Shown here in pieces: positions 1 through 64,000 of a DNA stretch of 64,000 nt. The DNA comes from Clostridia bacterium. Lineage in GTDB: Bacteria > Bacillota > Peptococcia > DRI-13 > SM3-B62. Every line of letters starts with the position of its first letter. Positions within the stretch are counted from its first letter, which is position 1. The stretch is taken from NCBI GenBank assembly GCA_018433675.1, contig JAHDQS010000009.1, positions 1-64,000 of the forward strand, in the 5' to 3' direction. Made by a program: the position numbers and the translations under genes. The notes beneath the pieces were generated by a model that was given only the letters and a program-made list of their open reading frames with translations, was not told the DNA's origin and did not search any database.

Positions 1-825
1 CAAGCCATGCTTAACGACCTAAAAGTAGGAGTTATGGGGCAGCATGCTTCCAACCTGGGAGGGATCATAGCTCATAGTATTGCTGATCCCCTAGGCATAC
101 CGTCTTTTGTAGTAGACCCGGTTGTAGTCGATGAATTGGAGCCACTTGCCAGAATATCCGGTACTCCTTTGATTTCGAGAAAATCAAAGGATCATCCGTT
201 GAATCAGAAAGCTGTGGGCAGGAAAGCGGCTGAAAAGCTGGGCGGAAAGTATGAGGATTTCAATTTTATAATTACACATATGGGCGGAGGTGTTTCCGTC
301 GGTGTTCACAAAAAAGGGAAAATAGTGGATGTAAACAACTGTCTTGATGGCGACGGCCCTATGTCTCCGGAAAGATGCGGGGGAATTCCGTTTGGTTCAT
401 TGATTGACATCTGCTATTCCGGAAAGTACTCGAAAGAAGAAATAAGAAAGAAACTGGTTGGTAGCGGCGGTCTGATGGGATATCTGGGTACCAGCGACGG
501 ACGCGAAGTGGTTAAAAGAATCAATGATGGGGACGAAGAGGCCAGTCTTATCTATGAAGCAATGGCTTACCAGATTTCCAAAGAGATTGCTGCAGGCGCT
601 GCGGTGCTTAAAGGGCAGGTAAATGAGATTTTACTGACCGGAGGACTTGCCTATGATGCTTTATTGACTGGCTGGATCAAAGAACGCATTTCATTTATTG
701 CCCCGGTCAGAGTTTTTCCTGGAGAGTATGAGATGGAAGCGCTCGTAATGGGTGTGCTCCGTGTCTTGAAAAAAGATGAATCCCTCCAAATGTATCCCAA
801 TCCGCTGAGAAATACTATTAATTAA
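1..825 (+). CDS. buk: Butyrate kinase, 5' end outside window
   Basis: This is the C-terminal three quarters of an ASKHA-fold acyl kinase of the butyrate kinase family, which makes ATP and butyrate (or a branched acid) from the acyl phosphate. About 274 residues are visible against roughly 355 in the family, and the reading frame is open to base 1, so the start lies upstream. Visible signatures are the glycine-rich phosphate loop THMGGGVSVG, the DGDGPMSPERCG segment and LLTGGLAYD near the C-terminus. Malic enzyme follows after 19 nt. Family assignment is firm; the natural acyl substrate is not readable from sequence. In this setting it could take acyl phosphate derived from the acyl-CoA made by the dehydrogenase complex at 7.9-12.3 kb. 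Confidence 0.93.
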   Translation, partial: QAMLNDLKVGVMGQHASNLGGIIAHSIADPLGIPSFVVDPVVVDELEPLARISGTPLISRKSKDHPLNQKAVGRKAAEKLGGKYEDFNFIITHMGGGVSVGVHKKGKIVDVNNCLDGDGPMSPERCGGIPFGSLIDICYSGKYSKEEIRKKLVGSGGLMGYLGTSDGREVVKRINDGDEEASLIYEAMAYQISKEIAAGAAVLKGQVNEILLTGGLAYDALLTGWIKERISFIAPVRVFPGEYEMEALVMGVLRVLKKDESLQMYPNPLRNTIN

Positions 826-844
826 AAAACTGGGAGGAATTATC

Positions 845-2017
845 ATGGATTACGCAAAAGAATCGCTACGGCTTCACGCAATATGGAGAGGTAAACAGAA
901 ATTTATTCCCAAAATGCCCCTTAATACAAGTGAGGATCTATCGCTCACATATACGCCTGGCGTTGCTCAGGCTTGTCTTGAAATTCAAAAAGATATTAAT
1001 AACAGTTATGAACTGACAGGCCGCTGGAACACCGTAGCAGTGATTACGGACGGAACTGCGGTGCTCGGTCTCGGCGATATCGGGCCGGAAGCCGGAATGC
1101 CTGTTATGGAGGGGAAATGTGTGTTGTTTAAAGGCTTCGGAGACGTTGATGCTATTCCGCTTTGTATACGCTCAAAGGATGTGGATGTGATTGTTGAAAC
1201 CTGTGCGCTTCTTGCCGGTAGCTTCGGTGGGATCAACCTTGAGGATATTGCAGCGCCAAGATGTTTTGAGATTGAACAGAAGTTAAAGGAACGTTGCGAC
1301 ATCCCAATCTTTCACGACGATCAGCACGGGACAGCCGTTGTTACCTTAGCCGCCATGATAAATGCTTTAAAGCTGACAGGCAGGGAACTATCTAAGATTA
1401 ATGTCGTTACTTGCGGCGCGGGTGCTGCTGGTATGGCCATTATCAAACTTCTTATGGCGCTTGGGCTTAAAGATGTCGTGATGTGCGATCGGAAGGGTGC
1501 GATTTATGAGGGGCGAGATGGATTAAACAAAGAAAAAGCCGAAATGGCAAAGATCTCAAACAGGGAGATGAAAAAAGGCACATTAGCTGATGTTTTAAAA
1601 GGCGCCGACGTATTTATTGGTGTGTCCGCGCCGGGCATGGTAACACCCGAGATGGTAAAAAGCATGGCAAAAAACCCCATTGTCTTCACAATGGCGAACC
1701 CGATACCCGAGATTATGCCAGAGCTTGCTTATGAGGCAGGTGCAGCCGTCGTCGGCACAGGCCGCAGTGATTTCCCTAACCAGATTAATAATGTTTTAGC
1801 TTTTCCTGGGATTTTTCGTGGGGCGCTCGATGTAAGAGCTGCTGATATTAATGATGAGATGAAGATTGCAGCCGCCTATGCGCTTGCGAATCTTGTAAGC
1901 GAGGAAGAACTGAGACCAGATTTTATTATTCCGCAAGTGTTTGAACCGAGGATAAAGGATGCAGTTGCCACAGCCGTTTCTGACGCTGCGCGCAAAACGG
2001 GTGTCGCTAGGATATGA
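845..2017 (+). CDS. NAD(P)-dependent malic enzyme
   Basis: Oxidative decarboxylation of L-malate to pyruvate and CO2 with NAD(P) and a divalent metal in the cytoplasm. The 390-residue length fits the short bacterial malic enzymes. Visible features are the N-terminal YTPGVA segment, the metal and substrate region FHDDQHGTAVV around residue 156, the Rossmann loop GAGAAGMA around residue 190, and FTMANPIPE near residue 280. A ribosome site GGGAGGAAT lies just before the ATG. It is 19 nt after butyrate kinase and overlaps the next gene, a LarA-family racemase, by 4 nt (ATGA). That coupling suggests the two act on one substrate, for example both enantiomers of malate. NAD versus NADP preference cannot be told. 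Confidence 0.93.
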   Translation: MDYAKESLRLHAIWRGKQKFIPKMPLNTSEDLSLTYTPGVAQACLEIQKDINNSYELTGRWNTVAVITDGTAVLGLGDIGPEAGMPVMEGKCVLFKGFGDVDAIPLCIRSKDVDVIVETCALLAGSFGGINLEDIAAPRCFEIEQKLKERCDIPIFHDDQHGTAVVTLAAMINALKLTGRELSKINVVTCGAGAAGMAIIKLLMALGLKDVVMCDRKGAIYEGRDGLNKEKAEMAKISNREMKKGTLADVLKGADVFIGVSAPGMVTPEMVKSMAKNPIVFTMANPIPEIMPELAYEAGAAVVGTGRSDFPNQINNVLAFPGIFRGALDVRAADINDEMKIAAAYALANLVSEEELRPDFIIPQVFEPRIKDAVATAVSDAARKTGVARI

Positions 2018-3282
2018 GTAAGGAGCAGAAAATGAAGTTTGAAATTGGGTTTGGAACAATAAAGCAGCAGGTAGAAATTCCGGATAAAAATATTATCGGT
2101 ATCCTTGAGCCAAACAAAGTGGATGTAAAAAGCATCGGAGCCGAGGAGGTTCTGCGAGCTATACGCAGTCCCCTCGGCACGGGCACGCTTAATGAGATTG
2201 TAAAACCGGGGGAGAAAATCGTGGTTATCACAAGTGATATCACGCGTCCACTGCCTAGTTATATCATTATGCCTGTCCTGCTTGATGAATTGTACGCTGC
2301 TGGAATAAAAAAAGAAGATATCGCGCTGGTGTTTGCATTAGGAAGTCACCGTAAGCATTCGAGGGAGGAAATAAAGAAGCTTGCGGGAGAACGTGCAATG
2401 AAAGAGATTGAATGCATTGATGCTGATCAGAATGATACTATTCGCATGGGGGTTACCTCCAGCGGCACACCGGTTGATATCACTCGAATTGTTGCGGAAG
2501 CCGACAGGCGTATTTGCCTCGGTAATATTGAATATCATTATTTTGCGGGATACAGCGGCGGAGCGAAGGCAATCATGCCGGGCGTTTCAACACGGGACGC
2601 GATACAGGCAAACCACAGTAAAATGGTTTTACCGGAGGCAGTAGCCGGAAGAATTGAAGGCAATCCGGTGCGTGAGGACTTGGAAGAAGCAATATTGTAT
2701 TGTCCGATTGACTTTATTGTGAATGTCGTGCTTGACGAGCAGAAAAGAATTATCAATGCTGCAGCAGGACATTACATAGAGGCTCATCGCGCAGGCTGCA
2801 AGTTTTTGGATCAGCTTTACCTGAAAAAAATTGAGCATCGGGCTGATATTGTAATTGTATCGCAGGGCGGCGCTCCGAAAGACTTAAATCTGTACCAGAC
2901 ACAAAAGGCACTTGATAATGCAAAACACGCTGTCCGGGAGGGTGGAATAATTATCCTTGTCGGCTCCTGCAAAGAGGGGCTCGGGGAGCATGTTTTTGAA
3001 GAATGGATGACGCAGGCGCGGGATGCACATTCCCTGATTGACCGGATTCAAAAGGAGTTCCAGTTGGGTGGGCATAAAGCGGCCGCAATAGCGATGGTGC
3101 TTGAAAAAGCGGATATTTATCTTGTATCGGAACTTTCTTCGGAGTTTGTTAAATCAATTTTTTTGAAGCCTTATGAAAATGTACAGCAAGCATTTGAGGC
3201 TGCTTCCAAAAGACTGGGCATGAATGCAAGCGTTCTTATCATGCCCTATGGTGGTTCTACCTTGCCAAGGGTTATGGAGTGA
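2014..3282 (+). CDS. larA: LarA-family nickel-pincer 2-hydroxyacid racemase
   Basis: Member of the LarA (DUF2088) family, which racemises 2-hydroxyacids such as lactate or malate using a covalently bound nickel pincer nucleotide. The 422-residue protein keeps the family landmarks: ITRPLP near residue 75, GSHRKHS near 110, the H..K signature in EYHYFAGYSGGAKAIMPG near 172-190 that carries the cofactor lysine, and NHSKM near 200. Its ATG overlaps the stop of malic enzyme by 4 nt, so translation is probably coupled. That context favours malate racemase over lactate racemase, but this is inference. The cofactor-making genes larB, larC and larE are not in the window and would have to be elsewhere. 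Confidence 0.88.
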   Translation: MSKEQKMKFEIGFGTIKQQVEIPDKNIIGILEPNKVDVKSIGAEEVLRAIRSPLGTGTLNEIVKPGEKIVVITSDITRPLPSYIIMPVLLDELYAAGIKKEDIALVFALGSHRKHSREEIKKLAGERAMKEIECIDADQNDTIRMGVTSSGTPVDITRIVAEADRRICLGNIEYHYFAGYSGGAKAIMPGVSTRDAIQANHSKMVLPEAVAGRIEGNPVREDLEEAILYCPIDFIVNVVLDEQKRIINAAAGHYIEAHRAGCKFLDQLYLKKIEHRADIVIVSQGGAPKDLNLYQTQKALDNAKHAVREGGIIILVGSCKEGLGEHVFEEWMTQARDAHSLIDRIQKEFQLGGHKAAAIAMVLEKADIYLVSELSSEFVKSIFLKPYENVQQAFEAASKRLGMNASVLIMPYGGSTLPRVME

Positions 3283-3447
3283 AAAATCAGTCGATGCGTG
3301 TTTAAACAGCAATGATATTATATGGAAACACATGTTGTTTTTATAAATACAATATGATATTATTCAAAAGAGTTACCAATGAATTAACAAATATGTGATG
3401 TGCTTTTACAAGTTTCTTATAAAAGGATTAATCAGGGGAGAGTGATT

Positions 3448-4221
3448 ATGTTAAAACAAGAGAGAATTGAAAAGATGGAAGAGTATATATTGAAGAATAA
3501 AATTGTTTCAATGGAAGATTTGTGTAACACTTTTTCTATTTCCATAAATACTGCCAGGGCAGACATAAGGAGTCTTGTCGCTAAAGGTAGTATTAAAAAA
3601 ATGTATGGTGGCGTAAGTAGCACTTTAAATGTTGAGTATACCTCTTTTGAAATGAGGAAAAAGCAAAACACACAGACAAAACGCAAAATAGCCAAAGCGG
3701 CGGCAGAATTTATCGAGGATGGAGATATTATCTTTATAGATTCAGGAACAACAACCATGTATATACTTGATTACTTGTCGTCTGATAAAAAAATCACAGT
3801 CGTAACGAATAGTTTAGCAATATGTAATCAAGCTTCTCTAAATAAAAACATCCAGTTGATTTGTACCGGTGGAACTTATCAGCATAAAACAAACTCTTTT
3901 GTCATGTTTGAAGCTATCAATAACATTCAAAATTACAATATTATGAAGGCATTTATGGCAGCAACAGGAGTGTCTGCAAACGGCGATCTCACAAATTCGG
4001 TGTCCCTTGAATGCGAAGTCAAGAAGGCAGCCGTTAAGTGTTGCGAGAAAAACTATATTTTAGCTGATTCGACGAAAATAGGCAAAGCTGCTCTGCTTAC
4101 ATATGCGACTGTTTCACAGATGGATGTTTTTATAACAGACCAGGGTATACCAGATTATTTTAAAGACCTGTGCGGCGAATCTGGAACAGATATAGTATTG
4201 GCAGATGTCGATAATGTGTAG
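3448..4221 (+). CDS. DeoR-family transcriptional regulator
   Basis: Repressor of the DeoR/GlpR type, about 257 residues. The N-terminal winged helix-turn-helix covers roughly residues 1-57, with the family signature around SINTARADIRSL. The C-terminal domain is the DeoR sensor domain (DSGTTTMY, VVTNSLAI, GGTYQHKTNSFV), which usually binds a phosphorylated sugar or sugar-acid intermediate. I chose ATG at 3448 because AGGGGAG lies 8 nt upstream; an earlier in-frame start at 3400 has no ribosome site. It is the only regulator in the island, so it may control the divergent tct and lpd promoters at 7.7-7.85 kb. Ligand unknown. Confidence 0.9.
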   Translation: MLKQERIEKMEEYILKNKIVSMEDLCNTFSISINTARADIRSLVAKGSIKKMYGGVSSTLNVEYTSFEMRKKQNTQTKRKIAKAAAEFIEDGDIIFIDSGTTTMYILDYLSSDKKITVVTNSLAICNQASLNKNIQLICTGGTYQHKTNSFVMFEAINNIQNYNIMKAFMAATGVSANGDLTNSVSLECEVKKAAVKCCEKNYILADSTKIGKAALLTYATVSQMDVFITDQGIPDYFKDLCGESGTDIVLADVDNV

Positions 4222-4239
4222 TTGGTAATTCTTGAAAGT

Positions 4240-4272
4240 AAACACCTTTGTGAAAAATCAAGGGTGTTTTTT
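4240..4272 (+). terminator. Rho-independent terminator after deoR
   Basis: AAACACC (4240-4246) pairs with GGTGTTT (4263-4269), followed by a short T run to 4272. It begins 18 nt after the DeoR stop codon. Confidence 0.65.
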
Positions 4273-4302
4273 GCACCCAAAATTGCACACAGAGATAATA
4301 TA

Positions 4303-4344
4303 ACTCCCCTTAAGGTAAACAAATCTGTCTACCTTAAGGGGAGT
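4303..4344. repeat. Perfect 15-bp inverted repeat between convergent genes
   Basis: ACTCCCCTTAAGGTA at 4303-4317 is the exact reverse complement of 4330-4344, with a 12-nt loop. It sits between the deoR terminator and the 3' end of tctA on the other strand. The likely role is a transcription end or mRNA 3' stabiliser for tctA, though no clear T run follows on either strand. Confidence 0.6.
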
Positions 4345-4377
4345 GTACGAAAAGAAGCAGGGTATGGTGTAGTCTCT

Positions 4378-5877
4378 TTAACATTTATTTTTTAAGACTT
4401 TTCTCCTGTTTCGGATGCTATCCCAAAAAAGCATTACGATACCAAAAGCCAGGAGACATACAGCAATGGGACGGTCGAAAAGCGCCAAAACTGATCCTTG
4501 AGAGGCAATAATGGCAGTTCTAAAATTCGATTCCACGATAGAGCCCAAAATAAACCCTAGTACTATAGGTGGCAAAGAAAATTCACAGTTTAACAAGATG
4601 AATCCTATAACACCTATAACAAACAATGTCCAAGCGTCAAAAACGCGGTTGTTAGAAGTTATGGCTCCAACCATGCACATCAAAAGGATAAGCGGCAATA
4701 GATAATTAAGTGGGACTTTTAGTAATTTAATATAGACTCTTAACAATCCCATTTGCAAAATATACATAACGATGTTGGCTATGATGTAGGTAAAGAAGAT
4801 TATACCCACTAGAGTACCGCTGCTGGTAAACAATTGAGGGCCGGGCTGAATGCCGTGTACGACTAGCGCGCCAAGCAACACTGCGGTGACCAAGTCACCC
4901 GGTATACCAAGGGCCATCATCGGAATCAAGGCCCCGCCGCAGACTGCGTTATTTGCAGTTTCGCTGGCTATTATGCCTTCCCCATGTCCCGTACCAAACT
5001 TTTCCGGTTCCTTGGACATCTGTTGAACCTGGTTATAAGAAAGCATGCTTGCAGTCGCCGAACCGACACCAGGAAGAATTCCAACAAATGTCCCGAGTAA
5101 AGAGCCAACCGAAAAGGCTCTTGCTGTGCCTTTAAGCAAATTTAGACTGGGCCATAGTTTAACCTTTTGGATTTTAATGGGTTCAAGATCTTGATTAAAT
5201 GTTTTAATCTGCTTTAGTACTTCTGCGAGTGCAAATAATCCCATCAAAGTGGCCAAAGTGTCAAACCCGCCGTTTAATTGCCAATTACCGAAAGTCAAAC
5301 GATTCACTGAGGAGACTGGATCCATGCCAACCATACACATCAACAGACCAAAAATAGCAGACATCAGACCCTTGATTCGATCTTTGGCGCAAAGACTAAC
5401 AACAACGCAAAGTCCCATAACACCCATGGCAAAGTATTCCCAAGAGCCAAAAATCAAGGCAATTTTCGCAAGCTTTGGAGCGATAAAAATCAAACATACA
5501 CCAGAGAACAATCCGCCGATCAATGAAGCAAAAGAACCTAAAACAAGCGCATCACCGCCCCGGCCTTGGCGCGCCATAGGCGCGCCGTCGAAAGTTGTAC
5601 AGATTGCGGCCGGTGTCCCTGGGATATTTAGGAGGGTTGCCGAGATTAAGGCACCTGAAATAGAACCTACATACACCGAAACCAGCACTATTAGCCCGGT
5701 TTCCGAACTCATGGAATATGTAAATGGCAGCAGTAGTGTGACTGCAAGGGCACCGGTTAATCCGGGAATTGCACCAAATACGATGCCGAAAAAGCAACCG
5801 GCAAAAACCAATAACAAAAGAGATGGCTGATGTAACAAATATTGAAATCCGATTTGAAAAGACGCTAAACCTTCCAT
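4378..5877 (-). CDS. tctA: Tripartite tricarboxylate transporter large permease TctA
   Basis: Large integral membrane subunit of a TTT-family secondary importer that works with a periplasmic or lipid-anchored binding protein and a small permease. The 499 residues form about 11-12 hydrophobic segments. Family landmarks are GAIPGLTGALAVTLLLPFTY near residue 35-55, LNIPGTPAAICTTFDGAPMA near 83-102, and a second inverted copy GILPGVGSATASM and MMALGIPGDLVTAVLLGALV in the second half. Start is ATG at 5877 with an upstream GGAGGAAC. It is the last gene of tctB-tctC-tctA on the reverse strand. TTT systems import citrate, tricarballylate, aromatic acids or other carboxylates; the substrate here is not deducible. 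Confidence 0.93.
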   Translation of the reverse strand: MEGLASFQIGFQYLLHQPSLLLLVFAGCFFGIVFGAIPGLTGALAVTLLLPFTYSMSSETGLIVLVSVYVGSISGALISATLLNIPGTPAAICTTFDGAPMARQGRGGDALVLGSFASLIGGLFSGVCLIFIAPKLAKIALIFGSWEYFAMGVMGLCVVVSLCAKDRIKGLMSAIFGLLMCMVGMDPVSSVNRLTFGNWQLNGGFDTLATLMGLFALAEVLKQIKTFNQDLEPIKIQKVKLWPSLNLLKGTARAFSVGSLLGTFVGILPGVGSATASMLSYNQVQQMSKEPEKFGTGHGEGIIASETANNAVCGGALIPMMALGIPGDLVTAVLLGALVVHGIQPGPQLFTSSGTLVGIIFFTYIIANIVMYILQMGLLRVYIKLLKVPLNYLLPLILLMCMVGAITSNNRVFDAWTLFVIGVIGFILLNCEFSLPPIVLGFILGSIVESNFRTAIIASQGSVLALFDRPIAVCLLAFGIVMLFWDSIRNRRKVLKNKC

Positions 5878-5941
5878 GATGTTCCTCCAAAGTGATTATT
5901 TCAGGGGGGCGGTTCCATACTAATTCCCCAAGGGAGCTATA

Positions 5942-6946
5942 TTAAGAATCTAATACAAGCGGCATGTATTCTTCAGCCCATGTCTGAAGTTCTTTAGCAC
6001 ATTCCACCATACCTTTGCTGTCGATCCATTCTACGGAGTATCCCAGTTTGTCTTGAATGGTTTCTTTGAACTCGGGCTTGTCATATACCGCTTTGATTTT
6101 TTCTTCGTAGTAAGCAACAATATTATCCGGGGTATTAGGAGGTAAAAGCACTGCTCTATGAATGCCGCTGACTGCATCTACTCCCATTTCCGCGAAGGTT
6201 GGGAGTTCGGGAACAATGTCAGATCTGTTTCTACCGGCAATACCGATGGCCACTAACTCGCCGGAATCAAGGAAGGGCTTAGCCTCGGCAAGCTGGCACC
6301 ACAAGGCATCGGTATTTTTTCCCATAGTAGCGGTTCTGGACTTGGAGGCGCCGTCAAATGGAACGTAAATACAATCAATATCAGCCTTAAGCAACACATC
6401 GGTAATACTGGTCTGCATGCTATTCATACTGCCTACGGAGGCAATAGTCAGTTTCCCGGGATTTGCCTTTGCTGCCGCTAAAAACTCAGGCCAGTCCGCA
6501 TAAGTATCCGGTGCAACGCAAAGTACGTTCATGTCATAAGCTACAGAGCAAATATAAATCATATCCTTATTAGCTGGGGCTTCAAGAGAACCGGAGATAT
6601 AATTGGTTACATTGGCCTCGGGGGATCCCATCATCAAAGTATATCCATCGGGATCTGAATGATAGCCTTCCATGATTCCGATGCAGCCACCTGCGCCTTC
6701 CACGTTCGTGATGTACATGGACTGCCCATCTAGATTAATGTGACTGGCAATAGTTCTGGCGATGTTATCCATACCACCGCCGGCCCCAAAGGTAACTATA
6801 GTTTCCACAGTTTTCGTTGGAGCCCAAGAGGTGTCTTCAGGGGATTCGTTCTGTTCGGTAGAAGTTTTGTTACAGGCGGTCACGCACGTCATCAGCATAC
6901 AGAGTGTAAGTACAAGAATAATTTTACCAATCTTTTTTTGTTTCAT
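5942..6946 (-). CDS. tctC: TctC/BugT substrate-binding lipoprotein
   Basis: Extracytoplasmic solute receptor of the TTT transporter, 334 residues. The N-terminus has a basic start, a hydrophobic stretch and the lipobox VTAC, with Cys near residue 25 as the lipid anchor, as expected for a monoderm cell. The mature part shows Bug/TctC features: VTFGAGGGMDNIART near residue 50, GSPEANVTNY, and LPTFAEMGVD near the second domain. It lies 64 nt upstream of tctA and about 88 nt downstream of tctB. The ligand is probably a carboxylate; with malic enzyme and a LarA-like racemase nearby, malate or a related hydroxyacid is a guess. Confidence 0.92.
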   Translation of the reverse strand: MKQKKIGKIILVLTLCMLMTCVTACNKTSTEQNESPEDTSWAPTKTVETIVTFGAGGGMDNIARTIASHINLDGQSMYITNVEGAGGCIGIMEGYHSDPDGYTLMMGSPEANVTNYISGSLEAPANKDMIYICSVAYDMNVLCVAPDTYADWPEFLAAAKANPGKLTIASVGSMNSMQTSITDVLLKADIDCIYVPFDGASKSRTATMGKNTDALWCQLAEAKPFLDSGELVAIGIAGRNRSDIVPELPTFAEMGVDAVSGIHRAVLLPPNTPDNIVAYYEEKIKAVYDKPEFKETIQDKLGYSVEWIDSKGMVECAKELQTWAEEYMPLVLDS

Positions 6947-7034
6947 AACTCTCCTCCTATGATTTAATATTATTATATTACTTCACAGTACGGCAAGCTT
7001 ATTGCCGACTGCAGAGTGCATAGTGTGTCCCATT

Positions 7035-7529
7035 TTAGAACAGAGAAAATATGGGCAGTTTCGCCGATAGAACTTCTGTAAAAAGCTTGGTTGTTGCATA
7101 GCTTGTTACTAGTGAAAAAACGCCGGATTTGATGAGAATTAGCACTTTTCCTTTTGTTGTTGGTTTGTCGCAAATCTTAAGGCTGTATGTATCGACAAGA
7201 ATCCAAAGCATTAAAAATGAGTTTAGGAAGAATCCTAAAATGTCAATGAGCAGTAAATAAAGAAATAATACAACCACAGTAAAAATACCAATGTTATCCC
7301 ATATCTTCGGCAGTATAGTTTCGTCCGTTTTTCTTGCTTTTTGAGCGCGAATCAGCAGTAGTACGGCAAGGAGTGCCAATATGGCAAGCCAAAGTCCCAT
7401 ATAAGTGTCCGGCCTTGCTAAAAAAATCTTTATGCGCGGTGATTTAAGAAGGATAGAATACACAGTGGCAGCAAAAACAGATACCAATATAGCTACGCTG
7501 AGAATCATGTCTCTTTTCCAACGTTTCAT
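7035..7529 (-). CDS. tctB: Small permease TctB of the TTT transporter
   Basis: About 164 residues with four predicted transmembrane segments (ILSVAILVSVFAATVYSILL, MGLWLAILALLAVLLLI, IGIFTVVVLFLYLLLI, and a C-terminal one after LGFFLNSFLMLWILVDTY). This is the size and topology of TctB, the fast-diverging small subunit. I start it at ATG 7529, where GGTG precedes the codon by about 8 nt; the frame stays open further upstream, but the extra residues are charged and unlike the family. It is first in the reverse-strand tct operon, with a consensus promoter about 180 nt upstream, leaving a long untranslated leader. Confidence 0.82.
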   Translation of the reverse strand: MKRWKRDMILSVAILVSVFAATVYSILLKSPRIKIFLARPDTYMGLWLAILALLAVLLLIRAQKARKTDETILPKIWDNIGIFTVVVLFLYLLLIDILGFFLNSFLMLWILVDTYSLKICDKPTTKGKVLILIKSGVFSLVTSYATTKLFTEVLSAKLPIFSLF

Positions 7530-7705
7530 TAAATATACACCTACATTTCTACATTTCTTCTTTCTACTTTTGTCATCAAAGTTTTTCCTAGAATAAGAGC
7601 GTATATACTTTTGCAATACTACTTGTTGACATCACCTTCTTCGTTCCAAGACATTTATTAATAAGCCATAACAATACGACATCATAGTTACTAATGACTA
7701 TAAAA

Positions 7706-7734
7706 ATTATATCAGTGTCCTTCAATAAAGTCAA
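7706..7734 (-). promoter_or_regulatory. Sigma-A promoter of tctBCA
   Basis: On the reverse strand TTGACT (7734-7729), a 17-nt spacer and TATAAT (7711-7706). It is the mirror partner of the lpd promoter, which has identical hexamers and spacer. The predicted leader to tctB is about 170 nt. Confidence 0.75.
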
Positions 7735-7793
7735 CATACATCTAATAATAAAACGATAAAAATATGCATACAATTATTCGCAATATCGTTTTT

Positions 7794-7824
7794 TTATTGG
7801 TGGATTATTGGTGTATTATTGTTG
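7794..7824 (+). promoter_or_regulatory. Three 9-mers at 11-bp spacing, candidate operator
   Basis: TTATTGGTG at 7794-7802 and 7805-7813, then TTATTGTTG at 7816-7824. Each start is 11 bp after the previous, about one helical turn, and the third overlaps the -35 box of the lpd promoter. This fits a regulator contacting the same DNA face. The DeoR protein encoded at 3448 is the obvious candidate, but that is inference. Confidence 0.5.
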
Positions 7825-7850
7825 ACTATGTAAATATCAAATGCTATAAT
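7822..7850 (+). promoter_or_regulatory. Sigma-A promoter of the dehydrogenase operon
   Basis: TTGACT (7822-7827), 17-nt spacer, TATAAT (7845-7850). The predicted start near 7857 leaves about 60 nt before the lpd ATG. Confidence 0.8.
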
Positions 7851-7916
7851 ATATTGTGTTGAGAAGTAAATTGCGGCGAGCTAAGATTTGAAAAAACAAT
7901 ATAGGGGGTGAAACTG

Positions 7917-9299
7917 ATGGAATTTGATGTTGCTGTATTGGGTGGAGGCCCAGGCGGCTACATAGCAGCTATTCGTTCTTCACAGTTGGGTATGAAAACT
8001 GTGCTTATTGAGTCAGACGAGTTGGGCGGTACGTGTTTGAATCGGGGATGTATTCCCATCAAGGCACTACTTCACAGCGCAGAGCTTTATAAAAATGTCA
8101 GCAATGCAGGCGATTTTGGCGTAGTCACAGATAATGTTCGGTATGATTTTTCAAAAATGGTACAGCGAAAAAATGCTGTTGTAGAACGACTGAAAAACGG
8201 CATCGCATATCTTGAAAAGGCGCATCAGGTGACTGTAATCAAAGGTTTTGGCGTATTACGGTCATCTAATATTATTGCTGTGAACGGTGACGATATCCAA
8301 GCAAGAATGATTGTTCTTGCGACCGGTTCTGTCCCTGCACGACCACCGATTCCTGGTAAAGACGGCAAACTGGTTATGACTAGCGATGAGGTTCTCACTA
8401 TGACCTCTGTTCCAAAAAGTCTTATTATTGTTGGCGGAGGGGTCATCGGCATCGAATTCGCCACTTTGTTTGCAACGCTAGGCATTCCTGTGACGGTGCT
8501 TGAGCTTATGCCTTCTATTTTACCGGGTGTGGATGATGAGATTATTAAGATGTTATACTCAGAGCTGCGAAAGAAGAAGATTAATCTTGTGACTGGGGCG
8601 CAAATTATGGACATTGAGAGCACGGACTGTGCATCTGTTCGGTATGTGATCGATGGCAAAGAAGAGACGGTCAGTGCAGCAACTTGTGTTCTATGCACCG
8701 GGCGTAATCCGGCGACGAAGGGCATAGGTTTGGAATCGCTCGGTATAGAAATGACAAAGCAATTCGTCAATGTGAATAACTTTATGCAAACTAACATTTC
8801 AAATATATATGCAATTGGCGACATTACCGGGAAAATGCAATTGGCACATGTTGCCAGTGCACAGGGTTTAGTTGCCGCGGAAAACTGCGCAGAGTGTTCA
8901 AAGACAATGCGGTATGATGTTGTTCCTTCATGTATTTACACCAGTCCGGAAATCGCCTTTGTGGGCAAAAACAGTAGACACCTTGAAAAGGAAGGTGTTC
9001 GCTTTAAAACGGGGCGGTTTTTGCTTGCGGGGAATGGAAAATCTTTGGTCATGGGAGAAAGAAATGGTATGGTAAAACTTCTTTCCGATGAAGATAGTGG
9101 AGCGATCCTAGGTGCCCAGATTATGGCACCCAGGGCAACGGATATAATCGCGGAGATTGCCGTTGCTATGCGCTGCGGAGGCACGATTGAAACTCTTGCG
9201 GAGACAATTCATCCTCATCCAACAATTAGCGAAGCCGTACTTGAAGCGGCGCACGACGCCGAAAACCTTTGCTGCCACAGCGCGCCGAAACGGGTATAA
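7917..9299 (+). CDS. lpdA: Dihydrolipoyl dehydrogenase (E3)
   Basis: FAD- and NAD-dependent flavoprotein that reoxidises the dihydrolipoyl arm of 2-oxoacid dehydrogenase complexes. About 460 residues: FAD-binding GGGPGGYIAA near residue 9, the redox disulfide in CLNRGCIP near residue 40, NAD-binding GGGVIGIEFA near 175, the second FAD motif AIGDITG near 300, and the dimer-interface HPHPTISE with catalytic His and Glu at the C-terminus. No lipoyl domain is fused at the N-terminus. ATG 7917 is preceded by GGGGGTG at the right distance; GTG at 7908 would lie inside that site. First gene of the run lpd-E2-E1alpha-E1beta-lipoyl protein. Confidence 0.95.
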   Translation: MEFDVAVLGGGPGGYIAAIRSSQLGMKTVLIESDELGGTCLNRGCIPIKALLHSAELYKNVSNAGDFGVVTDNVRYDFSKMVQRKNAVVERLKNGIAYLEKAHQVTVIKGFGVLRSSNIIAVNGDDIQARMIVLATGSVPARPPIPGKDGKLVMTSDEVLTMTSVPKSLIIVGGGVIGIEFATLFATLGIPVTVLELMPSILPGVDDEIIKMLYSELRKKKINLVTGAQIMDIESTDCASVRYVIDGKEETVSAATCVLCTGRNPATKGIGLESLGIEMTKQFVNVNNFMQTNISNIYAIGDITGKMQLAHVASAQGLVAAENCAECSKTMRYDVVPSCIYTSPEIAFVGKNSRHLEKEGVRFKTGRFLLAGNGKSLVMGERNGMVKLLSDEDSGAILGAQIMAPRATDIIAEIAVAMRCGGTIETLAETIHPHPTISEAVLEAAHDAENLCCHSAPKRV

Positions 9300-9365
9300 G
9301 CTGGATGCTGGTTTTGTATCTGGTTTTATATATTGATAGTTATTGTTAAAAAAGGAGGCTGTTTC

Positions 9366-10049
9366 ATGGGCGAAAAACGGATCAGACTGAATGCAATGCG
9401 GAAATTTGTAGGCAAAAAGTTGCAGCACAGCATCGTTACATATCCACAAGCCAGCGGTTTTTTTCAGGTTGACACAACCGATTTGCTGAATTTAAAGAAG
9501 GATTTGGAAGCTAAAGGAATTAAGATCAGTTTTACAGCGTTCATCGTTAAAGCTATTACAATCGCCTTGGAGGCAATGCCTTCCCTCAATTCCAGGATTG
9601 AAGGGGACGAAATCGTGGTTTATGAGGAAATTAATCCAGGGCTTGCAATCGCCAATGAAAAAGGACTTTTCGTTCTGGTTGTCAGAAATGCCCAGGATAA
9701 AAATGTCATAGAGATATCTCAGGATATAAAGTCCCTTGTTAAAAAAGTCCAGGAAAACAAGGTCACTCCTGAAGACATGACAGGTGGTACTATAACTATC
9801 AGTAGCGCAGGTACAGGGAGAACGGAGTTTTTTACGTCCATTGTTACTAATGATGAATGTCTGATTATTGGAATTGGACGGACAAAAAAACAACCGGTGG
9901 TTCTGGAGGATGGCAACATTGGCGTCAGAGATATGACCTGGATGGTAACGAATATGAACCATACCATAACAGACGGAAGGCCTGTCAGTATTTTCCGAGA
10001 CAGGTTATGTGAAGTTATTGAACATCCTCAACGGTATCTGGTGCCCTAA
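9366..10049 (+). CDS. E2 acyltransferase catalytic domain, free-standing
   Basis: Catalytic core of a dihydrolipoamide acyltransferase, about 227 residues, without the N-terminal lipoyl domain or peripheral-subunit-binding domain that normal E2 chains carry (usually 400 or more residues). The start region RIRLNAMRKFVGKKL matches the beginning of the E2 core. The active-site signature NHTITDGRP near residue 200 contains the His and Asp-Gly of HxxxDG, so catalysis looks intact. ATG 9366 has AAAGGAGG upstream. The missing lipoyl domain is encoded separately at 12111. How E1 and E3 dock without a binding domain is unclear. Acyl specificity is not readable. Confidence 0.88.
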   Translation: MGEKRIRLNAMRKFVGKKLQHSIVTYPQASGFFQVDTTDLLNLKKDLEAKGIKISFTAFIVKAITIALEAMPSLNSRIEGDEIVVYEEINPGLAIANEKGLFVLVVRNAQDKNVIEISQDIKSLVKKVQENKVTPEDMTGGTITISSAGTGRTEFFTSIVTNDECLIIGIGRTKKQPVVLEDGNIGVRDMTWMVTNMNHTITDGRPVSIFRDRLCEVIEHPQRYLVP

Positions 10050-10079
10050 ACGTATACAATAATGAAAGGAGATTATAAA

Positions 10080-11075
10080 ATGGAGTATTCAAAGCAAGAT
10101 TTGCTGGATATGTATTACCATCTTGTGAACGGTAGGATTTTTACGGGAAAAATGAGCCAGGCAGTAAACGATGGTCATATCCGTATTTCCTATCATTCGG
10201 CGTATGGAGAAGAAGCCACCTCCATTGCCGTGGTGAGCGCGTTGCGAAAAACAGACTGGATTGTGCAGTCCCATCGAGTTCAGCCCGCATCCATTATGAG
10301 ACTTGACCCCTATAAGTTCATTTGCGAACTGTTTGGCAAACGCGATGGTCAACACTTTGGAACAGGCTATGATTTTCATCTCAGCGACATGGCAGGGGAC
10401 GGAAGGTTAGGCGTTCCTATGGCTACGCTCGGCTCGGTTGTTCCCATGTATGTTGGTTTCGCCTGGGCACTGAAACAGCAAAAAAAGGATGAAATTGCCG
10501 TTGTTTTTCAAGGTGACGGCGCCTTAAGTGAGGGCGTATGCTACGAAGCATTTAACATTGGGTCTCTTTACAAGGTACCTATGATCCTGGTAATTAATAA
10601 TAATAATTGGGCGATGACGACACCTTTGAACCGTCAATGTGTTAATCCGGATATTTCCGATCGGGCTAAGCCCTTTAATATCCCGACACAGATTGTAGAT
10701 GGAAGTGATTTACTGGCTTTGCGCCAGGCCATGGACAAGGCAGTAGTTTTAGCGAGAAATAACGAGATGAATGTTGTTGAAGTTAAAAACCTGCGTTGGG
10801 ATGCCCATTATGTAAGACAGAATTCATCTTATCGTGATGATATGGACGAGATACGAGATGCGATGGTCAATAAAGACTGCGTTAAGATTTACGAAAATTA
10901 TTTACTGAAGAAGAACCTCATTGATCAAGAATATATCGATAAGCTTAAAAAAGATTGTGCGGCTCACATTGATGAATTGATACAGCGCGCAGCTGCTTGT
11001 GAATATCCTCGTTTTGAAGATGTTTATCGAAAAGAATGCATCTATACCATGCCTGAAACCGGAGGTGACCTATAA
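10080..11075 (+). CDS. 2-Oxoacid dehydrogenase E1 alpha subunit
   Basis: Thiamine-diphosphate-dependent alpha subunit, about 331 residues, in the pyruvate/acetoin/branched-chain dehydrogenase family. The ThDP motif is present as GDGALSEG followed by INNNNWAMTTP about 25 residues later. The segment that in most relatives reads GGSMH is changed to GYDFHLSD near residue 98, and the usual RSHG region reads QSHRVQ, suggesting an unusual substrate. ATG 10080 is preceded by AAAGGAG. It follows the E2 core by 30 nt and overlaps the beta subunit by 1 nt (TAATG). The substrate could be pyruvate, acetoin or a branched 2-oxoacid. Confidence 0.9.
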   Translation: MEYSKQDLLDMYYHLVNGRIFTGKMSQAVNDGHIRISYHSAYGEEATSIAVVSALRKTDWIVQSHRVQPASIMRLDPYKFICELFGKRDGQHFGTGYDFHLSDMAGDGRLGVPMATLGSVVPMYVGFAWALKQQKKDEIAVVFQGDGALSEGVCYEAFNIGSLYKVPMILVINNNNWAMTTPLNRQCVNPDISDRAKPFNIPTQIVDGSDLLALRQAMDKAVVLARNNEMNVVEVKNLRWDAHYVRQNSSYRDDMDEIRDAMVNKDCVKIYENYLLKKNLIDQEYIDKLKKDCAAHIDELIQRAAACEYPRFEDVYRKECIYTMPETGGDL

Positions 11076-12061
11076 TGGCAAAAATGTACTTAAACAGAGC
11101 CATCGCTGCCGCAGTAGCGGAAGAGATGGCACGTGATGAGCGGGTATTCCTTCTGGGAGAAGATATTATCAATTGCGGAGGCGGTTTGAGCACCTATCTG
11201 GGTGTACCTGAAAAATTTCCCGACCGTTGCCTTGATATGCCTATTGCCGAGGCGGGTTATACCTATTTCGGCGTAGGTGCGGCAGTGGCTGGTTTGCGTC
11301 CCATCGTGGATTTGATGTTTTCGGATTTCGCTACAATATGCTCGGATGCCATCAGTAACGGCTCAGCCAAGGTGGCTTTCAGCACTCAAGGCAAATGTGG
11401 CTGTCCCATCGTGTTTGTAATGGCTAACGGTGGCAGGGGTACCTACGGTAACTTTGGTTCAGGCTGCCATCATTCCCAGTGTGTGGAATCCTGGTTCCAA
11501 AACGTTCCTGGGCTAAAAGTTGTCGCTCCTTATTATCCCGCTGATGTCAAGGGTCTCTTGAAGGCTTCTATCCGGGACGATGACCCTGTCATATTCCTGT
11601 TTCATGAAGGTTCTACCGGTGTTAGCGGTATAGTCCCGGACGAAGAGTATGTAATTCCGCTCACCAACGCGGCAAATATCTTGCAGGAAGGTGACGATAT
11701 TACAATAGTTGCTATCCAAAGCATGGTTCCCATTGCTGTGAAGGCAGTAGAAACCCTTAAAAAATCCGGTATCAATGCCGAACTCATCGACCCAAGAGTG
11801 CTTATTCCTCTGGATGAGAAGAAAATTATTGATTCGGTTAGGAAGACAGGGAAACTTGTGGTGGTTCAGGAAGCGCCACGCAGAGGATCATTTGGCGGTG
11901 AAATCGTATCAACAGTTGTTGAAAAACTTAACGGACAGAATATCAGCGTCAAGCGCTTGGGTAGCCTTAACGCACCCATTGGCAACGGCATGGTAGAATA
12001 TTTCCTGGTACCTAAAGAAGAAGATATTGTTAACGCTGTAAAGGAGCTTTGCCAGAAATAA
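11075..12061 (+). CDS. 2-Oxoacid dehydrogenase E1 beta subunit
   Basis: Beta subunit completing the E1 heterotetramer, 328 residues. Family features: LGEDI near residue 27, the ThDP-activating Glu in MPIAEAGYTYFGVGAA near residue 57-72, GGRGTYGNFGSGCHHSQ near 115-130 and the C-terminal transketolase domain with ELIDPRVLIPLD. Its ATG shares one base with the alpha-subunit stop, with GGAGGTGA as ribosome site. After it, the operon has a 49-nt gap before the free lipoyl domain. The family is clear; the substrate is not. Confidence 0.93.
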   Translation: MAKMYLNRAIAAAVAEEMARDERVFLLGEDIINCGGGLSTYLGVPEKFPDRCLDMPIAEAGYTYFGVGAAVAGLRPIVDLMFSDFATICSDAISNGSAKVAFSTQGKCGCPIVFVMANGGRGTYGNFGSGCHHSQCVESWFQNVPGLKVVAPYYPADVKGLLKASIRDDDPVIFLFHEGSTGVSGIVPDEEYVIPLTNAANILQEGDDITIVAIQSMVPIAVKAVETLKKSGINAELIDPRVLIPLDEKKIIDSVRKTGKLVVVQEAPRRGSFGGEIVSTVVEKLNGQNISVKRLGSLNAPIGNGMVEYFLVPKEEDIVNAVKELCQK

Positions 12062-12110
12062 AATGTCGCCCGCACGGTCGACCTATTTAATAACAGAAGG
12101 GGATGTCAAG

Positions 12111-12335
12111 ATGAAAATACTTATGCCGCAGATTGGTATGACAATGGTGGAGGGTACAATTGAGAGATGGTTAAAAAATGATGGAGACCATGTTGAAAAA
12201 GGCGAGGTAATTTTAGAGTTCAGCACAGAAAAGCTGGCCAACGAGCTTGAGGCGCCCGGTAGCGGTACCTTAAAAATCTTGGCGCAGGAAGGTGAGATCA
12301 TCGAGTGTGGCAAGGTTATAGCGGAGCTTTTGTAA
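12111..12335 (+). CDS. Free-standing lipoyl-domain protein
   Basis: A 74-residue protein that is nothing but one biotinyl/lipoyl domain. The modified lysine sits in FSTEKLANE near residue 42, with the GDHVEKGEVILEF turn before it and GSGTLKILAQEGE after it. It presumably carries the acyl arm between E1, the catalytic E2 at 9366 and E3 at 7917. ATG 12111 is preceded by AAGGGGAT; the frame opens earlier at 12063, but that extension lacks a ribosome site and domain similarity. GcvH is an unlikely alternative because that is about 125 residues. Confidence 0.85.
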   Translation: MKILMPQIGMTMVEGTIERWLKNDGDHVEKGEVILEFSTEKLANELEAPGSGTLKILAQEGEIIECGKVIAELL

Positions 12336-12373
12336 AGCTTGGAATATCTCAAAAAATGAGGAGAAATTATGTT

Positions 12374-13207
12374 ATGTGTAATAAAGTAGGAGTTTGCGAA
12401 TGGGCACTTCCATTGAATGGACCGTTTTCAATTGCACTCGCTGCCAAGGCAGGCTTTGAAGGAATCCAGATAGGTGATCTGGGAGGGGCCGGAATGGGTT
12501 TTCCAATGAATAATAAATACATTCAGGAGGGATATTTACAGGCGGCTGCAGATTATCATGTTGAAATTCAGGCCTTGCATCCGTACGGATTGCAACGGGA
12601 AGGAACAATGCTCTGTCCTCTCAGTACTTCACAGGGACAGGAGGGTATGCTCAGCGTTTCTAAATGTATTGATGCTTGTGTTGACATGAAGATTCCCAAG
12701 CTGATGCTTTCCTCATTTTTTGCGACGTTGGTGCGCAACGATTGGGATTTTGATATTTTTGCACAGCATCTAAAATATGCCTGTGAGTTGGGGCGGGAAA
12801 AAGGTATTCAAATTGTATATGAAAGTGTATTAACAGTTGATCGCATTTTAAAAATGATAGACGTTGTAGGGGAAGATTTAAAAATATGCTATGACACTTT
12901 AAACCCAATTCGTTGGGGAACGGGCAATCCGCGTGATGAAATCAGAAAACTTGGCAAAGAACGTATTGATCATTTTCACGTAAAGGATGCACCCTTTGAT
13001 TTGAAAGGATATAGCTTAATTGGACAGGGCCGGGCGGATTTTATGGGTATCGTAGATGCAATCCATGAAATTGGTTACGAGGGGTGGTTTGTAAGTGAAA
13101 ACTATTATTCACTTTTGTCTGTAGCCAACAGGGATGATTTTATCTCTCTCGCGGCAAAGGATGTGCAGATGATTAAAATGATTTGGTCGAATCACTCTGC
13201 CGGCTAA
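12374..13207 (+). CDS. Xylose-isomerase-like TIM-barrel sugar isomerase/epimerase
   Basis: About 277 residues of the AP endonuclease 2/xylose isomerase-like TIM-barrel superfamily, which includes hydroxypyruvate isomerase, IolE/IolI and tagatose epimerases. Likely metal ligands are the Glu in YESVLT near residue 155, the Asp in CYDTLNP near 182, the His in DHFHVKDAP near 210 and the Glu in VSENYYS near 247. Start at ATG 12374, with GAGGAG about 10 nt upstream. It lies between the lipoyl-domain gene and an archaeal-type GAPDH, so it may feed a phosphorylated or oxidised sugar to that enzyme. I cannot name the reaction. Confidence 0.78.
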   Translation: MCNKVGVCEWALPLNGPFSIALAAKAGFEGIQIGDLGGAGMGFPMNNKYIQEGYLQAAADYHVEIQALHPYGLQREGTMLCPLSTSQGQEGMLSVSKCIDACVDMKIPKLMLSSFFATLVRNDWDFDIFAQHLKYACELGREKGIQIVYESVLTVDRILKMIDVVGEDLKICYDTLNPIRWGTGNPRDEIRKLGKERIDHFHVKDAPFDLKGYSLIGQGRADFMGIVDAIHEIGYEGWFVSENYYSLLSVANRDDFISLAAKDVQMIKMIWSNHSAG

Positions 13208-13257
13208 GACACATTTTTTTAGATGCGAAAATTATTGTTAAGTAGGAGGATACGGTT

Positions 13258-14286
13258 ATGGGTAAGATAAAAGTCGGCATAGCGGGATACGGCGCGATTG
13301 GGCAGCGGCTGGCGGACGGTGTTGTGCTCCAAAAGGATATGGAAATGATTGGTGTTGCGGACTTGGCTCCGACACTTGCGATCCGTGCGCTTTATGAAAA
13401 AGGGATGCCCTATGACCTCTACCTGGTCGCGGGAGCAGATAAATCAAAGTTCGACACGCTCGGTATCCCTGTTAAAGGAAGTTTTGAAGATCTGTTGGAT
13501 AAAGTGGACATCATGCTTGATTCCTCCCCAGGCGGTGTTGGTGCAGAAAACAAGGAACTTTATGAAAAGAAAAACGTCAAAGCCATTTTTCAAGGCGGAG
13601 AGAAAAACGATGTTGCTAATGTGTTCTTCCATGGCTACGCAAACTATGAAAAAGGTATCGGAAAGGATTACTTAAAGCTCACAAGCTGCAACACTACAGG
13701 GCTGATCCGTTCGGTGGACTGTCTGGACCGCGAGTGTGGCGGCATAGAAAAAGTAGCGATTACTATTATTCGCAGGGTAGCTGATCCGGGCGACTACCAC
13801 CGTGGGCTTACGAATGCTCTGCAGATAGATAAGGTGCCATCTCATCAGGCGCTTGATCTAATGACAATCATGCCACATATCGAAGCGACCGGTATTTTAG
13901 TACATACTCCCGTTACACACGGTCACATCATTACAGTTACCGCAACAGGCAAACAGAAAATTACGAAGGATATGGCTCTTAAGGTATTTATGAAACATCC
14001 AAGGATTCGGGTTGTGCGAATCGATGATGGATTTTTAGGAAACGCATCGTTCTTTAAATATGCGAGAGATCTTGGAAATCCGCGGGGCGACATGTATGAA
14101 ATCGGGCTCTGGGAAGACTCTGTTGTCGAGACCGGAAACGATATCATGTATGCTATTAATATCCCACAAGAAAGTGTGACAATCCCCGAAACGATAGACG
14201 GCATTCGGGCCGCCATGAAAATGCAGACAACCCGTGAAGAAGGTACGAATGAAACCAACAAATATCTTGGAATAAAAAACCGGTGA
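13258..14286 (+). CDS. Archaeal-type (class II) glyceraldehyde-3-phosphate dehydrogenase
   Basis: Phosphorylating GAPDH of the archaeal class II family, 342 residues, using NAD(P) to make an acyl phosphate such as 1,3-bisphosphoglycerate. Seen in the sequence: Rossmann start VGIAGYGAIGQRLADG, the active-site cysteine in SCNTTGL near residue 140, and family segments RRVADPGDYHRG and VPSHQALDL. Bacterial gapA reads SCTTNCL here and is clearly different. AGGAGG precedes the ATG by 7 nt. An archaeal-type PGK follows after 100 nt. A relative acting on another phosphorylated aldehyde is possible. Its phylogeny suggests lateral transfer. Confidence 0.87.
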   Translation: MGKIKVGIAGYGAIGQRLADGVVLQKDMEMIGVADLAPTLAIRALYEKGMPYDLYLVAGADKSKFDTLGIPVKGSFEDLLDKVDIMLDSSPGGVGAENKELYEKKNVKAIFQGGEKNDVANVFFHGYANYEKGIGKDYLKLTSCNTTGLIRSVDCLDRECGGIEKVAITIIRRVADPGDYHRGLTNALQIDKVPSHQALDLMTIMPHIEATGILVHTPVTHGHIITVTATGKQKITKDMALKVFMKHPRIRVVRIDDGFLGNASFFKYARDLGNPRGDMYEIGLWEDSVVETGNDIMYAINIPQESVTIPETIDGIRAAMKMQTTREEGTNETNKYLGIKNR

Positions 14287-14295
14287 TATTTTATC

Positions 14296-14331
14296 TGATA
14301 AGACGGGGAAATGATTTTCCCCGTCTTATCA
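14296..14331. other. Perfect 16-bp hairpin between GAPDH and PGK genes
   Basis: TGATAAGACGGGGAAA at 14296-14311 is the exact reverse complement of 14316-14331, with a 4-nt loop. There is no T run after it, so read-through to PGK is likely. Either a weak terminator or a processing/stability element that sets the ratio of the two enzymes. Confidence 0.6.
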
Positions 14332-14386
14332 TTACAGGTAAAAATCATAAAATCAGGATTTGTTCCGTGCAAAAGGGTGATGAAAA

Positions 14387-15631
14387 ATGAAATTCGGGAT
14401 AAAAACAATAGACGATATCAAAGTGGAAGGGAAGACTGTTCTTTTAAGGGTCGACATCAACCAGCCTATTGACCGGGAACATAACACGCTGAAGGACACG
14501 ACACGTATCAGTGCTTGTATACCGACAATCCGTGAGCTATCGGATCGAGGCGGGAAAATCGTATTGCTTGCGCATCAGGGTAGCGACATTGAATACAAGA
14601 ATTACTACACCACCAAACCGCATTCTCACGTACTTTCTGAGCTTTTGGGAAAGGAAGTCAGGTTTATCGATGATGTATGCGGCCCTGCTGCCAGAACGGC
14701 AATGAAAGAATTAAATAACGGCGAAATTCTGCTTCTTGATAACGTACGCTTTTTAGCTGAGGAACAGACCTTGTTTGAATTAAACCTGAAGCTTACTCAT
14801 GAACAGCAGGCCAAGACATTGCTGGTGTCAAAGCTTTCGCCATTGGCCGATATCTATGTGTGTGATGCGTTTGCGGCGGCGCACCGCGATCAGCCCTCGC
14901 TTTGCGGTTTCCAGCAGGTTTTGCCTTCTGTCATGGGCAGGCTGTTTGAAAAGGAGTTTTCCGTTCTCTCTGAACTAATGGAATGTCCCGCATGCCCCTG
15001 CGTTTTTGTGCTGGGCGGCGCGAAGATTGCTGACGCGTTTTTGATGATGAATACGGTGCTAAAGAAGAATGTTGCCGACATGGTTTTAACTGGTGGCCTT
15101 GTCGCAAATATCATGCTTTGGGCAAATGGTGTTGATATCGGGGAATGTTCAAAAGACTTTGTACGCAACCAAGGTTATGAAAATTACGTGAAAATCGCCA
15201 AGGAGTTAATAACAGAATTCGATAATAAAATCGTTATTCCGCTGGATTGTGCATATATTAAGGATGGTAGGCGCTACGAGTGCACCATTGGGAAAATTCC
15301 TTCCGGTGAATTGCTTGTGGACATAGGAAGTAAAACCGCCCGGAAATATAAACAGGGAATCCTAAATGCAAAAACTGTCTTTGCAAATGGGCCTATGGGT
15401 ATTTTCGAAGAACCGGAGAGCGAGCTTGGGACAAAAACAGTGTGGGAAGCACTGGGAGAGACAGAAGGATATAGCGTGATTGGCGGGGGGGACAGTATCA
15501 CGGCTTCGAACAAATATGGAGTAACCGGGAAAATCAATTACATCTGTACCGGCGGCGGCGCACTGATACGGTTTCTGTCAGGAGAGGATCTGCCAGTTGT
15601 CAGGGCGCTTCTGCATGGCTCCTTTCTGTAA
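14387..15631 (+). CDS. pgk: Archaeal-type phosphoglycerate kinase
   Basis: Transfers phosphate from 1,3-bisphosphoglycerate (or a similar acyl phosphate) to ADP. The 414 residues match PGK, and the N-terminal LLRVDINQPID has the archaeal form rather than bacterial RVDFNVPL. Other landmarks are LLAHQG, LLLDNVRF, VLGGAKIADAF near residue 208, GPMGIFE near 334 and GGGDSIT near 365. The ATG is preceded by a weak site (AAAGGGTGATGAAAA). It pairs with the class II GAPDH upstream, so the two could form a substrate-level phosphorylation module. A bacterial-type glycolytic set may exist elsewhere; none is in the window. Confidence 0.88.
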   Translation: MKFGIKTIDDIKVEGKTVLLRVDINQPIDREHNTLKDTTRISACIPTIRELSDRGGKIVLLAHQGSDIEYKNYYTTKPHSHVLSELLGKEVRFIDDVCGPAARTAMKELNNGEILLLDNVRFLAEEQTLFELNLKLTHEQQAKTLLVSKLSPLADIYVCDAFAAAHRDQPSLCGFQQVLPSVMGRLFEKEFSVLSELMECPACPCVFVLGGAKIADAFLMMNTVLKKNVADMVLTGGLVANIMLWANGVDIGECSKDFVRNQGYENYVKIAKELITEFDNKIVIPLDCAYIKDGRRYECTIGKIPSGELLVDIGSKTARKYKQGILNAKTVFANGPMGIFEEPESELGTKTVWEALGETEGYSVIGGGDSITASNKYGVTGKINYICTGGGALIRFLSGEDLPVVRALLHGSFL

Positions 15632-15658
15632 AATTTGGCCAATCCGAGAGAAAAAAAC

Positions 15659-15686
15659 TTTCATAACGAGAAAAATGTGGTATAAT
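15659..15686 (+). promoter_or_regulatory. Promoter of the pyr operon
   Basis: TATAAT at 15681-15686 with a weak -35 near 15659-15664 (TTTCAT), 16-nt spacer. It lies about 50 nt before the PyrR-binding hairpin. Confidence 0.6.
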
Positions 15687-15733
15687 GTTAGCAGTAATCA
15701 GGCGAGAAGGGCCTGTGACAAATGAATATAGCT

Positions 15734-15766
15734 CCCTTGAAGTTAGTCCTGTGAGGCTAGTAAGGG
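15734..15766 (+). promoter_or_regulatory. PyrR-binding anti-antiterminator hairpin
   Basis: The core AGTCCTGTGAGGCT at 15745-15758 fits the PyrR RNA consensus ARUCCNGNGAGGYU exactly. It sits in a hairpin closed by CCCTT (15734-15738) with AAGGG (15762-15766). When UMP or UTP is high, PyrR binds this loop and lets the downstream terminator form. pyrR itself is not in the window. Confidence 0.87.
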
Positions 15767-15803
15767 TCTTTGTATACGCATGGTATATTTGTATATAAAC
15801 ATA

Positions 15804-15838
15804 CCTCCTGGTTTCGCGCGGAAATCAGGAGGTTTTTT
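15804..15838 (+). terminator. Attenuator terminator of the pyr leader
   Basis: A 12-bp stem (15804-15815 with 15821-15832, one G-U pair) around the loop GCGCG is followed by six T at 15833-15838. It lies 64 nt before the pyrB ATG and is the regulated terminator of the leader. Confidence 0.88.
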
Positions 15839-15902
15839 GGTGCCCGGGAGATAAACAGGAAATAATAATGGACAAAATAAATTTTACATGGGAGGGAAGA
15901 AT

Positions 15903-16829
15903 ATGGGGCTTTGTGCTAAAGACCTGTTGGACATGGGTCAGTTATCGCCGGAAGAAATCGAGTTGATACTCCAGACCGGGAAGGAAATGAAGACCATCAT
16001 TAAAAGGGATATTAAGAAGGTACCTACTCTGAGGGGCAAGACGATGGTGACGCTGTTTTACGAGCCCAGCACCCGTACCAGGACATCCTTTGAATTGGCC
16101 GGTAAGTACATGAGTGCCGATGTGGTGAATATCAGTACTTCGGCAAGCAGTGTTGTCAAGGGTGAGAGCATCAAGGATACCGGTATGACCTTGCAGATGA
16201 TGGGTATGGACTTGGTTGTCATCCGGCATAACATGGCGGGGGCTCCGCATTTGTTGGCAAAGAACCTGAAGGCTCGGGTTATTAACGGAGGGGATGGCTT
16301 TCATGAGCATCCCACCCAGGCGCTTTTAGATATGATGACTATTAAAGATAAATTAGGGGGCTTTGCCGGTCTAAAGGTGGCCATAATCGGGGACATTCTT
16401 CACAGCCGCGTAGCACGTTCTAATTTGTCAGGTCTGACAAAAATGGGTGCCGAGGTCTGGATTTGCGGTCCTCCTACGTTGATACCGCCCGGCTTGGAAA
16501 AACTCGGGGCCAAAGTGACCTACAGCATGGAGGAAGCGTTGAGGGGTGCTCAGGTAGTGATGATGCTGCGGATACAACTGGAAAGACAGAAGGCGGGAAT
16601 GTTTCCGACCCTGCGGGAGTACAGCCGAATTTTCGGATTGAACAGCGGGAATTTGAAGCTTGCGGATAAGGATTGCCTTGTACTGCATCCGGGCCCGATC
16701 AATCGCGGGCTGGAGTTGTCCGGAGAAGTCGCCGACTGCTCGCAGTCTCTGATTAACGAGCAGGTTACCAATGGGGTATCCGTGCGGATGGCACTGCTAT
16801 ATCTGATGCTGGGACAGAAGGGGGAGTAA
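15903..16829 (+). CDS. pyrB: Aspartate carbamoyltransferase catalytic subunit
   Basis: Condenses carbamoyl phosphate and aspartate to carbamoyl aspartate, the committed step of pyrimidine synthesis. About 308 residues. The carbamoyl-phosphate site STRTRTSFE is near residue 49, the second phosphate contact is in the SVVKGES segment, HPTQALLD is near 132, and the aspartate-binding LHPGPINRG near 260. ATG 15903 follows GGAGGGAAG; the in-frame ATG at 15888 would precede that site. No pyrI regulatory subunit follows, as usual in Firmicutes. First gene of the eight-gene operon, 4 nt before pyrC. Confidence 0.96.
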
Positions 16830-16832
16830 GAA

Positions 16833-18125
16833 ATGGAATATATTCTCAAAGGCGGAGTAGTGATAGACCCGAAATCAGAATTGGAAAAGGAACTGGATGT
16901 TCACGTTCAGGACGGAAAGATAGCGGCTTTAGGCGAAAATCTTGTTGCAAAAGGGATAGAAATTTTTGAGTTACAGGGGAAGTTGGTAGCACCGGGTTTT
17001 ATCGATATGCATGTTCACCTGCGTGAACCCGGCGGCGAGGCCCATGAAACCATTGCAACAGGCTGCCGGGCGGCGGCGGCAGGTGGTTTTGCTACGGTCG
17101 CCGCCATGCCCAATACTAATCCCTGTGTAGATAATGAAGGTGTAATCGAGCTTGTTAAGTCAAAGGCGCGGAAGGCGGGGCTGAGCCGTGTGTTGCCGAT
17201 AGGGACGATCAGCAAGGGGCAGTTGGGACAGGAAATATCCGAAATCGGAACGCTATATGAGGCTGGGGCTGTCGCCATCTCAGATGATGGGAAGCCGGTG
17301 GTCAGCAGTGAAGTGATGCGCCGGGCGCTGGAATACAGTAAGATGTATGCCGGCCCGGTTATTTCACACTGTGAGGATCCGTCATTGGTGGCAGGAGGTG
17401 TCATGCATGAGGGATACTGGTCTACTGTACTTGGTTTGAAGGGGATTCCCGGGGAGGCAGAGGAGATTATGGTCATCCGGGATATCCTGTTAGCGCGGCT
17501 AACGGGAGGAAGATTGCATTTAGCCCATATCAGTACGAAAGGCAGTGTAGAACTTCTGAGGTTTGCTCGTGCTCAGGGAATTGCGGTCACTGCGGAGGCT
17601 ACGCCCCATCATATTCTACTGACGGACGAAGAGGTTAAGGGGTACGACACCAGTACAAAAGTTAATCCGCCGTTGCGTACTGCGGAGGATGTGGCGGCTG
17701 TGAGAGAGGCGGTCATGGAAGGGTTGATACCATGTGTTGTTACGGACCATGCCCCCTGGTCTCAGGAAGAAAAGGAGCAGGAATATGCCAAAGCTCCCAA
17801 CGGTATTTCCGGGCTGGAAACGGCGGTGCCGGTTTGCTGGGATACCCTGGTGGTTAAGGGAGGCATGAGCCGGCTGGCTTTTGTCGCCCGTTTTACAACA
17901 GGGCCGGCAAGAGCATTAGGTGTGCCCTACGGTTCGTTAGAGGTCGGTGGTACGGCTGATATTACGGTAATAGATCCGAATATGAGCAAACGAGTTAGTA
18001 CAGATACCTTCTATTCCAAGGGCAAGAACAGTCCGTTAAACGGGCGTATGTTCCAAGGCTGGCCGGTCATGACGGTGGTAGATGGGAAAATAGTGATGCA
18101 GGACGGAAAGATAAGGGAGGCATAA
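16833..18125 (+). CDS. pyrC: Dihydroorotase
   Basis: Zinc amidohydrolase closing carbamoyl aspartate to dihydroorotate; 430 residues, class I type. Metal-binding DMHVHLREPG is near residue 57, HCEDP near 180, the HLAHIST and ATPHHILLT histidines follow, and TDHAPW near 305 holds the catalytic Asp. Starts 4 nt after pyrB with GGGGGAG just upstream. It is followed 5 nt later by carA. Confidence 0.96.
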   Translation: MEYILKGGVVIDPKSELEKELDVHVQDGKIAALGENLVAKGIEIFELQGKLVAPGFIDMHVHLREPGGEAHETIATGCRAAAAGGFATVAAMPNTNPCVDNEGVIELVKSKARKAGLSRVLPIGTISKGQLGQEISEIGTLYEAGAVAISDDGKPVVSSEVMRRALEYSKMYAGPVISHCEDPSLVAGGVMHEGYWSTVLGLKGIPGEAEEIMVIRDILLARLTGGRLHLAHISTKGSVELLRFARAQGIAVTAEATPHHILLTDEEVKGYDTSTKVNPPLRTAEDVAAVREAVMEGLIPCVVTDHAPWSQEEKEQEYAKAPNGISGLETAVPVCWDTLVVKGGMSRLAFVARFTTGPARALGVPYGSLEVGGTADITVIDPNMSKRVSTDTFYSKGKNSPLNGRMFQGWPVMTVVDGKIVMQDGKIREA

Positions 18126-18130
18126 AGAGA

Positions 18131-19219
18131 TTGAAAGCATATCTTTGTTTGGCAGACGGCAAAGTATTTGCAGGGGAGTCCATTGGCCTGATAGGGGAAA
18201 CAGCGGGAGAGGTGGTTTTTAATACGAGCATGACGGGATATCAGGAAATTTTGACTGACCCGTCATATGCCGGACAGATCATTACTTTGACGTATCCCCT
18301 AATCGGCAATTACGGTATTAACAAAAATGACGAGGAGGCTTCCCGGATAGCCGCCAGGGGTTTGGTTATCAAGGAGCTGTGCAATATGCCCAGTAATTTC
18401 AGGTCGGAAAAGAACCTGCATAAGTATCTGGTCACCCATGGCATAGTGGGGATCAGAGATGTGGACACCAGAACCCTTACTAAGCACTTGCGCGTATCAG
18501 GTACTATGCCGGGTCTGATCAGTGTGGACTCCGATTTGGATAGGCTTAAGGCAAAGGCCGCAGAGTTAAAAGGGATAAGCGGCTTGAATTTGGTGCAAAC
18601 GGTTACTTCCCAAGAAGCATACAGCTTGGAGGGAGGGGAATATCGGGTCGTCTTGCTGGATTTTGGGGCCAAGGGGAATATAGCTAAATCGCTGCAAGCC
18701 TTGGGGTGTCGGGTGACGATAGTTCCGGCCCAGGCAACGGCCAATGAGATATTGGGATATAAGCCGTGGGGTGTGGTCTTGTCCAACGGCCCGGGAGATC
18801 CTCAGGATGTTGATTATGCCTTGCCGGTTATTAGGGAGGTATTGCAGGCAGGGGTACCGGTGCTGGGAATCTGTCTGGGACACCAGCTTTTTGGCATGGC
18901 CCTGGGAGGCACTACCTACAAGCTGAAGTTTGGGCATCGGGGAGGAAACCATCCGGTCAAGGAGTTGAAAACCCAACGGGTCTATATAACCTCGCAGAAT
19001 CATGGGTATGCCTTGGATAAAGGCAGTTTGGCAAACAGTGAGGTCGAGGTATCTCATGTCAACCTGCACGACGGTACTGTGGAGGGCTTAGAGTGCAAGA
19101 AACAAGGTTCCTTTTCGGTGCAGTTTCACCCTGAAGCGGCTCCGGGGCCGCAGGATACATTCTATTTGTTTGAACGGTTTGTTAAAACAATCAAGGAGAG
19201 GGGTGGAATACATGCCTAA
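18131..19219 (+). CDS. carA: Carbamoyl-phosphate synthase small subunit
   Basis: Glutamine amidotransferase subunit that delivers ammonia to CarB. 362 residues: N-terminal CarA domain ([17 protein letters not shown] near residue 31-47) and a class I glutaminase domain with the nucleophile in [10 protein letters not shown] near 240-250 and FHPEAAPGP near 330. Translation appears to start at TTG 18131, because the protein aligns from its first residue ([12 protein letters not shown]) and GGGAGG lies 11 nt upstream. It overlaps carB by 8 nt. Confidence 0.95.
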
Positions 19220-22200
19220 GAGACAGGATTTAAAAAAGGTTCTTGTTATCGGTTCCGGTCCGATTGTGATCGGGCAGGCCGCCGAGTTTGATTATGCAGG
19301 AACCCAGGCCTGCCGTTCTTTACGGGAGGAAGGCATTGAGGTGGTTTTGGTTAATTCTAACCCCGCTACTATCATGACCGATGCGGACATCGCTGACCGG
19401 ACCTATCTGGAGCCTTTGACACCGGAGGCTTTGGAGGAAATAATCATTAAGGAGAAGCCTCAGGGTCTTGTGGCGACTCTGGGAGGACAGGTCGGGCTTA
19501 ACTTGGCCTTGGCTTTGGCCCAAAAAGGAGTATTGCAGCGGGAAAATGTCAAGTTGCTGGGAACCCCTTTAAGCGCCATCGAAAAGGCCGAAGACCGTGA
19601 AATTTTTAAGCGCACCATGCAGGAAATCGGCGAGCCTATCCCGGAGAGTGACGTCGTTGACAGCATAGATGGTGCGTTATCTTTTGCCGAGAGTATTGGT
19701 TATCCTGTCATTGTGCGGCCCGGGTATACCTTGGGAGGCACCGGCGGTGGGGTGGCCCACAATGAGAAGGAACTGCAGGAAATTGCCGCCAAGGGCTTGA
19801 TATATAGTGTGAACAAGCAGCTTCTGGTCGAGCGTAGTGTTGCCGGCTGGAAAGAGATAGAGTACGAGGTGATGCGGGATGCTAACGATAATTGTATTAC
19901 GGTCTGTTCCATGGAAAACATCGACCCCGTAGGTATTCATACCGGGGATAGCATCGTCGTGGCTCCGACACAAACCCTTTCCGACCGGGACTATCAAATG
20001 CTGAGGACAGGCGCTCTGAAAATCATCAGAGCCTTGGGGATAGAAGGTGGCTGTAATATTCAGTATGCCCTGGACCCTCAGAGCAGTAAATATTATGTAA
20101 TCGAGGTCAATCCCAGGGTAAGCCGTTCCAGTGCCTTGGCTTCCAAGGCTACGGGTTATCCGATCGCAAAAGTTGCCGCGAAGATTGCCTTAGGACTTAC
20201 CCTTGATGAGATTGCCAACAGTGTGACCAAAGATACATCGGCTTGTTTTGAACCGGCTCTTGATTATGTGGTCATCAAGGTGCCCCGTTGGCCTTTTGAT
20301 AAGTTTGCCCGCGCCAAGCGGACGTTAGGTTCGCAAATGAAGGCCACCGGTGAGGTGATGGCCTTGGGGAGGAACTTTTCTGCGGCGCTGCTCAAAGCAG
20401 TGCGTTCATTGGAGATGGGTTTTGCTACTTTAACGATACCTTCTTTTAGTAAGCTAAACTGGCATGAGCTTTTGGAGAAAATGGAGCTGACCGACGACGA
20501 ACGGATTTTTGCGGTGGCCGAGTGTTTGCGCCGGGGATTTTCTATGGAACAGATTTCCGGCATCACAGGTATAGATATGTTCTTTCTGGAAGGTATTAAG
20601 AACATCGTAGATACGGAAGCGTACTTAAAGCAAAAAAGACAGTGGAGTCGTGAGGACTGGCTGACTGCCAAAAAGATGGGTTTTGGAGACGTACAGTTGG
20701 CTGAAATACTGGGGCAAACTGAACCAGCAGTGCGGGAGAAGAGGAAAGAGCTGGGGATTGAGGCTTGTTACCATATGGTCGACACCTGTGCCGGGGAGTT
20801 TGACGCCTCCACCCCCTATTATTATTCCGCCTACGGGGAGGAAACGGAATACACAGAGAATGGAAAACAGAAGGTGGCCGTTTTGGGTTCCGGGCCGATT
20901 AGAATCGGGCAGGGCATAGAATTCGATTATTGTTCGGTGCATTCGTCCTGGGCTATCAGGGAGAGCGGCAGGGAATCTATCGTTATCAATAACAACCCGG
21001 AAACGGTCAGTACTGACCCTGATACTTCCGACCGCCTGTATTTTGAGCCCCTCACCTTAGACAGTGTCCTTGATGTGCTCGAGGTGGAAAAACCCCAGGG
21101 CGTGGTGGTACAGTTCGGTGGGCAGACCGCCATTAACCTGGCTAAACCCCTGGCCGAAAGGGGTGTTACGATTCTGGGGACGGCAATTGACGATATTGAT
21201 AGGGCAGAGGATAGAGAAAGGTTTGATGAGTTCCTGGAGGGTTTGGGTATACCCAGGCCTTTGGGAAGTATGGCCTTTAATAAGGATGAAGCGAGGGGCA
21301 TTGCGGCCAAGCTCGGCTTTCCCGTACTGGTCAGGCCGTCGTATGTGTTAGGCGGCAGAGCTATGGAAATAGTGGATAACGAGCAGGATTTGGCCACGTA
21401 TCTTGAGGAGGCTGTGCGGGTCTCGCCGGAGCATCCGGTGCTGGTGGACCGATATTTCCAGGGCAAAGAGGTGGAGGTCGATGCCTTATGCGATGGGAAA
21501 GATGTGCTGATCCCCGGTATTATGGAGCATTTGGAAAGGGCCGGAGTGCATTCCGGGGACAGTACGGCAATCTATCCTTCTCAGACTATTGAACAGTCTT
21601 TACTGGACAGGATTGTCGATTATACGACGAGGATTGCTTTGGGATTGAACACCGTCGGGATTTTAAATATCCAGTATGTTATCAAGGATAATGTACTTTA
21701 TGTCATTGAGGTCAATCCCCGGGCCAGCCGTACGGTGCCGTTTTTGAGTAAGGTTACGGGCATCCCGATGGCGAAGGTTGCTACGAAAATAATGCTGGGA
21801 GAAACATTGGCAAAACAGGGCTATTCCTCCGGATTGTTCAAGCCGAAAGAACTGGTTGCCATTAAGATTCCGGTGTTTTCCTTTAATAAGCTGACGGATG
21901 TTGAACCGTCCCTCGGTCCGGAAATGAAGTCCACCGGCGAGGTGCTGGGTTTGGCTTCCGATTATGTTACGGCGCTGCGCAAGGCTTTTTTGGCTGCCGG
22001 ATACAAGATACCCGTAGAGGGGGAAGTGTTGGCGACGATTGCCAATCAGGATAAAGAGGAAGCTCTGCCACTTTTGCGGGAATTCGTAGAACTTGGATAT
22101 AAGCTGTGGGCCACGGAAGGAACGGCAAGCTTTTTACGCCAAAACGATGTGCCGGTACGGGAGGTATATAAGCTGGAGCAGGGTTCTCCCCATGTCTGCG

Positions 22201-22418
22201 ATCTAATCAGGAGCGGGAGGATCGACTTTGTCGTCAATACCCTGACCAGGAGCAAGCGGCCCCTGCGCGATGGTTTTCAGATCAGACGGGCTGCTGTGGA
22301 ATTCAACATACCCTGCATGACCTCCCTGGACACCTGCAGAGGACTCTTAAAGGCCATTGCTATCAAGCGGGAAGCAGGCGTGATTAGGGAGGTCAAAGCC
22401 CTGCAGGAATATCTCTAG
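19212..22418 (+). CDS. carB: Carbamoyl-phosphate synthase large subunit
   Basis: Makes carbamoyl phosphate from bicarbonate, ammonia and two ATP. About 1068 residues in the usual order: ATP-grasp half 1 ([27 protein letters not shown]), an oligomerisation domain, ATP-grasp half 2 ([15 protein letters not shown] near residue 570, [14 protein letters not shown]) and a C-terminal methylglyoxal-synthase-like allosteric domain. ATG 19212 sits inside the last codons of carA with GGAGAGGGG ahead, so the pair is translationally coupled. After it comes a 120-nt gap holding a possible internal promoter. Confidence 0.97.
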
Positions 22419-22461
22419 TATCTCCTTGGGACAACATCAGGCACATATCTTGCGCATTTGG

Positions 22462-22491
22462 TTACCTAAAAGTGCCGAATACTGGTATAAT
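22462..22491 (+). promoter_or_regulatory. Possible internal promoter before pyrK
   Basis: TTACCT at 22462-22467, 18-nt spacer, then an extended -10 TGGTATAAT with TATAAT at 22486-22491. It lies in the only long gap of the pyr operon (22419-22538). Confidence 0.5.
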
Positions 22492-22538
22492 GCTGATATA
22501 ATCAATTGGACAATTTGCGATACCGGGGGTAATTGCTT

Positions 22539-23336
22539 ATGAAATACCATGTACCTCAAGCCTTGGTGGCAGGACATGAACAAACGGGCGGGGGATTGTT
22601 TTTTCTCGTTCTCCACGCACCAGAGATAGCACAAGCGGCAGTGCCGGGTCAGTTTTTGCACATTCGGTGTGGGAAAGGAGACGACCCTTTGCTGCGCAGA
22701 CCGATTAGCATTTGTAGGGTAGATAAGGGAAAAGGCAATGTCATGCTTTGGTATCAGGTGGTCGGGAAAGGTACAAGTCTTATGAGCCAAGTCAGGCAGG
22801 GGGACTGTCTGGATATCGTTGGCCCTCTGGGCAGAGGCTTTGAACCTGTTGCGGCGGGAAAAACCGTCTTTCTGGTGGGTGGCGGAGTGGGCAGTGCCCC
22901 GCTGGTTTTTCTGGGGAATGAATTAGCGCCGGAGAAGGAGGTTGTTGCCCTTTTTGGTGGGGCGAGTGAGGGAATGTTATTACATCCTTGCTTGACGAGG
23001 CTGGAGAATTGTGAATACGCAACAGATGACGGTAGTTTCGGATATTCGGGGACAGTGATCGGCTTGTTAGAGGAGCAGATGAAAAGCAAGACGCCGGATA
23101 TGATTTATGCTTGCGGGCCCCAGGGGATGCTGCGGGAGGTCGTGAGGATCGCTGAAGAAAAGAGCATTCCACTGCAGGTCTCTCTTGAGGCCAGAATGGC
23201 TTGCGGGGTTGGGGCTTGTTTGGGGTGCAGTTTTCTCCGGAGTAAAAAAAGCGGCGGAGGATGGGCGAGAGTCTGTCAGGATGGGCCGGTCTTTTGGGAT
23301 TGGGAGGTGGCATGGGATGACGGCGAACAACAGTGA
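22539..23336 (+). CDS. pyrK: Dihydroorotate dehydrogenase electron-transfer subunit
   Basis: FAD and [2Fe-2S] subunit that passes electrons from the PyrD FMN to NAD in class 1B dihydroorotate dehydrogenase. About 265 residues: FAD-binding LLRRPISI near residue 53, NAD-binding [12 protein letters not shown] near 112, and a C-terminal iron-sulfur cluster with cysteines in [13 protein letters not shown] plus one about 14 residues later (RVCQDG). ATG 22539 has GGGGGT 9 nt upstream. Ends 20 nt inside pyrD. Confidence 0.94.
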
Positions 23337-24267
23337 GATGGTACCTTTGCTAGGGGTTGAGATAGCCGGAATAAGGATGAAAAATCCGGTCATGACGGCG
23401 TCAGGCACCTTTGGCTTTGGGGAGGCCTACACCGATTTTTTTGAGTTGTCGGAGCTGGGGGCGGTTGTGATTAAAGGGGTTACCCCTGAGCCAAGAAAAG
23501 GTAATCCGCCGCCGCGTCTGGCGGAGACTTCTGCCGGGATGCTTAATTCCATCGGTTTGGAGAATCCCGGAGTGGAAAAGGTACTGGAGGAGTATCTGCC
23601 AAGCCTTGAACAGGCCGGGACTCCCGTGATTGTCAATATCGCGGGCAGTACGGTCGAGGATTATTGTCTGGTGGCGGAGCGGCTAAGTGCAAGTGAAGTA
23701 GTCAAGGGTTTGGAGGTCAATATTTCCTGTCCTAATGTCAAGGCGGGCGGCATAGCCTTTGGCAGCAAGCCCGAGATGGCTGCCCAGGTGATACGGGCGG
23801 TTAAAAAGCATACTTCTTTACCGCTGATTGCCAAGCTTTCGCCCAATGTGACGGATATTACGGAGATGGCCCTGGCTGTGGAAGAGGCCGGAGCCTCTGC
23901 TGTTTCTCTTATCAATACCCTTTTAGGGATGGCGATTGATGTGAGAACAAGGAAACCGAAGCTTAAGAATGTTATGGGCGGTCTTTCCGGGCCGGCCGTT
24001 CGCCCTGTGGCAGTGCGGATGGTCTGGCAGGTTTCGCAAGTGCTGAAGGTGCCGGTGATTGGAATGGGGGGGATTGCTACGGCCGAGGATGCTCTGGAAT
24101 TCATCCTGGCGGGAGCGACGGCGGTGGCTGTGGGAACGGGACAGTTTGTCAACCCTCGTTGCTGTCCGGAGATAATAGCCGGAATAAAGGCGTACTGTGA
24201 GGAAAATGAGGTATCTGCCGTTGCCGAGCTTGTGGGAGCGGCTTGGAAGGAGGAGGCACGTGGATAA
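23317..24267 (+). CDS. pyrD: Dihydroorotate dehydrogenase class 1B catalytic subunit
   Basis: FMN enzyme oxidising dihydroorotate to orotate with NAD through PyrK. About 316 residues with [13 protein letters not shown] near residue 26, the catalytic cysteine in [11 protein letters not shown] near 138 (Cys marks class 1), LSPNVTDI near 178 and the FMN phosphate site [14 protein letters not shown] near 250. ATG 23317 is preceded by GGGAGGTGG. It overlaps pyrK by 20 nt and pyrF by 8 nt. Confidence 0.95.
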
Positions 24268-24979
24268 CGCTGCGCAAAGGTTGATAGTGGCCCTTGATTA
24301 TCCTTGTTGGGATGAGGCTGAAGCGATTGTAAAGGATTTACGGGAAGTCTCGTTTTTCAAGGTGGGGCTTGAACTCTACTTGTCCAGCGGAGGCAGGGCG
24401 GTGGAGAATTTGAGGGAGCTGGGAAAAGAGGTCTTTTTGGATTTGAAGTTCCATGATATCCCTAACACTGTTGCTCAGGCTTGTCGTCAAGCCGTGAAAC
24501 ATGGGGCTGCACTTTTCAATGTCCACGGGTCCGGAGGCAGGATGATGATGGAAGGGGCTGCTGAGGCTACAAAAGAGCAGGCGCAAGCTTTGGGGGTAAG
24601 GATGCCCTTGTTGTTGGCGGTGACTGTGCTGACAAGTATGAATGAGAAGGATTTTCAGGAAATAGGTATGCAGGGGGTACAAGAAGGTGTGGTCAGGTTG
24701 GCTAAGCTGGCCCAAGAAGCGGGATTGGATGGCGTGGTCGCTTCACCCCGGGAAATTGGGTTGATTAGGGTCGCTTGCGGAGCGGATTTTAAAATCGTTT
24801 GTCCCGGGGTACGTCCAAGCTGGGCAGCGACAGGGGATCAGAAGCGGGTCATGACACCAAAGGAGGCCGTCTTGGCCGGAGCCGATTATTTGGTGGTGGG
24901 AAGGCCAATCACCAAGGCCAAATCCCCTCGTGAGGCGGCTTTGAAAATATTAGAAGAAATGAAGGAGGCACAGCAATGA
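24260..24979 (+). CDS. pyrF: Orotidine 5'-phosphate decarboxylase
   Basis: Decarboxylates OMP to UMP. About 239 residues, TIM-barrel type I: VALDY near residue 9, the catalytic Lys/Asp array in [13 protein letters not shown] near 60, and the phosphate-binding VCPGVRP and VVGRPIT segments near the C-terminus. The start is GTG 24260 with GGAGGAGG upstream; a start at 24197 would be buried in pyrD and adds residues not seen in the family. It overlaps pyrE by 4 nt (ATGA). Confidence 0.94.
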
Positions 24980-25545
24980 ATAAGGATGAGATTATCGCGA
25001 TATTTAAAGAAAACGGGGCGATGTTGGAGGGGCATTTTCTTTTGACCTCGGGGCGGCACAGCAATCGTTACCTTCAGTGTGCTCTAGTTTTGCAAAACCC
25101 GGCTACTGCGGAAAAACTCTGTCGGGAGCTGATAAAAAAAATACCCGGGGAGCGTCCGGATATGGTGATCGGACCGGCCCTGGGAGGGGTAACGCTGGCA
25201 TATGAAATGGCCCGGCAGCTTTCGGTGCAGGCCTTGTTTGCGGAGAGGGAAAATGGTGTCATGACGCTGCGGCGGGGATTTGGCATACCGCCGGGGAAAA
25301 AGGTATTGGTGGTGGAGGATGTGGTAACCACCGGAGGTTCCGTGCGTGAAGTGATCAAGGTGGTGGAAGAGCTGGGCGGCAAAGTAGTTGGAGCGGCTTC
25401 CTTGGTGGATAGGAGCAACGGTAAGGTCGATTTTGGTTGTCCCTTTTACAGTTTGTTGCCGCTAGAGGTGGTTTCCTATCTTCCGGAGGAATGTCCTCTG
25501 TGCAAGGAAGGGCTTTCCTTGGTAAAACCGGGGTCACGGGTATAG
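24976..25545 (+). CDS. pyrE: Orotate phosphoribosyltransferase
   Basis: Joins orotate and PRPP to give OMP. 189 residues; the PRPP-binding motif [13 protein letters not shown] is near residue 112, TSGRHSNRY near 24, and the variant PyrE tail ends [16 protein letters not shown]. Last gene of the pyr operon, overlapping pyrF by 4 nt. The transcript probably ends in the palindrome that begins 2 nt after the stop codon. Confidence 0.95.
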
Positions 25546-25547
25546 GA

Positions 25548-25612
25548 ATGGGGTCAGGCTTGAAAAATTCCCTTATTCAAAGAATAAGGGAATTTTTCAA
25601 GCCTGACCCCAT
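25548..25612. repeat. Palindromic element, copy 1
   Basis: Arms of 31 nt (25548-25578 and 25582-25612) are perfectly complementary around the loop AAA. The outer part is GGGGTCAGGCTTGAA, shared with copies 2 and 3. It fills the space between pyrE and the convergent DUF401 gene and may end both transcripts. The end sequence is of the REP/RAYT-associated kind as I recall it; no transposase is nearby. Confidence 0.85.
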
Positions 25613-25613
25613 G

Positions 25614-26816
25614 TTAAAAGAGGCTGCTGTAGCCTAATACGGTGATGAATAGCAAAAGTTCCGGTATTAGTATCATTACATAAGTGCGAGGGAAATCGGC
25701 ATGGAAGTGTTCCGCCGACATGATGAAGCAAAGGTGCAGAGGGGAGAGGATTACTCCGATAAAGTTAGAGATAATGGCTAAGACTGCCATGCTGAGGAGT
25801 TGACTTTCTCCTGTCATGGAAAGGATGACCGGAAGGGTTAGTGATATGCCGACCAATGTATCGCCGGTCAAAAGACCGATAACCAAAGGGAAAACAATTG
25901 CTATGATGAGGGTGTTTAATCCTATTGTGTTGAAAACGTTTAACATGGTGTCGATTGTACCGCTGTTTTCTAAGACGTAGCGTAAAAACATGGCGGCAAA
26001 CACCATATAAAAGAGCTGTGGCTCAAAAGCTTGCTTCAGTAAGGAGAGGATATGTTTCGGTTTAAGCCTGTAATAGACCAGCATAGTAAAATCAACAATT
26101 ACCAGGGCCGGAATGATGCCCATATGGAAGAGGACTACCAGCACCATGGTGGCTAAAATAGGAGAAAGACCTTCGATAATGTCTTTTCTGGCTTGAGCCG
26201 ATGGTGCTTTAATATGCTGTTGGGTTGTTTTTGGTGGGAATTTACGAAAGAGGATGAGGCCGAAGAGACTGATAAATATAAATAAGGGAGACATGATCAG
26301 CATGTACGTGTTTAAGGGGATCTGCAGTATTTCAACTGCTATCAGGCAACTGGGATGGAGCGGTACGAAAAATTCCCAGAGATGACGATAATAGTAGTTG
26401 ATGGCAGCCTTCTTTTCCTTAGATATTGCTAATTCTTTAGAGGCCTCTTCAACCATTGGGGCAGAGAATTTTGCCCCGCCGGGTGCAGGCAAGAGCCCTA
26501 TAATAGCAGGTAGTATGATCATAGAAAGACGAGGGTCACCCAGGGTATTTTGCAGACCGAGGACAAGTCGGCTCTGGCTGCCGGCTTGTTGCATAATTTT
26601 GTCCATCAGGTTGATTAGATAAAGGGCGGGAAACAGCAATAACGAGGAGGGTGAGGTCAAAGTCATAAAAAGGATATCCCCGAATTGGGCTATGCCGACA
26701 TGGTGTAGGATACCAAAAAGCAAGGCTGTGACGGTCAAGACATGTCCGACGTTTATATGTTTTTTGAACATTATCACCATTGCTAAAAGTACAAACAATA
26801 TTTTAGAAACTTCCAT
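25614..26816 (-). CDS. DUF401-family membrane protein, paralogue A
   Basis: Integral membrane protein of 400 residues with about 10-12 hydrophobic segments, in the DUF401 family within the ion-transporter superfamily. Function unknown. Family signatures are LLPAPGGAKFSAPMVEEASK near residue 107-126 and ILSPLHLCFIMSAEHFHADF near 355. A second DUF401 gene lies 40 nt upstream on the same strand with the same layout and closely similar motifs, so this is a tandem duplication. The two proteins may form a heteromeric carrier or handle related solutes. Ends 2 nt from palindrome copy 1. Confidence 0.8.
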   Translation of the reverse strand: MEVSKILFVLLAMVIMFKKHINVGHVLTVTALLFGILHHVGIAQFGDILFMTLTSPSSLLLFPALYLINLMDKIMQQAGSQSRLVLGLQNTLGDPRLSMIILPAIIGLLPAPGGAKFSAPMVEEASKELAISKEKKAAINYYYRHLWEFFVPLHPSCLIAVEILQIPLNTYMLIMSPLFIFISLFGLILFRKFPPKTTQQHIKAPSAQARKDIIEGLSPILATMVLVVLFHMGIIPALVIVDFTMLVYYRLKPKHILSLLKQAFEPQLFYMVFAAMFLRYVLENSGTIDTMLNVFNTIGLNTLIIAIVFPLVIGLLTGDTLVGISLTLPVILSMTGESQLLSMAVLAIISNFIGVILSPLHLCFIMSAEHFHADFPRTYVMILIPELLLFITVLGYSSLF

Positions 26817-26856
26817 CCGGGTTCACTTCTCTTTCTCTTGTTCTCTTGGGTTTCTT

Positions 26857-28056
26857 TTACAGCAAGGCAACGTAGACCAGGACTGCGGCAAAAAGCAATA
26901 ATTCCGGGAGGAGCAATTTGCGGTAGGTACGGGAAAAGTCGGCTTTAAAATGCTCGACACTCATGAGTAGACAAAGGTGCATTGGGGAAAGCATTTGTCC
27001 GATATAACCTGATAGGACTGCAAGGACAGTTGTATTGAGGATGCTGGCGGGATCGGTCAGGGAGACGATAACGGGAAGGGCGATAGCAACATGTGCTATG
27101 GAAAGCCCGGCTAAAAATCCGACTGTAAAAGGAAAAAAGATTGCGATTTGCTTGGTGCTCAAACCATAGACCTGAAAATAGGCAAGCAGCTTGTCCATTC
27201 CGCCGCTTCCTTCCAAGACAAAGCGCAAAAAAAGCGCTGAGAAGACCAGGTATAATAGGCGGGGTTCCAAGGCTTTATAAAGCAACTGCCGGATCTTTGT
27301 CGGATTGATTCTATAGAGTACAAACAACGCAATATCAACGATCAGTAAGGATATTACTATGTTTAACCGGAAGACGAGAACCAGCAGCATTGTTGCCAAT
27401 ACAGGGGCTAATCCTTCCCAGATCCCTTTGGTATTAGTATTGCTGAATATTCTTTGATGCTTTCCATTTTCTTGCGGGAAGTTTCTATAGAGTATGAGGC
27501 CGAAGAGGATTACCAGAATACTCATAGGAAACATGACCAACATGTATCGATATAACGGGATTTGAGTGGTTTCGACAGCCAAAAGGGTAGCTGGGTACAG
27601 GGGCAGGAAGAGTTCCCATACGTGTCTGTAATAATAATTAATGACGGCTTTTTCTTCATTTGATATTTCAAGGTTTTTGGAGGCTTCTTCCACCATAGGA
27701 GCGGAAAATCTGGCGCCGCCGGGAGAAGGCAAGAAACCGACGATGGCCGGAAGGACTGCCATTGAAAGGCGAGGGCTTCCTAAGGTAGCCTGCAGCCCGG
27801 CTACAAGTCTGCCTTGGCTGCCGACATGGCGCATGAGCAGTTCCATGAGGGTAATCAAATAGAGGGCTGAAATAATAGTCAAGGTTGAGAGGGAAGTGAG
27901 CGTGTCAAGAAAGATGCGAGCCAGGTTCAAGGGAGGAACGCGGTATATGACAGCGAAAAGGAGCGCACAGGTAAAGAGGACATGACCAACCTGGATCTTT
28001 TTTTTAAACATGATAACCATTACTATGAGTACTGCCGCTATCTTAAGAATTTCCAT
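26857..28056 (-). CDS. DUF401-family membrane protein, paralogue B
   Basis: About 399 residues, polytopic, paralogue of the preceding protein. The matching motifs are FLPSPGGARFSAPMVEEASK and MLSPMHLCLLMSVEHFKADF. I start it at ATG 28056, where the protein lines up with paralogue A (both begin ME, about six residues, then VMVIMFKKKIQVGHV or its equivalent), rather than at 28128. It is the first gene of the reverse-strand pair and diverges from cysK. The neighbours (pyrimidine and cysteine synthesis) give no firm substrate. Confidence 0.8.
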   Translation of the reverse strand: MEILKIAAVLIVMVIMFKKKIQVGHVLFTCALLFAVIYRVPPLNLARIFLDTLTSLSTLTIISALYLITLMELLMRHVGSQGRLVAGLQATLGSPRLSMAVLPAIVGFLPSPGGARFSAPMVEEASKNLEISNEEKAVINYYYRHVWELFLPLYPATLLAVETTQIPLYRYMLVMFPMSILVILFGLILYRNFPQENGKHQRIFSNTNTKGIWEGLAPVLATMLLVLVFRLNIVISLLIVDIALFVLYRINPTKIRQLLYKALEPRLLYLVFSALFLRFVLEGSGGMDKLLAYFQVYGLSTKQIAIFFPFTVGFLAGLSIAHVAIALPVIVSLTDPASILNTTVLAVLSGYIGQMLSPMHLCLLMSVEHFKADFSRTYRKLLLPELLLFAAVLVYVALL

Positions 28057-28194
28057 CCGGGTCACTTCACTTTCGGTTGAGTTGGTGCTAAGATTAAGTC
28101 TAGATGAACCTTTTGAACAGAATAACATATGTATTTTATCATTTTATATCCATTCATGTGTTCTTGGCAAGGAGGATTTTAAGGAGGATTTTTT

Positions 28195-29139
28195 ATGATG
28201 AGTATTGCGGGAGATCTGACTGCGTTGATAGGCAAGACTCCTTTGCTGGAGTTGAACGGTTATACAAGGGGAAAAGGGCTCTTGGCGAGAGTAGTGGCGA
28301 AGCTGGAGTTTTTTAATCCCGGAGGCACCGCTAAGGATAGGATCGCTTGGGCTATGATCGAGGATGCTGAAAAGAAAGGCCTCCTGAAAAAAGGAGGTTC
28401 CATTATTGAGCCCACCAGCGGTAATACGGGTATTGGCTTGGCTGTTGTGGCTGCGGCAAGAGGATATAACTTAATTCTGACCATGCCTGAGACGATGAGT
28501 GAGGAAAGACGGAACTTTCTAAGGGCTTTGGGGGCCGAGATTGTCTTGACCTCAGGCTCTGAAGGTATGATGGGTGCTATAGATAAAGCCGAGGAATTGG
28601 CCGCGAGCCTTCCGGGGGCATTCCTGCCCCGACAGTTCACTAATCCTGCTAACCCGGCTGTTCACAAGCGAACAACGGGTGAGGAGATATGGCGGGATAC
28701 AGGGGGCAAGGTCGATGCCTTTGTCGCCTGCGTAGGTACGGGCGGAACTCTTACGGGATGCGGAGAAGCTTTAAAAGAAAAGAATCCGGCAATAAAGGTG
28801 ATAGCTGTGGAGCCTGTCGGATCGGCCGTCTTATCCGGGAAGGAGCCGGGGTCTCATAATATCCAAGGGATAGGAGCAGGTTTTGTTCCTGAGGTGTTGA
28901 ACCGGGAGATTTATGATGAGGTTGTCACCGTAACGGATGAGGAGGCATATCATGCTTGTCGGGAACTGGTAAGGACGGAGGGGTTGCTTGTCGGCATATC
29001 TTCCGGGGCTGCCGCGTCGGCTGCTTTGAAAATAGCTGAGCGCCGGGAGTATCAAGATAAGATGATTGTGGTTTTGTTTCCCGATACGGGAGAGCGGTAT
29101 TTATCGGTTAAGGGATTATTCTTCGGAGCGGAGATTTGA
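28195..29139 (+). CDS. cysK: Cysteine synthase A (O-acetylserine sulfhydrylase)
   Basis: PLP enzyme making cysteine from O-acetylserine and sulfide. 314 residues. The PLP lysine lies in [11 protein letters not shown] near residue 45 (many homologues have SVKDR), the substrate loop [10 protein letters not shown] near 72, the PLP phosphate loop GTGGTLTG near 180, and ISSGAA near 264. AAGGAGG precedes ATG 28195; ATG 28198 is an alternative. Diverges from the DUF401 pair and is followed 3 nt later by a radical SAM gene. No cysE is seen. Confidence 0.93.
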
Positions 29140-29142
29140 AAA

Positions 29143-30102
29143 ATGGTAGAAACACATGATTTATATAGGGATTACGCCGGATATTTGAGGCAAAAATATG
29201 GGGAAAAGGTTTATAAGCTGCCGGTCAATCTTGCGGGGACTTGTCCGAATCGGGACGGAACGGTTGGTATGGGGGGCTGTATTTTTTGTGACGAAAAGGG
29301 GGCGGGTTTTGAATGCCTTTCCGGAGCTTTGTCCGTAGAAGAACAGCTGGAAAGGAATATGGCCTTTTTTAGCAAGCGCTTCAATGTTGATAAATTTATT
29401 GCCTATTTTCAAGCCTTCACGAATACTTATTTACCTTTAGAGGAGTTTAAAGGGAACATTCTTGCCGCCGGCAGACAGGAAAAATTGGTGGGCATAGCGG
29501 TCTCGACCAGGCCGGATTGCGTCGGGGATGACCATCTGGCTTTTTTACAGGAAATTGCGGAGAAGACGGGGCTGGATATAACCATTGAACTGGGGTTGCA
29601 AACCGTTAATTACCATACATTGAAGAAAATCAACAGGGGTCATACCCTGGCTGAATTTGTTGATGCTGTTTTGCGAACAAAAAGATACGGTTTGGATGTT
29701 TGCGCCCATGTGATACTCAACCTGCCCTGGGATGATGAAACTGACGTGACTGAGAATGCTAAAATCCTCTCGGCCCTTGAGGTGGATGCCGTCAAGCTTC
29801 ATTCTTTGTATGTTGTGCGGGACACTGTTTTGGGAGATATGTATGAACGGGGCGAGGTGAGTGTGATTTCCTTGTCTGAGTACATAGATAGGGTTATTTT
29901 GTTTTTGGAGCATGTCGATCCTCAGATGGTGATACAGCGTTTGATCGGTAAAGGACCCCAGGGACAATTACTGTTTTGCAATTGGAATACCAGTTGGTGG
30001 AAAATAAAGAACATGATTGAGGCTGAAATGACGAAAAGGAATACGTACCAGGGTAAAAGATTTGATTATCTCTATGGGAGTGCGTTAAAAGGTTTGCGGT
30101 GA
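29143..30102 (+). CDS. Radical SAM protein of the TIGR01212/YtqA type
   Basis: 319 residues. The 4Fe-4S cysteines are in the widely spaced motif CPNRDGTVGMGGCIFC near residue 34-49 (C-x12-C-x2-C), characteristic of the YtqA/YhcC subgroup related to Elp3. The barrel segments STRPDC and ELGLQTVNYHTLKKINRGHT follow. Substrate unknown for the family, with a role in RNA modification proposed. Starts 3 nt after cysK and ends before a strong terminator, so it is cotranscribed with cysK. Confidence 0.85.
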   Translation: MVETHDLYRDYAGYLRQKYGEKVYKLPVNLAGTCPNRDGTVGMGGCIFCDEKGAGFECLSGALSVEEQLERNMAFFSKRFNVDKFIAYFQAFTNTYLPLEEFKGNILAAGRQEKLVGIAVSTRPDCVGDDHLAFLQEIAEKTGLDITIELGLQTVNYHTLKKINRGHTLAEFVDAVLRTKRYGLDVCAHVILNLPWDDETDVTENAKILSALEVDAVKLHSLYVVRDTVLGDMYERGEVSVISLSEYIDRVILFLEHVDPQMVIQRLIGKGPQGQLLFCNWNTSWWKIKNMIEAEMTKRNTYQGKRFDYLYGSALKGLR

Positions 30103-30122
30103 AAAAGAGGGATTATTGTAAT

Positions 30123-30158
30123 ATCCGGCGAATACTTTAAGGTAAGTGCCGGATTTTT
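30123..30158 (+). terminator. Terminator after cysK-radical SAM operon
   Basis: ATCCGGC (30123-30129) pairs with GCCGGAT (30148-30154), followed by a run of T to 30158. Confidence 0.85.
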
Positions 30159-30243
30159 ATATAAGTTTTTTTGATGCAGCAAAGGGTTGCGTTTTGTACG
30201 GAAGCTGTTTTTCCTGTATCTTGAAACGAAAGGGGAGATTGGT

Positions 30244-30822
30244 ATGCAGGAACATCAGCCCTGGAATGAAAACTGGCAGCAACAAATAGTCTATGTATTA
30301 ATTGCCTATAATGCGGACCTGCCGGTGAAAATGCCCTTAGGATTTACTTATCCCTTGTTTTTGGGAAGTGCAAAGCAGCAGGTCAAAGGGGAACAGTTAT
30401 GGGAGAATATTGCCGATGCCATGGTATATGTGTTAGGGCACCAGCCTGACCATTCCCAGGCAAAGGGGTATATCTATTGGTTGAATGCTTATAATTCAAG
30501 TATTCCCCAGGAAACTTTGGCAAAGGGTATAGAAAAAGCAACACAGGGTTACCTGGAAAATGCGATATGGTTGTTCCAGGCAGCAGTGCTGCTTAATCCT
30601 CAGATGGTTGAAGGACATTTTAATCTCGGTTTGGCATATTACCGATTAGGAATGATAAGAGAACAAAAAGGGAATGTACGTGAGGGCGCTTATTATCTGC
30701 AACAGACCATTCAATATTTGGAAAATACCGTTGAATTGGACCCAAATATGAGGCTTGCTTGTTCTTTGCTTAAAGATGCTCAGGAGAGGATTAGTTTGCC
30801 TACAGAAGAAAAAAATATCTAG
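30244..30822 (+). CDS. TPR-repeat protein of unknown role
   Basis: About 192 residues, soluble. The second half contains tetratricopeptide-type helices, e.g. LENAIWLFQAAVLLNPQMVE and FNLGLAYYRLGMI, then a helix pair ending in NTVELDPNMRLA. TPRs scaffold protein contacts, so no enzyme role is implied. ATG 30244 has AAAGGGGAGA upstream; the earlier in-frame start at 30187 lies close to a terminator and lacks a site. It is followed 19 nt later by the cobalamin adenosyltransferase, so the two may be cotranscribed. Confidence 0.72.
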   Translation: MQEHQPWNENWQQQIVYVLIAYNADLPVKMPLGFTYPLFLGSAKQQVKGEQLWENIADAMVYVLGHQPDHSQAKGYIYWLNAYNSSIPQETLAKGIEKATQGYLENAIWLFQAAVLLNPQMVEGHFNLGLAYYRLGMIREQKGNVREGAYYLQQTIQYLENTVELDPNMRLACSLLKDAQERISLPTEEKNI

Positions 30823-30841
30823 AAAAAGGGGAAGGTTTATC

Positions 30842-31429
30842 TTGAGGTCAAAAGGCTATCTTCAGGTGTATACAGGAAACGGTAAAGGAAAGACTACGGC
30901 GGCGATCGGCCTTGCCTTACGTGCCATTGGGGCCGGGAAGAAGGTATTATTCCTGCAATTCATGAAGTCAAAGGCATACAGTGAACACAGTATTTTACCG
31001 GAGCTTTCGCCAAACTTGACGTTAGAGACAATAGGCAAGCCGTTTTTTGTTATCAAGGAAGGGAGTATGACGCAAGAGGAATTAGATAAATGGCGGGAAA
31101 CGGCGGTCATTTTTCCGCCCGGGCAACCGCCGCGTGAGTATATGGAACTGGTGGAAAAAGGGATGAAAAAGGCGGAATTGGCTTTGACCTGCGGAGAATA
31201 TGATTTGGTAATTCTGGATGAGTTGGTTGTAGCTTTGCATTTCGAACTGGTAAGCTGGGAACGGGTCAAGGAGTTAATCGAAAATAAGGGTGAAAAGGTC
31301 GAGCTTGTGCTGACGGGACGGGGTGCTACACCTGAATTGATTGAGGTGGCCGATCTTGTTACGGAAATGCGGGAAATAAAACACTATTACACTCAGGGCG
31401 TAATGGCCAGGAAGGGAATCGAGAATTAA
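30842..31429 (+). CDS. cobO: Cob(I)alamin adenosyltransferase, CobA/BtuR type
   Basis: Adds the 5'-deoxyadenosyl group of ATP to reduced corrinoids. About 195 residues with the P-loop TGNGKGKTTAAIG near residue 10, the VLFLQFMK strand and the Walker-B-like LVILDELVVAL near 125. The start appears to be TTG 30842, since the P-loop is then about 10 residues in and AAAGGGGAAGG lies upstream. Its stop codon overlaps the end of a possible antisense small ORF (31426-31557). Confidence 0.9.
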   Translation: MRSKGYLQVYTGNGKGKTTAAIGLALRAIGAGKKVLFLQFMKSKAYSEHSILPELSPNLTLETIGKPFFVIKEGSMTQEELDKWRETAVIFPPGQPPREYMELVEKGMKKAELALTCGEYDLVILDELVVALHFELVSWERVKELIENKGEKVELVLTGRGATPELIEVADLVTEMREIKHYYTQGVMARKGIEN

Positions 31430-31557
31430 GGAAAAGTGCGTTGAGATGTTTTGCATGTATAAATCCATTCCTCAGAAGTTAAAGCCGGCATGTTCCTAGC
31501 GGGAATGCAATATTTCTTTATAATCCAGGTGGAATCTTTAAGGTTACGGTCTTTCAT
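31426..31557 (-). CDS. Possible 43-residue small protein
   Basis: On the reverse strand an ATG at 31557 is preceded 7 nt upstream by AAGGAGG (31571-31565) and opens 43 codons, ending at TAA 31428-31426. The product is basic, with two Cys and two Trp (start MKDRNLKDSTWIIKKYC). I recognise no family. The perfect ribosome site is the main support; the coding length is too short to judge by codon use. It lies between cobO and the trp promoter on the opposite strand. It could be a chance ORF. Confidence 0.42.
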   Translation of the reverse strand: MKDRNLKDSTWIIKKYCIPARNMPALTSEEWIYTCKTSQRTFP

Positions 31558-31661
31558 TGCAGTTCCTCCTTAAATAAATAATTGGTTTTGAGACGAGGCA
31601 ATTACTGCTTCATTAATATTATATGTGTGGGGAAAAGAATAGGGACAACCAAAAATTACCA

Positions 31662-31690
31662 TTTACTAATGTGTCAGAGCGTTGTATAAT
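31662..31690 (+). promoter_or_regulatory. Promoter of the trp operon
   Basis: TTTACT (31662-31667), 17-nt spacer, TATAAT (31685-31690). The predicted transcript starts near 31697, about 55 nt before the TRAP-like array and 230 nt before trpE. Confidence 0.65.
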
Positions 31691-31752
31691 ACCGATAATT
31701 ATCCAATATTAAGCTAAAACTTTTTCCAGAAAACAGAAAATAGTTTACTGTT

Positions 31753-31797
31753 GAGCCTAGATGAGTTGAGCCGAGAAGAGTTTAGTTTAGCGAATAG
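31753..31797 (+). promoter_or_regulatory. TRAP (MtrB) RNA-binding site in the trp leader
   Basis: Eight (G/U)AG triplets start at 31753, 31758, 31763, 31768, 31773, 31778, 31783 and 31788, each separated by exactly two bases; a ninth UAG follows at 31795. Order: GAG, TAG, GAG, GAG, GAG, GAG, TAG, TAG. This is the spacing bound by the ring-shaped tryptophan-activated protein TRAP of Bacillus (which prefers 9-11 triplets). It lies in the untranslated leader of trpE upstream of a terminator. mtrB is not in the window. Confidence 0.85.
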
Positions 31798-31843
31798 GAA
31801 GGCGAAGGTATGTGGTGATACCTTTGTTTGTGATTCCTGTTTG

Positions 31844-31868
31844 CGGACTCCATCGTCGAGAGGATCCG
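31844..31868 (+). promoter_or_regulatory. Candidate antiterminator in the trp leader
   Basis: CGGACTC (31844-31850) can pair with GAG (31858-31860) and TCCG (31865-31868), leaving a four-base bulge. Positions 31865-31868 also form the 5' arm of the terminator, so the two structures exclude each other. The TRAP triplets lie 45 nt upstream, further than in B. subtilis, so how binding would switch the fold is uncertain. Confidence 0.5.
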
Positions 31869-31894
31869 GGACATTCAGTCTCGGATTTTTTTTT
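31864..31894 (+). terminator. Attenuator terminator of the trp leader
   Basis: Nine base pairs (31864-31872 with 31878-31886, one G-U) close the loop ATTCA and lead straight into a run of T (31886-31894). It lies 35 nt before trpE. Confidence 0.87.
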
Positions 31895-31929
31895 AACTTT
31901 GCGTACCTGGGCCATGAAAGGGAGGGGGA

Positions 31930-33417
31930 ATGAGGGTGTTTCCACGAAGTGTCGAGGAATTTATTAAAATGGCAGAGAAAGGCCTGCTTGTTCCGGTTTA
32001 TCATGAGTTATCAGCGTCTTTTGAAACCCCGTTGTCTGTTTATCTGAAGGTAAGGCAAGGGTCGTACAGTTATTTGCTGGAGAGTGTGGAAAGAGGAGTA
32101 CAGGTGGGGAGGTATTCTTTTATCGGGCCGGGTTGTTCTACGGTGCTAAGTGCTGCCGGGGGTGAGGTCACGGTGTCCAAAGAAGGAAAGGTGCAGGTGT
32201 ATGAGACGGCAGACCCTTTATATGTACTAAATGAAATGGTGTCGAAACAGCGTGTCGCAAAGATGCCGGCATTGCCTGGGTTCTGGGGCGGTGCGGTAGG
32301 ATATATGGGTTATGATATGGTGCGTTATTTTGAAAAGCTGCCGCCGGCAAAGGAAAATACGGAGGGTATTCCTGATTGTGTGTTCATGTTTTCCGATGTT
32401 GTTTTGATATATGATCATGTGCGGCAGGTCATTCAGACGGTGGTAAATGTTGAGGTGGGTGATGAGCCGATTGAGGATTATCATAGAGCAGTTAAGGAAA
32501 TCAAGAGAATTGAGAGAAGATTGCAAGAGGGATTGCCTGAGTTATTAGGGAAAGAGGGTGAAACCTTCTCGGAGGATGAGGAGATTTTTTGCTCGGTTAA
32601 TGAAAAAGAATACCAAAGCATGGTGGGTCGGGCAAAGGAATATATCAGGGCAGGGGACATTTTCCAAGTGGTATTATCGCAACAATACCACAAGAGGCTG
32701 AAGACTTCACCCTTGGAGGTTTACAGGAATTTACGTTCCATTAATCCGTCTCCATATATGTTCTATTTAGAGATGGACGAATTGAAGCTGGTGGGTTCTT
32801 CCCCGGAAATACTTGTCAGGGTGGAGGACGGAGAGGTTGAACTTAGACCGATTGCCGGGACGAGACCTCGTGGAAAGGATGCGAAGGAGGAGGAAGAGCT
32901 GGGAAGGGATTTGTCAGCCGACGAAAAGGAAAGGGCTGAGCATTTGATGTTGGTCGATTTGGGACGTAACGACCTTGGCAGAGTTTGTGATTATGGGAGC
33001 GTGGAAGTTACGGATTTTATGGAGATTGAAAAATATTCACATGTCATACACCTTGTTTCGCGCATTAAGGGGAGGTTGAGAGCAGGCGTCGACAATTTTG
33101 ACGTAATGCGGGCCTGTTTTCCCGCCGGAACAGTATCAGGGGCCCCAAAGATACGGGCGATGGAAATCATTGATGAATTGGAACCGGTGTACAGAGGGCC
33201 ATACGCCGGAGCTGTCGGATATTTTGGCTATAACGGGAATATGGATACTTGCATAACGATTCGCACCATTGTCATTAATAACGGTAAAGCATATATTCAG
33301 GCTGGTGCCGGTATTGTCGCAGATTCCGATCCCCGTAAAGAATATCTTGAGTGTCGGAATAAAGCCAAGGCACTGTTCCAAGCTATAGAAGCCGCAGAGG
33401 GGAGGGAAGAGGGATGA
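31930..33417 (+). CDS. trpE: Anthranilate synthase component I
   Basis: Chorismate-using subunit of anthranilate synthase; 495 residues. Feedback-site region LLES is near residue 49, and the catalytic domain has the chorismate-binding motifs PSPYMFYLE, GSSPEILVRVEDGEVELRPIAGTRPRG near 285-312, and MLVDLGRNDLGRVC near 345. ATG 31930 follows AAGGGAGGGGG. It overlaps trpG by 4 nt, as expected for a stoichiometric pair. Expression is probably governed by the TRAP-type leader upstream. Confidence 0.95.
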   Translation: MRVFPRSVEEFIKMAEKGLLVPVYHELSASFETPLSVYLKVRQGSYSYLLESVERGVQVGRYSFIGPGCSTVLSAAGGEVTVSKEGKVQVYETADPLYVLNEMVSKQRVAKMPALPGFWGGAVGYMGYDMVRYFEKLPPAKENTEGIPDCVFMFSDVVLIYDHVRQVIQTVVNVEVGDEPIEDYHRAVKEIKRIERRLQEGLPELLGKEGETFSEDEEIFCSVNEKEYQSMVGRAKEYIRAGDIFQVVLSQQYHKRLKTSPLEVYRNLRSINPSPYMFYLEMDELKLVGSSPEILVRVEDGEVELRPIAGTRPRGKDAKEEEELGRDLSADEKERAEHLMLVDLGRNDLGRVCDYGSVEVTDFMEIEKYSHVIHLVSRIKGRLRAGVDNFDVMRACFPAGTVSGAPKIRAMEIIDELEPVYRGPYAGAVGYFGYNGNMDTCITIRTIVINNGKAYIQAGAGIVADSDPRKEYLECRNKAKALFQAIEAAEGREEG

Positions 33418-33980
33418 TTATCGTCATTGATAATTATGACTCCTTTACGTATAATCTGGTGCAGTATTTAGGGATGCTCGGTTCAAAAATTACGGTGTTT
33501 CGTAACGACCAGGTCGGCATAAAGGATATTGAGAGAATGAGCTTTCAGGGGCTGGTTATCTCTCCCGGGCCCGGTGTGCCTGAAAAAGCCGGGATATGCA
33601 AAGGGTTGATCAGGAAAATGTCAGGGCGGATCCCTATTCTTGGTGTTTGTTTGGGGCACCAATGTATTGGGGAGGTATTTGGCTTGCCTGTCGTGCAAGC
33701 GCAAGAGCCGATGCACGGCAAAACATGTTTGATCGATCATGTTAAGCAAGGCTTGTTTAAAGGAATACCGCAGGGAATAAGGGTCGCCCGTTATCATTCT
33801 CTTGTTCTGGAGGAACGAGAAGAGGCGGGTTCGCTGGCGGTAACCGCCAAAACGTCGGAGGGGACAGTCATGGCTGTTCAACACAGAACTCATCCAACAT
33901 TCGGCGTGCAGTTCCATCCGGAGTCAATTGCCACTGAATACGGGTTTGAGGTTTTGCAAAACTTTTTGTCCTGCTGCTAA
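33414..33980 (+). CDS. trpG: Anthranilate synthase component II (glutamine amidotransferase)
   Basis: Class I glutaminase, 188 residues, supplying ammonia to TrpE. Nucleophile in GVCLGHQCIG near residue 77-86, oxyanion SPGPGVPEKAG near 50, and the His/Glu pair in FHPESIATEYG near 170. As in B. subtilis, such a protein can also serve folate synthesis (PabA) if no dedicated copy exists. It overlaps trpE by 4 nt. After it, a 51-nt gap carries the second triplet array before trpD. Confidence 0.94.
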   Translation: MIIVIDNYDSFTYNLVQYLGMLGSKITVFRNDQVGIKDIERMSFQGLVISPGPGVPEKAGICKGLIRKMSGRIPILGVCLGHQCIGEVFGLPVVQAQEPMHGKTCLIDHVKQGLFKGIPQGIRVARYHSLVLEEREEAGSLAVTAKTSEGTVMAVQHRTHPTFGVQFHPESIATEYGFEVLQNFLSCC

Positions 33981-33985
33981 GAAGT

Positions 33986-34027
33986 GAGTGAGCAGAGTAA
34001 AGTGGAGTTAAGCGGAGAGGAGAAGAG
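33986..34027 (+). promoter_or_regulatory. TRAP-like triplet array over the trpD ribosome site
   Basis: Triplets at 33990, 33995, 34000, 34005, 34010, 34015, 34020 and 34025 keep the exact 5-nt period; six are GAG and two (34000, 34010) are AAG. A further GAG lies at 33986. The array overlaps the GGAG/AGGAG ribosome site of trpD (34014-34022) and ends 5 nt before its ATG. TRAP bound here would block ribosome access, as it does on B. subtilis trpG and trpP. Purine richness of a ribosome site explains part of this but not the period. Confidence 0.65.
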
Positions 34028-34031
34028 AGGT

Positions 34032-35090
34032 ATGATGAAAAATGTTATCGGTAAGGTTGTACAGGGAGAAAGCCTGAATTATGAAGAGGCGCAGGCGGCT
34101 ATGCTATATATCATGGAAGGGAAGGCCAGTGATGCACAGATCGGCAGTTTCCTGACGGCTTTGCGGATTAAGGGGGAAACGGCTGAGGAGATAGCGGGTT
34201 GCGCGGCAGCGATGAGGAGGAAGGCACTCCAGATCAACAGTGATTGTGCGGATTTGGTCGATACCTGCGGAACAGGCGGCGATGGCAGCGGAACTTTTAA
34301 TATATCGACAACGGCTGCTTTTGTTGTGGCGGGGGCCGGGGTGCCGGTAGCCAAACACGGCAACAGGGCCGTGTCCGGAAAGAGCGGCAGTGCCGACCTT
34401 TTGGAGGCGTTGGGGGCGAAACTGGATTTGCCGTCGCAGGAAGTAGAAAGAATAATGAATACGGTAGGTATCGGCTTCTTGTATGCGCCGGCTTTTCATC
34501 AGGCGATGAAGTATGCCGCCGGACCAAGGCGGGAAATAGGAATTCGCAGCATCTTTAACGTGTTGGGGCCTTTGGCTAATCCGGCACGGGCCAGTGCTCA
34601 TCTTTTAGGGGTATACGAACCGGAGTTGACGGAGACCATAGCCGGGGTACTGAATCGTTTGGGGGTCAAAAGGGCTTTTGTTGTTCATGGTTTGGGTGGT
34701 TTGGATGAGCTTTCCACTATCGGGCCTACGAAAATAAGCCGTTTGGAAGGCGGTTCAATCAAAACATATCTGATTCGACCGCAGGATTTTGGTTTACCGC
34801 AGGTTAAGCTTGAAGAGCTGCAGGGTGGGGATGCTCGGCAAAATGCGGTGATTACCCGTGAAATTCTGGAAGGGAAAAAGGGACCGCAGAGAGATATTGT
34901 GCTCTTAAATGCGGCTGCTGCTTTTGTCGTATGCGGCAGGGCAAGAGACTTGACAGAAGGTATCAGAGTCGCTGCCGAGAGTATTGAGACAGGTATGGCG
35001 GCGGAAAAACTGAAAGAGTTCATCAAGGCGACAAATAATGTTGTGCTGAATAATGCGGTAGGTTTGCAGTATCGGGTGGTGGAGAACTGA
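34032..35090 (+). CDS. trpD: Anthranilate phosphoribosyltransferase
   Basis: Transfers phosphoribose from PRPP to anthranilate. About 352 residues; the PRPP loop DTCGTGGDGSGTFNIST is near residue 77, and KHGNRAVSGKSGSADLLEALG near 107. I start at ATG 34032 (34035 is equivalent), where the protein matches the family start (VIGKVVQGESL) and GGAGAGGAG lies upstream. A GTG at 33984 would put the triplet array inside the coding sequence and adds residues absent from homologues. Its stop overlaps the trpC ATG by 1 nt. Confidence 0.94.
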   Translation: MMKNVIGKVVQGESLNYEEAQAAMLYIMEGKASDAQIGSFLTALRIKGETAEEIAGCAAAMRRKALQINSDCADLVDTCGTGGDGSGTFNISTTAAFVVAGAGVPVAKHGNRAVSGKSGSADLLEALGAKLDLPSQEVERIMNTVGIGFLYAPAFHQAMKYAAGPRREIGIRSIFNVLGPLANPARASAHLLGVYEPELTETIAGVLNRLGVKRAFVVHGLGGLDELSTIGPTKISRLEGGSIKTYLIRPQDFGLPQVKLEELQGGDARQNAVITREILEGKKGPQRDIVLLNAAAAFVVCGRARDLTEGIRVAAESIETGMAAEKLKEFIKATNNVVLNNAVGLQYRVVEN

Positions 35091-35881
35091 TGTTAGAAAG
35101 AATCGTTGCACAGAAGAAAAAGGAGCTCGCTTTATTAAAAGAGCAAACACCCCTAGAAGTATTGGAAAACAAGGGCGAAGAAAAAGGCACAAATGGATTC
35201 GGAAAGAGACAGAGCCAGAGCTTTAGCGAAGCGATTCAAGGTAAAGGGGTAAGCCTGATTGCTGAGATGAAGAAGGCTTCGCCGTCAAAAGGGCTTTTGA
35301 AGAGTGAGTATGAACCTGCAAGGATTGCTCGTTGCTATGAAGAAAACGGGGCGGCGGCAATATCTGTTCTCACAGAGTCGGCGTTCTTTCTGGGAAGTTT
35401 GGAGCATCTGCGGGAGGTTCGGGAAACAGTCGAAATACCTCTATTGCGAAAGGATTTCGTTATTGATTCCTACCAGATATATGAGGCTTTTGCTTGTGGG
35501 GCTGATGTTGTTTTGTTGATTGCGGCTCTGTTGGAGGAAAAAGAATTGTTGCGGCTTAGGGAACTGGCGTTTGCCTTAGGGATGGAGTCGCTGGTAGAGG
35601 TTCATACAGAGGACGAGCTCAAAAAAGCAGTAGCCTGCGGGGCGAGGGTGCTGGGCATCAATAACCGGAATCTTACTACGTTTCAAACTGATTTAAACGT
35701 GACGTTGAGGTTAGCGGGGATGGTACCGGATTCCTGTTTGCTGGTAAGCGAGAGCGGCATTACCGGTGCTGCGGAGATTAAGGTTTTGGGAGAGGCGGGA
35801 GTAAATGCTGTCCTGGTGGGAGAGGCAATTATGAAAAGTCGCGACCTTTGCGCAAAGGTTCGGGAACTGTCGGGAAGGTGA
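35090..35881 (+). CDS. trpC: Indole-3-glycerol phosphate synthase
   Basis: Cyclises CdRP to indole-3-glycerol phosphate; 263-residue TIM barrel. Signatures: LIAEMKKASPSKG near residue 57-69 with the catalytic Lys, LLRKDFVIDSYQIYEA near 120, GINNRNL near 190 and LVSESGI near 222. ATG 35090 shares one base with the trpD stop. trpF follows after 5 nt. TrpC is the last enzyme before tryptophan synthase, whose genes are absent here. Confidence 0.95.
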   Translation: MLERIVAQKKKELALLKEQTPLEVLENKGEEKGTNGFGKRQSQSFSEAIQGKGVSLIAEMKKASPSKGLLKSEYEPARIARCYEENGAAAISVLTESAFFLGSLEHLREVRETVEIPLLRKDFVIDSYQIYEAFACGADVVLLIAALLEEKELLRLRELAFALGMESLVEVHTEDELKKAVACGARVLGINNRNLTTFQTDLNVTLRLAGMVPDSCLLVSESGITGAAEIKVLGEAGVNAVLVGEAIMKSRDLCAKVRELSGR

Positions 35882-35886
35882 CAAGG

Positions 35887-36510
35887 ATGCTTTGGATCAA
35901 GGTTTGCGGCATCACGAATATACAGGATGCTCAGGCTGCGGTGGCTGCAGGCGCTGATGCCGTGGGTTTTGTTTTGGCAGCAAGTAAAAGAAGAGTGTCT
36001 GAAGATATCGTCCGGGAGATTATCAAGGAGTTGCCTAATGGAATCGAAAAGATTGGTGTCTTTGTTGATGAAAAAGGGGAGACGGTAAAAAGGATAGCTT
36101 CTTATTGTGGTTTGACCGGCATACAATTGCATGGAGAGGAGTCTTCAGAGTATTGTCGAATGTTAAGCGAAGACGGATATAATGTAATTAAAGCCGTACG
36201 GGTAAAGGATAAAATCGATGAGCAGCAACTTAAGCCTTATCTTGATTTAAACGCTATCTTGCTTGATACTTATAAAACAGGGCAACTGGGCGGAACCGGA
36301 GAGGTTTTCGACTGGCGGGCGGTTTTGGTATATAATTGGGAAAATACGCCGTACATCCTGGCCGGAGGTCTTCATGCCGGAAACGTCGCAGAGGCCGTGA
36401 GGATTACTAAACCGTTCGGGGTCGATGTGAGCAGCGGAGTGGAAAAGGAACCAGGGAAAAAGGATTGCGAGAAACTGAGGGAATTTATCTATCAAGCAAG
36501 ACAGGCATGA
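35887..36510 (+). CDS. trpF: Phosphoribosylanthranilate isomerase
   Basis: Amadori rearrangement of PRA to CdRP; about 207 residues, TIM barrel. Catalytic Cys in IKVCGITNIQDA at the N-terminus, AVGFVLAASKRRVS near 30, GIQLHGEE near 80, and LAGGLHAGNVAEA near 155 with the phosphate loop VDVSSGVEKEPGKKD. Starts at ATG 35887 (AAGGTGACAAGG upstream) rather than inside trpC. Followed 35 nt later by an ECF transporter gene. Confidence 0.94.
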   Translation: MLWIKVCGITNIQDAQAAVAAGADAVGFVLAASKRRVSEDIVREIIKELPNGIEKIGVFVDEKGETVKRIASYCGLTGIQLHGEESSEYCRMLSEDGYNVIKAVRVKDKIDEQQLKPYLDLNAILLDTYKTGQLGGTGEVFDWRAVLVYNWENTPYILAGGLHAGNVAEAVRITKPFGVDVSSGVEKEPGKKDCEKLREFIYQARQA

Positions 36511-36545
36511 AAGAAATGTAAAGGCCGTGAAGGGAGAGAATGAGA

Positions 36546-37064
36546 ATGAAAAAATTTGACGTCAGGGAACTGGTTGCTGCGGGGTTAATGGCTGCCTTGG
36601 TGGTTGTCGGTACGATGCTGATCCAAGTTCCCACCCCTACCAGAGGATATATCCATATTGGCGATAGCATGGTCTATCTGTGTGGTGTGTTGTTAAACCC
36701 TTTAGCCGGCTTCCTCGCCGCAGCGGCAGGTTCATTTTTGGCCGATGTGTTTTCAGGTTATGGCGTTTATGCTCCGGTGAGTTTTGTTGTTAAGGGGCTT
36801 GATGCATTGGTAGTGGGTCTTTGCTACAAGAGGGTGGTAGCGGTTTACGGTGATAAAACGATAAAAAAGGCTTGGGCTTTTGCCGCTGGTGTTTTGTTGG
36901 GAGGAAGCATTATGGTCTTGGGATATCTTGCATATGAAACCTTTCTCTATGGGTTTTACGTTGCCGTATTAGGAATAGCGGGGAATATCACGCAAGCCTT
37001 GGGCGGCGGCTTATTGGCCTTTCCTTTGGTTCTGGCCTTGGGGAAAATAGGGGAGAGGTTTTAG
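36546..37064 (+). CDS. ECF-type transporter S component, probably for tryptophan or a precursor
   Basis: About 172 residues with six hydrophobic segments, in the ECF transporter substrate-binding (S) family. The N-terminal half shows ELVAAGLMAALVVVGTMLIQVPTP and GYIHIGDSMVYLCGVLLNPLAGFLAAAAGSFLADV, typical of S components. ATG 36546 is 9 nt after GGGAG; 36540 is closer to the site. As the last gene of the trp operon it plausibly imports tryptophan, indole or a related aromatic compound. It resembles in role B. subtilis TrpP. Its last 54 nt overlap the 3' end of convergent dinB. The energising T, A and A' subunits must be elsewhere. Confidence 0.8.
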   Translation: MKKFDVRELVAAGLMAALVVVGTMLIQVPTPTRGYIHIGDSMVYLCGVLLNPLAGFLAAAAGSFLADVFSGYGVYAPVSFVVKGLDALVVGLCYKRVVAVYGDKTIKKAWAFAAGVLLGGSIMVLGYLAYETFLYGFYVAVLGIAGNITQALGGGLLAFPLVLALGKIGERF

Positions 37065-38273
37065 CCCCAGCAGCTTAGAGCCTATACTTTGCTGTTTACC
37101 GCCGTTATAAAACACTCCCGCTTCGAGGAGAAAGCTGGCGCGTAAAAGGCAGGATTCTCCAAACTGATCTTTTACTTTATCAATGGCCTCGTAGAGCTTT
37201 TCCTCAGGATCAAAGAGGGAAAGCTGTCGGAACTTAGGTTGAACGAGTTTGCCCAGGGCAACTCCTAAGAGGCGTATGGGTTTGTTTGCCGGCCAGTGGC
37301 GGCGGAAAAGATTTTGAGCATGACGGTAGACGGGCCAGGGATAGTTCGTAGCATTTGCGAAGGTATGGGAGCGTGTCAGACCGGAAAAATCATCTCCCCG
37401 GACGTAAAGGGAGACGGTTCTGCCTTCGTAATTTCCGAGTCTGGCTCGCCTGCAGACTGCTTCGGACAGTTCCAGCAGGACGATGTCAATATCTTTTAAG
37501 CTGGTATAATCTTTAGGTAAAGTGATTTGGTGTCCGATACTTTTGACCATATCCGGCGTTTGAGGTTCTACCGGACTGCCATCGCGGCCGCAAGCGAATT
37601 CGTGCAGGCGTGCGCCGACAATACCAAAACGTTGACAAAGGAGATTTACCGGCGTTTTCGCCAAATCGCCGATGGTTCTGATACCCATGTTCCGCAGGTG
37701 TTTTTCCATGCGATGACCGACGCCGAAGAGCTTTCCGATATCTAAAGGCCAGAGGATTTGAGGGATGTCATTTTCGTTAATAATGGTCAAACCATCCGGT
37801 TTTTGCAGTCCGGCTGCCATTTTGGCAACAACTTTTGAAGGGCCTATTCCTACGGAACAAAGAATGCCGATTTCGTTTTTGATACGCTCTTTTATTGAAT
37901 GACCGATTTTGAGAGGTGAGCCCAGAACTTTTTCAGTTCCCGTAAGCTCGACGAATGCTTCGTCTATACTGAAGGGTTCTACCAGAGGACTGAAATCTTT
38001 CAGGATTGCGATGATGCGGTTGGAAAAGTCAAGATAGGCAGAATAATCGGGAGGACGAAGGATGGCCTCCGGACAGTAAAGCATAGCTTCCCAAATAGCC
38101 ATACCTGTTTTGACCCCTTTGTTTTTAGCCTCATAGCTGGCAGTGAGGATGATGCCATGACGCTTTTGCGGATCTCCGGCAATCAAGACAGGCAAATCCC
38201 GTAGTTGAGGTTCCAGTGCCTGGGTAACACTGGCGAAAAAGGCGTTCATATCAGCTAAAAGCACGGTACGCAT
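37011..38273 (-). CDS. dinB: DNA polymerase IV (Y-family)
   Basis: Error-prone translesion polymerase, 420 residues. Metal-binding LADMNAFFASV near residue 6-16, SIDEAFVEL near 103 with the catalytic Asp-Glu, and a helix-hairpin-helix region (LFGVGHRMEKHLRNMGIRTIGDLAK) near 180. The C-terminal little-finger domain is complete. ATG 38273 has AAGGAG upstream. A consensus LexA box covers the -35 region, so it belongs to the SOS regulon. Its 3' end overlaps the convergent ECF gene by 54 nt. Confidence 0.93.
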   Translation of the reverse strand: MRTVLLADMNAFFASVTQALEPQLRDLPVLIAGDPQKRHGIILTASYEAKNKGVKTGMAIWEAMLYCPEAILRPPDYSAYLDFSNRIIAILKDFSPLVEPFSIDEAFVELTGTEKVLGSPLKIGHSIKERIKNEIGILCSVGIGPSKVVAKMAAGLQKPDGLTIINENDIPQILWPLDIGKLFGVGHRMEKHLRNMGIRTIGDLAKTPVNLLCQRFGIVGARLHEFACGRDGSPVEPQTPDMVKSIGHQITLPKDYTSLKDIDIVLLELSEAVCRRARLGNYEGRTVSLYVRGDDFSGLTRSHTFANATNYPWPVYRHAQNLFRRHWPANKPIRLLGVALGKLVQPKFRQLSLFDPEEKLYEAIDKVKDQFGESCLLRASFLLEAGVFYNGGKQQSIGSKLLGLKPLPYFPQGQNQRKGQ

Positions 38274-38323
38274 AGGCTACGCTCCTTAAAATGCTTAAAA
38301 TGAAAAGTGAAGAGGGTAAGCCT

Positions 38324-38353
38324 AGTTTAGCACTGCGAACAAACGTTCGTCAA
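38324..38353 (-). promoter_or_regulatory. dinB promoter with LexA (SOS) box
   Basis: CGAACAAACGTTCG at 38336-38349 is a perfect match to the Gram-positive LexA box (GAAC-N4-GTTC). On the reverse strand it overlaps TTGACG (38353-38348) and the 18-nt spacer to TAAACT (38329-38324). LexA would block the polymerase until DNA damage. Confidence 0.88.
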
Positions 38354-38357
38354 GTAA

Positions 38358-38418
38358 GGGGTCAGGCTTGAAATATTCCCTTATTCCAGGAATAAGGGAA
38401 TATTTCAAGCCTGACCCC
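38358..38418. repeat. Palindromic element, copy 2
   Basis: 30-nt arms (38358-38387 and 38389-38418) pair perfectly around one A. Outer 15 nt identical to copy 1 (GGGGTCAGGCTTGAA); the inner stem has A-to-T with the matching change on the other arm. It sits between the diverging dinB and FAA hydrolase promoters. Confidence 0.85.
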
Positions 38419-38475
38419 ATGTTTTGTTAATATGATATAATTGTATAATTAGCAATCATGAAAGGGGTTTTGGCG

Positions 38476-39234
38476 ATGAAAATAGCTCGTTTTGAGGTTG
38501 AAGGGCGGATTGAATATGGGGAAGTTAAGGAGGACAAGGTTTATTTAATAGAAGGAAATATTTTTGGAAATTATCAGGTTACAAATAAATATTACGGTTT
38601 GAAAGAGGTAAAGTTGCTTGCCCCTGTAGTGCCAGGCAAAGTTATTTGCGTAGGTTTGAATTTTTTGTCGCATATCGGTGAGTATTCAAAAGATCCGAAA
38701 ATCCCGGAAGAACCTGTGCTTTTCTTGGTTTCGCCTTCGGCTGTTATCGGTCCACAGGAAAGCATTGTTCTGCCTTATCCCCGGCATGAAAACCATCATG
38801 AGGTGGAGTTAGCCGTTGTTATCGGCAAAGGGTGCAGAGATATTACAGAAGAAGAGGCTGCAAGCTACATATTAGGTTATACCTGTGGCAATGATGTATC
38901 AGATAGGGATTTGCAAAAGAAAGATAGGCAGTGGGGCCGGGCTAAGTCTTATCACACCTTTAAACCCTTAGGGCCATACATTGATACTGATGTCAATCCG
39001 AATAACTGTAGGTTGATATGCAGGGTAAACGGCGAGGTGCGACAAGACGGGACAACACGTGACATCATTAGAAATGCTCATTTTTTGGTAAGCTTTATTT
39101 CCCGGGTAATGACATTAAACCCCGGGGACGTTATCATGACGGGCACTCCGGATGGAGTGGGTCCGCTTGTACCGGGGGATGTTTGTGAGATAGAGATTGA
39201 GGGTATAGGGGTTTTGAGGAACCCTGTGAAATAA
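38476..39234 (+). CDS. Fumarylacetoacetate hydrolase-family protein
   Basis: About 252 residues with a C-terminal FAA-hydrolase fold. Metal ligands are the Glu pair in HHEVELAVVIGKG near residue 105 and the Asp in GNDVSDRDLQ near 141, followed by KSYHTFKPLGP and MTGTPDGVGPL. Members hydrolyse or isomerise acylpyruvates or decarboxylate oxaloacetate. The actual substrate is unknown. ATG 38476 has AAAGGGG upstream; two tandem TATAAT-like boxes (38436-38441, 38444-38449) lie ahead. Flanked on both sides by palindromic elements. Confidence 0.85.
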   Translation: MKIARFEVEGRIEYGEVKEDKVYLIEGNIFGNYQVTNKYYGLKEVKLLAPVVPGKVICVGLNFLSHIGEYSKDPKIPEEPVLFLVSPSAVIGPQESIVLPYPRHENHHEVELAVVIGKGCRDITEEEAASYILGYTCGNDVSDRDLQKKDRQWGRAKSYHTFKPLGPYIDTDVNPNNCRLICRVNGEVRQDGTTRDIIRNAHFLVSFISRVMTLNPGDVIMTGTPDGVGPLVPGDVCEIEIEGIGVLRNPVK

Positions 39235-39248
39235 CTGAAGGAAGAAGA

Positions 39249-39312
39249 AGGGGGTCAGGCTTGAAAAATTCACTTATTCTAGAATAAGTGAATTTTTCAA
39301 GCCTGACCCCCT
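39249..39312. repeat. Palindromic element, copy 3
   Basis: Perfect 64-nt palindrome with no loop base (arms 39249-39280 and 39281-39312). Outer 15 nt match copies 1 and 2; the inner stem differs (TTCACTTATT instead of TTCCCTTATT) with compensating changes opposite. Lies between the convergent FAA hydrolase and ferritin-like genes. Confidence 0.85.
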
Positions 39313-39323
39313 GTTTTACATCA

Positions 39324-39719
39324 TCAAAGATCAAGATAAAGGAGCCTCATGGCATTGGACTGATGTTCGACTATGCAGCCGAAAATCGAGTTGTGGTGGC
39401 AGGTTTCGGTTGCCAGATACAGTTCCTTGAGCAAATGGATTACCTGGAGTTCTTCTTTAAAGGCGTAACGCGCCGCTTCCATAAAATCGGCGAAAACGGG
39501 AACTTCCTCCAATATTTCGCCCAAGAGAGGCAGGGAGTTTCCTGTTAGGTCATTATACATCTTTGTTAAAATATCTTTGGTGTTTCTGACGGTTATAAGG
39601 TTTAGCTCAGTCATCCTGCGGGCTTCTTCGGTGGGTGCGTTCAACAGCATGTAGCCGTAAACAACCTCAAGCTCCATCAGTTCTTTTAAAAGGTATTTGA
39701 CGGGTGAGCAGTTGTTCAC
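39324..39719 (-). CDS. Helical ferritin-like protein
   Basis: 131 residues, almost entirely helical, resembling ferritin-like or spore-coat CotF/DUF2383-type bundles. Glu- and His-rich helices (KYLLKELMELEVVYGYMLLN, RYAFKEELQVIHLLKELYL, CHHNSIFGCIVEHQSNAMRL) suggest but do not prove a metal site. Ribosome site AAGGAGG just before the ATG. It diverges from the ger operon 185 nt upstream. It could be a sporulation protein. I cannot name it further. Confidence 0.6.
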   Translation of the reverse strand: MNNCSPVKYLLKELMELEVVYGYMLLNAPTEEARRMTELNLITVRNTKDILTKMYNDLTGNSLPLLGEILEEVPVFADFMEAARYAFKEELQVIHLLKELYLATETCHHNSIFGCIVEHQSNAMRLLYLDL

Positions 39720-39903
39720 CTTTTATCCTCCTTCCCTGATAGGTTTATCGCTTAAACCTGTATTTTAGGTACGTCCTCTTTATATGTTTATGCGACAACA
39801 GAAAAAGAGTGAGGGCATATTTTTTTTTAGTCTGTCAAAGAATAAAGGAAACACTTTAACCCGGTAAAAAAAGATACGGATCGTTGTAGGCAAAGGAGAA
39901 AAA

Positions 39904-41772
39904 ATGGCTAAGAGACAGGATAATGAAGGGGAAGGATTAAGTCAGGAAAAACAAGGGGGTCTGATTTCTAAGGGGATTAAAGCAGGCGTGAAGCTTTTGG
40001 TTTTTAAAGAAAAAACGCCGGTGGATAATTTTATCCTTGAAGGTGTTGACGAAAGAAAACAGGAGGAAAGACGAGAAGAAGAAGATGTGGCTGCTGTCCA
40101 TACAGCAAAGGATGATAAGACCGGGGAAAAAGCGCGGGCCAACAAGGGAAAGCTGCGGCAAAAAAAAAGTAAAAAGTGCAAAAAACCGATGCGGGTCAAA
40201 CGCTTGTCTGAGCAAAAAGGACCGATAACCCTTGACAATTTGCTTGTTTCTCCGGAATTGAAGGTTAATAAGGAATATCTTGAGACGATATTTTCTCTGC
40301 CGGAAAATAAGGATTTTGTTCTCAGGGATTTTAAAATATTTTCAGATAAGCCCACGGCTGCCTTCGCCTTGTTTATGGAGGGGATGGCGGATAGAAGCAC
40401 TATTAATGAAGGGGTCTTAAAACCGTTGATGCTGCTTGACGGAGGGCAGGACAGCAGTAACGATGTTACAGGTATTAAGATGGCCGAGTACATAAAAGAG
40501 CGCGTTGTTTACGGGAATCAGGTCGATATTATAGAAAAATACGAGGATATTGTTGAGAAGGTCAATTATGGTGGTACGGCTGTTTTTATCGATGGATGTC
40601 CTCGTTGTATCCTGGTGGAAACGAAGGGATGGGATAGAAGACCCATTGGGAAGTCTGAAACGGAACAGATCATTTGGGGTCCTCATGAGGCTTTCAATGA
40701 AACGCTGCGGAGCAATACGGGTTTAATAAGGAAGTCCATCAGGAACACAAATTTAATGACGGAATTGATCAAGGTAGGGGTACAAAACAGGACGGATGCA
40801 GCCGTGATGTATATGAAAAATATTGCCAATCCTCGTTTGGTTGAGGAGGTAAAACGCCGTATCGAAGCGGTAAAATCAGATTATGTGGGGGAGTCCGGAA
40901 TGTTGGAGCAGTTTATTGAGGATCACCCCTTTATGCCGGTTCCTCAGATTTTGGCTACGGAAAGGCCTGACCGCGTCGTTACCTACATCTTGGAAGGCAA
41001 GGTGGCGATTTTGATTGACGGTAACCCTCATGTTCTGATAGTACCAACAACCTTTTTTTCCTTGCTGCAAACGTCGGAGGATTATTATCTGCGATTGCCC
41101 TATGGAAATATACTGCGTGTGCTGAGAGTCGGGGCAATGTTTATTGCTACGACCTTACCGGCGGTGTATGTGGCCATAACGACCTTTCACCAAGAGATGA
41201 TCCCCACAGATTTAATACTGGCGATTGCCGCGGCAAGGGAAACCGTTCCTCTCCCGACGGTGGTTGAGGTGTTTATGATGGAGTTCGCTTTTGAGTTGAT
41301 TCGGGAGGCAGGTCTGCGCGTTCCCGGAGTTATCGGAAATACTCTGGGGATCGTGGGGGCTTTGATCTTAGGACAGGCCGCGGTCCAGGCCGGGATCGTC
41401 AGTCCTATTTTGATAATAATCGTGGCCGTGACAGGGCTGGCTTCGTTTACAATACCAAACTATTCGATGGCTTTTGCGCTGCGGGGTATCCGTTTTGCGT
41501 TTACTGCTTTGGCCGCAGTTTTTGGTTTTTTAGGAGTTTCGGCTGCCTTTTTTGTTATTTTGACTTCTCTGGCAAGTATGAAGTCCTTTGGGGTTCCCCT
41601 TCTTGTCCCGAAAGGGCCTAAAACCAAGACAGAAAGCGATGTTGTCCTGCGAGGCCCTGTGTGGTCCATGGAGGAAAGACCGGACTATCTGGATACCTTG
41701 AATAGGAGGAGACAGCCTAGAATCAGCAGAAAGTGGACGGTGGAAAGCGGGAAAAGGGGTGATGATAATTAA
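39904..41772 (+). CDS. gerA: Spore germinant receptor subunit A
   Basis: GerA/SpoVAF-family membrane protein, 622 residues, sensing germinants at the spore inner membrane. The N-terminus is an unusually long, charged, Lys/Glu-rich extension (about residues 1-105), then the soluble domain with AVFIDGCPRC near 230 and ILIDGNPHVLIVPTTFFSLL near 370. The transmembrane part carries the family motif ETVPLPTVVEVFMMEFAFELIREAGLRVPGVIG near 440-473. AAAGGAGAAAA precedes the ATG. It overlaps gerB by about 10 nt. The exact receptor type (GerA, B, K) cannot be assigned. Confidence 0.93.
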   Translation: MAKRQDNEGEGLSQEKQGGLISKGIKAGVKLLVFKEKTPVDNFILEGVDERKQEERREEEDVAAVHTAKDDKTGEKARANKGKLRQKKSKKCKKPMRVKRLSEQKGPITLDNLLVSPELKVNKEYLETIFSLPENKDFVLRDFKIFSDKPTAAFALFMEGMADRSTINEGVLKPLMLLDGGQDSSNDVTGIKMAEYIKERVVYGNQVDIIEKYEDIVEKVNYGGTAVFIDGCPRCILVETKGWDRRPIGKSETEQIIWGPHEAFNETLRSNTGLIRKSIRNTNLMTELIKVGVQNRTDAAVMYMKNIANPRLVEEVKRRIEAVKSDYVGESGMLEQFIEDHPFMPVPQILATERPDRVVTYILEGKVAILIDGNPHVLIVPTTFFSLLQTSEDYYLRLPYGNILRVLRVGAMFIATTLPAVYVAITTFHQEMIPTDLILAIAAARETVPLPTVVEVFMMEFAFELIREAGLRVPGVIGNTLGIVGALILGQAAVQAGIVSPILIIIVAVTGLASFTIPNYSMAFALRGIRFAFTALAAVFGFLGVSAAFFVILTSLASMKSFGVPLLVPKGPKTKTESDVVLRGPVWSMEERPDYLDTLNRRRQPRISRKWTVESGKRGDDN

Positions 41773-42883
41773 GACCACAAAGTTGGGCTATTCCGAGGCT
41801 GCGGGGTTGGCTTTGGTATTCATTGGGACAAAGGCTTTTTTGGGTTACCCTCGGTTGATTTCCCAACTCGGTTTTACGGCAGGATGGCTGATTATTTTAA
41901 TAAGTGTGTTTGTAAGTATGGGTTTTTGGTTGATTCTCAGTGCCCTTTTAGCAAAATACCCGGGAGAATCCTTGCTTGCAATCAATGAAAAGGTAATGGG
42001 GTCCAAAATAGGGCTGGGTATAAATATGTTATTGTTCGTTTACATTATGTTGAGTACGGGATCGCTATTAAGGCAATTCAGTGAGGCGGTCATCTTAACG
42101 GCTTTGCCGGAAGCCCCGGTTAGCGCTGTAGCCGTTCTTTTTCTTATTCCGGCTTGGATGGCAGCTCATTTGGGATTAGAGGCGATAAGCCGCAGCACTT
42201 ATATTTCTCTGCCCTTCATTCTTGTCGGCGTATTGGTTGTCTTGCTTTCCTTGTATCCTTATTGGAATATTGAAGAGTTGTATCCTATTTTAGGAGCAGG
42301 TTTAGGTCCTGTCGTTAAGTACGGATTTTTAAATTCGTCTGTCTTTGGCGAGGTAATTATTCTTGCGATTTTAGCCTCATATTTTTCCTTTCGAACGAAG
42401 ACTTTGAGAAAAGTGGGGCTCTTTTCCCTCGTTTTTGTCGGTATCTATTTTATCCTGATTGCTATTGTTTATTTAATGGTCATCCCTATGCCGATGGCAA
42501 CCGAAAGCATAGCTCCGTTTTACCAGTTGTCACGTGCGATTTATTTGGGCAGATACTATCAGCGGTTGGAGTCCGCCTTTGTCATCTTCTGGACCTTTAC
42601 TGCCTATTTAAGACTTGCTATTGGAGTGATGGTCGTGGCACTCATTATTCGTGATTCGTTTAAAATACCTTATTATCAGCCTGTCCTGCCGGCAATATCC
42701 ATGATTGTTTTTAGTTTGGCCCTCACTCCTGTTGATTTTTTGCAGGCTATAGAATTCGAAGGAGGTTTTAGATTACCCTATGGTTGGGTTGTAAGTTTTG
42801 CTGTTCCATGTGCGGTATGGGGTGTTGCCGTACTGACAGGAAAGGCGGGAAGGGGTAAGGAGTATGACGAGAAAAAGGAGTAG
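41762..42883 (+). CDS. gerB: Spore germinant receptor subunit B (permease-like)
   Basis: About 373 residues with ten transmembrane segments, amino-acid-permease-like (APC superfamily) GerAB family. Near the N-terminus SEAAGLALVFIGTKAFLGYPRLISQLG matches the family start. Likely holds the germinant pocket. ATG 41762 or GTG 41759 may be used, with AAAGGGG just ahead. Overlaps gerA by about 10 nt and gerC by 20 nt, so the three subunits are translated together. Confidence 0.9.
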   Translation: MIIKTTKLGYSEAAGLALVFIGTKAFLGYPRLISQLGFTAGWLIILISVFVSMGFWLILSALLAKYPGESLLAINEKVMGSKIGLGINMLLFVYIMLSTGSLLRQFSEAVILTALPEAPVSAVAVLFLIPAWMAAHLGLEAISRSTYISLPFILVGVLVVLLSLYPYWNIEELYPILGAGLGPVVKYGFLNSSVFGEVIILAILASYFSFRTKTLRKVGLFSLVFVGIYFILIAIVYLMVIPMPMATESIAPFYQLSRAIYLGRYYQRLESAFVIFWTFTAYLRLAIGVMVVALIIRDSFKIPYYQPVLPAISMIVFSLALTPVDFLQAIEFEGGFRLPYGWVVSFAVPCAVWGVAVLTGKAGRGKEYDEKKE

Positions 42884-44111
42884 AGTGGTTTTGCTGTTTG
42901 TGTGCCTATTTTCTATACTCATCACGGCCGGATGTTGGGGAGCAAGGGAGACAGACGAAATGGGATATGTATTATCCTTGGGGATTGATCAAGGAGTTGA
43001 AAATGTAATTCAGGTTACCTTTCAGATTGCCATACCACAGTCACCGGAAGGCGGAGGAGGTGGCGGAGGAGGTGATAAAGAGAACAATATAGTAGTTTCG
43101 GTAGAGGCGGCTTCCCTTTTCGGTGCGCTACAGTTAGCAAATTCCTTTGTCAGCAGAGAGCTTACCCTTATTCATAACAGGGCGGTGATAGTTTCTGAAG
43201 AGATCGCCAGGGAAGGTATTAACAAATATCTTGAGCCTTTAGTTAGGAGCAGGGAAATAAGAAGGAACACCTTTTTTCTTGTGACTAGGGGCATGGCTAA
43301 GGAGTTTGTCGAAAGCAATCAACCCTTACTGGAAAGAAATGCGGCCCGAGACTTTGAACTCCTTCTGGCCGGGCGGAAGGTCGTAGGGTTTATTCCCAAT
43401 TCTATAATTAATGATATCCATAGATCCGTAAATGATTATGGCAGAGAAGCGATTGTGGCCCTTGTCGGTGTCAATAATGATAAAAAGGGAGAGGAAAAGC
43501 AAGAGGATTATCAAACTATGGTAAAAAGTGAGACGGCCCTTTTTCCCAACGAAGTTCCCCGCGAGGGTGGCAATAAAATAGAGGCTATCGGCTTAGCGGT
43601 TTTTCACGGGGATAGGCTCAAGGGTTACCTTAACGGATTAGAAACAAGCTACTACCAGATGATAACAGGCGACTTCAGGAGCGCGATCTATTCCTTTCCT
43701 GACCCGGAGAAGCCGGATGGGCACCTGATTGTTGTAAGGGTGACCAAAGGACGCAATCCACAATTCAAGGTCGTCTTTGAAGAGGGGAAGGTTGTCCCTT
43801 CTCTAGAGGTTACTCTCGCTTTGGAAGGAGAAATCCTCAGTATACAAAGTGGTCTTGAATATGAGAAAGGTAGTAAAGAAAAAGAACTGGAGGAATATCT
43901 GGCAAGATATCTGGCCTCCGGTGCCAACGATGTGATTAAAAAAACACAGAACGAGTTGGCCTGCGATATTTTTGGACTGGGTGATAAATTGCGCAAGTAT
44001 TTTTGGACTTTTCAGGAATGGAAGGATTACAACTGGCTGGAAAAGTACCCGTCCTCTGAGGTCAATGTTAAGGTCAACCTCATAATACGGCGGACAGGGC
44101 TTTCATCTTAA
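42864..44111 (+). CDS. gerC: Spore germinant receptor subunit C (lipoprotein)
   Basis: 415 residues with a signal peptide and lipobox ITAGC (Cys near residue 23), followed by GARETDEMGYVLSLGIDQ, the hallmark of Ger(x)C. Domain 2 and 3 features follow (FVSRELTLIHNRAVIVSEE, AIGLAVFHGDRLKGYLNG). Odd feature: a run of eight glycines near residue 63-70, unusual in this family and probably a flexible loop. Starts within gerB (overlap 20 nt) with GGGAAGGGGTAAGG upstream. A small membrane gene follows after 25 nt. Confidence 0.92.
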   Translation: MTRKRSRVVLLFVCLFSILITAGCWGARETDEMGYVLSLGIDQGVENVIQVTFQIAIPQSPEGGGGGGGGDKENNIVVSVEAASLFGALQLANSFVSRELTLIHNRAVIVSEEIAREGINKYLEPLVRSREIRRNTFFLVTRGMAKEFVESNQPLLERNAARDFELLLAGRKVVGFIPNSIINDIHRSVNDYGREAIVALVGVNNDKKGEEKQEDYQTMVKSETALFPNEVPREGGNKIEAIGLAVFHGDRLKGYLNGLETSYYQMITGDFRSAIYSFPDPEKPDGHLIVVRVTKGRNPQFKVVFEEGKVVPSLEVTLALEGEILSIQSGLEYEKGSKEKELEEYLARYLASGANDVIKKTQNELACDIFGLGDKLRKYFWTFQEWKDYNWLEKYPSSEVNVKVNLIIRRTGLSS

Positions 44112-44136
44112 CTAGTGATGCAGGAGGCGAAAGATA

Positions 44137-44319
44137 ATGGAATCCAATATTTACGATTATGTCTTAATGCTTATTCCTTTGGCGGTGGGAGTTTATACGA
44201 TGAGTTACGCAAGGTGGTTATGGCAAAAAAAATTAAGGCGTGGGGCTGTTGGTGTTTTTTGCATTGCCTTGTTTGCTGTAATATATCCTGGTATAGTGTT
44301 GTTTTTAGTTCATGTTTGA
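44137..44319 (+). CDS. Small two-TM protein, candidate germinant receptor D subunit
   Basis: 60 residues with two predicted membrane segments (YVLMLIPLAVGVYTMSYARW and AVGVFCIALFAVIYPGIVLF) joined by a basic loop WQKKLRRG. Perfect AGGAGG 9 nt before ATG. It lies 25 nt after gerC on the same strand. Some Bacillus ger operons carry a small two-TM fourth gene (D subunit, e.g. gerKD) that modulates receptor function. Size, topology and position fit, but similarity is not proven. An overlapping frame from 44115 is less likely because it lacks the ribosome site. Confidence 0.68.
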   Translation: MESNIYDYVLMLIPLAVGVYTMSYARWLWQKKLRRGAVGVFCIALFAVIYPGIVLFLVHV

Positions 44320-44411
44320 AAAAATATTTTGCATACAGAACACAATATACCAAAAACATGTTATAATGTAGACCGAACTTTTATTAATGTAATATGAGGA
44401 GGAGTAAGAAA

Positions 44412-45659
44412 ATGAACAATGACCTTTTTTGTGAAAGGGCAATCAGCCTGGTTAAGAAGGCTTGTGAAATCCTGAAGTTGGACGAGGCCACAGAACAGAT
44501 CATATGTGAGCCCAAACGTGCGATTGAAGTAACCATACCTGTCAAGATGGATGATGGTTCAACCCGTACATTTAAAGGCTGGAGGGTTTTACATACTGAT
44601 GCTCCCGGACCAGGCAAAGGCGGGCTGCGTTTTCATCCTGACACAAACTATGGTGAAGTCAGGGCGCTGGCTACATTGATGACCTTTAAGTGCTCAGTTG
44701 CCGGTATACCCTACGGGGGTGGTAAGGGAGGAATCCGCGTTAACCCGAAGGAATTATCAAAAGCGGAGTTGGAGAGGCTCAGCCGTGCTTATATGCGGGC
44801 CATTGCCCAGTTTGTCGGTGTTGATAGAGACATACCGGCTCCTGATGTTTATACTAATCCTCAGATAATGGCCTGGATGATGGACGAGCTTTCGGTCATC
44901 AGGCAATATAACGAATTTGGGTGTATTACCGGTAAACCTTTGTCGGTGGGAGGTTCAAAAGGACGGGCGTCTGCTACCGCCCAAGGGAATCTTTATGTCA
45001 CCAGGGCAGCGCTTAGGTATATGGGTAAAGAGCTGGAAGGTGCCAAGGTATGTGTCCATGGGTGTGGTAATGCCGGAGGCATTGCAGCTAAGCTATTCTC
45101 TGCCGCAGGGGCGAAAATTGTCGCTATTTGTGATAGCAAAACAGCTATTTATGATCCGGACGGAATCGATATAGATTTGGTTATGGAGACGAAAGCAAAA
45201 ACCGGTAGTCTGAAAGAATATCCTAGAGGGAAACAGATAACACCGGATGAAGTAATAGCCACTCCGTGTGATATTTTCTTACCGGCCTCACTGGAAGGGA
45301 TTATCGATAAGGACAATGCGGATAAGATTCAGGCAAGTCTTATTTCCGAGATGGCTAATGGTCCTATTACGCCGGAAGCCGACACAATATTAAGCAAAAA
45401 GGGAACAATAATTCTTCCTGATATATTGGCAAGCGCCGGTGGAGTTATCGTCAGCTATTTTGAATGGGTTCAAAATAGGGGTGGGTACTACTGGTCTGAT
45501 GCTGAGGTGCAGGAAAAGCTGGAAGCAAAGCTGGTTGAAGCCCTCGATGAAATCAAGAAATTTAAAGAGGAATACAAGCTTGACAGCTGGCGCCATGCAG
45601 CGTTCGGTGTAGCCGTGGCTAGGGTTGTACAGTCAATGAAGGATAGAGGCTGGTGCTAA
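44412..45659 (+). CDS. gdhA: Glutamate dehydrogenase
   Basis: Hexameric Glu/Leu/Phe/Val dehydrogenase interconverting glutamate and 2-oxoglutarate plus ammonia. About 415 residues. Substrate-site VLHTDAPGPGKGGLRFHP near residue 58-75, the catalytic lysine in PYGGGKGGI near 100, and the dinucleotide loop GCGNAGGIAAKL near 220. ATG 44412 has GAGGAGGAG upstream. A -10 like TATAAT at 44362-44367 lies in the gap after the ger operon. NAD is the more likely cofactor in fermentative Clostridia, but this is inference. Confidence 0.95.
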   Translation: MNNDLFCERAISLVKKACEILKLDEATEQIICEPKRAIEVTIPVKMDDGSTRTFKGWRVLHTDAPGPGKGGLRFHPDTNYGEVRALATLMTFKCSVAGIPYGGGKGGIRVNPKELSKAELERLSRAYMRAIAQFVGVDRDIPAPDVYTNPQIMAWMMDELSVIRQYNEFGCITGKPLSVGGSKGRASATAQGNLYVTRAALRYMGKELEGAKVCVHGCGNAGGIAAKLFSAAGAKIVAICDSKTAIYDPDGIDIDLVMETKAKTGSLKEYPRGKQITPDEVIATPCDIFLPASLEGIIDKDNADKIQASLISEMANGPITPEADTILSKKGTIILPDILASAGGVIVSYFEWVQNRGGYYWSDAEVQEKLEAKLVEALDEIKKFKEEYKLDSWRHAAFGVAVARVVQSMKDRGWC

Positions 45660-45746
45660 GACCGGTTCAGTCGTGAACAATAACAAAAAGGCCCGCATAA
45701 ACATATCATATTAGAGCAAATTCCTTTGCAAAGGAGATGTTCTTAA

Positions 45747-46823
45747 ATGCGGTATGTTGTTCAGACGGGCGATACGCTATATACGATTGCCCAGAAGTTT
45801 AACACGACTGTCGATGTGCTCACCAGATTGAATAACATAAGTGATCCAAATGTAATCTATGTGGGTCAGGTGCTCATAATCTCTGAAGAGGGCGTTCCTT
45901 CACCGCCTCCTTCTGTGCCGACACCTCCCACCGTGCCGTCTCCTCCTGCGGTTTCAACTTGTCCGGAATTAAGAATAGGGTCTCGAGGGGTAGCGGTAAG
46001 AAGGCTGCAAGAACTTTTAGAGGCCAAGGGCTTTGAACCTGGACTGCTTGACGGCGTTTTCGGCATCAGAACCCAAACGTCGGTGAAGTCAGTTCAGAGG
46101 CAGAATAATCTGCCCGTTACCGGAATTGTTGATGTGGCAACTTGGAGGGCTTTGGGAGAAACATGTATTGACGTTACCCCTCCATCCCAGGAATATCATT
46201 GTCCCGTGTTGAGAGTGGGTAATACAGGACCAGCAGTGAGATTTTTGCAGACGCTGTTAAGAAGAAAGGGTATTTACAGGGGCGAGATCGACGGAATTTT
46301 TGGAAGCAGAACACAGCAGGCTGTACGAGAGTTTCAACGCCGGCAAGGTCTTATGGTGACAGGTGTTGTTAATGTGGCAACCTGGGAAGCGTTGGGAGTA
46401 AAATGTATTACCGAGCCAAGGCCACCTGTTGATTCGCCGGTCAGTACTAGGGTAGGGAGAGGAATCAGACATATCTTTTACACCGACAAGCGTGTTTATA
46501 GCCGGGGTGAAAGAATTAAAATGTCATTGATTAAGACTAACATCACAGACAGCGAGATAGATTTACGCTATAGCACAAGCCAAATAGTGGAAATTACAGC
46601 TGCGAATTCTAGCGGCAATATCGTTTGGCGTTATTCGACCAACCAAAATTTCGCTCAGTTCACCAGGATAATTACCATTTTTCCGGGCGGGACACAGTTG
46701 ATTAATGAGTATTGGGATCAGCGCAACGATGCCGGCAGGCAAGTGCTGCCCGGAAATTATACCCTGACGATTACTAACTTAGCTACCAATGTCAGTGTAT
46801 CAGTACAAATACAGATAAGATAA
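45747..46823 (+). CDS. LysM / double peptidoglycan-binding / BsuPI-domain protein
   Basis: 358 residues in four parts. LysM at 1-48 (YVVQTGDTLYTIAQKFNTT), then a Pro-rich linker (VPSPPPSVPTPPTVPSPP), two PG_binding_1 repeats at about 73-140 and 150-217 (each starting CP.LR.G and ending ATW.ALG..C), and a C-terminal BsuPI-like beta domain from about 232 (DKRVYSRGERIKMSL, GNYTLTITN). No signal peptide is seen, so export may be non-classical or mother-cell deposition on the spore. AAGGAGATG precedes ATG by about 10 nt. A spore or cortex-binding role is plausible. Confidence 0.85.
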   Translation: MRYVVQTGDTLYTIAQKFNTTVDVLTRLNNISDPNVIYVGQVLIISEEGVPSPPPSVPTPPTVPSPPAVSTCPELRIGSRGVAVRRLQELLEAKGFEPGLLDGVFGIRTQTSVKSVQRQNNLPVTGIVDVATWRALGETCIDVTPPSQEYHCPVLRVGNTGPAVRFLQTLLRRKGIYRGEIDGIFGSRTQQAVREFQRRQGLMVTGVVNVATWEALGVKCITEPRPPVDSPVSTRVGRGIRHIFYTDKRVYSRGERIKMSLIKTNITDSEIDLRYSTSQIVEITAANSSGNIVWRYSTNQNFAQFTRIITIFPGGTQLINEYWDQRNDAGRQVLPGNYTLTITNLATNVSVSVQIQIR

Positions 46824-46838
46824 TGCAAAAGAAAGAAA

Positions 46839-46891
46839 AAACAAGCGAGAAAGCCGATTTTCGGTGTTAAAAATGGCCTCGCTTGTTTTTT
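46839..46891. terminator. Bidirectional terminator
   Basis: AAACAAGCGAG (46839-46849) pairs perfectly with CTCGCTTGTTT (46878-46888). T run follows on the plus strand to 46891; an A run precedes on the left (46835-46841), giving a T run on the reverse strand. It separates the convergent LysM and diguanylate cyclase genes. Confidence 0.87.
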
Positions 46892-46917
46892 ATTGTGAAA
46901 ACAACAAGGTTCCCGGG

Positions 46918-46950
46918 ACCCGACAGCAATCTTTGATTGCGATGTCGGGT
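46918..46950. other. Second hairpin after the diguanylate cyclase gene
   Basis: ACCCGACA (46918-46925) with TGTCGGGT (46943-46950), and inside it GCAATC (46926-46931) with GATTGC (46935-46940), loop TTT. It lies 23 nt downstream of the diguanylate cyclase stop, reading leftward, and may help end that transcript. Confidence 0.55.
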
Positions 46951-46972
46951 GGGGTTCTTATTGTGATGAGGA

Positions 46973-47935
46973 TCAGTAGACAAATACGCAATTCTTGCCC
47001 ATTTCCTTTGCTTTATAGAGTGCTTCATCGGCTTTTTGCAAAATGGTATCTTCGGTATCACCATTTTCGGGGAAAGAGGCTATGCCGATGGAAATGCTCA
47101 GGTCAGGATATGGCAACAGTTTGGGATTGATCAAGACATTATTTCTTATTCTTTCGGCGATGTTGCGACTTATTTCCTTTGGGGTTTTTGGGAGAATAAT
47201 AGCGAACTCGTCACCTCCGTATCTGGTAACGAAATCATCTGTTCTGGTGGATTCTTTCAGGATGCTGGCAATTATTTTCAAGACATAATCTCCATGGTGA
47301 TGTCCCTGGGTATCGTTGAGATTTTTAAAGTTATCAAGGTCTATTAAAACAAGACTAAAGGGTTCTTTGTCACCGACAAGTTTCTTTAAAACAGTGGTAA
47401 ATAGACGCCTGTTGAAAATCTTGGTTAAACTGTCCTGGTTTGCCTGCTTGTAGTAGGCTTGCTGGACATGATGCACTAAAAATCTGGTAAAATATGCGGT
47501 TATGAAAAAAAATGTTATCTGGATAATAACAGGAGGCAGCGGATATTTGCGCAGACAGGCCACAATAAGATAGCTGAATCCTGCAAAGATGGCTCCGGCG
47601 AAGGGGAAATAAGGCTTTCCAATGAAAGAAAGCGCAATAATGGGGAAAAGATAGATGTTGGAAAGTACTGTTGAATATTTTTGACAATAATATATCAGCA
47701 GGCTGATAACCGTCATGTCAATTATCAAGGGAATAGGTAATAATATACAAAGCCAATAATTAAGCCGCGGCAGTGCAAAGAGGAGAGCTGAATACAATAA
47801 CGCAAAACCGGCAATATAATAAAGCTGTTGCGGTAAGGTTCTATCCAGTAGCAGCAAAAAAGGAAAAAACAGGATAGAGGTCATAAGGCGTAGAAAAGGG
47901 AGGGTGTCGCGATTGCCGATTTGTTTATGCGGCAT
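46973..47935 (-). CDS. Membrane-bound diguanylate cyclase (GGDEF)
   Basis: 320 residues. The first half has about six hydrophobic segments with short loops, acting as a membrane sensor. The second half is a GGDEF domain that makes cyclic di-GMP: DSLTKIFNRRLF near residue 168, LIDLDNFKNLNDTQGHHHGD near 200 and the active-site RYGGDEFAIILP near 240. The RxxD inhibitory site is not apparent before GGDEF. A stand-alone gene, transcribed leftward, with AAGGAGAAA just ahead of the ATG. Its signal is unknown. Confidence 0.92.
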   Translation of the reverse strand: MPHKQIGNRDTLPFLRLMTSILFFPFLLLLDRTLPQQLYYIAGFALLYSALLFALPRLNYWLCILLPIPLIIDMTVISLLIYYCQKYSTVLSNIYLFPIIALSFIGKPYFPFAGAIFAGFSYLIVACLRKYPLPPVIIQITFFFITAYFTRFLVHHVQQAYYKQANQDSLTKIFNRRLFTTVLKKLVGDKEPFSLVLIDLDNFKNLNDTQGHHHGDYVLKIIASILKESTRTDDFVTRYGGDEFAIILPKTPKEISRNIAERIRNNVLINPKLLPYPDLSISIGIASFPENGDTEDTILQKADEALYKAKEMGKNCVFVY

Positions 47936-48165
47936 AAGGATTTCTCCTTTTTAATTTAGAGCTGTTAGGGTATATTATTCTATAAGTTTTGGCGAGTACC
48001 TTTTAAAAATCAGAAAAAGGTATTAAATTAGTACTTGCATAATACAATAAAAGGTTATTCATATATTAAGCCGAGTGCTGTTAAAATGGTAAAATAAAGG
48101 GACAAATGATATAATCAATCTGTAATTGTCTAACAAAACGAATAAGAATAGTGGGAGGAATCGAT

Positions 48166-49017
48166 ATGTCAAAACAAATCAGCTTGCAGGTGATTTCCGA
48201 AAACAGTGCCGGGCGCGGTAATTTCATTGCCGAGCACGGTCTTGCTTATTTGTTGGAATGTAATGGGGAAAAAATACTTTTTGACACCGGACAAGGACTG
48301 ACGCTGGAACATAATATGAGAATACTCGGTGTTGATATGCGAGAAATAAAAAAGGTCGTTATTAGCCACGGCCATTATGATCATACCGGAGGTTTAATGG
48401 TTTTTGCAGAAAACAGTAGCGGGGCAGAGGTTTTCGCCCATTCCGATATTTTCACAATGAGGTATGCGGTTAAGGACAAAAGCAGACGTGTTGTTGGTAT
48501 TCCTTTTGAAAGGCAGGATTTGGAGAGCAAAGGCCTGAAATTTGTTTTTGACCGGAAGCCTCGGGAGATAAGCAGTGGCTTGATGTCGGCGGGGGAAGTT
48601 GAAAGGTTCACTGAGATACCTCCACATACTTTTGTCAGGGAGAGTGAAAACGGTGAAGAGCCTGATCCGTTCTGGGATGATCAATTTATGTTGGCCTCAA
48701 CACCATGGGGTGATGTATTGATTTTGGGTTGTACCCATTCAGGGCTGGGCAATGCCTTACTGCATGCTCAAAAAATGAATGGCGGCAAGAAAATCAAGAT
48801 GGTCTTGGGAGGCATGCACTTAATTGACATGGATGATGCAGAGGCGAAAAAGAATATAGAGTTGTTAAAGGAAATGGGAGTTGAGTATGCAGCTCCAATT
48901 CATTGCAGTGGTTTTCCTGCCCGGTGTATGGCCAGGGAAATGTTTGGGAAAAAGTATCTTGAACTTAAAGTAGGGACAAAAATGACGTTTAGCGAGGACG
49001 GTTTGCTCGTTAGCTAG
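48166..49017 (+). CDS. MBL-fold metallo-hydrolase
   Basis: About 283 residues of the metallo-beta-lactamase fold. Metal motif ISHGHYDHTGG near residue 64-74, TLILFDTG-like strand LFDTGQGLTLEHN near 36, GCTHSG near 193 and a conserved C-terminal HCSGFPARC region. It belongs to the subgroup often called DHPPS-like or 7,8-dihydropterin-6-methyl-4-(beta-D-ribofuranosyl)aminobenzene-5'-phosphate-synthase-like. ATG 48166 follows GGGAGGAAT. It is 13 nt before queT, itself 13 nt before moaA, suggesting a shared transcript. The link to pterin chemistry and Moco synthesis is suggestive only. Confidence 0.85.
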   Translation: MSKQISLQVISENSAGRGNFIAEHGLAYLLECNGEKILFDTGQGLTLEHNMRILGVDMREIKKVVISHGHYDHTGGLMVFAENSSGAEVFAHSDIFTMRYAVKDKSRRVVGIPFERQDLESKGLKFVFDRKPREISSGLMSAGEVERFTEIPPHTFVRESENGEEPDPFWDDQFMLASTPWGDVLILGCTHSGLGNALLHAQKMNGGKKIKMVLGGMHLIDMDDAEAKKNIELLKEMGVEYAAPIHCSGFPARCMAREMFGKKYLELKVGTKMTFSEDGLLVS

Positions 49018-49030
49018 TGAGAGGTGTGGC

Positions 49031-49486
49031 GTGAATACAAGAAAATTAGTACGTATTGCCGTAATAGCAGCGCTGTACGCAGCTATTACGATTGTACTGC
49101 ATCCCCTCAGTTATGGTGTGGTGCAGGTACGAGTCTCCGAAGCATTGACGGTGGTGCCATTTATTTTTCCGGAAAGCATTGTAGGTTTGTTTTTGGGTTG
49201 TTTAATAGCTAATATTTATGGTGGATTAGGGATGATAGATATTGTTTTTGGCAGTATAGCAACCCTTATTGCCGGTTATCTGACCCGAAAAATGCCCGGC
49301 GTGTGGCTTGCACCTTTGCCACCGGTGTTGGTTAATGCCGTTGTTGTTGCCTTTATACTCAAGATTGTAATAGGAGCACCGCTTGTCTTAAGCATGGTTT
49401 ACGTTGGAGTGGGACAGGCGTTAGCTTGTTACGGTCTGGGACTCCCGCTCCTTTATTTGCTCAAAAACTACAAGTGGGACGAGTAG
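49031..49486 (+). CDS. queT: QueT-family transporter (ECF S component)
   Basis: 151 residues with about five membrane segments. The motif QVRVSEALTVVPFIFPESIVG and FLGCLIANIYGGLGMIDIVFGSIATLIAGYL are the QueT signature, a substrate subunit for queuosine precursors (preQ0/preQ1). Starts at GTG 49031, with GAGAGGTG upstream. Sits between an MBL hydrolase and moaA; no preQ1 riboswitch is visible in the short gap. Queuosine transport is established for the family by genomic context, and not read here. Confidence 0.85.
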   Translation: MNTRKLVRIAVIAALYAAITIVLHPLSYGVVQVRVSEALTVVPFIFPESIVGLFLGCLIANIYGGLGMIDIVFGSIATLIAGYLTRKMPGVWLAPLPPVLVNAVVVAFILKIVIGAPLVLSMVYVGVGQALACYGLGLPLLYLLKNYKWDE

Positions 49487-49499
49487 AGGAGAGAAGATA

Positions 49500-50498
49500 A
49501 TGAAAAAAGAACTTGTCGATAGATTCGGACGAAAGCACGACTATTTAAGGGTCTCGGTAACGGATCGTTGTAATCTGAGATGTGTTTACTGTATGGGCCC
49601 GGAAGGCATACAGCTTATTGATCATAAGAATATTCTGCGTTATGAGGAGATAGTAAAAGTTATTGCTGCTGCTGCCGAGTTGGGTATTGAGCGAATCAGG
49701 CTGACCGGGGGAGAACCGCTGGTAAGATTAGGTATAGAAGAGCTTGTGGCGAAAATCGCGGCAATTCCGGGCATCAAAGATGTTGCTATGACCACAAACG
49801 GCATACTCTTGGCAGAAAAAGCCAAAGTATTGAAAGAGGCAGGATTAAATAGAGTCAATATCAGTATGGATTCTCTCAAGCCAGAGGTTTATCGGGAGAT
49901 TACCCGTGGAGGAGACTTGAATAAGGTTTGGGCAGGGATCAAAGCGGCTCTTGCGTGCGGATTATCTCCTGTCAAAATCAATGTAGTGTTGATGAAGGAC
50001 GTAAATGACAATGAAATCGAGGATTTTTTGCGGTTGGTTTTAGAGTATCCTTTGCATTTGAGATTTATCGAGTACATGCCTCTGGATTCTCACGACAAGG
50101 ACTGGAAGGGAAAGTATCTGCCGTTGGAGACGGTTTTAGAGAAGTCAATTGCTTTGGGTTGTCCCCTACAACCTGTAGAGGACAATGAATCTTCAGGTCC
50201 GGCGGAAATGTATCAATTGCCGGGTGCGCCGGGGCTGGTTGGGCTGATCCATCCGATAAGCTGTCACTTTTGTGATAAATGCAAAAGGTTGCGTTTGACG
50301 GCAGACGGTTTTATTAAACCCTGTTTGTATTGGCAGGGAGAGTTTTCCGTGTTGCCGTTCCTCCAAGATAATATGGGACTAAAGGGTATTTTGCAGAAAG
50401 CACTTGATTATAAGAAGGAGAGGCATGCCATGTATACGGAAAATCGGGATAGACAAGAAAATGGTATAGTGCGCGGCATGTCTAAAATCGGAGGATGA
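49500..50498 (+). CDS. moaA: GTP 3',8-cyclase
   Basis: Radical SAM enzyme that starts molybdenum cofactor synthesis from GTP. 332 residues. Both 4Fe-4S clusters are present: CNLRCVYC near residue 24-31 and the C-terminal CHFCDKC plus CLYW about 14 residues later. The C-terminal Gly-Gly tail needed for activity is there (KIGG). Other: RLTGGEPLVR near 68. Followed by moaC after 12 nt, with GAGGGGGAG between. Confidence 0.95.
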   Translation: MKKELVDRFGRKHDYLRVSVTDRCNLRCVYCMGPEGIQLIDHKNILRYEEIVKVIAAAAELGIERIRLTGGEPLVRLGIEELVAKIAAIPGIKDVAMTTNGILLAEKAKVLKEAGLNRVNISMDSLKPEVYREITRGGDLNKVWAGIKAALACGLSPVKINVVLMKDVNDNEIEDFLRLVLEYPLHLRFIEYMPLDSHDKDWKGKYLPLETVLEKSIALGCPLQPVEDNESSGPAEMYQLPGAPGLVGLIHPISCHFCDKCKRLRLTADGFIKPCLYWQGEFSVLPFLQDNMGLKGILQKALDYKKERHAMYTENRDRQENGIVRGMSKIGG

Positions 50499-50510
50499 GG
50501 GGGAGTAGCG

Positions 50511-51053
50511 ATGAAACCGCCTGTTCTATCGACCGCGGGAGAGACCAACGGTGGGTTTACTCATTTTGATGACCAGGGAAGGGCAAAGATGGTGGATGTA
50601 ACCAAAAAAGGTACAACCAACAGGGTGGCGGTTGCCAGGGGCGAAATTGTAATGAGCAGAGAAACCATGCGGATGGTGGAGGAAGGGCAAATGGCTAAAG
50701 GAGATGTATTGGCCGTTGCTCAGGTTGCCGCAGTGATGGGTGCAAAGGAAACGAGTCGTCTCATTCCGATGTGTCATCCGCTGATGCTTGGCGGGATTTC
50801 GGTAGATTTTCGTTTTGCTGAGGAAGCAAAAGATGTAGATGGCGAAAATCCCCAAGGCAAAATAGAGGTGACGGTTGAGGTTAAACTGGCCGGACAGACC
50901 GGTGTGGAAATGGAAGCGTTGACCGGAGTGAGTGTTGCGCTTTTAACCATCTATGACATGTGCAAGGCTGTCGAAAAGAAAATGGTGATAAGCAATATCC
51001 GTTTGTTAGAAAAAAAAGGCGGAAGGTCGGGTTATTTTATCAATGACGCATGA
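50511..51053 (+). CDS. moaC: Cyclic pyranopterin monophosphate synthase
   Basis: Converts the MoaA product into cyclic pyranopterin monophosphate. 180 residues, somewhat longer than usual through an N-terminal tail (KPPVLSTAGETNGGFTHFD). Conserved: MVDVTKK near residue 27, PMCHPL near 84, GVEMEALTGVSVALLTIYDMCKA near 130-152 with the catalytic Asp and the following Lys-Lys. Next gene lies 38 nt further on. MoaD and MoaE are not in the window. Confidence 0.94.
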   Translation: MKPPVLSTAGETNGGFTHFDDQGRAKMVDVTKKGTTNRVAVARGEIVMSRETMRMVEEGQMAKGDVLAVAQVAAVMGAKETSRLIPMCHPLMLGGISVDFRFAEEAKDVDGENPQGKIEVTVEVKLAGQTGVEMEALTGVSVALLTIYDMCKAVEKKMVISNIRLLEKKGGRSGYFINDA

Positions 51054-51091
51054 TTTAAGGTGATTTTGTTATTAAGGGTTGGTGAAGGGAA

Positions 51092-51949
51092 ATGGGGATC
51101 ATCGCCGATATTTATAAAGAAAACGGAAATAAAGAGCATGTCCAGGAAATTACCTTAGAGGATAAAAAACACCTTTTTTTGTACTTTCCGTTAAAGGACA
51201 AAAAAAAAGCCCCGAAGGACAGGCTTGACTTTGTAACCGGTAATTATCCCGGAGAATATGAGTGCTGTTTGAAGGCAGAAGGCTTGGAGTTAACAGATAT
51301 ACAGGCAAGCTGCCGGCTGAAAATCGGACAAGGTGTTTATCTGCGTGTTATCCAAACAACAGGATATGTAACAGCTTCCGAAGGATTCGCCGGAATAATT
51401 TTGGTTGAGGTTCTGTTAGGAGGGAAGGTAAACACAGGGGATAGTATTGTACTATATCCGAAATATCGCTTTGCCGTGGTAACTGCCAGTGATAAGGGAT
51501 CACAGTCTCTGCGGGAAGACACGAGCGGTCCTTTAATCAAGGAGATGCTCATGCCTTGGGGGGATGTTGCGGAATATCTGATTGTCCCTGATGAAAGGGA
51601 GAGACTTAGGGATGTGATGATTGATCTGGCAGATCAAAAAAAGGTTGATATAGTCTTTACTACCGGAGGAACAGGATTTAGTCCCAGAGATGTTACGCCG
51701 GAAGCTACCCGGAGTGTTATCGAAAGAGAAACGCCGGGAATATCTGAAGCCATGCGTTTGGAAAGTTTAAAGGTGACACCGAAGGCGATGCTTTCTCGGG
51801 CTATTGCCGGTATTCGCGGTAAGACGCTTGTCATAAATCTTCCCGGAAGCCCAAAGGCTGTCCGGGAGAATTTAGCAGTATTTCTTCAGGTAATAGATCA
51901 CGCCCTGGAAATTTTGACCGGAGGAGGTGGGGAATGCGGACAGGAATAA
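51092..51949 (+). CDS. MOSC-like domain fused to MogA/MoaB molybdopterin adenylyltransferase
   Basis: 285 residues in two parts. Residues from about 1 to 128 look like a degenerate MOSC domain (LKAEGLELTDI, SCRLKIGQGVYLRVIQTTGYV, GGKVNTGDSIVLY), without an obvious retained MOSC cysteine-sulfur site. From about residue 130 comes a MogA/MoaB domain: FAVVTASDKGSQSLREDTSGP, DIVFTTGGTGFSPRDVTPEAT near 188-208, and LVINLPGSPKAVRE near 250. That part adenylylates molybdopterin before metal insertion. Third Moco gene in the row after moaA-moaC. The upstream ribosome site is GGTGAAGGGAA. Confidence 0.84.
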   Translation: MGIIADIYKENGNKEHVQEITLEDKKHLFLYFPLKDKKKAPKDRLDFVTGNYPGEYECCLKAEGLELTDIQASCRLKIGQGVYLRVIQTTGYVTASEGFAGIILVEVLLGGKVNTGDSIVLYPKYRFAVVTASDKGSQSLREDTSGPLIKEMLMPWGDVAEYLIVPDERERLRDVMIDLADQKKVDIVFTTGGTGFSPRDVTPEATRSVIERETPGISEAMRLESLKVTPKAMLSRAIAGIRGKTLVINLPGSPKAVRENLAVFLQVIDHALEILTGGGGECGQE

Positions 51950-51960
51950 GCGCTCCACAT

Positions 51961-53220
51961 TTACCTTTGTTTGACAATATCGGCCAGATGAATGCTTCTG
52001 GTATGAAGGGTATGTGACCAGGAAACTCTTGTTTTACCAAAGAAGCTGATACACATAATCGGTATCCAACTATATACGAAGAAGAGGTAATGGAAAAAGG
52101 TCCACTTAACTACGCGACGCGGTAGTTTATCAATCCAAATAACCAAGAAGGGGTAAAGAATTTGCAGGGAAAAGACTAATTCCCAGAGAAGGGGCGGCCA
52201 AATGTACCGAAAAACAGGGGTGTAGATATTGACTACGAATGCGTCGAATAAGCCGATGACGGTGAAAACACCCATAAATAGTACCAGTAAGGGTTGTATC
52301 GATTGGAGAGCTCCGTCGAAAAGGACTTTAGTTCTCTTGCTAAGGGCCTGCTTGATGAATTCCAGGCTGTATGTACGGAACAACTCAACATGGCCTAATG
52401 CCCAACGCTTTCGCTGGTGCCAGGCTTGTTGGAAAGTAAGGGGTTTTTCGTCGTAGACGATAGCTTCGTGAGCCCAGGTTGTTTTGTATCCGAGCAGGAG
52501 TGCTTTAAGACTGAACTCCATATCCTCTGTCAAAGAGGTTGCGCCCCAGCCGATTTCCTTTAAGACATCAAGGGAGATAGTCATTCCTGTGCCTGCCAGA
52601 TAATTTGACAGTCCCAGATTATATCGGGCCAACTGCAACATGCGATTCGGCACCCAAAAAGACATGGCGAAGGCTGCGGTTACCCAAGTGTCGGTGGGAT
52701 TTTTCGCGTCAATGTACCCTTGTACAATCTTGGCTCCATCGCAAAGGCGGTTGTTCATATGCCTTAGAAACTGCAAATCCACCAGGTTATCGGCATCAAA
52801 AATAACAACGGCATCATATTTTTTTGGCATGGTGTACAGCTTGTTGAAGAACCATTCCAGGGCATAGCCTTTTCCTCTAAGCTCGGTATTGAATCTTTCA
52901 TACACGATTGCGCCATGTTTTCTTGCAGTATCTGCCGTCGAATCGGTGGCGTTATCGGCAATTACAAACACATCATATAGCTCCCGAGGATAATCCAGGG
53001 AGTTGATGTTTGTTACCAAAGGGCCGACAACCATTTCCTCGTTGTGTGCCGGTACAATAATGGCGAACTTTTTTTGCGGAGAGTATTCTTTTGTGGTGCG
53101 AAAATGCACAAGGCCCGACATCCCCAGAACGAAGAAATAGAAGGCAAGCAGGGAAAAGGCAAGCTGTGCCGGAATCATGATATAATCTAAAGGCATGATA
53201 AATAGTTCTTTAAAGCTCAC
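51961..53220 (-). CDS. Family 2 processive-type glycosyltransferase
   Basis: 419 residues, integral membrane. N-terminal membrane helix, then a GT-A domain with IVPAHNEE near residue 51, the DxD motif IFDADNLVD near 140, TEDMEFSLKALLLGYKTTW near 225 and the QxxRW motif QAWHQRKRW near 265. Several C-terminal helices follow. This is the arrangement of cellulose-synthase-like, hyaluronan- or poly-GlcNAc-synthase-like enzymes. Sugar unknown. ATG 53220, or 53196 close by. Convergent with the moa genes, 11 nt between stops. Confidence 0.88.
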   Translation of the reverse strand: MSFKELFIMPLDYIMIPAQLAFSLLAFYFFVLGMSGLVHFRTTKEYSPQKKFAIIVPAHNEEMVVGPLVTNINSLDYPRELYDVFVIADNATDSTADTARKHGAIVYERFNTELRGKGYALEWFFNKLYTMPKKYDAVVIFDADNLVDLQFLRHMNNRLCDGAKIVQGYIDAKNPTDTWVTAAFAMSFWVPNRMLQLARYNLGLSNYLAGTGMTISLDVLKEIGWGATSLTEDMEFSLKALLLGYKTTWAHEAIVYDEKPLTFQQAWHQRKRWALGHVELFRTYSLEFIKQALSKRTKVLFDGALQSIQPLLVLFMGVFTVIGLFDAFVVNIYTPVFRYIWPPLLWELVFSLQILYPFLVIWIDKLPRRVVKWTFFHYLFFVYSWIPIMCISFFGKTRVSWSHTLHTRSIHLADIVKQR

Positions 53221-53391
53221 AGGTTCTGTCCTCCAAATAATATTTATTAAAAGTATCTTTCATCTTGTATTTCCTTCTTATAGTATGACTTGATTGTTGC
53301 CAATTTAGTTCCAAACAATCATATCATATTTTACCATAAAATTCGTTGTTGGTTTTGTACTAATTTTGGCGAAACTTGCAATTTTATTTTC

Positions 53392-53439
53392 TAATTATAT
53401 AATTTAGGTATATACTAATTATGCAATCTAGGTATATAC
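53392..53439. repeat. Two tandem 24-bp direct repeats upstream of pspC
   Basis: Two contiguous units, 53392-53415 and 53416-53439, both beginning TAATTAT and ending AGGTATATAC, differ at three positions. They lie about 80 nt upstream of the PspC-domain gene. Likely tandem operators or a duplicated promoter segment. Confidence 0.65.
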
Positions 53440-53521
53440 TTAAATACCGATATTTATGATGAGAAATCATTTTGGCAATAGAATTAATATCAAACGTAGC
53501 AATGGCAAGAGGAGGTGTGTA

Positions 53522-53719
53522 ATGACCGAAAGAAAACTTCACCGTTCTCTAACCAAGAAAAAGATAGCCGGAGTTTGCGGCGGCTTGAGTGACTATTTTG
53601 ATTTGGATGTATCCTTAATACGCGTGTTGTTGGTGGCCATGGTTGTGTTGGGTTGTGGTTCAGGTATAATTCTATACCTTCTTTGTTGGCTGATTATACC
53701 TGAGGAGCCATATTATTAA
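53522..53719 (+). CDS. PspC-domain membrane protein
   Basis: 65 residues forming just one PspC domain: basic start (TERKLHRSLTKKKIAGVCGGLSDYFDLDVSLIRV) and a hydrophobic helix ending CWLIIPEEP. Small PspC proteins are linked to the envelope stress response. AGAGGAGGTG lies before ATG 53522; a longer frame from 53456 has no site. The tandem 24-bp repeats lie upstream. yhbY follows after 74 nt. Confidence 0.85.
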   Translation: MTERKLHRSLTKKKIAGVCGGLSDYFDLDVSLIRVLLVAMVVLGCGSGIILYLLCWLIIPEEPYY

Positions 53720-53741
53720 AAAATGAACAGGGAGCATATTT

Positions 53742-53796
53742 AAGGAGGTGTTATCAGCACCGTCGGAGCAAGACGATCGAGTGCTGTTGCCAAATG
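53742..53796 (+). promoter_or_regulatory. Ribosome site and bridging hairpin before yhbY
   Basis: AAGGAGG at 53742-53748 is 45 nt from the ATG at 53794, too far for normal initiation. Between them CAGCAC (53755-53760) pairs with GTGCTG (53781-53786), extended by CGTC (53761-53764) with GACG (53772-53775). Folding would bring the site to about 13 nt from the ATG. Confidence 0.5.
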
Positions 53797-54087
53797 TTAA
53801 CTGGAAGACAAAGAAGATTTTTACGGGCCTTTGGTACAGGGATAGATCCTGTAATTCAAATCGGGAAATCCGGAGTAACGGAAGCTGTCTATAGACAGCT
53901 GGATGAGGTCTTGGAGTCCCGGGAGCTTGTCAAAGTCAGGGTTATTGCCAATGCGCCGGTGGAACCTCAAAATATTGCGGACGATTTAGCCGGCGTGACC
54001 CGATCTGAAGTGGTACAAATAATAGGACGTAATCTTCTTTTTTATCGGCGGTCGGAAAAAAAACCATCTATTGAACTTCCCCGCTAA
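53794..54087 (+). CDS. yhbY: YhbY/CRM-domain RNA-binding protein
   Basis: 97 residues, a single CRM domain that binds pre-50S ribosomal particles. Conserved start LTGRQRRFLRAFGTGIDPVIQIGKSGVTEAV near residue 2-32 (GKxG loop) and RSEVVQIIGRNLLFYRR at the end. ATG 53794 has no close ribosome site; the upstream AAGGAGG is bridged by a hairpin. proB follows about 20 nt later. YhbY near nadD-yqeK-rsfS is a common Firmicute arrangement. Confidence 0.9.
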   Translation: MLTGRQRRFLRAFGTGIDPVIQIGKSGVTEAVYRQLDEVLESRELVKVRVIANAPVEPQNIADDLAGVTRSEVVQIIGRNLLFYRRSEKKPSIELPR

Positions 54088-54108
54088 TCTATGTATCAGG
54101 TGATGTCT

Positions 54109-55242
54109 ATGAGAACGAAAGAACACAAAGAATTATTAACTGCAGCTAAACGGATAGTTATTAAAGTTGGAACCAGTACTTTGACTCACCCTAACGGTAA
54201 GCTCAATTTATTTCGGATGGAGAGCCTTGCCAGGGATATATCCGACCTCAGCAATCGCGGGCTGGAGGTTATTTTGGTTTCTTCCGGTGCCATCAGCGCC
54301 GGGATGGGCAGGATGGGCATTGCTGAAAAACCCAAGGCTATGCCTGAAAAACAGGCATTGGCTGCTGTGGGCCAAGGAATATTGCTCCATATGTATGAGA
54401 AGCTCTTTGGTGAATATGAGCAGATTGTTGCTCAGGTTTTGCTTACTAAGGACGATATACAGAATAGGGAGAGGTATTTGAATGCCAGGAATACACTCTT
54501 TGCTCTGCTTAATTATGGGGTAATACCGATTATTAATGAAAATGATACGGTAGTTGTTGAGGAGATTAAGTTCGGAGAAAATGATACACTGTCGGCCTTA
54601 GTGGCAGGACTTGTTGACGCGGATTTGTTGGTGCTTTTATCAGATATAGAGGGGTTGTATACCGCTGATCCGCGCATAGACGATGATGCTCAATATATTG
54701 ATGTGGTTGAGGAAATAACGCCGGAGATAGAGAGTCTTGCCGGTGATTCGGTAAGCAAGCTGGCTTGTGGAGGTATGGTTACAAAGATCAAGGCAGCCAG
54801 AATAGCCTGCGGGATGGGTGTACCCATGGTTGTCGCCAACGGCTCCAGAGGGGGAATAATTCGCGAAATCATTGAGGGTAAGGAGCGCGGGACGCTTTTT
54901 TTGCCGCGCGGCGGACACTTGAATTCCCGTAAATGTTGGATTGCCTTCGGTTCGAAAACAAGCGGACTTATCAGATTGGATAGAGGAGCCGAACAGGCTA
55001 TCGTAAAAAAAGGAAAGAGTCTTTTGCCAAGCGGTATTATTGGAGTTGAGGGTGAATTTAGCAGAGGTTATGTGGTCAGTCTTTACGGCAGTAAAGGTGA
55101 GATAGCACGAGGTATCGTGAACTATGGGTCGGCTGATATTGATAAGATCAAGGGATGCCAGAGCAATGAGATTATGGAGAAACTGGGCTATAAAGATGAT
55201 GACGAGGTTATACACCGGGATAATCTCACGTTATGCGTGTGA
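54109..55242 (+). CDS. proB: Glutamate 5-kinase
   Basis: First enzyme of proline synthesis, about 377 residues. Amino-acid kinase domain: IVIKVGTSTLT near residue 16, LVSSGAISAGM near 56, NENDTV near 144 and GGMVTKIKAA near 220. C-terminal PUA domain from about 275 to 370. ATG 54109 has AGGTG 8 nt upstream; the in-frame ATG 54091 adds six residues without a site. proA is not adjacent, which is unusual because proB and proA are normally paired. Confidence 0.93.
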   Translation: MRTKEHKELLTAAKRIVIKVGTSTLTHPNGKLNLFRMESLARDISDLSNRGLEVILVSSGAISAGMGRMGIAEKPKAMPEKQALAAVGQGILLHMYEKLFGEYEQIVAQVLLTKDDIQNRERYLNARNTLFALLNYGVIPIINENDTVVVEEIKFGENDTLSALVAGLVDADLLVLLSDIEGLYTADPRIDDDAQYIDVVEEITPEIESLAGDSVSKLACGGMVTKIKAARIACGMGVPMVVANGSRGGIIREIIEGKERGTLFLPRGGHLNSRKCWIAFGSKTSGLIRLDRGAEQAIVKKGKSLLPSGIIGVEGEFSRGYVVSLYGSKGEIARGIVNYGSADIDKIKGCQSNEIMEKLGYKDDDEVIHRDNLTLCV

Positions 55243-55598
55243 GAAAATATAGCTTATCTCCGTTGCCTGATAAAAAATCGGGTCTTATGATATAAGCGAC
55301 GGTGCGGCTGTTGCCAGTATATTCTTGCTCTTGCCTTCCAGAATAATCGCCTTATGAAGTATCTAAACATAGCGTTTTTCCTTTCTTTCAGGATGCTTGG
55401 TCACATTTGTGCCAGGATACTTTGGTTAGGATATAGTATGTTTTTTAAAACCTCGGGGTTCATAGGGATGTATGGGAAACTTGCAAATTATGAGAGATGA
55501 AAGAGATGTAAGACAGAAAATTCAAGATAGAAAATTCTGCTTGTTTGTCACAAGGATATAATGTTATACTGGGGTAAATCGTGGCATAGGAGACAAAT
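55243..55598. other. Intergenic region before nadD
   Basis: 356 nt without a supported gene. Near its end TTGTTT (55542-55547) and TATACT (55566-55571), 18 nt apart, could be the nadD promoter; TATAAT also occurs at 55558-55563. A weak hairpin lies near 55280-55295. I see no clear riboswitch or terminator. Confidence 0.4.
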
Positions 55599-56240
55599 AT
55601 GGACGAGCATACGGATGTGCAATTAAAATCACTGAGCAGGGTAGGAATAATGGGAGGAACCTTTGATCCGATACACCTGGGGCATTTGGTGACGGCTGAG
55701 GCAGCTCGTTCCGAATTCAAGTTGGAAAAAGTTATTTATGTTCCTTCCGGCCAGCCACCCCATAAGAAGGGCCTGTCCGTTACCGACAAAAAACGCCGCT
55801 ATTTGATGACATTTCTGGCTGTTTCCGCCAACCCATATTTTGAGGTTTCACGTGCAGAGATTGAACGTCCGGGAGAAACTTATACTATTGACACGGTACG
55901 CCATTTTAAAAACAATATGGCTTTGGGTAGTGAATTGTTTTTTATCACGGGAGCAGATGCGATTTTTGAGATTTTGTCTTGGAAGAATGTGGACGAGTTA
56001 TTTGAATTGTGTACGTTTATTGCCGCTACCAGGCCGGGTTATAACCTGGGTGGTTTAAGAAAAAAACTGTCCACGGAGTTAAAAGGGCGGCAGTTGGAGA
56101 AAATAATACCTATTGAGGTTCCGGCTATGGCCATTTCTTCCACCGATATTCGCGAGAGGGTCAAAAATGGCAGGACAATAAAGTATTTACTGCCGGAGCC
56201 AGTTGAGAATTATATTCACAAAAAGAATTTGTACAAGTAA
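55599..56240 (+). CDS. nadD: Nicotinate-nucleotide adenylyltransferase
   Basis: Converts NaMN to deamido-NAD. 213 residues: [21 protein letters not shown] near residue 14-34 with the nucleotide-binding HxGH, then [19 protein letters not shown] near 115-133 and the C-terminal [13 protein letters not shown] (SxTxxR). Start 55599 is preceded by GGAGACAA. Followed by an RRM protein and yqeK, the usual nadD-yqeK-rsfS group. Confidence 0.94.
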
Positions 56241-56336
56241 TAATACTATTTGATTTAAACGGAACGAAGTATAATAGAGGGTCTTTAACGCATAATAAGA
56301 GCAGAGAAATTTTAATTGTTGATAGAGGTGAACGAA

Positions 56337-56612
56337 TTGGCGAGAACCATCTATGTGGGTAATATTCCTTGGACAACTACGCCCCAAGATTTAGTTGATT
56401 ACTTCAGTGAATACGGACGGGTTATCAGCAGCAGAGTGATAAAGGACAAAGAGACAAATCGTTCTCGGGGCTTTGGTTTCATAGAAGTTGCCGACGAAGA
56501 CGTCGAAAAAATACTTAAAGTCACTGACGGCAAAGAGTATAAAGGGCGTGTTCTGACTGTCAATGAGGCGAAGGAAAGGGATAACGAAGCAGAGAAAAAC
56601 CTTGCCCCCTAA
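56337..56612 (+). CDS. RRM-type RNA-binding protein
   Basis: 91 residues, one RNA recognition motif: RNP2 IYVGNI at residues 4-9 and RNP1 RSRGFGFIEV near residue 46. Such small RRM proteins occur in cyanobacteria and scattered Firmicutes, less often inside a nadD-yqeK cluster. The start is most likely TTG 56337, giving (M)ARTIYVGNI with GAGGTGA 7 nt before; no ATG is near. Its final codons form the left arm of a terminator. RNA targets unknown. Confidence 0.87.
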   Translation: MARTIYVGNIPWTTTPQDLVDYFSEYGRVISSRVIKDKETNRSRGFGFIEVADEDVEKILKVTDGKEYKGRVLTVNEAKERDNEAEKNLAP

Positions 56613-56627
56613 TCTATGGGGGTTTTT
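56605..56627 (+). terminator. Terminator overlapping the RRM stop codon
   Basis: CCCCC (56605-56609) pairs with GGGGG (56618-56622), loop of 8 nt, T run 56623-56627. The TAA stop (56610-56612) is inside the loop. Confidence 0.8.
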
Positions 56628-56651
56628 GTTTTCATCCCGGAAAGGAAAAAA

Positions 56652-57233
56652 ATGGATAACATTTATTTGCGTAATATAGTAAGAAAAAGGTTAAGTGAAA
56701 AAAGATTCAATCACTCCCTGCGTGTGGTCGAAACGGCATTGAAAATGGCTGAAGATTTAGAGGCTGATAAGGAGAAGGTTTATACCGCTTCCTTATTGCA
56801 TGACTATGCAAAGAATATGTCCCCTGAGGAACTTCTTTCGATTGCCAGAAGGAATCAACTGATTTCTTCTTGGGTCGAAGAACGGCAGCCCGGTTTGCTG
56901 CACGGCCCGGTGGCGGCTTATTTATGTAAAAAGGAACACGGGATTGAAGATGAAGAGATACTGCGGGCTATACGCTTCCACACAACGGGATGCGAGAACA
57001 TGACCACTCTGGATAAAATCGTGTATTTAGCGGATGTTATTGAGCCGGGGCGTACATATGAAGGGGTAAATGAATTAAGGGATATTTGTAAACATGATAT
57101 TAATAAAGGTCTGTTATTTGCATTTGATCGTACAATTGGTTATGTTATAAAAAGAAGGATGCTAATCCATCCGTTTACTATTGAGGCTAGAAACTGGATA
57201 ATTACTGGGATAGAACGAGGGGGAATGCTATGA
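56652..57233 (+). CDS. yqeK: YqeK-type HD-domain phosphohydrolase (Ap4A hydrolase)
   Basis: About 193 residues. HD-domain metal site H..HD: FNHSLRVVETA near residue 19-29, LLHDYAKN near 50, LLHGPVAA near 83 and IRFHTTGC near 108. YqeK cleaves diadenosine tetraphosphate symmetrically to ADP. ATG 56652 follows GGAAAGGAAAA; a start at 56616 would fall in the terminator. Overlaps rsfS by 4 nt. Confidence 0.92.
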   Translation: MDNIYLRNIVRKRLSEKRFNHSLRVVETALKMAEDLEADKEKVYTASLLHDYAKNMSPEELLSIARRNQLISSWVEERQPGLLHGPVAAYLCKKEHGIEDEEILRAIRFHTTGCENMTTLDKIVYLADVIEPGRTYEGVNELRDICKHDINKGLLFAFDRTIGYVIKRRMLIHPFTIEARNWIITGIERGGML

Positions 57234-57574
57234 ACAGCAGAGAGTTGGTATCGAAAGTAGTGAAGGCAATTAAGGAAAAGAAGGGAACAAATATCATTAT
57301 ACTTCAGATGAAGGATTTATCGGCACTTACCGACTATTACGTTCTTGCGAATGGAAATTCACGGGTGCAGACCCAGGCGATAGCCGATGAGATCAAGGAC
57401 GAAATAGCCAAAACCGGTATTTCATTTGCGAGAAGGGAAGGCTATGCAGAAGGCAGGTGGATACTGCTTGATTTTGGCAATGTGATTGTCCATGTTTTTC
57501 AGGAGGAAGAGAGAGAGTTTTACAGTCTTGAGAGGCTGTGGGGGGATGCATTGCGCATTCCCGGTGAGGAATGA
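57230..57574 (+). CDS. rsfS: Ribosomal silencing factor RsfS
   Basis: 114 residues of the Iojap/RsfS family, binding ribosomal protein L14 to keep subunits apart under starvation. Conserved LSALTDYYVLANGNSRVQTQAIADEI near residue 28-54, EGYAEGRWILLDFGNVIVHVF near 73-93 and ERLWGDA near the end. It starts within yqeK (ATGA). Followed 6 nt later by a methyltransferase. Confidence 0.93.
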   Translation: MNSRELVSKVVKAIKEKKGTNIIILQMKDLSALTDYYVLANGNSRVQTQAIADEIKDEIAKTGISFARREGYAEGRWILLDFGNVIVHVFQEEEREFYSLERLWGDALRIPGEE

Positions 57575-57580
57575 TTTATT

Positions 57581-58327
57581 GTGACGGCTTATTCTGATTT
57601 AGCACGGGTTTATGACAGATTAATGGATCACCTTGATTTTTCAGGGATAACCGCTTATTACCTGACGCTTGCCGCGAAACACGGCTGGCCTGAGGGTAAG
57701 ATACTTGATCTGGCGTGTGGCACGGGAAACATCAGTCTGGAATTGATGAAAAGAGGACATGATGTTTGCGGAATTGATCTTTCGGTTGATATGTTGGCTG
57801 TGGCAGATAAGAAAATACGCGAAGCCGGGTATGTACCGTGTCTGACCAGGCAGGACATAAGGTCCTTCCGTGTTGTGCAGCGGTATGCCGTGGTGCTGTG
57901 CGCTTTTGATAGTTTGAACTATATCATGAAGGAAGAGGAACTGTTCAAAGTATTCTCCCGGGTGAATGAGGCATTGCTGCCAAAGGGACTCTTTCTTTTC
58001 GATGTTCATAGTCTCTATAAGATGCAGGAAATGATAGGAGATAATGTTTTTACCTATCGGTCCGAGGACCTCTGTTATATCTGGAAAAATTGGTATCTGC
58101 CGAGTGAGGGCATTTGCGAAATGCAGCTGGATATTTTTCATAAACTGGTAAATGAGCAATATGAGAGAATCGAGGAGTTTCACCGGGAAAGATATCACTC
58201 ACAGGAGTTGATATGCAAATTTTTGAAACAGGTGGGGTTCGAGCTGCTCGGGGTTTATGACGGTGTGGGCTTGGACCAACCCGGAGAAAAAACCGAGAGG
58301 CTGTATTTTGTAGCCCGGAAGCATTGA
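57581..58327 (+). CDS. Class I SAM-dependent methyltransferase
   Basis: 248 residues. SAM-binding motif ILDLACGTGNISLELMKRGHDVCGIDLSVDML near residue 40-72, then CAFDSLNYI near 105. The family is methyltransferase 11/25 type, substrate unknown. It often follows rsfS in Clostridia. Start is GTG 57581 with GAGGA 10 nt upstream. Its last codons overlap the -35 box of the tRNA-Ala promoter. Confidence 0.87.
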   Translation: MTAYSDLARVYDRLMDHLDFSGITAYYLTLAAKHGWPEGKILDLACGTGNISLELMKRGHDVCGIDLSVDMLAVADKKIREAGYVPCLTRQDIRSFRVVQRYAVVLCAFDSLNYIMKEEELFKVFSRVNEALLPKGLFLFDVHSLYKMQEMIGDNVFTYRSEDLCYIWKNWYLPSEGICEMQLDIFHKLVNEQYERIEEFHRERYHSQELICKFLKQVGFELLGVYDGVGLDQPGEKTERLYFVARKH

Positions 58328-58352
58328 CAAGTCGTATGATTATTAATATAAT
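58324..58352 (+). promoter_or_regulatory. Consensus promoter of tRNA-Ala
   Basis: TTGACA (58324-58329), 17-nt spacer, TATAAT (58347-58352): a perfect sigma-A promoter 14 nt before the tRNA. The -35 overlaps the methyltransferase stop codon. Confidence 0.9.
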
Positions 58353-58365
58353 TTATAGGTGTCGT

Positions 58366-58441
58366 GGGGCTATAGCGCAGCTGGGAGCGCGCCTGACTGG
58401 CAGTCAGGAGGTCAGGGGTTCGATCCCCCTTAGCTCCACCA
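58366..58441 (+). tRNA. tRNA-Ala (anticodon GGC)
   Basis: 76 nt including an encoded CCA. Acceptor GGGGCTA pairs with TAGCTCC (one G-U), D arm GCGC/GCGC, anticodon loop CTGGCAG (GGC) on stem CCTGA/TCAGG, and a T arm with GGTTCGATCC. It is a consensus tRNA for alanine codons GCC/GCU. Its 3' 61 nt recur at 59201-59261. Confidence 0.96.
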
Positions 58442-58453
58442 AATTAAAAACAT

Positions 58454-58488
58454 CTGAGGTCGGTTTTCGATCTCAGTTTTATTTTATT
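58454..58488 (+). terminator. Terminator after tRNA-Ala
   Basis: CTGAGGTCG (58454-58462) pairs with CGATCTCAG (58468-58476), followed by TTTTATTTTATT. Confidence 0.75.
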
Positions 58489-58520
58489 AGAATGGCAATT
58501 TACTAACATAACCAAATCAT

Positions 58521-58546
58521 GATATAATTAGACTATATATTATATC
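58521..58546 (+). promoter_or_regulatory. Toxin-antitoxin promoter and operator
   Basis: Inverted repeat GATATAAT (58521-58528), N10, ATTATATC (58539-58546). The left half contains the -10 box TATAAT (58523-58528). This fits autoregulation by the Phd-type antitoxin alone or with the toxin. Confidence 0.6.
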
Positions 58547-58561
58547 GGAGAGAGGTTTACC

Positions 58562-58840
58562 ATGGAAACAGTAATCAGACCATCAGCAGATTTGAGAAAT
58601 CATTATAGTGAAATCTCTAAGCAGTGCAAAGAAACAAGGAATGCCGTTATTATTACCGTGAATGGACGAGGTGATACAGCAGTTCTTGGATTGCATGATT
58701 ATTACCAAATGAAATCAGAACTGGAACTGCTCAGGACACTTGCAGAAGCGGAGAATGATGTAAAAAGTGGAAGAGTAGCACCAATGCAGGGTTCGTTAGA
58801 CGATCTTCGTGCATCTTTACTGGAAAGGAAGAATGGATGA
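58562..58840 (+). CDS. Phd/YefM-family antitoxin
   Basis: 92 residues. N-terminal Phd/YefM DNA-binding fold (RPSADLRNHYSEISKQCKETRNAVIITVNGRGDTAVLGLHDYYQMK, given in part here as RPSADLRNHYSEIS and DTAVLGLHDYYQ) and a disordered C-terminal tail that would wrap the toxin. GGAGAGAGG precedes the ATG. It overlaps the toxin gene by 4 nt. The gene pair lies between the intact tRNA-Ala and its damaged copy. Confidence 0.9.
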   Translation: METVIRPSADLRNHYSEISKQCKETRNAVIITVNGRGDTAVLGLHDYYQMKSELELLRTLAEAENDVKSGRVAPMQGSLDDLRASLLERKNG

Positions 58841-59148
58841 AGTATCAAGTTTTAAGAACGGATAAGGCTGAGGAGCAGTTGCGTGACATCATATATTATA
58901 TTGCAGATGAATCAGGTGATATTGATATTGCGCTGGGATATCTGGATAAGATTGAAACTTCAATCAATCGTCTGCAGGAGTTTCCGGAATCAGGAAGCAT
59001 ACCGAGATATTCGATATTAAAAAAGCAGGGATTTAGAGTAGTAATTGTTGAAAGACATCTTGTATTTTATAAAATTAATGAGGAAGATAAAGCGGTTATT
59101 ATATATGCTATCGTAGATGGCAGAAGGGAATACCGAAATTTAATTTAA
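58837..59148 (+). CDS. RelE/ParE-family toxin
   Basis: 103 residues of the RelE/ParE superfamily. Start KYQVLRTDKAEEQLRDIIYYI, then ALGYLDKIETSINRLQEFP near residue 33-51, and the conserved end YKINEEDKAVIIYAIVDGRREY. This form is more ParE-like (gyrase-directed) than RelE-like (mRNA cleavage), but that cannot be decided by eye. Starts within the antitoxin stop (ATGA), the usual coupling. Confidence 0.88.
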   Translation: MKYQVLRTDKAEEQLRDIIYYIADESGDIDIALGYLDKIETSINRLQEFPESGSIPRYSILKKQGFRVVIVERHLVFYKINEEDKAVIIYAIVDGRREYRNLI

Positions 59149-59190
59149 GAAGTACAAAAAAGTAGTTTGGTCAATACACGGTTAGGGATA

Positions 59191-59258
59191 GGGCTCTTTT
59201 GGGAGCGCGCTTGACTGGCAGTCAAGAGGTCAGGGGTTCGATCCCCCTTAGCTCCACC
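59191..59258 (+). pseudogene. Damaged second copy of tRNA-Ala
   Basis: 59201-59261 repeats 58383-58443 at 59 of 61 positions. The two differences (C to T, G to A) fall on opposite arms of the anticodon stem, so pairing is kept (CTTGA/TCAAG). The 5' part (59191-59200) keeps GGGCT but lacks about 6 nt and the left D-arm strand, so a functional cloverleaf cannot form. A terminator follows. Either a decayed tandem tRNA or an integration duplicate. Confidence 0.8.
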
Positions 59259-59273
59259 AAAACGAAATTTAAG

Positions 59274-59314
59274 CAAAAGGACTTGATCTCTCGTGGATTT
59301 AGTCCTTTTGTTTG
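59274..59314 (+). terminator. Terminator after the damaged tRNA copy
   Basis: CAAAAGGACT (59274-59283) pairs with AGTCCTTTTG (59301-59310), followed by TTTG. It suggests this locus was once a transcribed tRNA gene. Confidence 0.7.
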
Positions 59315-59347
59315 TGTAATACTTATAATAATCAATGTAAAAAGCTC

Positions 59348-59400
59348 TTTGCATTCTTGATTTTAATATATATAATAAATGTAAAGACTTATTTACATTT
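59348..59400 (+). promoter_or_regulatory. Promoter and operator of the membrane protein-XRE pair
   Basis: TTTGCA (59348-59353), 17 nt, TATAAT (59371-59376), then AAATGTAA (59377-59384) and its exact inverted copy TTACATTT (59393-59400) across the predicted start. Likely bound by the XRE protein encoded downstream. Confidence 0.65.
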
Positions 59401-59411
59401 GGAGGTATATC

Positions 59412-59771
59412 ATGAAATCGTTTTTTTCAAAATTAGGCTTTCGTAAAATGGATGAAATGGAGAAAGATATTGCCCTTAAAGCACAAAGAAATGCTTTGAT
59501 TTATGTTTTATTGGTTTTAGTGACATGGTCTTTTTATGAATCTTTCAAGGTGTATACACAGCACACACCTCTCAATTCAGCACCCAGCTTTTTATTAGTA
59601 ACTACGAGTCTTGTACTAATTTTATCACAACTCGTGTTACAAAAAAGAGTTGTAAAAGGTGATGATGAATATAAAGATACTACTCCAATTTTAAAAATTA
59701 TCGTAGTAGGTATAATTGTTGCTGCAATTATTATTTCAATTGGCGCTTGGATAGTCTTGTCAGGGATATAA
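59412..59771 (+). CDS. Small membrane protein paired with XRE regulator
   Basis: 119 residues with three hydrophobic segments (NALIYVLLVLVTWSFYESF, PSFLLVTTSLVLILSQLVLQ, ILKIIVVGIIVAAIIISIG) and a charged N-terminus. Membrane proteins of this kind often accompany a one-domain XRE repressor in Firmicutes and may sense envelope conditions; function not known. GGAGGTAT before ATG. The XRE gene starts 4 nt after its stop. Confidence 0.75.
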   Translation: MKSFFSKLGFRKMDEMEKDIALKAQRNALIYVLLVLVTWSFYESFKVYTQHTPLNSAPSFLLVTTSLVLILSQLVLQKRVVKGDDEYKDTTPILKIIVVGIIVAAIIISIGAWIVLSGI

Positions 59772-59775
59772 AAAA

Positions 59776-59967
59776 ATGAAGAATAGTATAAAGAAATTAA
59801 GAAAAGACAAAGGTTTACGACAAGAAGATATGGCTGTTTCATTAAATGTCTCAAGGCAAACAATAATTGCAATAGAAAACAACAAATACAATCCTACGCT
59901 GGAATTGGCTATGAAAATGGCCAGATTATTGGATACAACCATAGAGGAATTATTTATTTTAGAGTAA
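59776..59967 (+). CDS. XRE-family transcriptional regulator
   Basis: 63 residues, a single helix-turn-helix domain (IKKLRKDKGLRQEDMAVSL, SRQTIIAIENNKYNP, LDTTIEELF). Small XRE proteins of this group usually repress their own two-gene operon; the palindrome AAATGTAA-N8-TTACATTT at the operon start is a good candidate site. Immediately after the membrane protein gene. Confidence 0.88.
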   Translation: MKNSIKKLRKDKGLRQEDMAVSLNVSRQTIIAIENNKYNPTLELAMKMARLLDTTIEELFILE

Positions 59968-60265
59968 CTTCTTGATTTGAGCATAAATTCGTAGCAAAAT
60001 GACGGCCTCTTTTATTACCTAACTTCTTATGGCAAACCCTGCAGAAAGCAGGGTTATATTTATATATGATAGAAATAGAAGGCAGCGAACCCTTCGGAGG
60101 GTTTGGAGGTGTCCCTCATATATTGATAAAAAAATGATTTGCTGATCTTGCATTACAGCGGAGCGGCTTCTGTTATATTGCAATGACTTAGCTTGGTGCG
60201 CGATAAAATATAATCCGCATTTTTCTGTGGAGTTGATTGGTATTGTTGAAAGTAGGTAGGGATAT
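59968..60265. other. Degraded intergenic region with hairpins
   Basis: No gene supported. AACCCTGC (60035-60042) with GCAGGGTT (60048-60055) may end the XRE transcript. AACCCT (60088-60093) with AGGGTT (60098-60103) forms a second, tight hairpin. The rest resembles decayed coding DNA before the DUF11 fragment. Confidence 0.5.
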
Positions 60266-60533
60266 GGAATTATTGCTACCGATGTGTTGACGCCGCTTGT
60301 GGGTATGCAATATGACAGGGGTGGATTTAACCGCTACTTACAGTGGTTCCCTGGCAGCAGGTGCCAGCGTTAGCTTCATTATTACCGGCACTCTAACTGG
60401 AAGTGTAGGAGGTACTGTGACCAACACCGCAACTGTCAGCACAGGCGATACTGATCCTAATCTTAGTAATAATTCGGACACTGGGACCACCTTTTCACAG
60501 ATCAAAAATATTGTAAATAAAGATTGCCTGTAG
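60266..60533 (+). pseudogene. Frameshifted DUF11-repeat adhesin fragment
   Basis: Two halves of one DUF11 repeat occur in different frames. From 60266 reads GIIATDVLTPLVG, matching the start of a DUF11 unit. From about 60309 the other frame reads VDLTATYSGSLAAGASVSF and later TVTNTATVSTGDTDPNLSNN, the typical end. A shift plus short deletion between them, no ribosome site and no signal peptide indicate the remnant of a large surface protein. Confidence 0.65.
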
Positions 60534-60822
60534 AGATTAAAGTATATCAATGCACGGTTTAGTTATTTTTTTTGTTAATTTTGTTCCAGGTGATATTTTT
60601 GAAGTCTACAGGTACGTCATCTTTTTTGTATCCTCAAGTCACGTAGAGACTTAATAGAAGATACAACATGGAGATAAGGCTCCTTTTATTTTGGGGTAGT
60701 GTTTATTAAATGACGTTGATAATTGTTTGACATTTTGTTTGAAACGTTGACATCAGAAAGGCAATGCAACGGGGTAAAAAATGGTATAATAATAGGGTAT
60801 TTTGAATAAAGGGGTTATGCTC

Positions 60823-61551
60823 ATGAACCAACGCTTATTGGGACAATTGCTGGAAGAAAAGGAAATGAAGCTCAAAGGTGGTTTGTACCATCAGACGCAG
60901 ATTAAGCTTGCGTATAATTCTAACCGGATTGAAGGCAGCTGCCTTTCTGAAGAGCAGACCCGGTATATTTACGAAACAAATACAGTAAATTTTGGACAGG
61001 ATGAAGCGGCAAGTGTCGATGATATCATTGAAACTGTCAATCATTTTTCCTGTTTTGACTATATGCTTGTCCATGCGGATGACGAACTGACGGAAGATGT
61101 GATTAAGGAGTTTCACAGGCTTTTGAAACGGAACACATCCGATGAACGCAAAGAATGGTTCCGAGTCGGGGACTACAAGACCAGACCAAACGTGGTCGGC
61201 GATATGGCAACAACGGCACCTGCAAAAGTCAGCGATGAAATGCAAAAACTGCTTACTGATTATCATCAAAAAGGAAACATCACAATAGAAAACATAGTAG
61301 ATTTTCATTACAGATTTGAAAGCATACATCCTTTTCAGGATGGTAATGGAAGGGTAGGCCGTATCATTATGTTTAAAGAGTGCTTACAGAATAATATCAT
61401 GCCTTTTATCATTGACCAGGAGCATAAATTGTTCTATTATCGCGGCCTTAAGGAGTATAAAACGGAAAAAGGGTATCTCATGGATACTTGCCTGGCGGCA
61501 CAAGATCAATACGAAGCAATGGTTTCATATTTCTTTCCGGATATTAAATAA
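60823..61551 (+). CDS. Fic-domain protein with N-terminal inhibitory helix
   Basis: About 242 residues. Fic motif HPFQDGNGRVGR near residue 172 for AMP (or other nucleotide) transfer to a target protein. The inhibitory motif [S/T]xxxE[G/N] occurs as SNRIEGS near residue 29, so it is a class II, self-inhibited Fic. ATG 60823 has AAAGGGG 8 nt upstream, and a TATAAT lies at 60785-60790. Target unknown; no partner antitoxin gene (class I) is next to it. Confidence 0.9.
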   Translation: MNQRLLGQLLEEKEMKLKGGLYHQTQIKLAYNSNRIEGSCLSEEQTRYIYETNTVNFGQDEAASVDDIIETVNHFSCFDYMLVHADDELTEDVIKEFHRLLKRNTSDERKEWFRVGDYKTRPNVVGDMATTAPAKVSDEMQKLLTDYHQKGNITIENIVDFHYRFESIHPFQDGNGRVGRIIMFKECLQNNIMPFIIDQEHKLFYYRGLKEYKTEKGYLMDTCLAAQDQYEAMVSYFFPDIK

Positions 61552-61599
61552 TCCGGTTCGAGTTGGTATTCAAAGTATTTGAGAGAGGAGTTAGAGGTC

Positions 61600-62448
61600 A
61601 TGAAATCAGAAAGTGAGGAAAACAAGGTTTCAGAAAACATTGAAGCAACAGAAGAGAAAAATACAATAATTAGTCAAGAAAATGTTGCAAGTAAAAGTCC
61701 GAATATTAGAACGGAGGCTTTCTTAAGGGTAAGGGATTATCTATTAATTTTACTCGTTTTTGCTATACCCCTTGTCAATATTATTGCAATCTTAAAATGG
61801 TCTTTCAGTAAGGGTATCAATGTCAACAAACGGAATTTTGCCCGGGCCGCTCTCATTCTTAGCATAGTGGCTGTCATGATTATAACAGCATCCACTATGC
61901 TGTTTAAACCTGACCGGCCATCGGAGTGGGCAGAAAAGGAGGTAACGGCGGCACTTGTTAATGGGCTTGTACCGGGAGGATTCACAAGAAACTATGGGCA
62001 AGGAATCACCCGCCAAGAAGCAGTTGATCTTATGGTAAGGGTTTATGAAAAAGCAAAACAAGAGACAATCGAACCTGCAGACCCCCAGCTGATTAAAGAT
62101 ACTGAAAATGAAGCCGTACTCAAGGCGGCTGCTTTGGGAATTGTTACGGTTACTTCCGGGGAAATGGTTGAGTTCAGGCCTGATGATATTATTTCCAGGC
62201 AGGAAATGGCTGTTTTTATGCTGAGAACCGCATTGGCCGTGAAACCCAAACAAAACTTCGATACAAAAGCGCAGGTTAGCTTTGCTGACGCTGATGAGAT
62301 TCAAAGTTGGGCCCAAGAAGGCATCCATTTTGCCTTTAATAATAAAATCTTCAGCTCTTATGAAGAAAGAATAGCCCCCGCCATGACCCTGAACAGGGAA
62401 GAGGGTATCATATGTGCACAAAGACTTTACGAAGTATTGGCAAGGTAA
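61600..62448 (+). CDS. Membrane-anchored S-layer homology (SLH) protein
   Basis: About 282 residues. A charged N-terminal segment is followed by two membrane helices (YLLILLVFAIPLVNIIAIL, ALILSIVAVMIITASTML), then three SLH-like repeats from about residue 105: WAEKEVTAALVNGLVPG with ITRQEAVDLMVRVY, ENEAVLKAAALGIVT with ISRQEMAVFMLRTAL, and FADADEIQSWAQEGIHFAF. SLH domains bind secondary cell-wall polymers. The fold order (membrane first, SLH outside) is less usual than in S-layer proteins. GAGGAGTTAGAGGTC precedes ATG 61600; next gene 13 nt on. Confidence 0.8.
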   Translation: MKSESEENKVSENIEATEEKNTIISQENVASKSPNIRTEAFLRVRDYLLILLVFAIPLVNIIAILKWSFSKGINVNKRNFARAALILSIVAVMIITASTMLFKPDRPSEWAEKEVTAALVNGLVPGGFTRNYGQGITRQEAVDLMVRVYEKAKQETIEPADPQLIKDTENEAVLKAAALGIVTVTSGEMVEFRPDDIISRQEMAVFMLRTALAVKPKQNFDTKAQVSFADADEIQSWAQEGIHFAFNNKIFSSYEERIAPAMTLNREEGIICAQRLYEVLAR

Positions 62449-62461
62449 GGAGGTGTATAGT

Positions 62462-63838
62462 ATGACTGCAAAAAAATACATATTCTTGATTGGCTTTCTG
62501 CTTATCGGCATCTTTGTTAACGGTAATCTGCTGGCAGCAAATACGCCTGAAGTTACAATAGACGAGATTATTGGAACTTGGGAGGGTACTGTGACCACCG
62601 AGTTGGCGGAAGGAGACCTGGACCCGGAGTCTGTAAAGAGTATCGGTTACGGTGAGACCACGGTCATGTTTACAAAAGCTATGAACAGTGATGTTATTGC
62701 CTTTCGGGGCATCAATTATTACGCCTCCGGCGCCATATTACACCCGGACGGAAAGGTGACGGCGAAACAGGAATTCACAAGCAATGTCGATCCGGCAAAA
62801 CCGGTTATTGCAGTTTACAGTATGGAGGGTACTATCGAACGGCAAAATGGGAAGTTGCTTTTAAAATGCAGGATGGAACACATTCAATATGAGTCACCCC
62901 ATGGCGGCGCTCACAGATGGGTCACCCATTTTACCGGAACTAAAGATACTACGGTAAAGGAGGCACCGGCTACGGAAAATAAACCGGAAACCAAAGAAGC
63001 TTCGAACCCTGTCACGGTTCCAGCCACAAAAGCACCTGTCGGTGAAACGCCGGACAAAACCGGTCAGCAGGCTGACACTGCAGCATCAAAGCAGGCGGAG
63101 AACAAGTCTGATGCACTCCGGACAAAAGAAGAGTTAGACCGGGAATGGCGTCAAAATTTTATGAAAAGGGATACTTCCGCGGAAATCCTGTTGACACCGG
63201 AAAATGCAGAGACTAAGGGAGATCCCTATGGGAGTACGATGGAAAATGCAACACCCCAAGGCAAAGGAACAGACCCTTTCGAGAGCACCATGGAAAACGT
63301 CGACCCGCAAAAGACCTCTATTTTTGAAATAATGCGCAGACCCCAGGGAGTCGATTTTTATTCGGCGAATGCGGAGGAAAACGAGGAATACGTGAACGGA
63401 GTGCTTTCCAGAACTGCGGATGTAGTTGCTCCTCCTGTGGGCGCGGGGATAGGTTTATGGAGTGATTTTGCCGATAATGTCAGGCGTGGAGACGGGATAA
63501 TCTTATCTGCGGGTAAGTCCTTCTCCGGTAATGCTATTTACGGCCTTACAGGTTTGGTTGGTTCCTCCATTGATTTGGTTACTTTTTCCGCGGGGGGCGA
63601 AAGCCAACACAGCCTTCAGGATGCGGTGAAGGGTAATATTAATCTGGTTTGGGATATCGTCACGAGGGTGGAAAAGGAAGAAAAGATAGCCAGAGCCCGG
63701 GACGGTTATTACAGCTACAAGCACAGGTATTATGATGGCAGCGCCGATTATTTCGATAATAAAAATCCCCAGGACCCCCGGGAACATGAACGGTTCAAGC
63801 ATGATGAGGTGGGCCCCGGAAATGATGCTTTCTATTAA
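62462..63838 (+). CDS. Secreted protein of unknown function
   Basis: About 458 residues, not recognised. N-terminal signal peptide (TAKKYIFLIGFLLIGIF, cut near LLAAN). Residues about 25-165 form a compact domain that resembles a small beta-rich module (IIGTWEGTVTTEL, RWVTHFTGTKD), then a low-complexity Thr/Pro/Ala-rich linker (about 165-225). Two near-identical segments follow: DPYGSTMENATPQ and DPFESTMENVDPQ. The end has a Gly-rich hydrophobic stretch (GAGIGLWSDF, AIYGLTGLVGSSIDLVTF) and a highly charged tail. AAGGAGGTG precedes ATG 62462. Likely cotranscribed with the SLH gene. Confidence 0.65.
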   Translation: MTAKKYIFLIGFLLIGIFVNGNLLAANTPEVTIDEIIGTWEGTVTTELAEGDLDPESVKSIGYGETTVMFTKAMNSDVIAFRGINYYASGAILHPDGKVTAKQEFTSNVDPAKPVIAVYSMEGTIERQNGKLLLKCRMEHIQYESPHGGAHRWVTHFTGTKDTTVKEAPATENKPETKEASNPVTVPATKAPVGETPDKTGQQADTAASKQAENKSDALRTKEELDREWRQNFMKRDTSAEILLTPENAETKGDPYGSTMENATPQGKGTDPFESTMENVDPQKTSIFEIMRRPQGVDFYSANAEENEEYVNGVLSRTADVVAPPVGAGIGLWSDFADNVRRGDGIILSAGKSFSGNAIYGLTGLVGSSIDLVTFSAGGESQHSLQDAVKGNINLVWDIVTRVEKEEKIARARDGYYSYKHRYYDGSADYFDNKNPQDPREHERFKHDEVGPGNDAFY

Positions 63839-63870
63839 ATGGTTGAAGATGCAATAAAGAGGAGAGATAG

Positions 63871-64000
63871 ATGGATAATACGGAGTACATGCAAAGGGTT
63901 AATCAGGCTGTTGACTACATTCACAAAAACCTGGACAAGAACCTGACGGTGGAAGAAATCGCAGATTATTGCCGCTTCTCGAGATTTTATTTCAACAGGA
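63871..64000 (+). CDS. AraC-family regulator, 3' end outside window
   Basis: Only about 43 codons are visible. They read like the first helix-turn-helix of AraC/XylS proteins (AVDYIHKNLDKNLTVEEIADYCRFSRFYFNR, shown here as LTVEEIADYC and FSRFYFNR). GAGGAGAGA precedes ATG 63871. In this group the DNA-binding part comes first and an effector-binding (GyrI-like) domain follows, but that part is not seen. Confidence 0.8.
   Translation, partial: MDNTEYMQRVNQAVDYIHKNLDKNLTVEEIADYCRFSRFYFNR

Follow-up and report, generated by a model that had tools for sequence, protein, structure and literature searches.

A very probable TRAP-controlled trp leader in a Clostridia-like genome, with further predicted TRAP sites and a T-box before trpBA

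Introduction

Which signal shuts off the trp operon in the stretch of Clostridia bacterium DNA analysed here? The trp RNA-binding protein TRAP (MtrB) is a textbook regulator that has been studied almost wholly in Bacillus. An earlier note proposed that a TRAP-type attenuator precedes trpE in this stretch of 64,000 nucleotides (the window), and considered this unusual, as trp genes of Clostridia would more often be under T-box control. We followed up the proposal computationally through the triplet array, the terminator, the mtrB gene, their conservation and the co-occurrence of arrays with mtrB. We conclude, with a probability of about 0.85, that this bacterium shuts off its trp genes with TRAP, and that the leader of trpEGDCF carries a TRAP site coupled to terminator control. 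This is a known kind of regulation in a variant that is unrecognised by the Rfam model built on Bacillus. Of greater interest is what surrounds the coordinates that were first noticed: predicted TRAP sites inside the operon, and TRAP and T-box control that are either divided between genes or stacked on one leader.

The triplet array and the operon

The features of the locus are collected in Table 1. The array upstream of trpE consists of GAG and TAG triplets with first bases at 31753, 31758, 31763, 31768, 31773, 31778, 31783 and 31788. The steps are thus exactly 5 nt and the spacers, which are not repetitive, are 2 nt throughout. Reading of the sequence, a scan of the window and shuffling all confirm this series as it had been described. 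Elsewhere in the window, on both strands, the next longest run at 5-nt steps is three. When the leader (31650–31929) was shuffled 20,000 times with dinucleotides preserved, no run exceeded four; the same number of shuffles restricted to the 60-nt array region gave a maximum of six, which occurred three times. A ninth triplet had been suggested at 31795. The TAG is present, but being out of phase, replaced by TGG in the same-genus genome G012 and located inside a predicted hairpin stem it was rejected as a member, and the TRAP site of this leader probably has eight triplets, not nine.

Table 1. Features of the trp locus, in window coordinates
Feature	Coordinates	Strand	Evidence
Candidate promoter, TTTACT-17-TATAAT	31662..31690	+	Consensus scan, weak alone; element kept in same-genus G012
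Predicted TRAP-binding array, eight (G/U)AG triplets	31753..31790	+	Sequence reading, window scan, shuffles; nine in-phase in G012
Stable hairpin adjoining the array on its 3' side, candidate spacer	31791..31843	+	RNA folding
TAG 7 nt on from last triplet, out of phase, probably outside TRAP site	31795..31797	+	TGG in G012; within predicted stem
Local hairpin overlapping terminator 5' arm	31844..31868	+	CGGACTCC pairs with GGATCCG
Intrinsic terminator, 15 pairs, 5-nt loop, then T run	31858..31892	+	Terminator scan; dG about −18 kcal/mol
trpE	31930..33417	+	TIGR00564 over cut-off
trpG	33414..33980	+	TIGR00566 over cut-off
Second TRAP-like array, less regular, over trpD ribosome-binding site	33986..34029	+	Nine triplets; triplet count at starts
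trpD, start moved from GTG 33984 to ATG 34032	34032..35090	+	TIGR01245 over cut-off; start from SD position and relatives
trpC	35090..35881	+	NF001377 over cut-off
trpF, true start probably about 35887	35848..36510	+	NF002298 over cut-off
Riboflavin-type S component of an ECF transporter, final gene of the run	36540..37064	+	PF07155 over cut-off

A terminator had been placed at 31864–31894. It is real, spans 31858–31892 and stands between the array and trpE; terminator-like sites number three in the region against 0.3 expected. The promoter scan of the same region gave two hits against 1.3 expected, which is weak evidence by itself. On the 3' side of the terminator the genes follow in the order trpE, trpG, trpD, trpC, trpF and the ECF transporter gene, and trpBA is absent from the operon. 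Elsewhere in the window a PyrR binding site is found at 15731–15840 (Rfam RF00515, 56.9 bits).

The MtrB protein of the genome

An absent mtrB, or a triplet spacing lost in close relatives, had been named as grounds for giving up TRAP control. A search of the genome (G000 in our collection) found one mtrB gene (G000:C20:75347-75547, E 6e-40), which lies between a coaD-like and a DUF2007-like gene and not near trp. All 18 positions that were checked, which contact tryptophan or RNA in TRAP structures, are kept in its product. The protein has 77 amino acids, is identical to the crystallised TRAP 1c9s in 47 of 67 residues and scores 140 bits, over the curated equivalog cut-off of 117 (NF009724, PF02081).

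The MtrB proteins of G025, G026, G028, G029 and G030 (families f9, f10 and f12) carry lysine at the position of Arg58 and glutamine at that of His51. The trpE leaders that were read among these genomes are T-boxes, and a drift in TRAP specificity is possible in this set.

Conservation and co-occurrence with mtrB

The only close relative available for a comparison of leaders is G012 (94% TrpE identity). Nine perfectly spaced triplets precede its trpE; compared with the window, the TAG at 31795 is missing and one in-phase triplet is added at the 5' end of the array. G012 thus keeps the spacing, and further genomes of the order show it in varied form. With mtrB present and the spacing conserved, neither ground for giving up TRAP control exists. 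An array followed by a terminator stands directly before trpE in G000, G012, G010, G007, G009 and G014; the array of G009 is irregular, and the terminator of G014 was seen by folding and missed by the terminator finder. In G001 and G002 the array and terminator are followed by a T-box and only then by trpE. The trpE leaders of G013, G025, G028 and G030 are T-boxes alone despite the presence of mtrB, as are others in genomes that lack the gene.

As to whether TRAP is exceptional in Clostridia, mtrB occurs in 21 of the 46 genomes of the class in our collection, which makes it no oddity. T-box control of trp genes coexists with TRAP, both in the class and in this genome. Arrays of five triplets were found in 16 of the 21 class genomes with mtrB and in four of the 25 without.

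In a sample of 398 genomes from the phylum, 200 of which have mtrB, we found exact six-triplet arrays in 102 of these 200 and in 8 of the 198 that lack the gene, fractions that are not a Clostridia-only frequency, as the sample takes in Bacillus-like genomes. The Fisher p of this association is about 2e-28, to be read as an index and not as a true probability since the genomes are related. The mtrB-negative genomes serve as the control for the array searches; the reversed pattern, which also matches pure GAG runs, is unsuitable. Among 30 array loci fetched in the phylum search, 22 were matched by one of the trp or aro queries (trpE, trpD, trpG-aroF, trpB2 or trpP). In one of the loci (L208, in G125) mtrB itself lies directly upstream of a TRAP-like array, a terminator and trpE. 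The pattern was also recovered at a locus (L180) whose leader is matched by Rfam as a Bacillus trp leader, and which acts as a positive control.

These observations bear on the simplest alternative, namely that the triplets before trpE arose by chance or as a low-complexity repeat and have no function. Simple repeats do explain some long GAG runs in other genomes (L073, L083, L186 and L190), but here the spacers are non-repetitive, a run of eight is never reached in shuffles, the position of the array before trpE is conserved and arrays co-occur with mtrB. We rejected this explanation and regard it as hardly credible. On this computational evidence, the trp leader of this uncultured, Clostridia-like bacterium is real and very probably functions under TRAP control.

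Folding of the leader and the switch step

The stretch 31844–31868 had been proposed as an antiterminator. It can indeed pair, but folding does not show it to be a switch that TRAP would disrupt: the hairpin forms in the nascent RNA with the array either masked or free. It is perhaps a pause hairpin. It is separated from the array by the stable hairpin 31791–31843, where the differences from G012 keep the pairing or fall in loops and bulges.

To quantify the effect of TRAP, the free energy that is lost when the 3' arm of the terminator is barred from pairing was compared between leaders with the array free and with the array forced to be single-stranded. The latter is a stand-in for bound TRAP, and the folding is at equilibrium with kinetics ignored. 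Masking shifts the balance towards termination by +5.5 kcal/mol in the Bacillus-type control, +3.1 kcal/mol in G010, +2.6 kcal/mol in G014 and +2.2 kcal/mol in G007. In the window leader the shift is −0.4 to −2.2 kcal/mol and in G012 −1.7 kcal/mol, such that the terminator is not favoured. Shuffling of the spacers sets G014, G010 and G001 apart (1–3%), with the Bacillus control at 7% and G007 at 18%; the measure therefore has only moderate power. Using several transcript starts and ends as well as spacer shuffles, no TRAP-displaceable antiterminator was found in the window leader. An extended antiterminator spanning 31756–31870 is possible in folding but weak. The comparison agrees with the earlier suggestion that the switching mechanism may differ from that of B. 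subtilis, without explaining how.

The switch of the B. subtilis type, in which the array would supply the 5' side of an extended antiterminator (about 31756–31870) that captures the 5' arm of the terminator until TRAP blocks it and the terminator forms, is nevertheless a serious rival, with the same regulator and a different switch step. It is the predicted fold of the nascent 31735–31875 RNA and of the nascent RNA of G012. In the nascent RNA of G010, G007 and G014 the array likewise pairs with the terminator 5' arm, and these are the leaders in which masking is worth +2.2 to +3.1 kcal/mol. The window leader offers few outer pairs, which are weak and dependent on the transcript start that is assumed, and the masking shifts of the window and G012 are negative against the clearly positive one of the Bacillus control. 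We consider this switch possible but somewhat doubtful for the present leader.

Once the hairpin 31791–31843 is folded, arithmetic leaves a path of about 50 nt between the array and the point of release. This is similar to the path in B. subtilis, for which the coordinates come partly from PMC3913778. In that organism TRAP causes termination in vivo even with the attenuator hairpin mutated or deleted (PMC3913778). Because of this finding and the path of about 50 nt, our tentative preference is that the hairpin brings the TRAP ring closer to the polymerase, and that TRAP may assist termination more directly, with no classical antiterminator to be melted.

A third possibility is that TRAP acts mainly on translation, where bound TRAP would free the leader to cover the ribosome-binding site of trpE with a fold, the terminator being constitutive or minor. 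The region around the trpE SD sequence is paired in some folds, and arrays that overlap the ribosome-binding sites of trpD and trpB2 make translational control likely elsewhere in the regulon. On the other hand, the array before trpE lies well upstream of the SD sequence with a strong terminator in between, and the same pairing of array and terminator precedes trpE in relatives. For trpE this reading is improbable.

Further predicted TRAP sites

The nine triplets at the trpD start are the highest count among the 64 SD-bearing starts in the window, and the trpD starts of four genomes that lack mtrB have one, one, one and three. As SD sequences are themselves GAG-rich, this array is weaker evidence than that before trpE. 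Similar clusters are seen at trpD in most relatives with mtrB, some of which have trpE under T-boxes. The trpB2 gene (TIGR01415, over cut-off) has an array over its SD sequence and start (G000:C55:34169-34206, L009), which recurs in G012 and at five of the six further trpB2 loci; it is absent in G014, a distant homologue.

In relatives, arrays are also found at trpB, aroF, a trpP-like gene and a gene for a TrpX-like ABC transporter. The label trpP-like is our own presumption from reading the sequence; the protein has no NCBIfam match. The TrpX-like gene (L064-L068, in G005-G009) has 9–10 triplets and a terminator upstream, a possible TRAP attenuator for tryptophan uptake to judge from this arrangement; the only NCBIfam match of its product is TrpX, below cut-off.

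A third triplet-dense stretch of the window, 43048–43107, was rejected as a TRAP site, being a run of poly-glycine codons. It sits in a gene (42864–44111) which by appearance encodes a germination-type lipoprotein.

TRAP and T-box in one genome

No T-box (RF00230) precedes trpE in the window. The trpBA genes are found on another contig, C33, behind a T-box (G000:C33:26368-26636, L216; RF00230, 114 bits) with a specifier region that we interpret as GAA-UGG, i.e. Trp. A further T-box of 84 bits, which is below the gathering score, lies before a DAHP synthase (aroF) gene (G000:C48:59156-59445, L231). In G001 and G002 (L037 and L036) a complete T-box (123 bits) stands between the TRAP-type array and terminator on one side and trpE on the other, again with a GAA-UGG specifier region, and these serial attenuators apparently sense both tryptophan and tRNA-Trp.

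According to PMC11255114, the Trp T-box of B. subtilis works through anti-TRAP. No small dedicated anti-TRAP gene was found in the present genome (assembly 99.94% complete, 58 contigs). The lone match to anti-TRAP, a zinc-finger stretch in a 385-amino-acid frame that is DnaJ-like by size, was rejected. The T-box here thus appears to act directly on trp genes rather than via anti-TRAP, and in G001 and G002 it would do so in series with TRAP.

Discussion

TRAP binding, its dependence on tryptophan, termination and translational repression are what we infer from the features described above. When tryptophan is plentiful, TRAP loaded with it would bind around the eight triplets as they emerge in the nascent RNA, and transcription would stop at the terminator. 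When tryptophan is scarce TRAP would stay off, and more transcripts would be read into trpE. In transcripts that escape, the second array could let TRAP repress translation of trpD through its ribosome-binding site, and the same translational repression is predicted for trpB2. A joint scheme may be drawn up as a conjecture. Without anti-TRAP, TRAP would govern the early steps of the pathway (attenuation at trpE, translation of trpD) as well as trpB2, and the T-box would govern trpBA; in G001 and G002 the two in series would form an AND gate; and in the genus of the window TRAP would stop transcription without displacing a classical antiterminator.

In the open-access literature we found no earlier description of trp operons with TRAP arrays in Clostridia-like bacteria, nor of TRAP and a T-box in series, a search that does not establish priority.

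The closest known system is the TRAP-controlled trp leader of B. subtilis (RF02370, Trp_leader_2). It has in common with the present one the (G/U)AG array, the terminator before trpE and an mtrB gene in the genome. The B. subtilis leader has 11 triplets instead of eight, which here are all at exact 5-nt spacing; the smaller number is a point against TRAP control. The present leader further differs in the stable hairpin inserted after the array and in that no TRAP-displaceable antiterminator was found, and the operon in its lack of trpBA. The RF02370 covariance model, which works on L180, does not match the window leader even at E <= 10 and matches none of the 46 genomes of the class. A leader with a hairpin between TRAP site and terminator would help to decide between refolding of the RNA and direct action of TRAP on the polymerase.

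TRAP also controls the translation of trpG, trpP and ycbK in B. subtilis. A triplet array over the ribosome-binding site is the shared feature, while the predicted targets here are trpD and trpB2 and, in relatives, also trpB, aroF and the trpP-like gene. With the Trp T-box leaders (RF00230) the genome shares a tRNA-Trp-type leader with a UGG specifier, here before trpBA and not before trpE; in G001 and G002 the T-box follows a TRAP attenuator. Finally, as with the anti-TRAP (rtpA) link of B. subtilis, tryptophan is sensed by TRAP and tRNA-Trp by a T-box in one organism. Here, in contrast, no anti-TRAP gene was found and trp genes seem to be under the direct control of the T-box. The two sensors thus appear to be combined without anti-TRAP, either by dividing the pathway or, in relatives, by placing the two switches one after the other in a single leader. 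The evolution of trp control thereby becomes open to direct tests.
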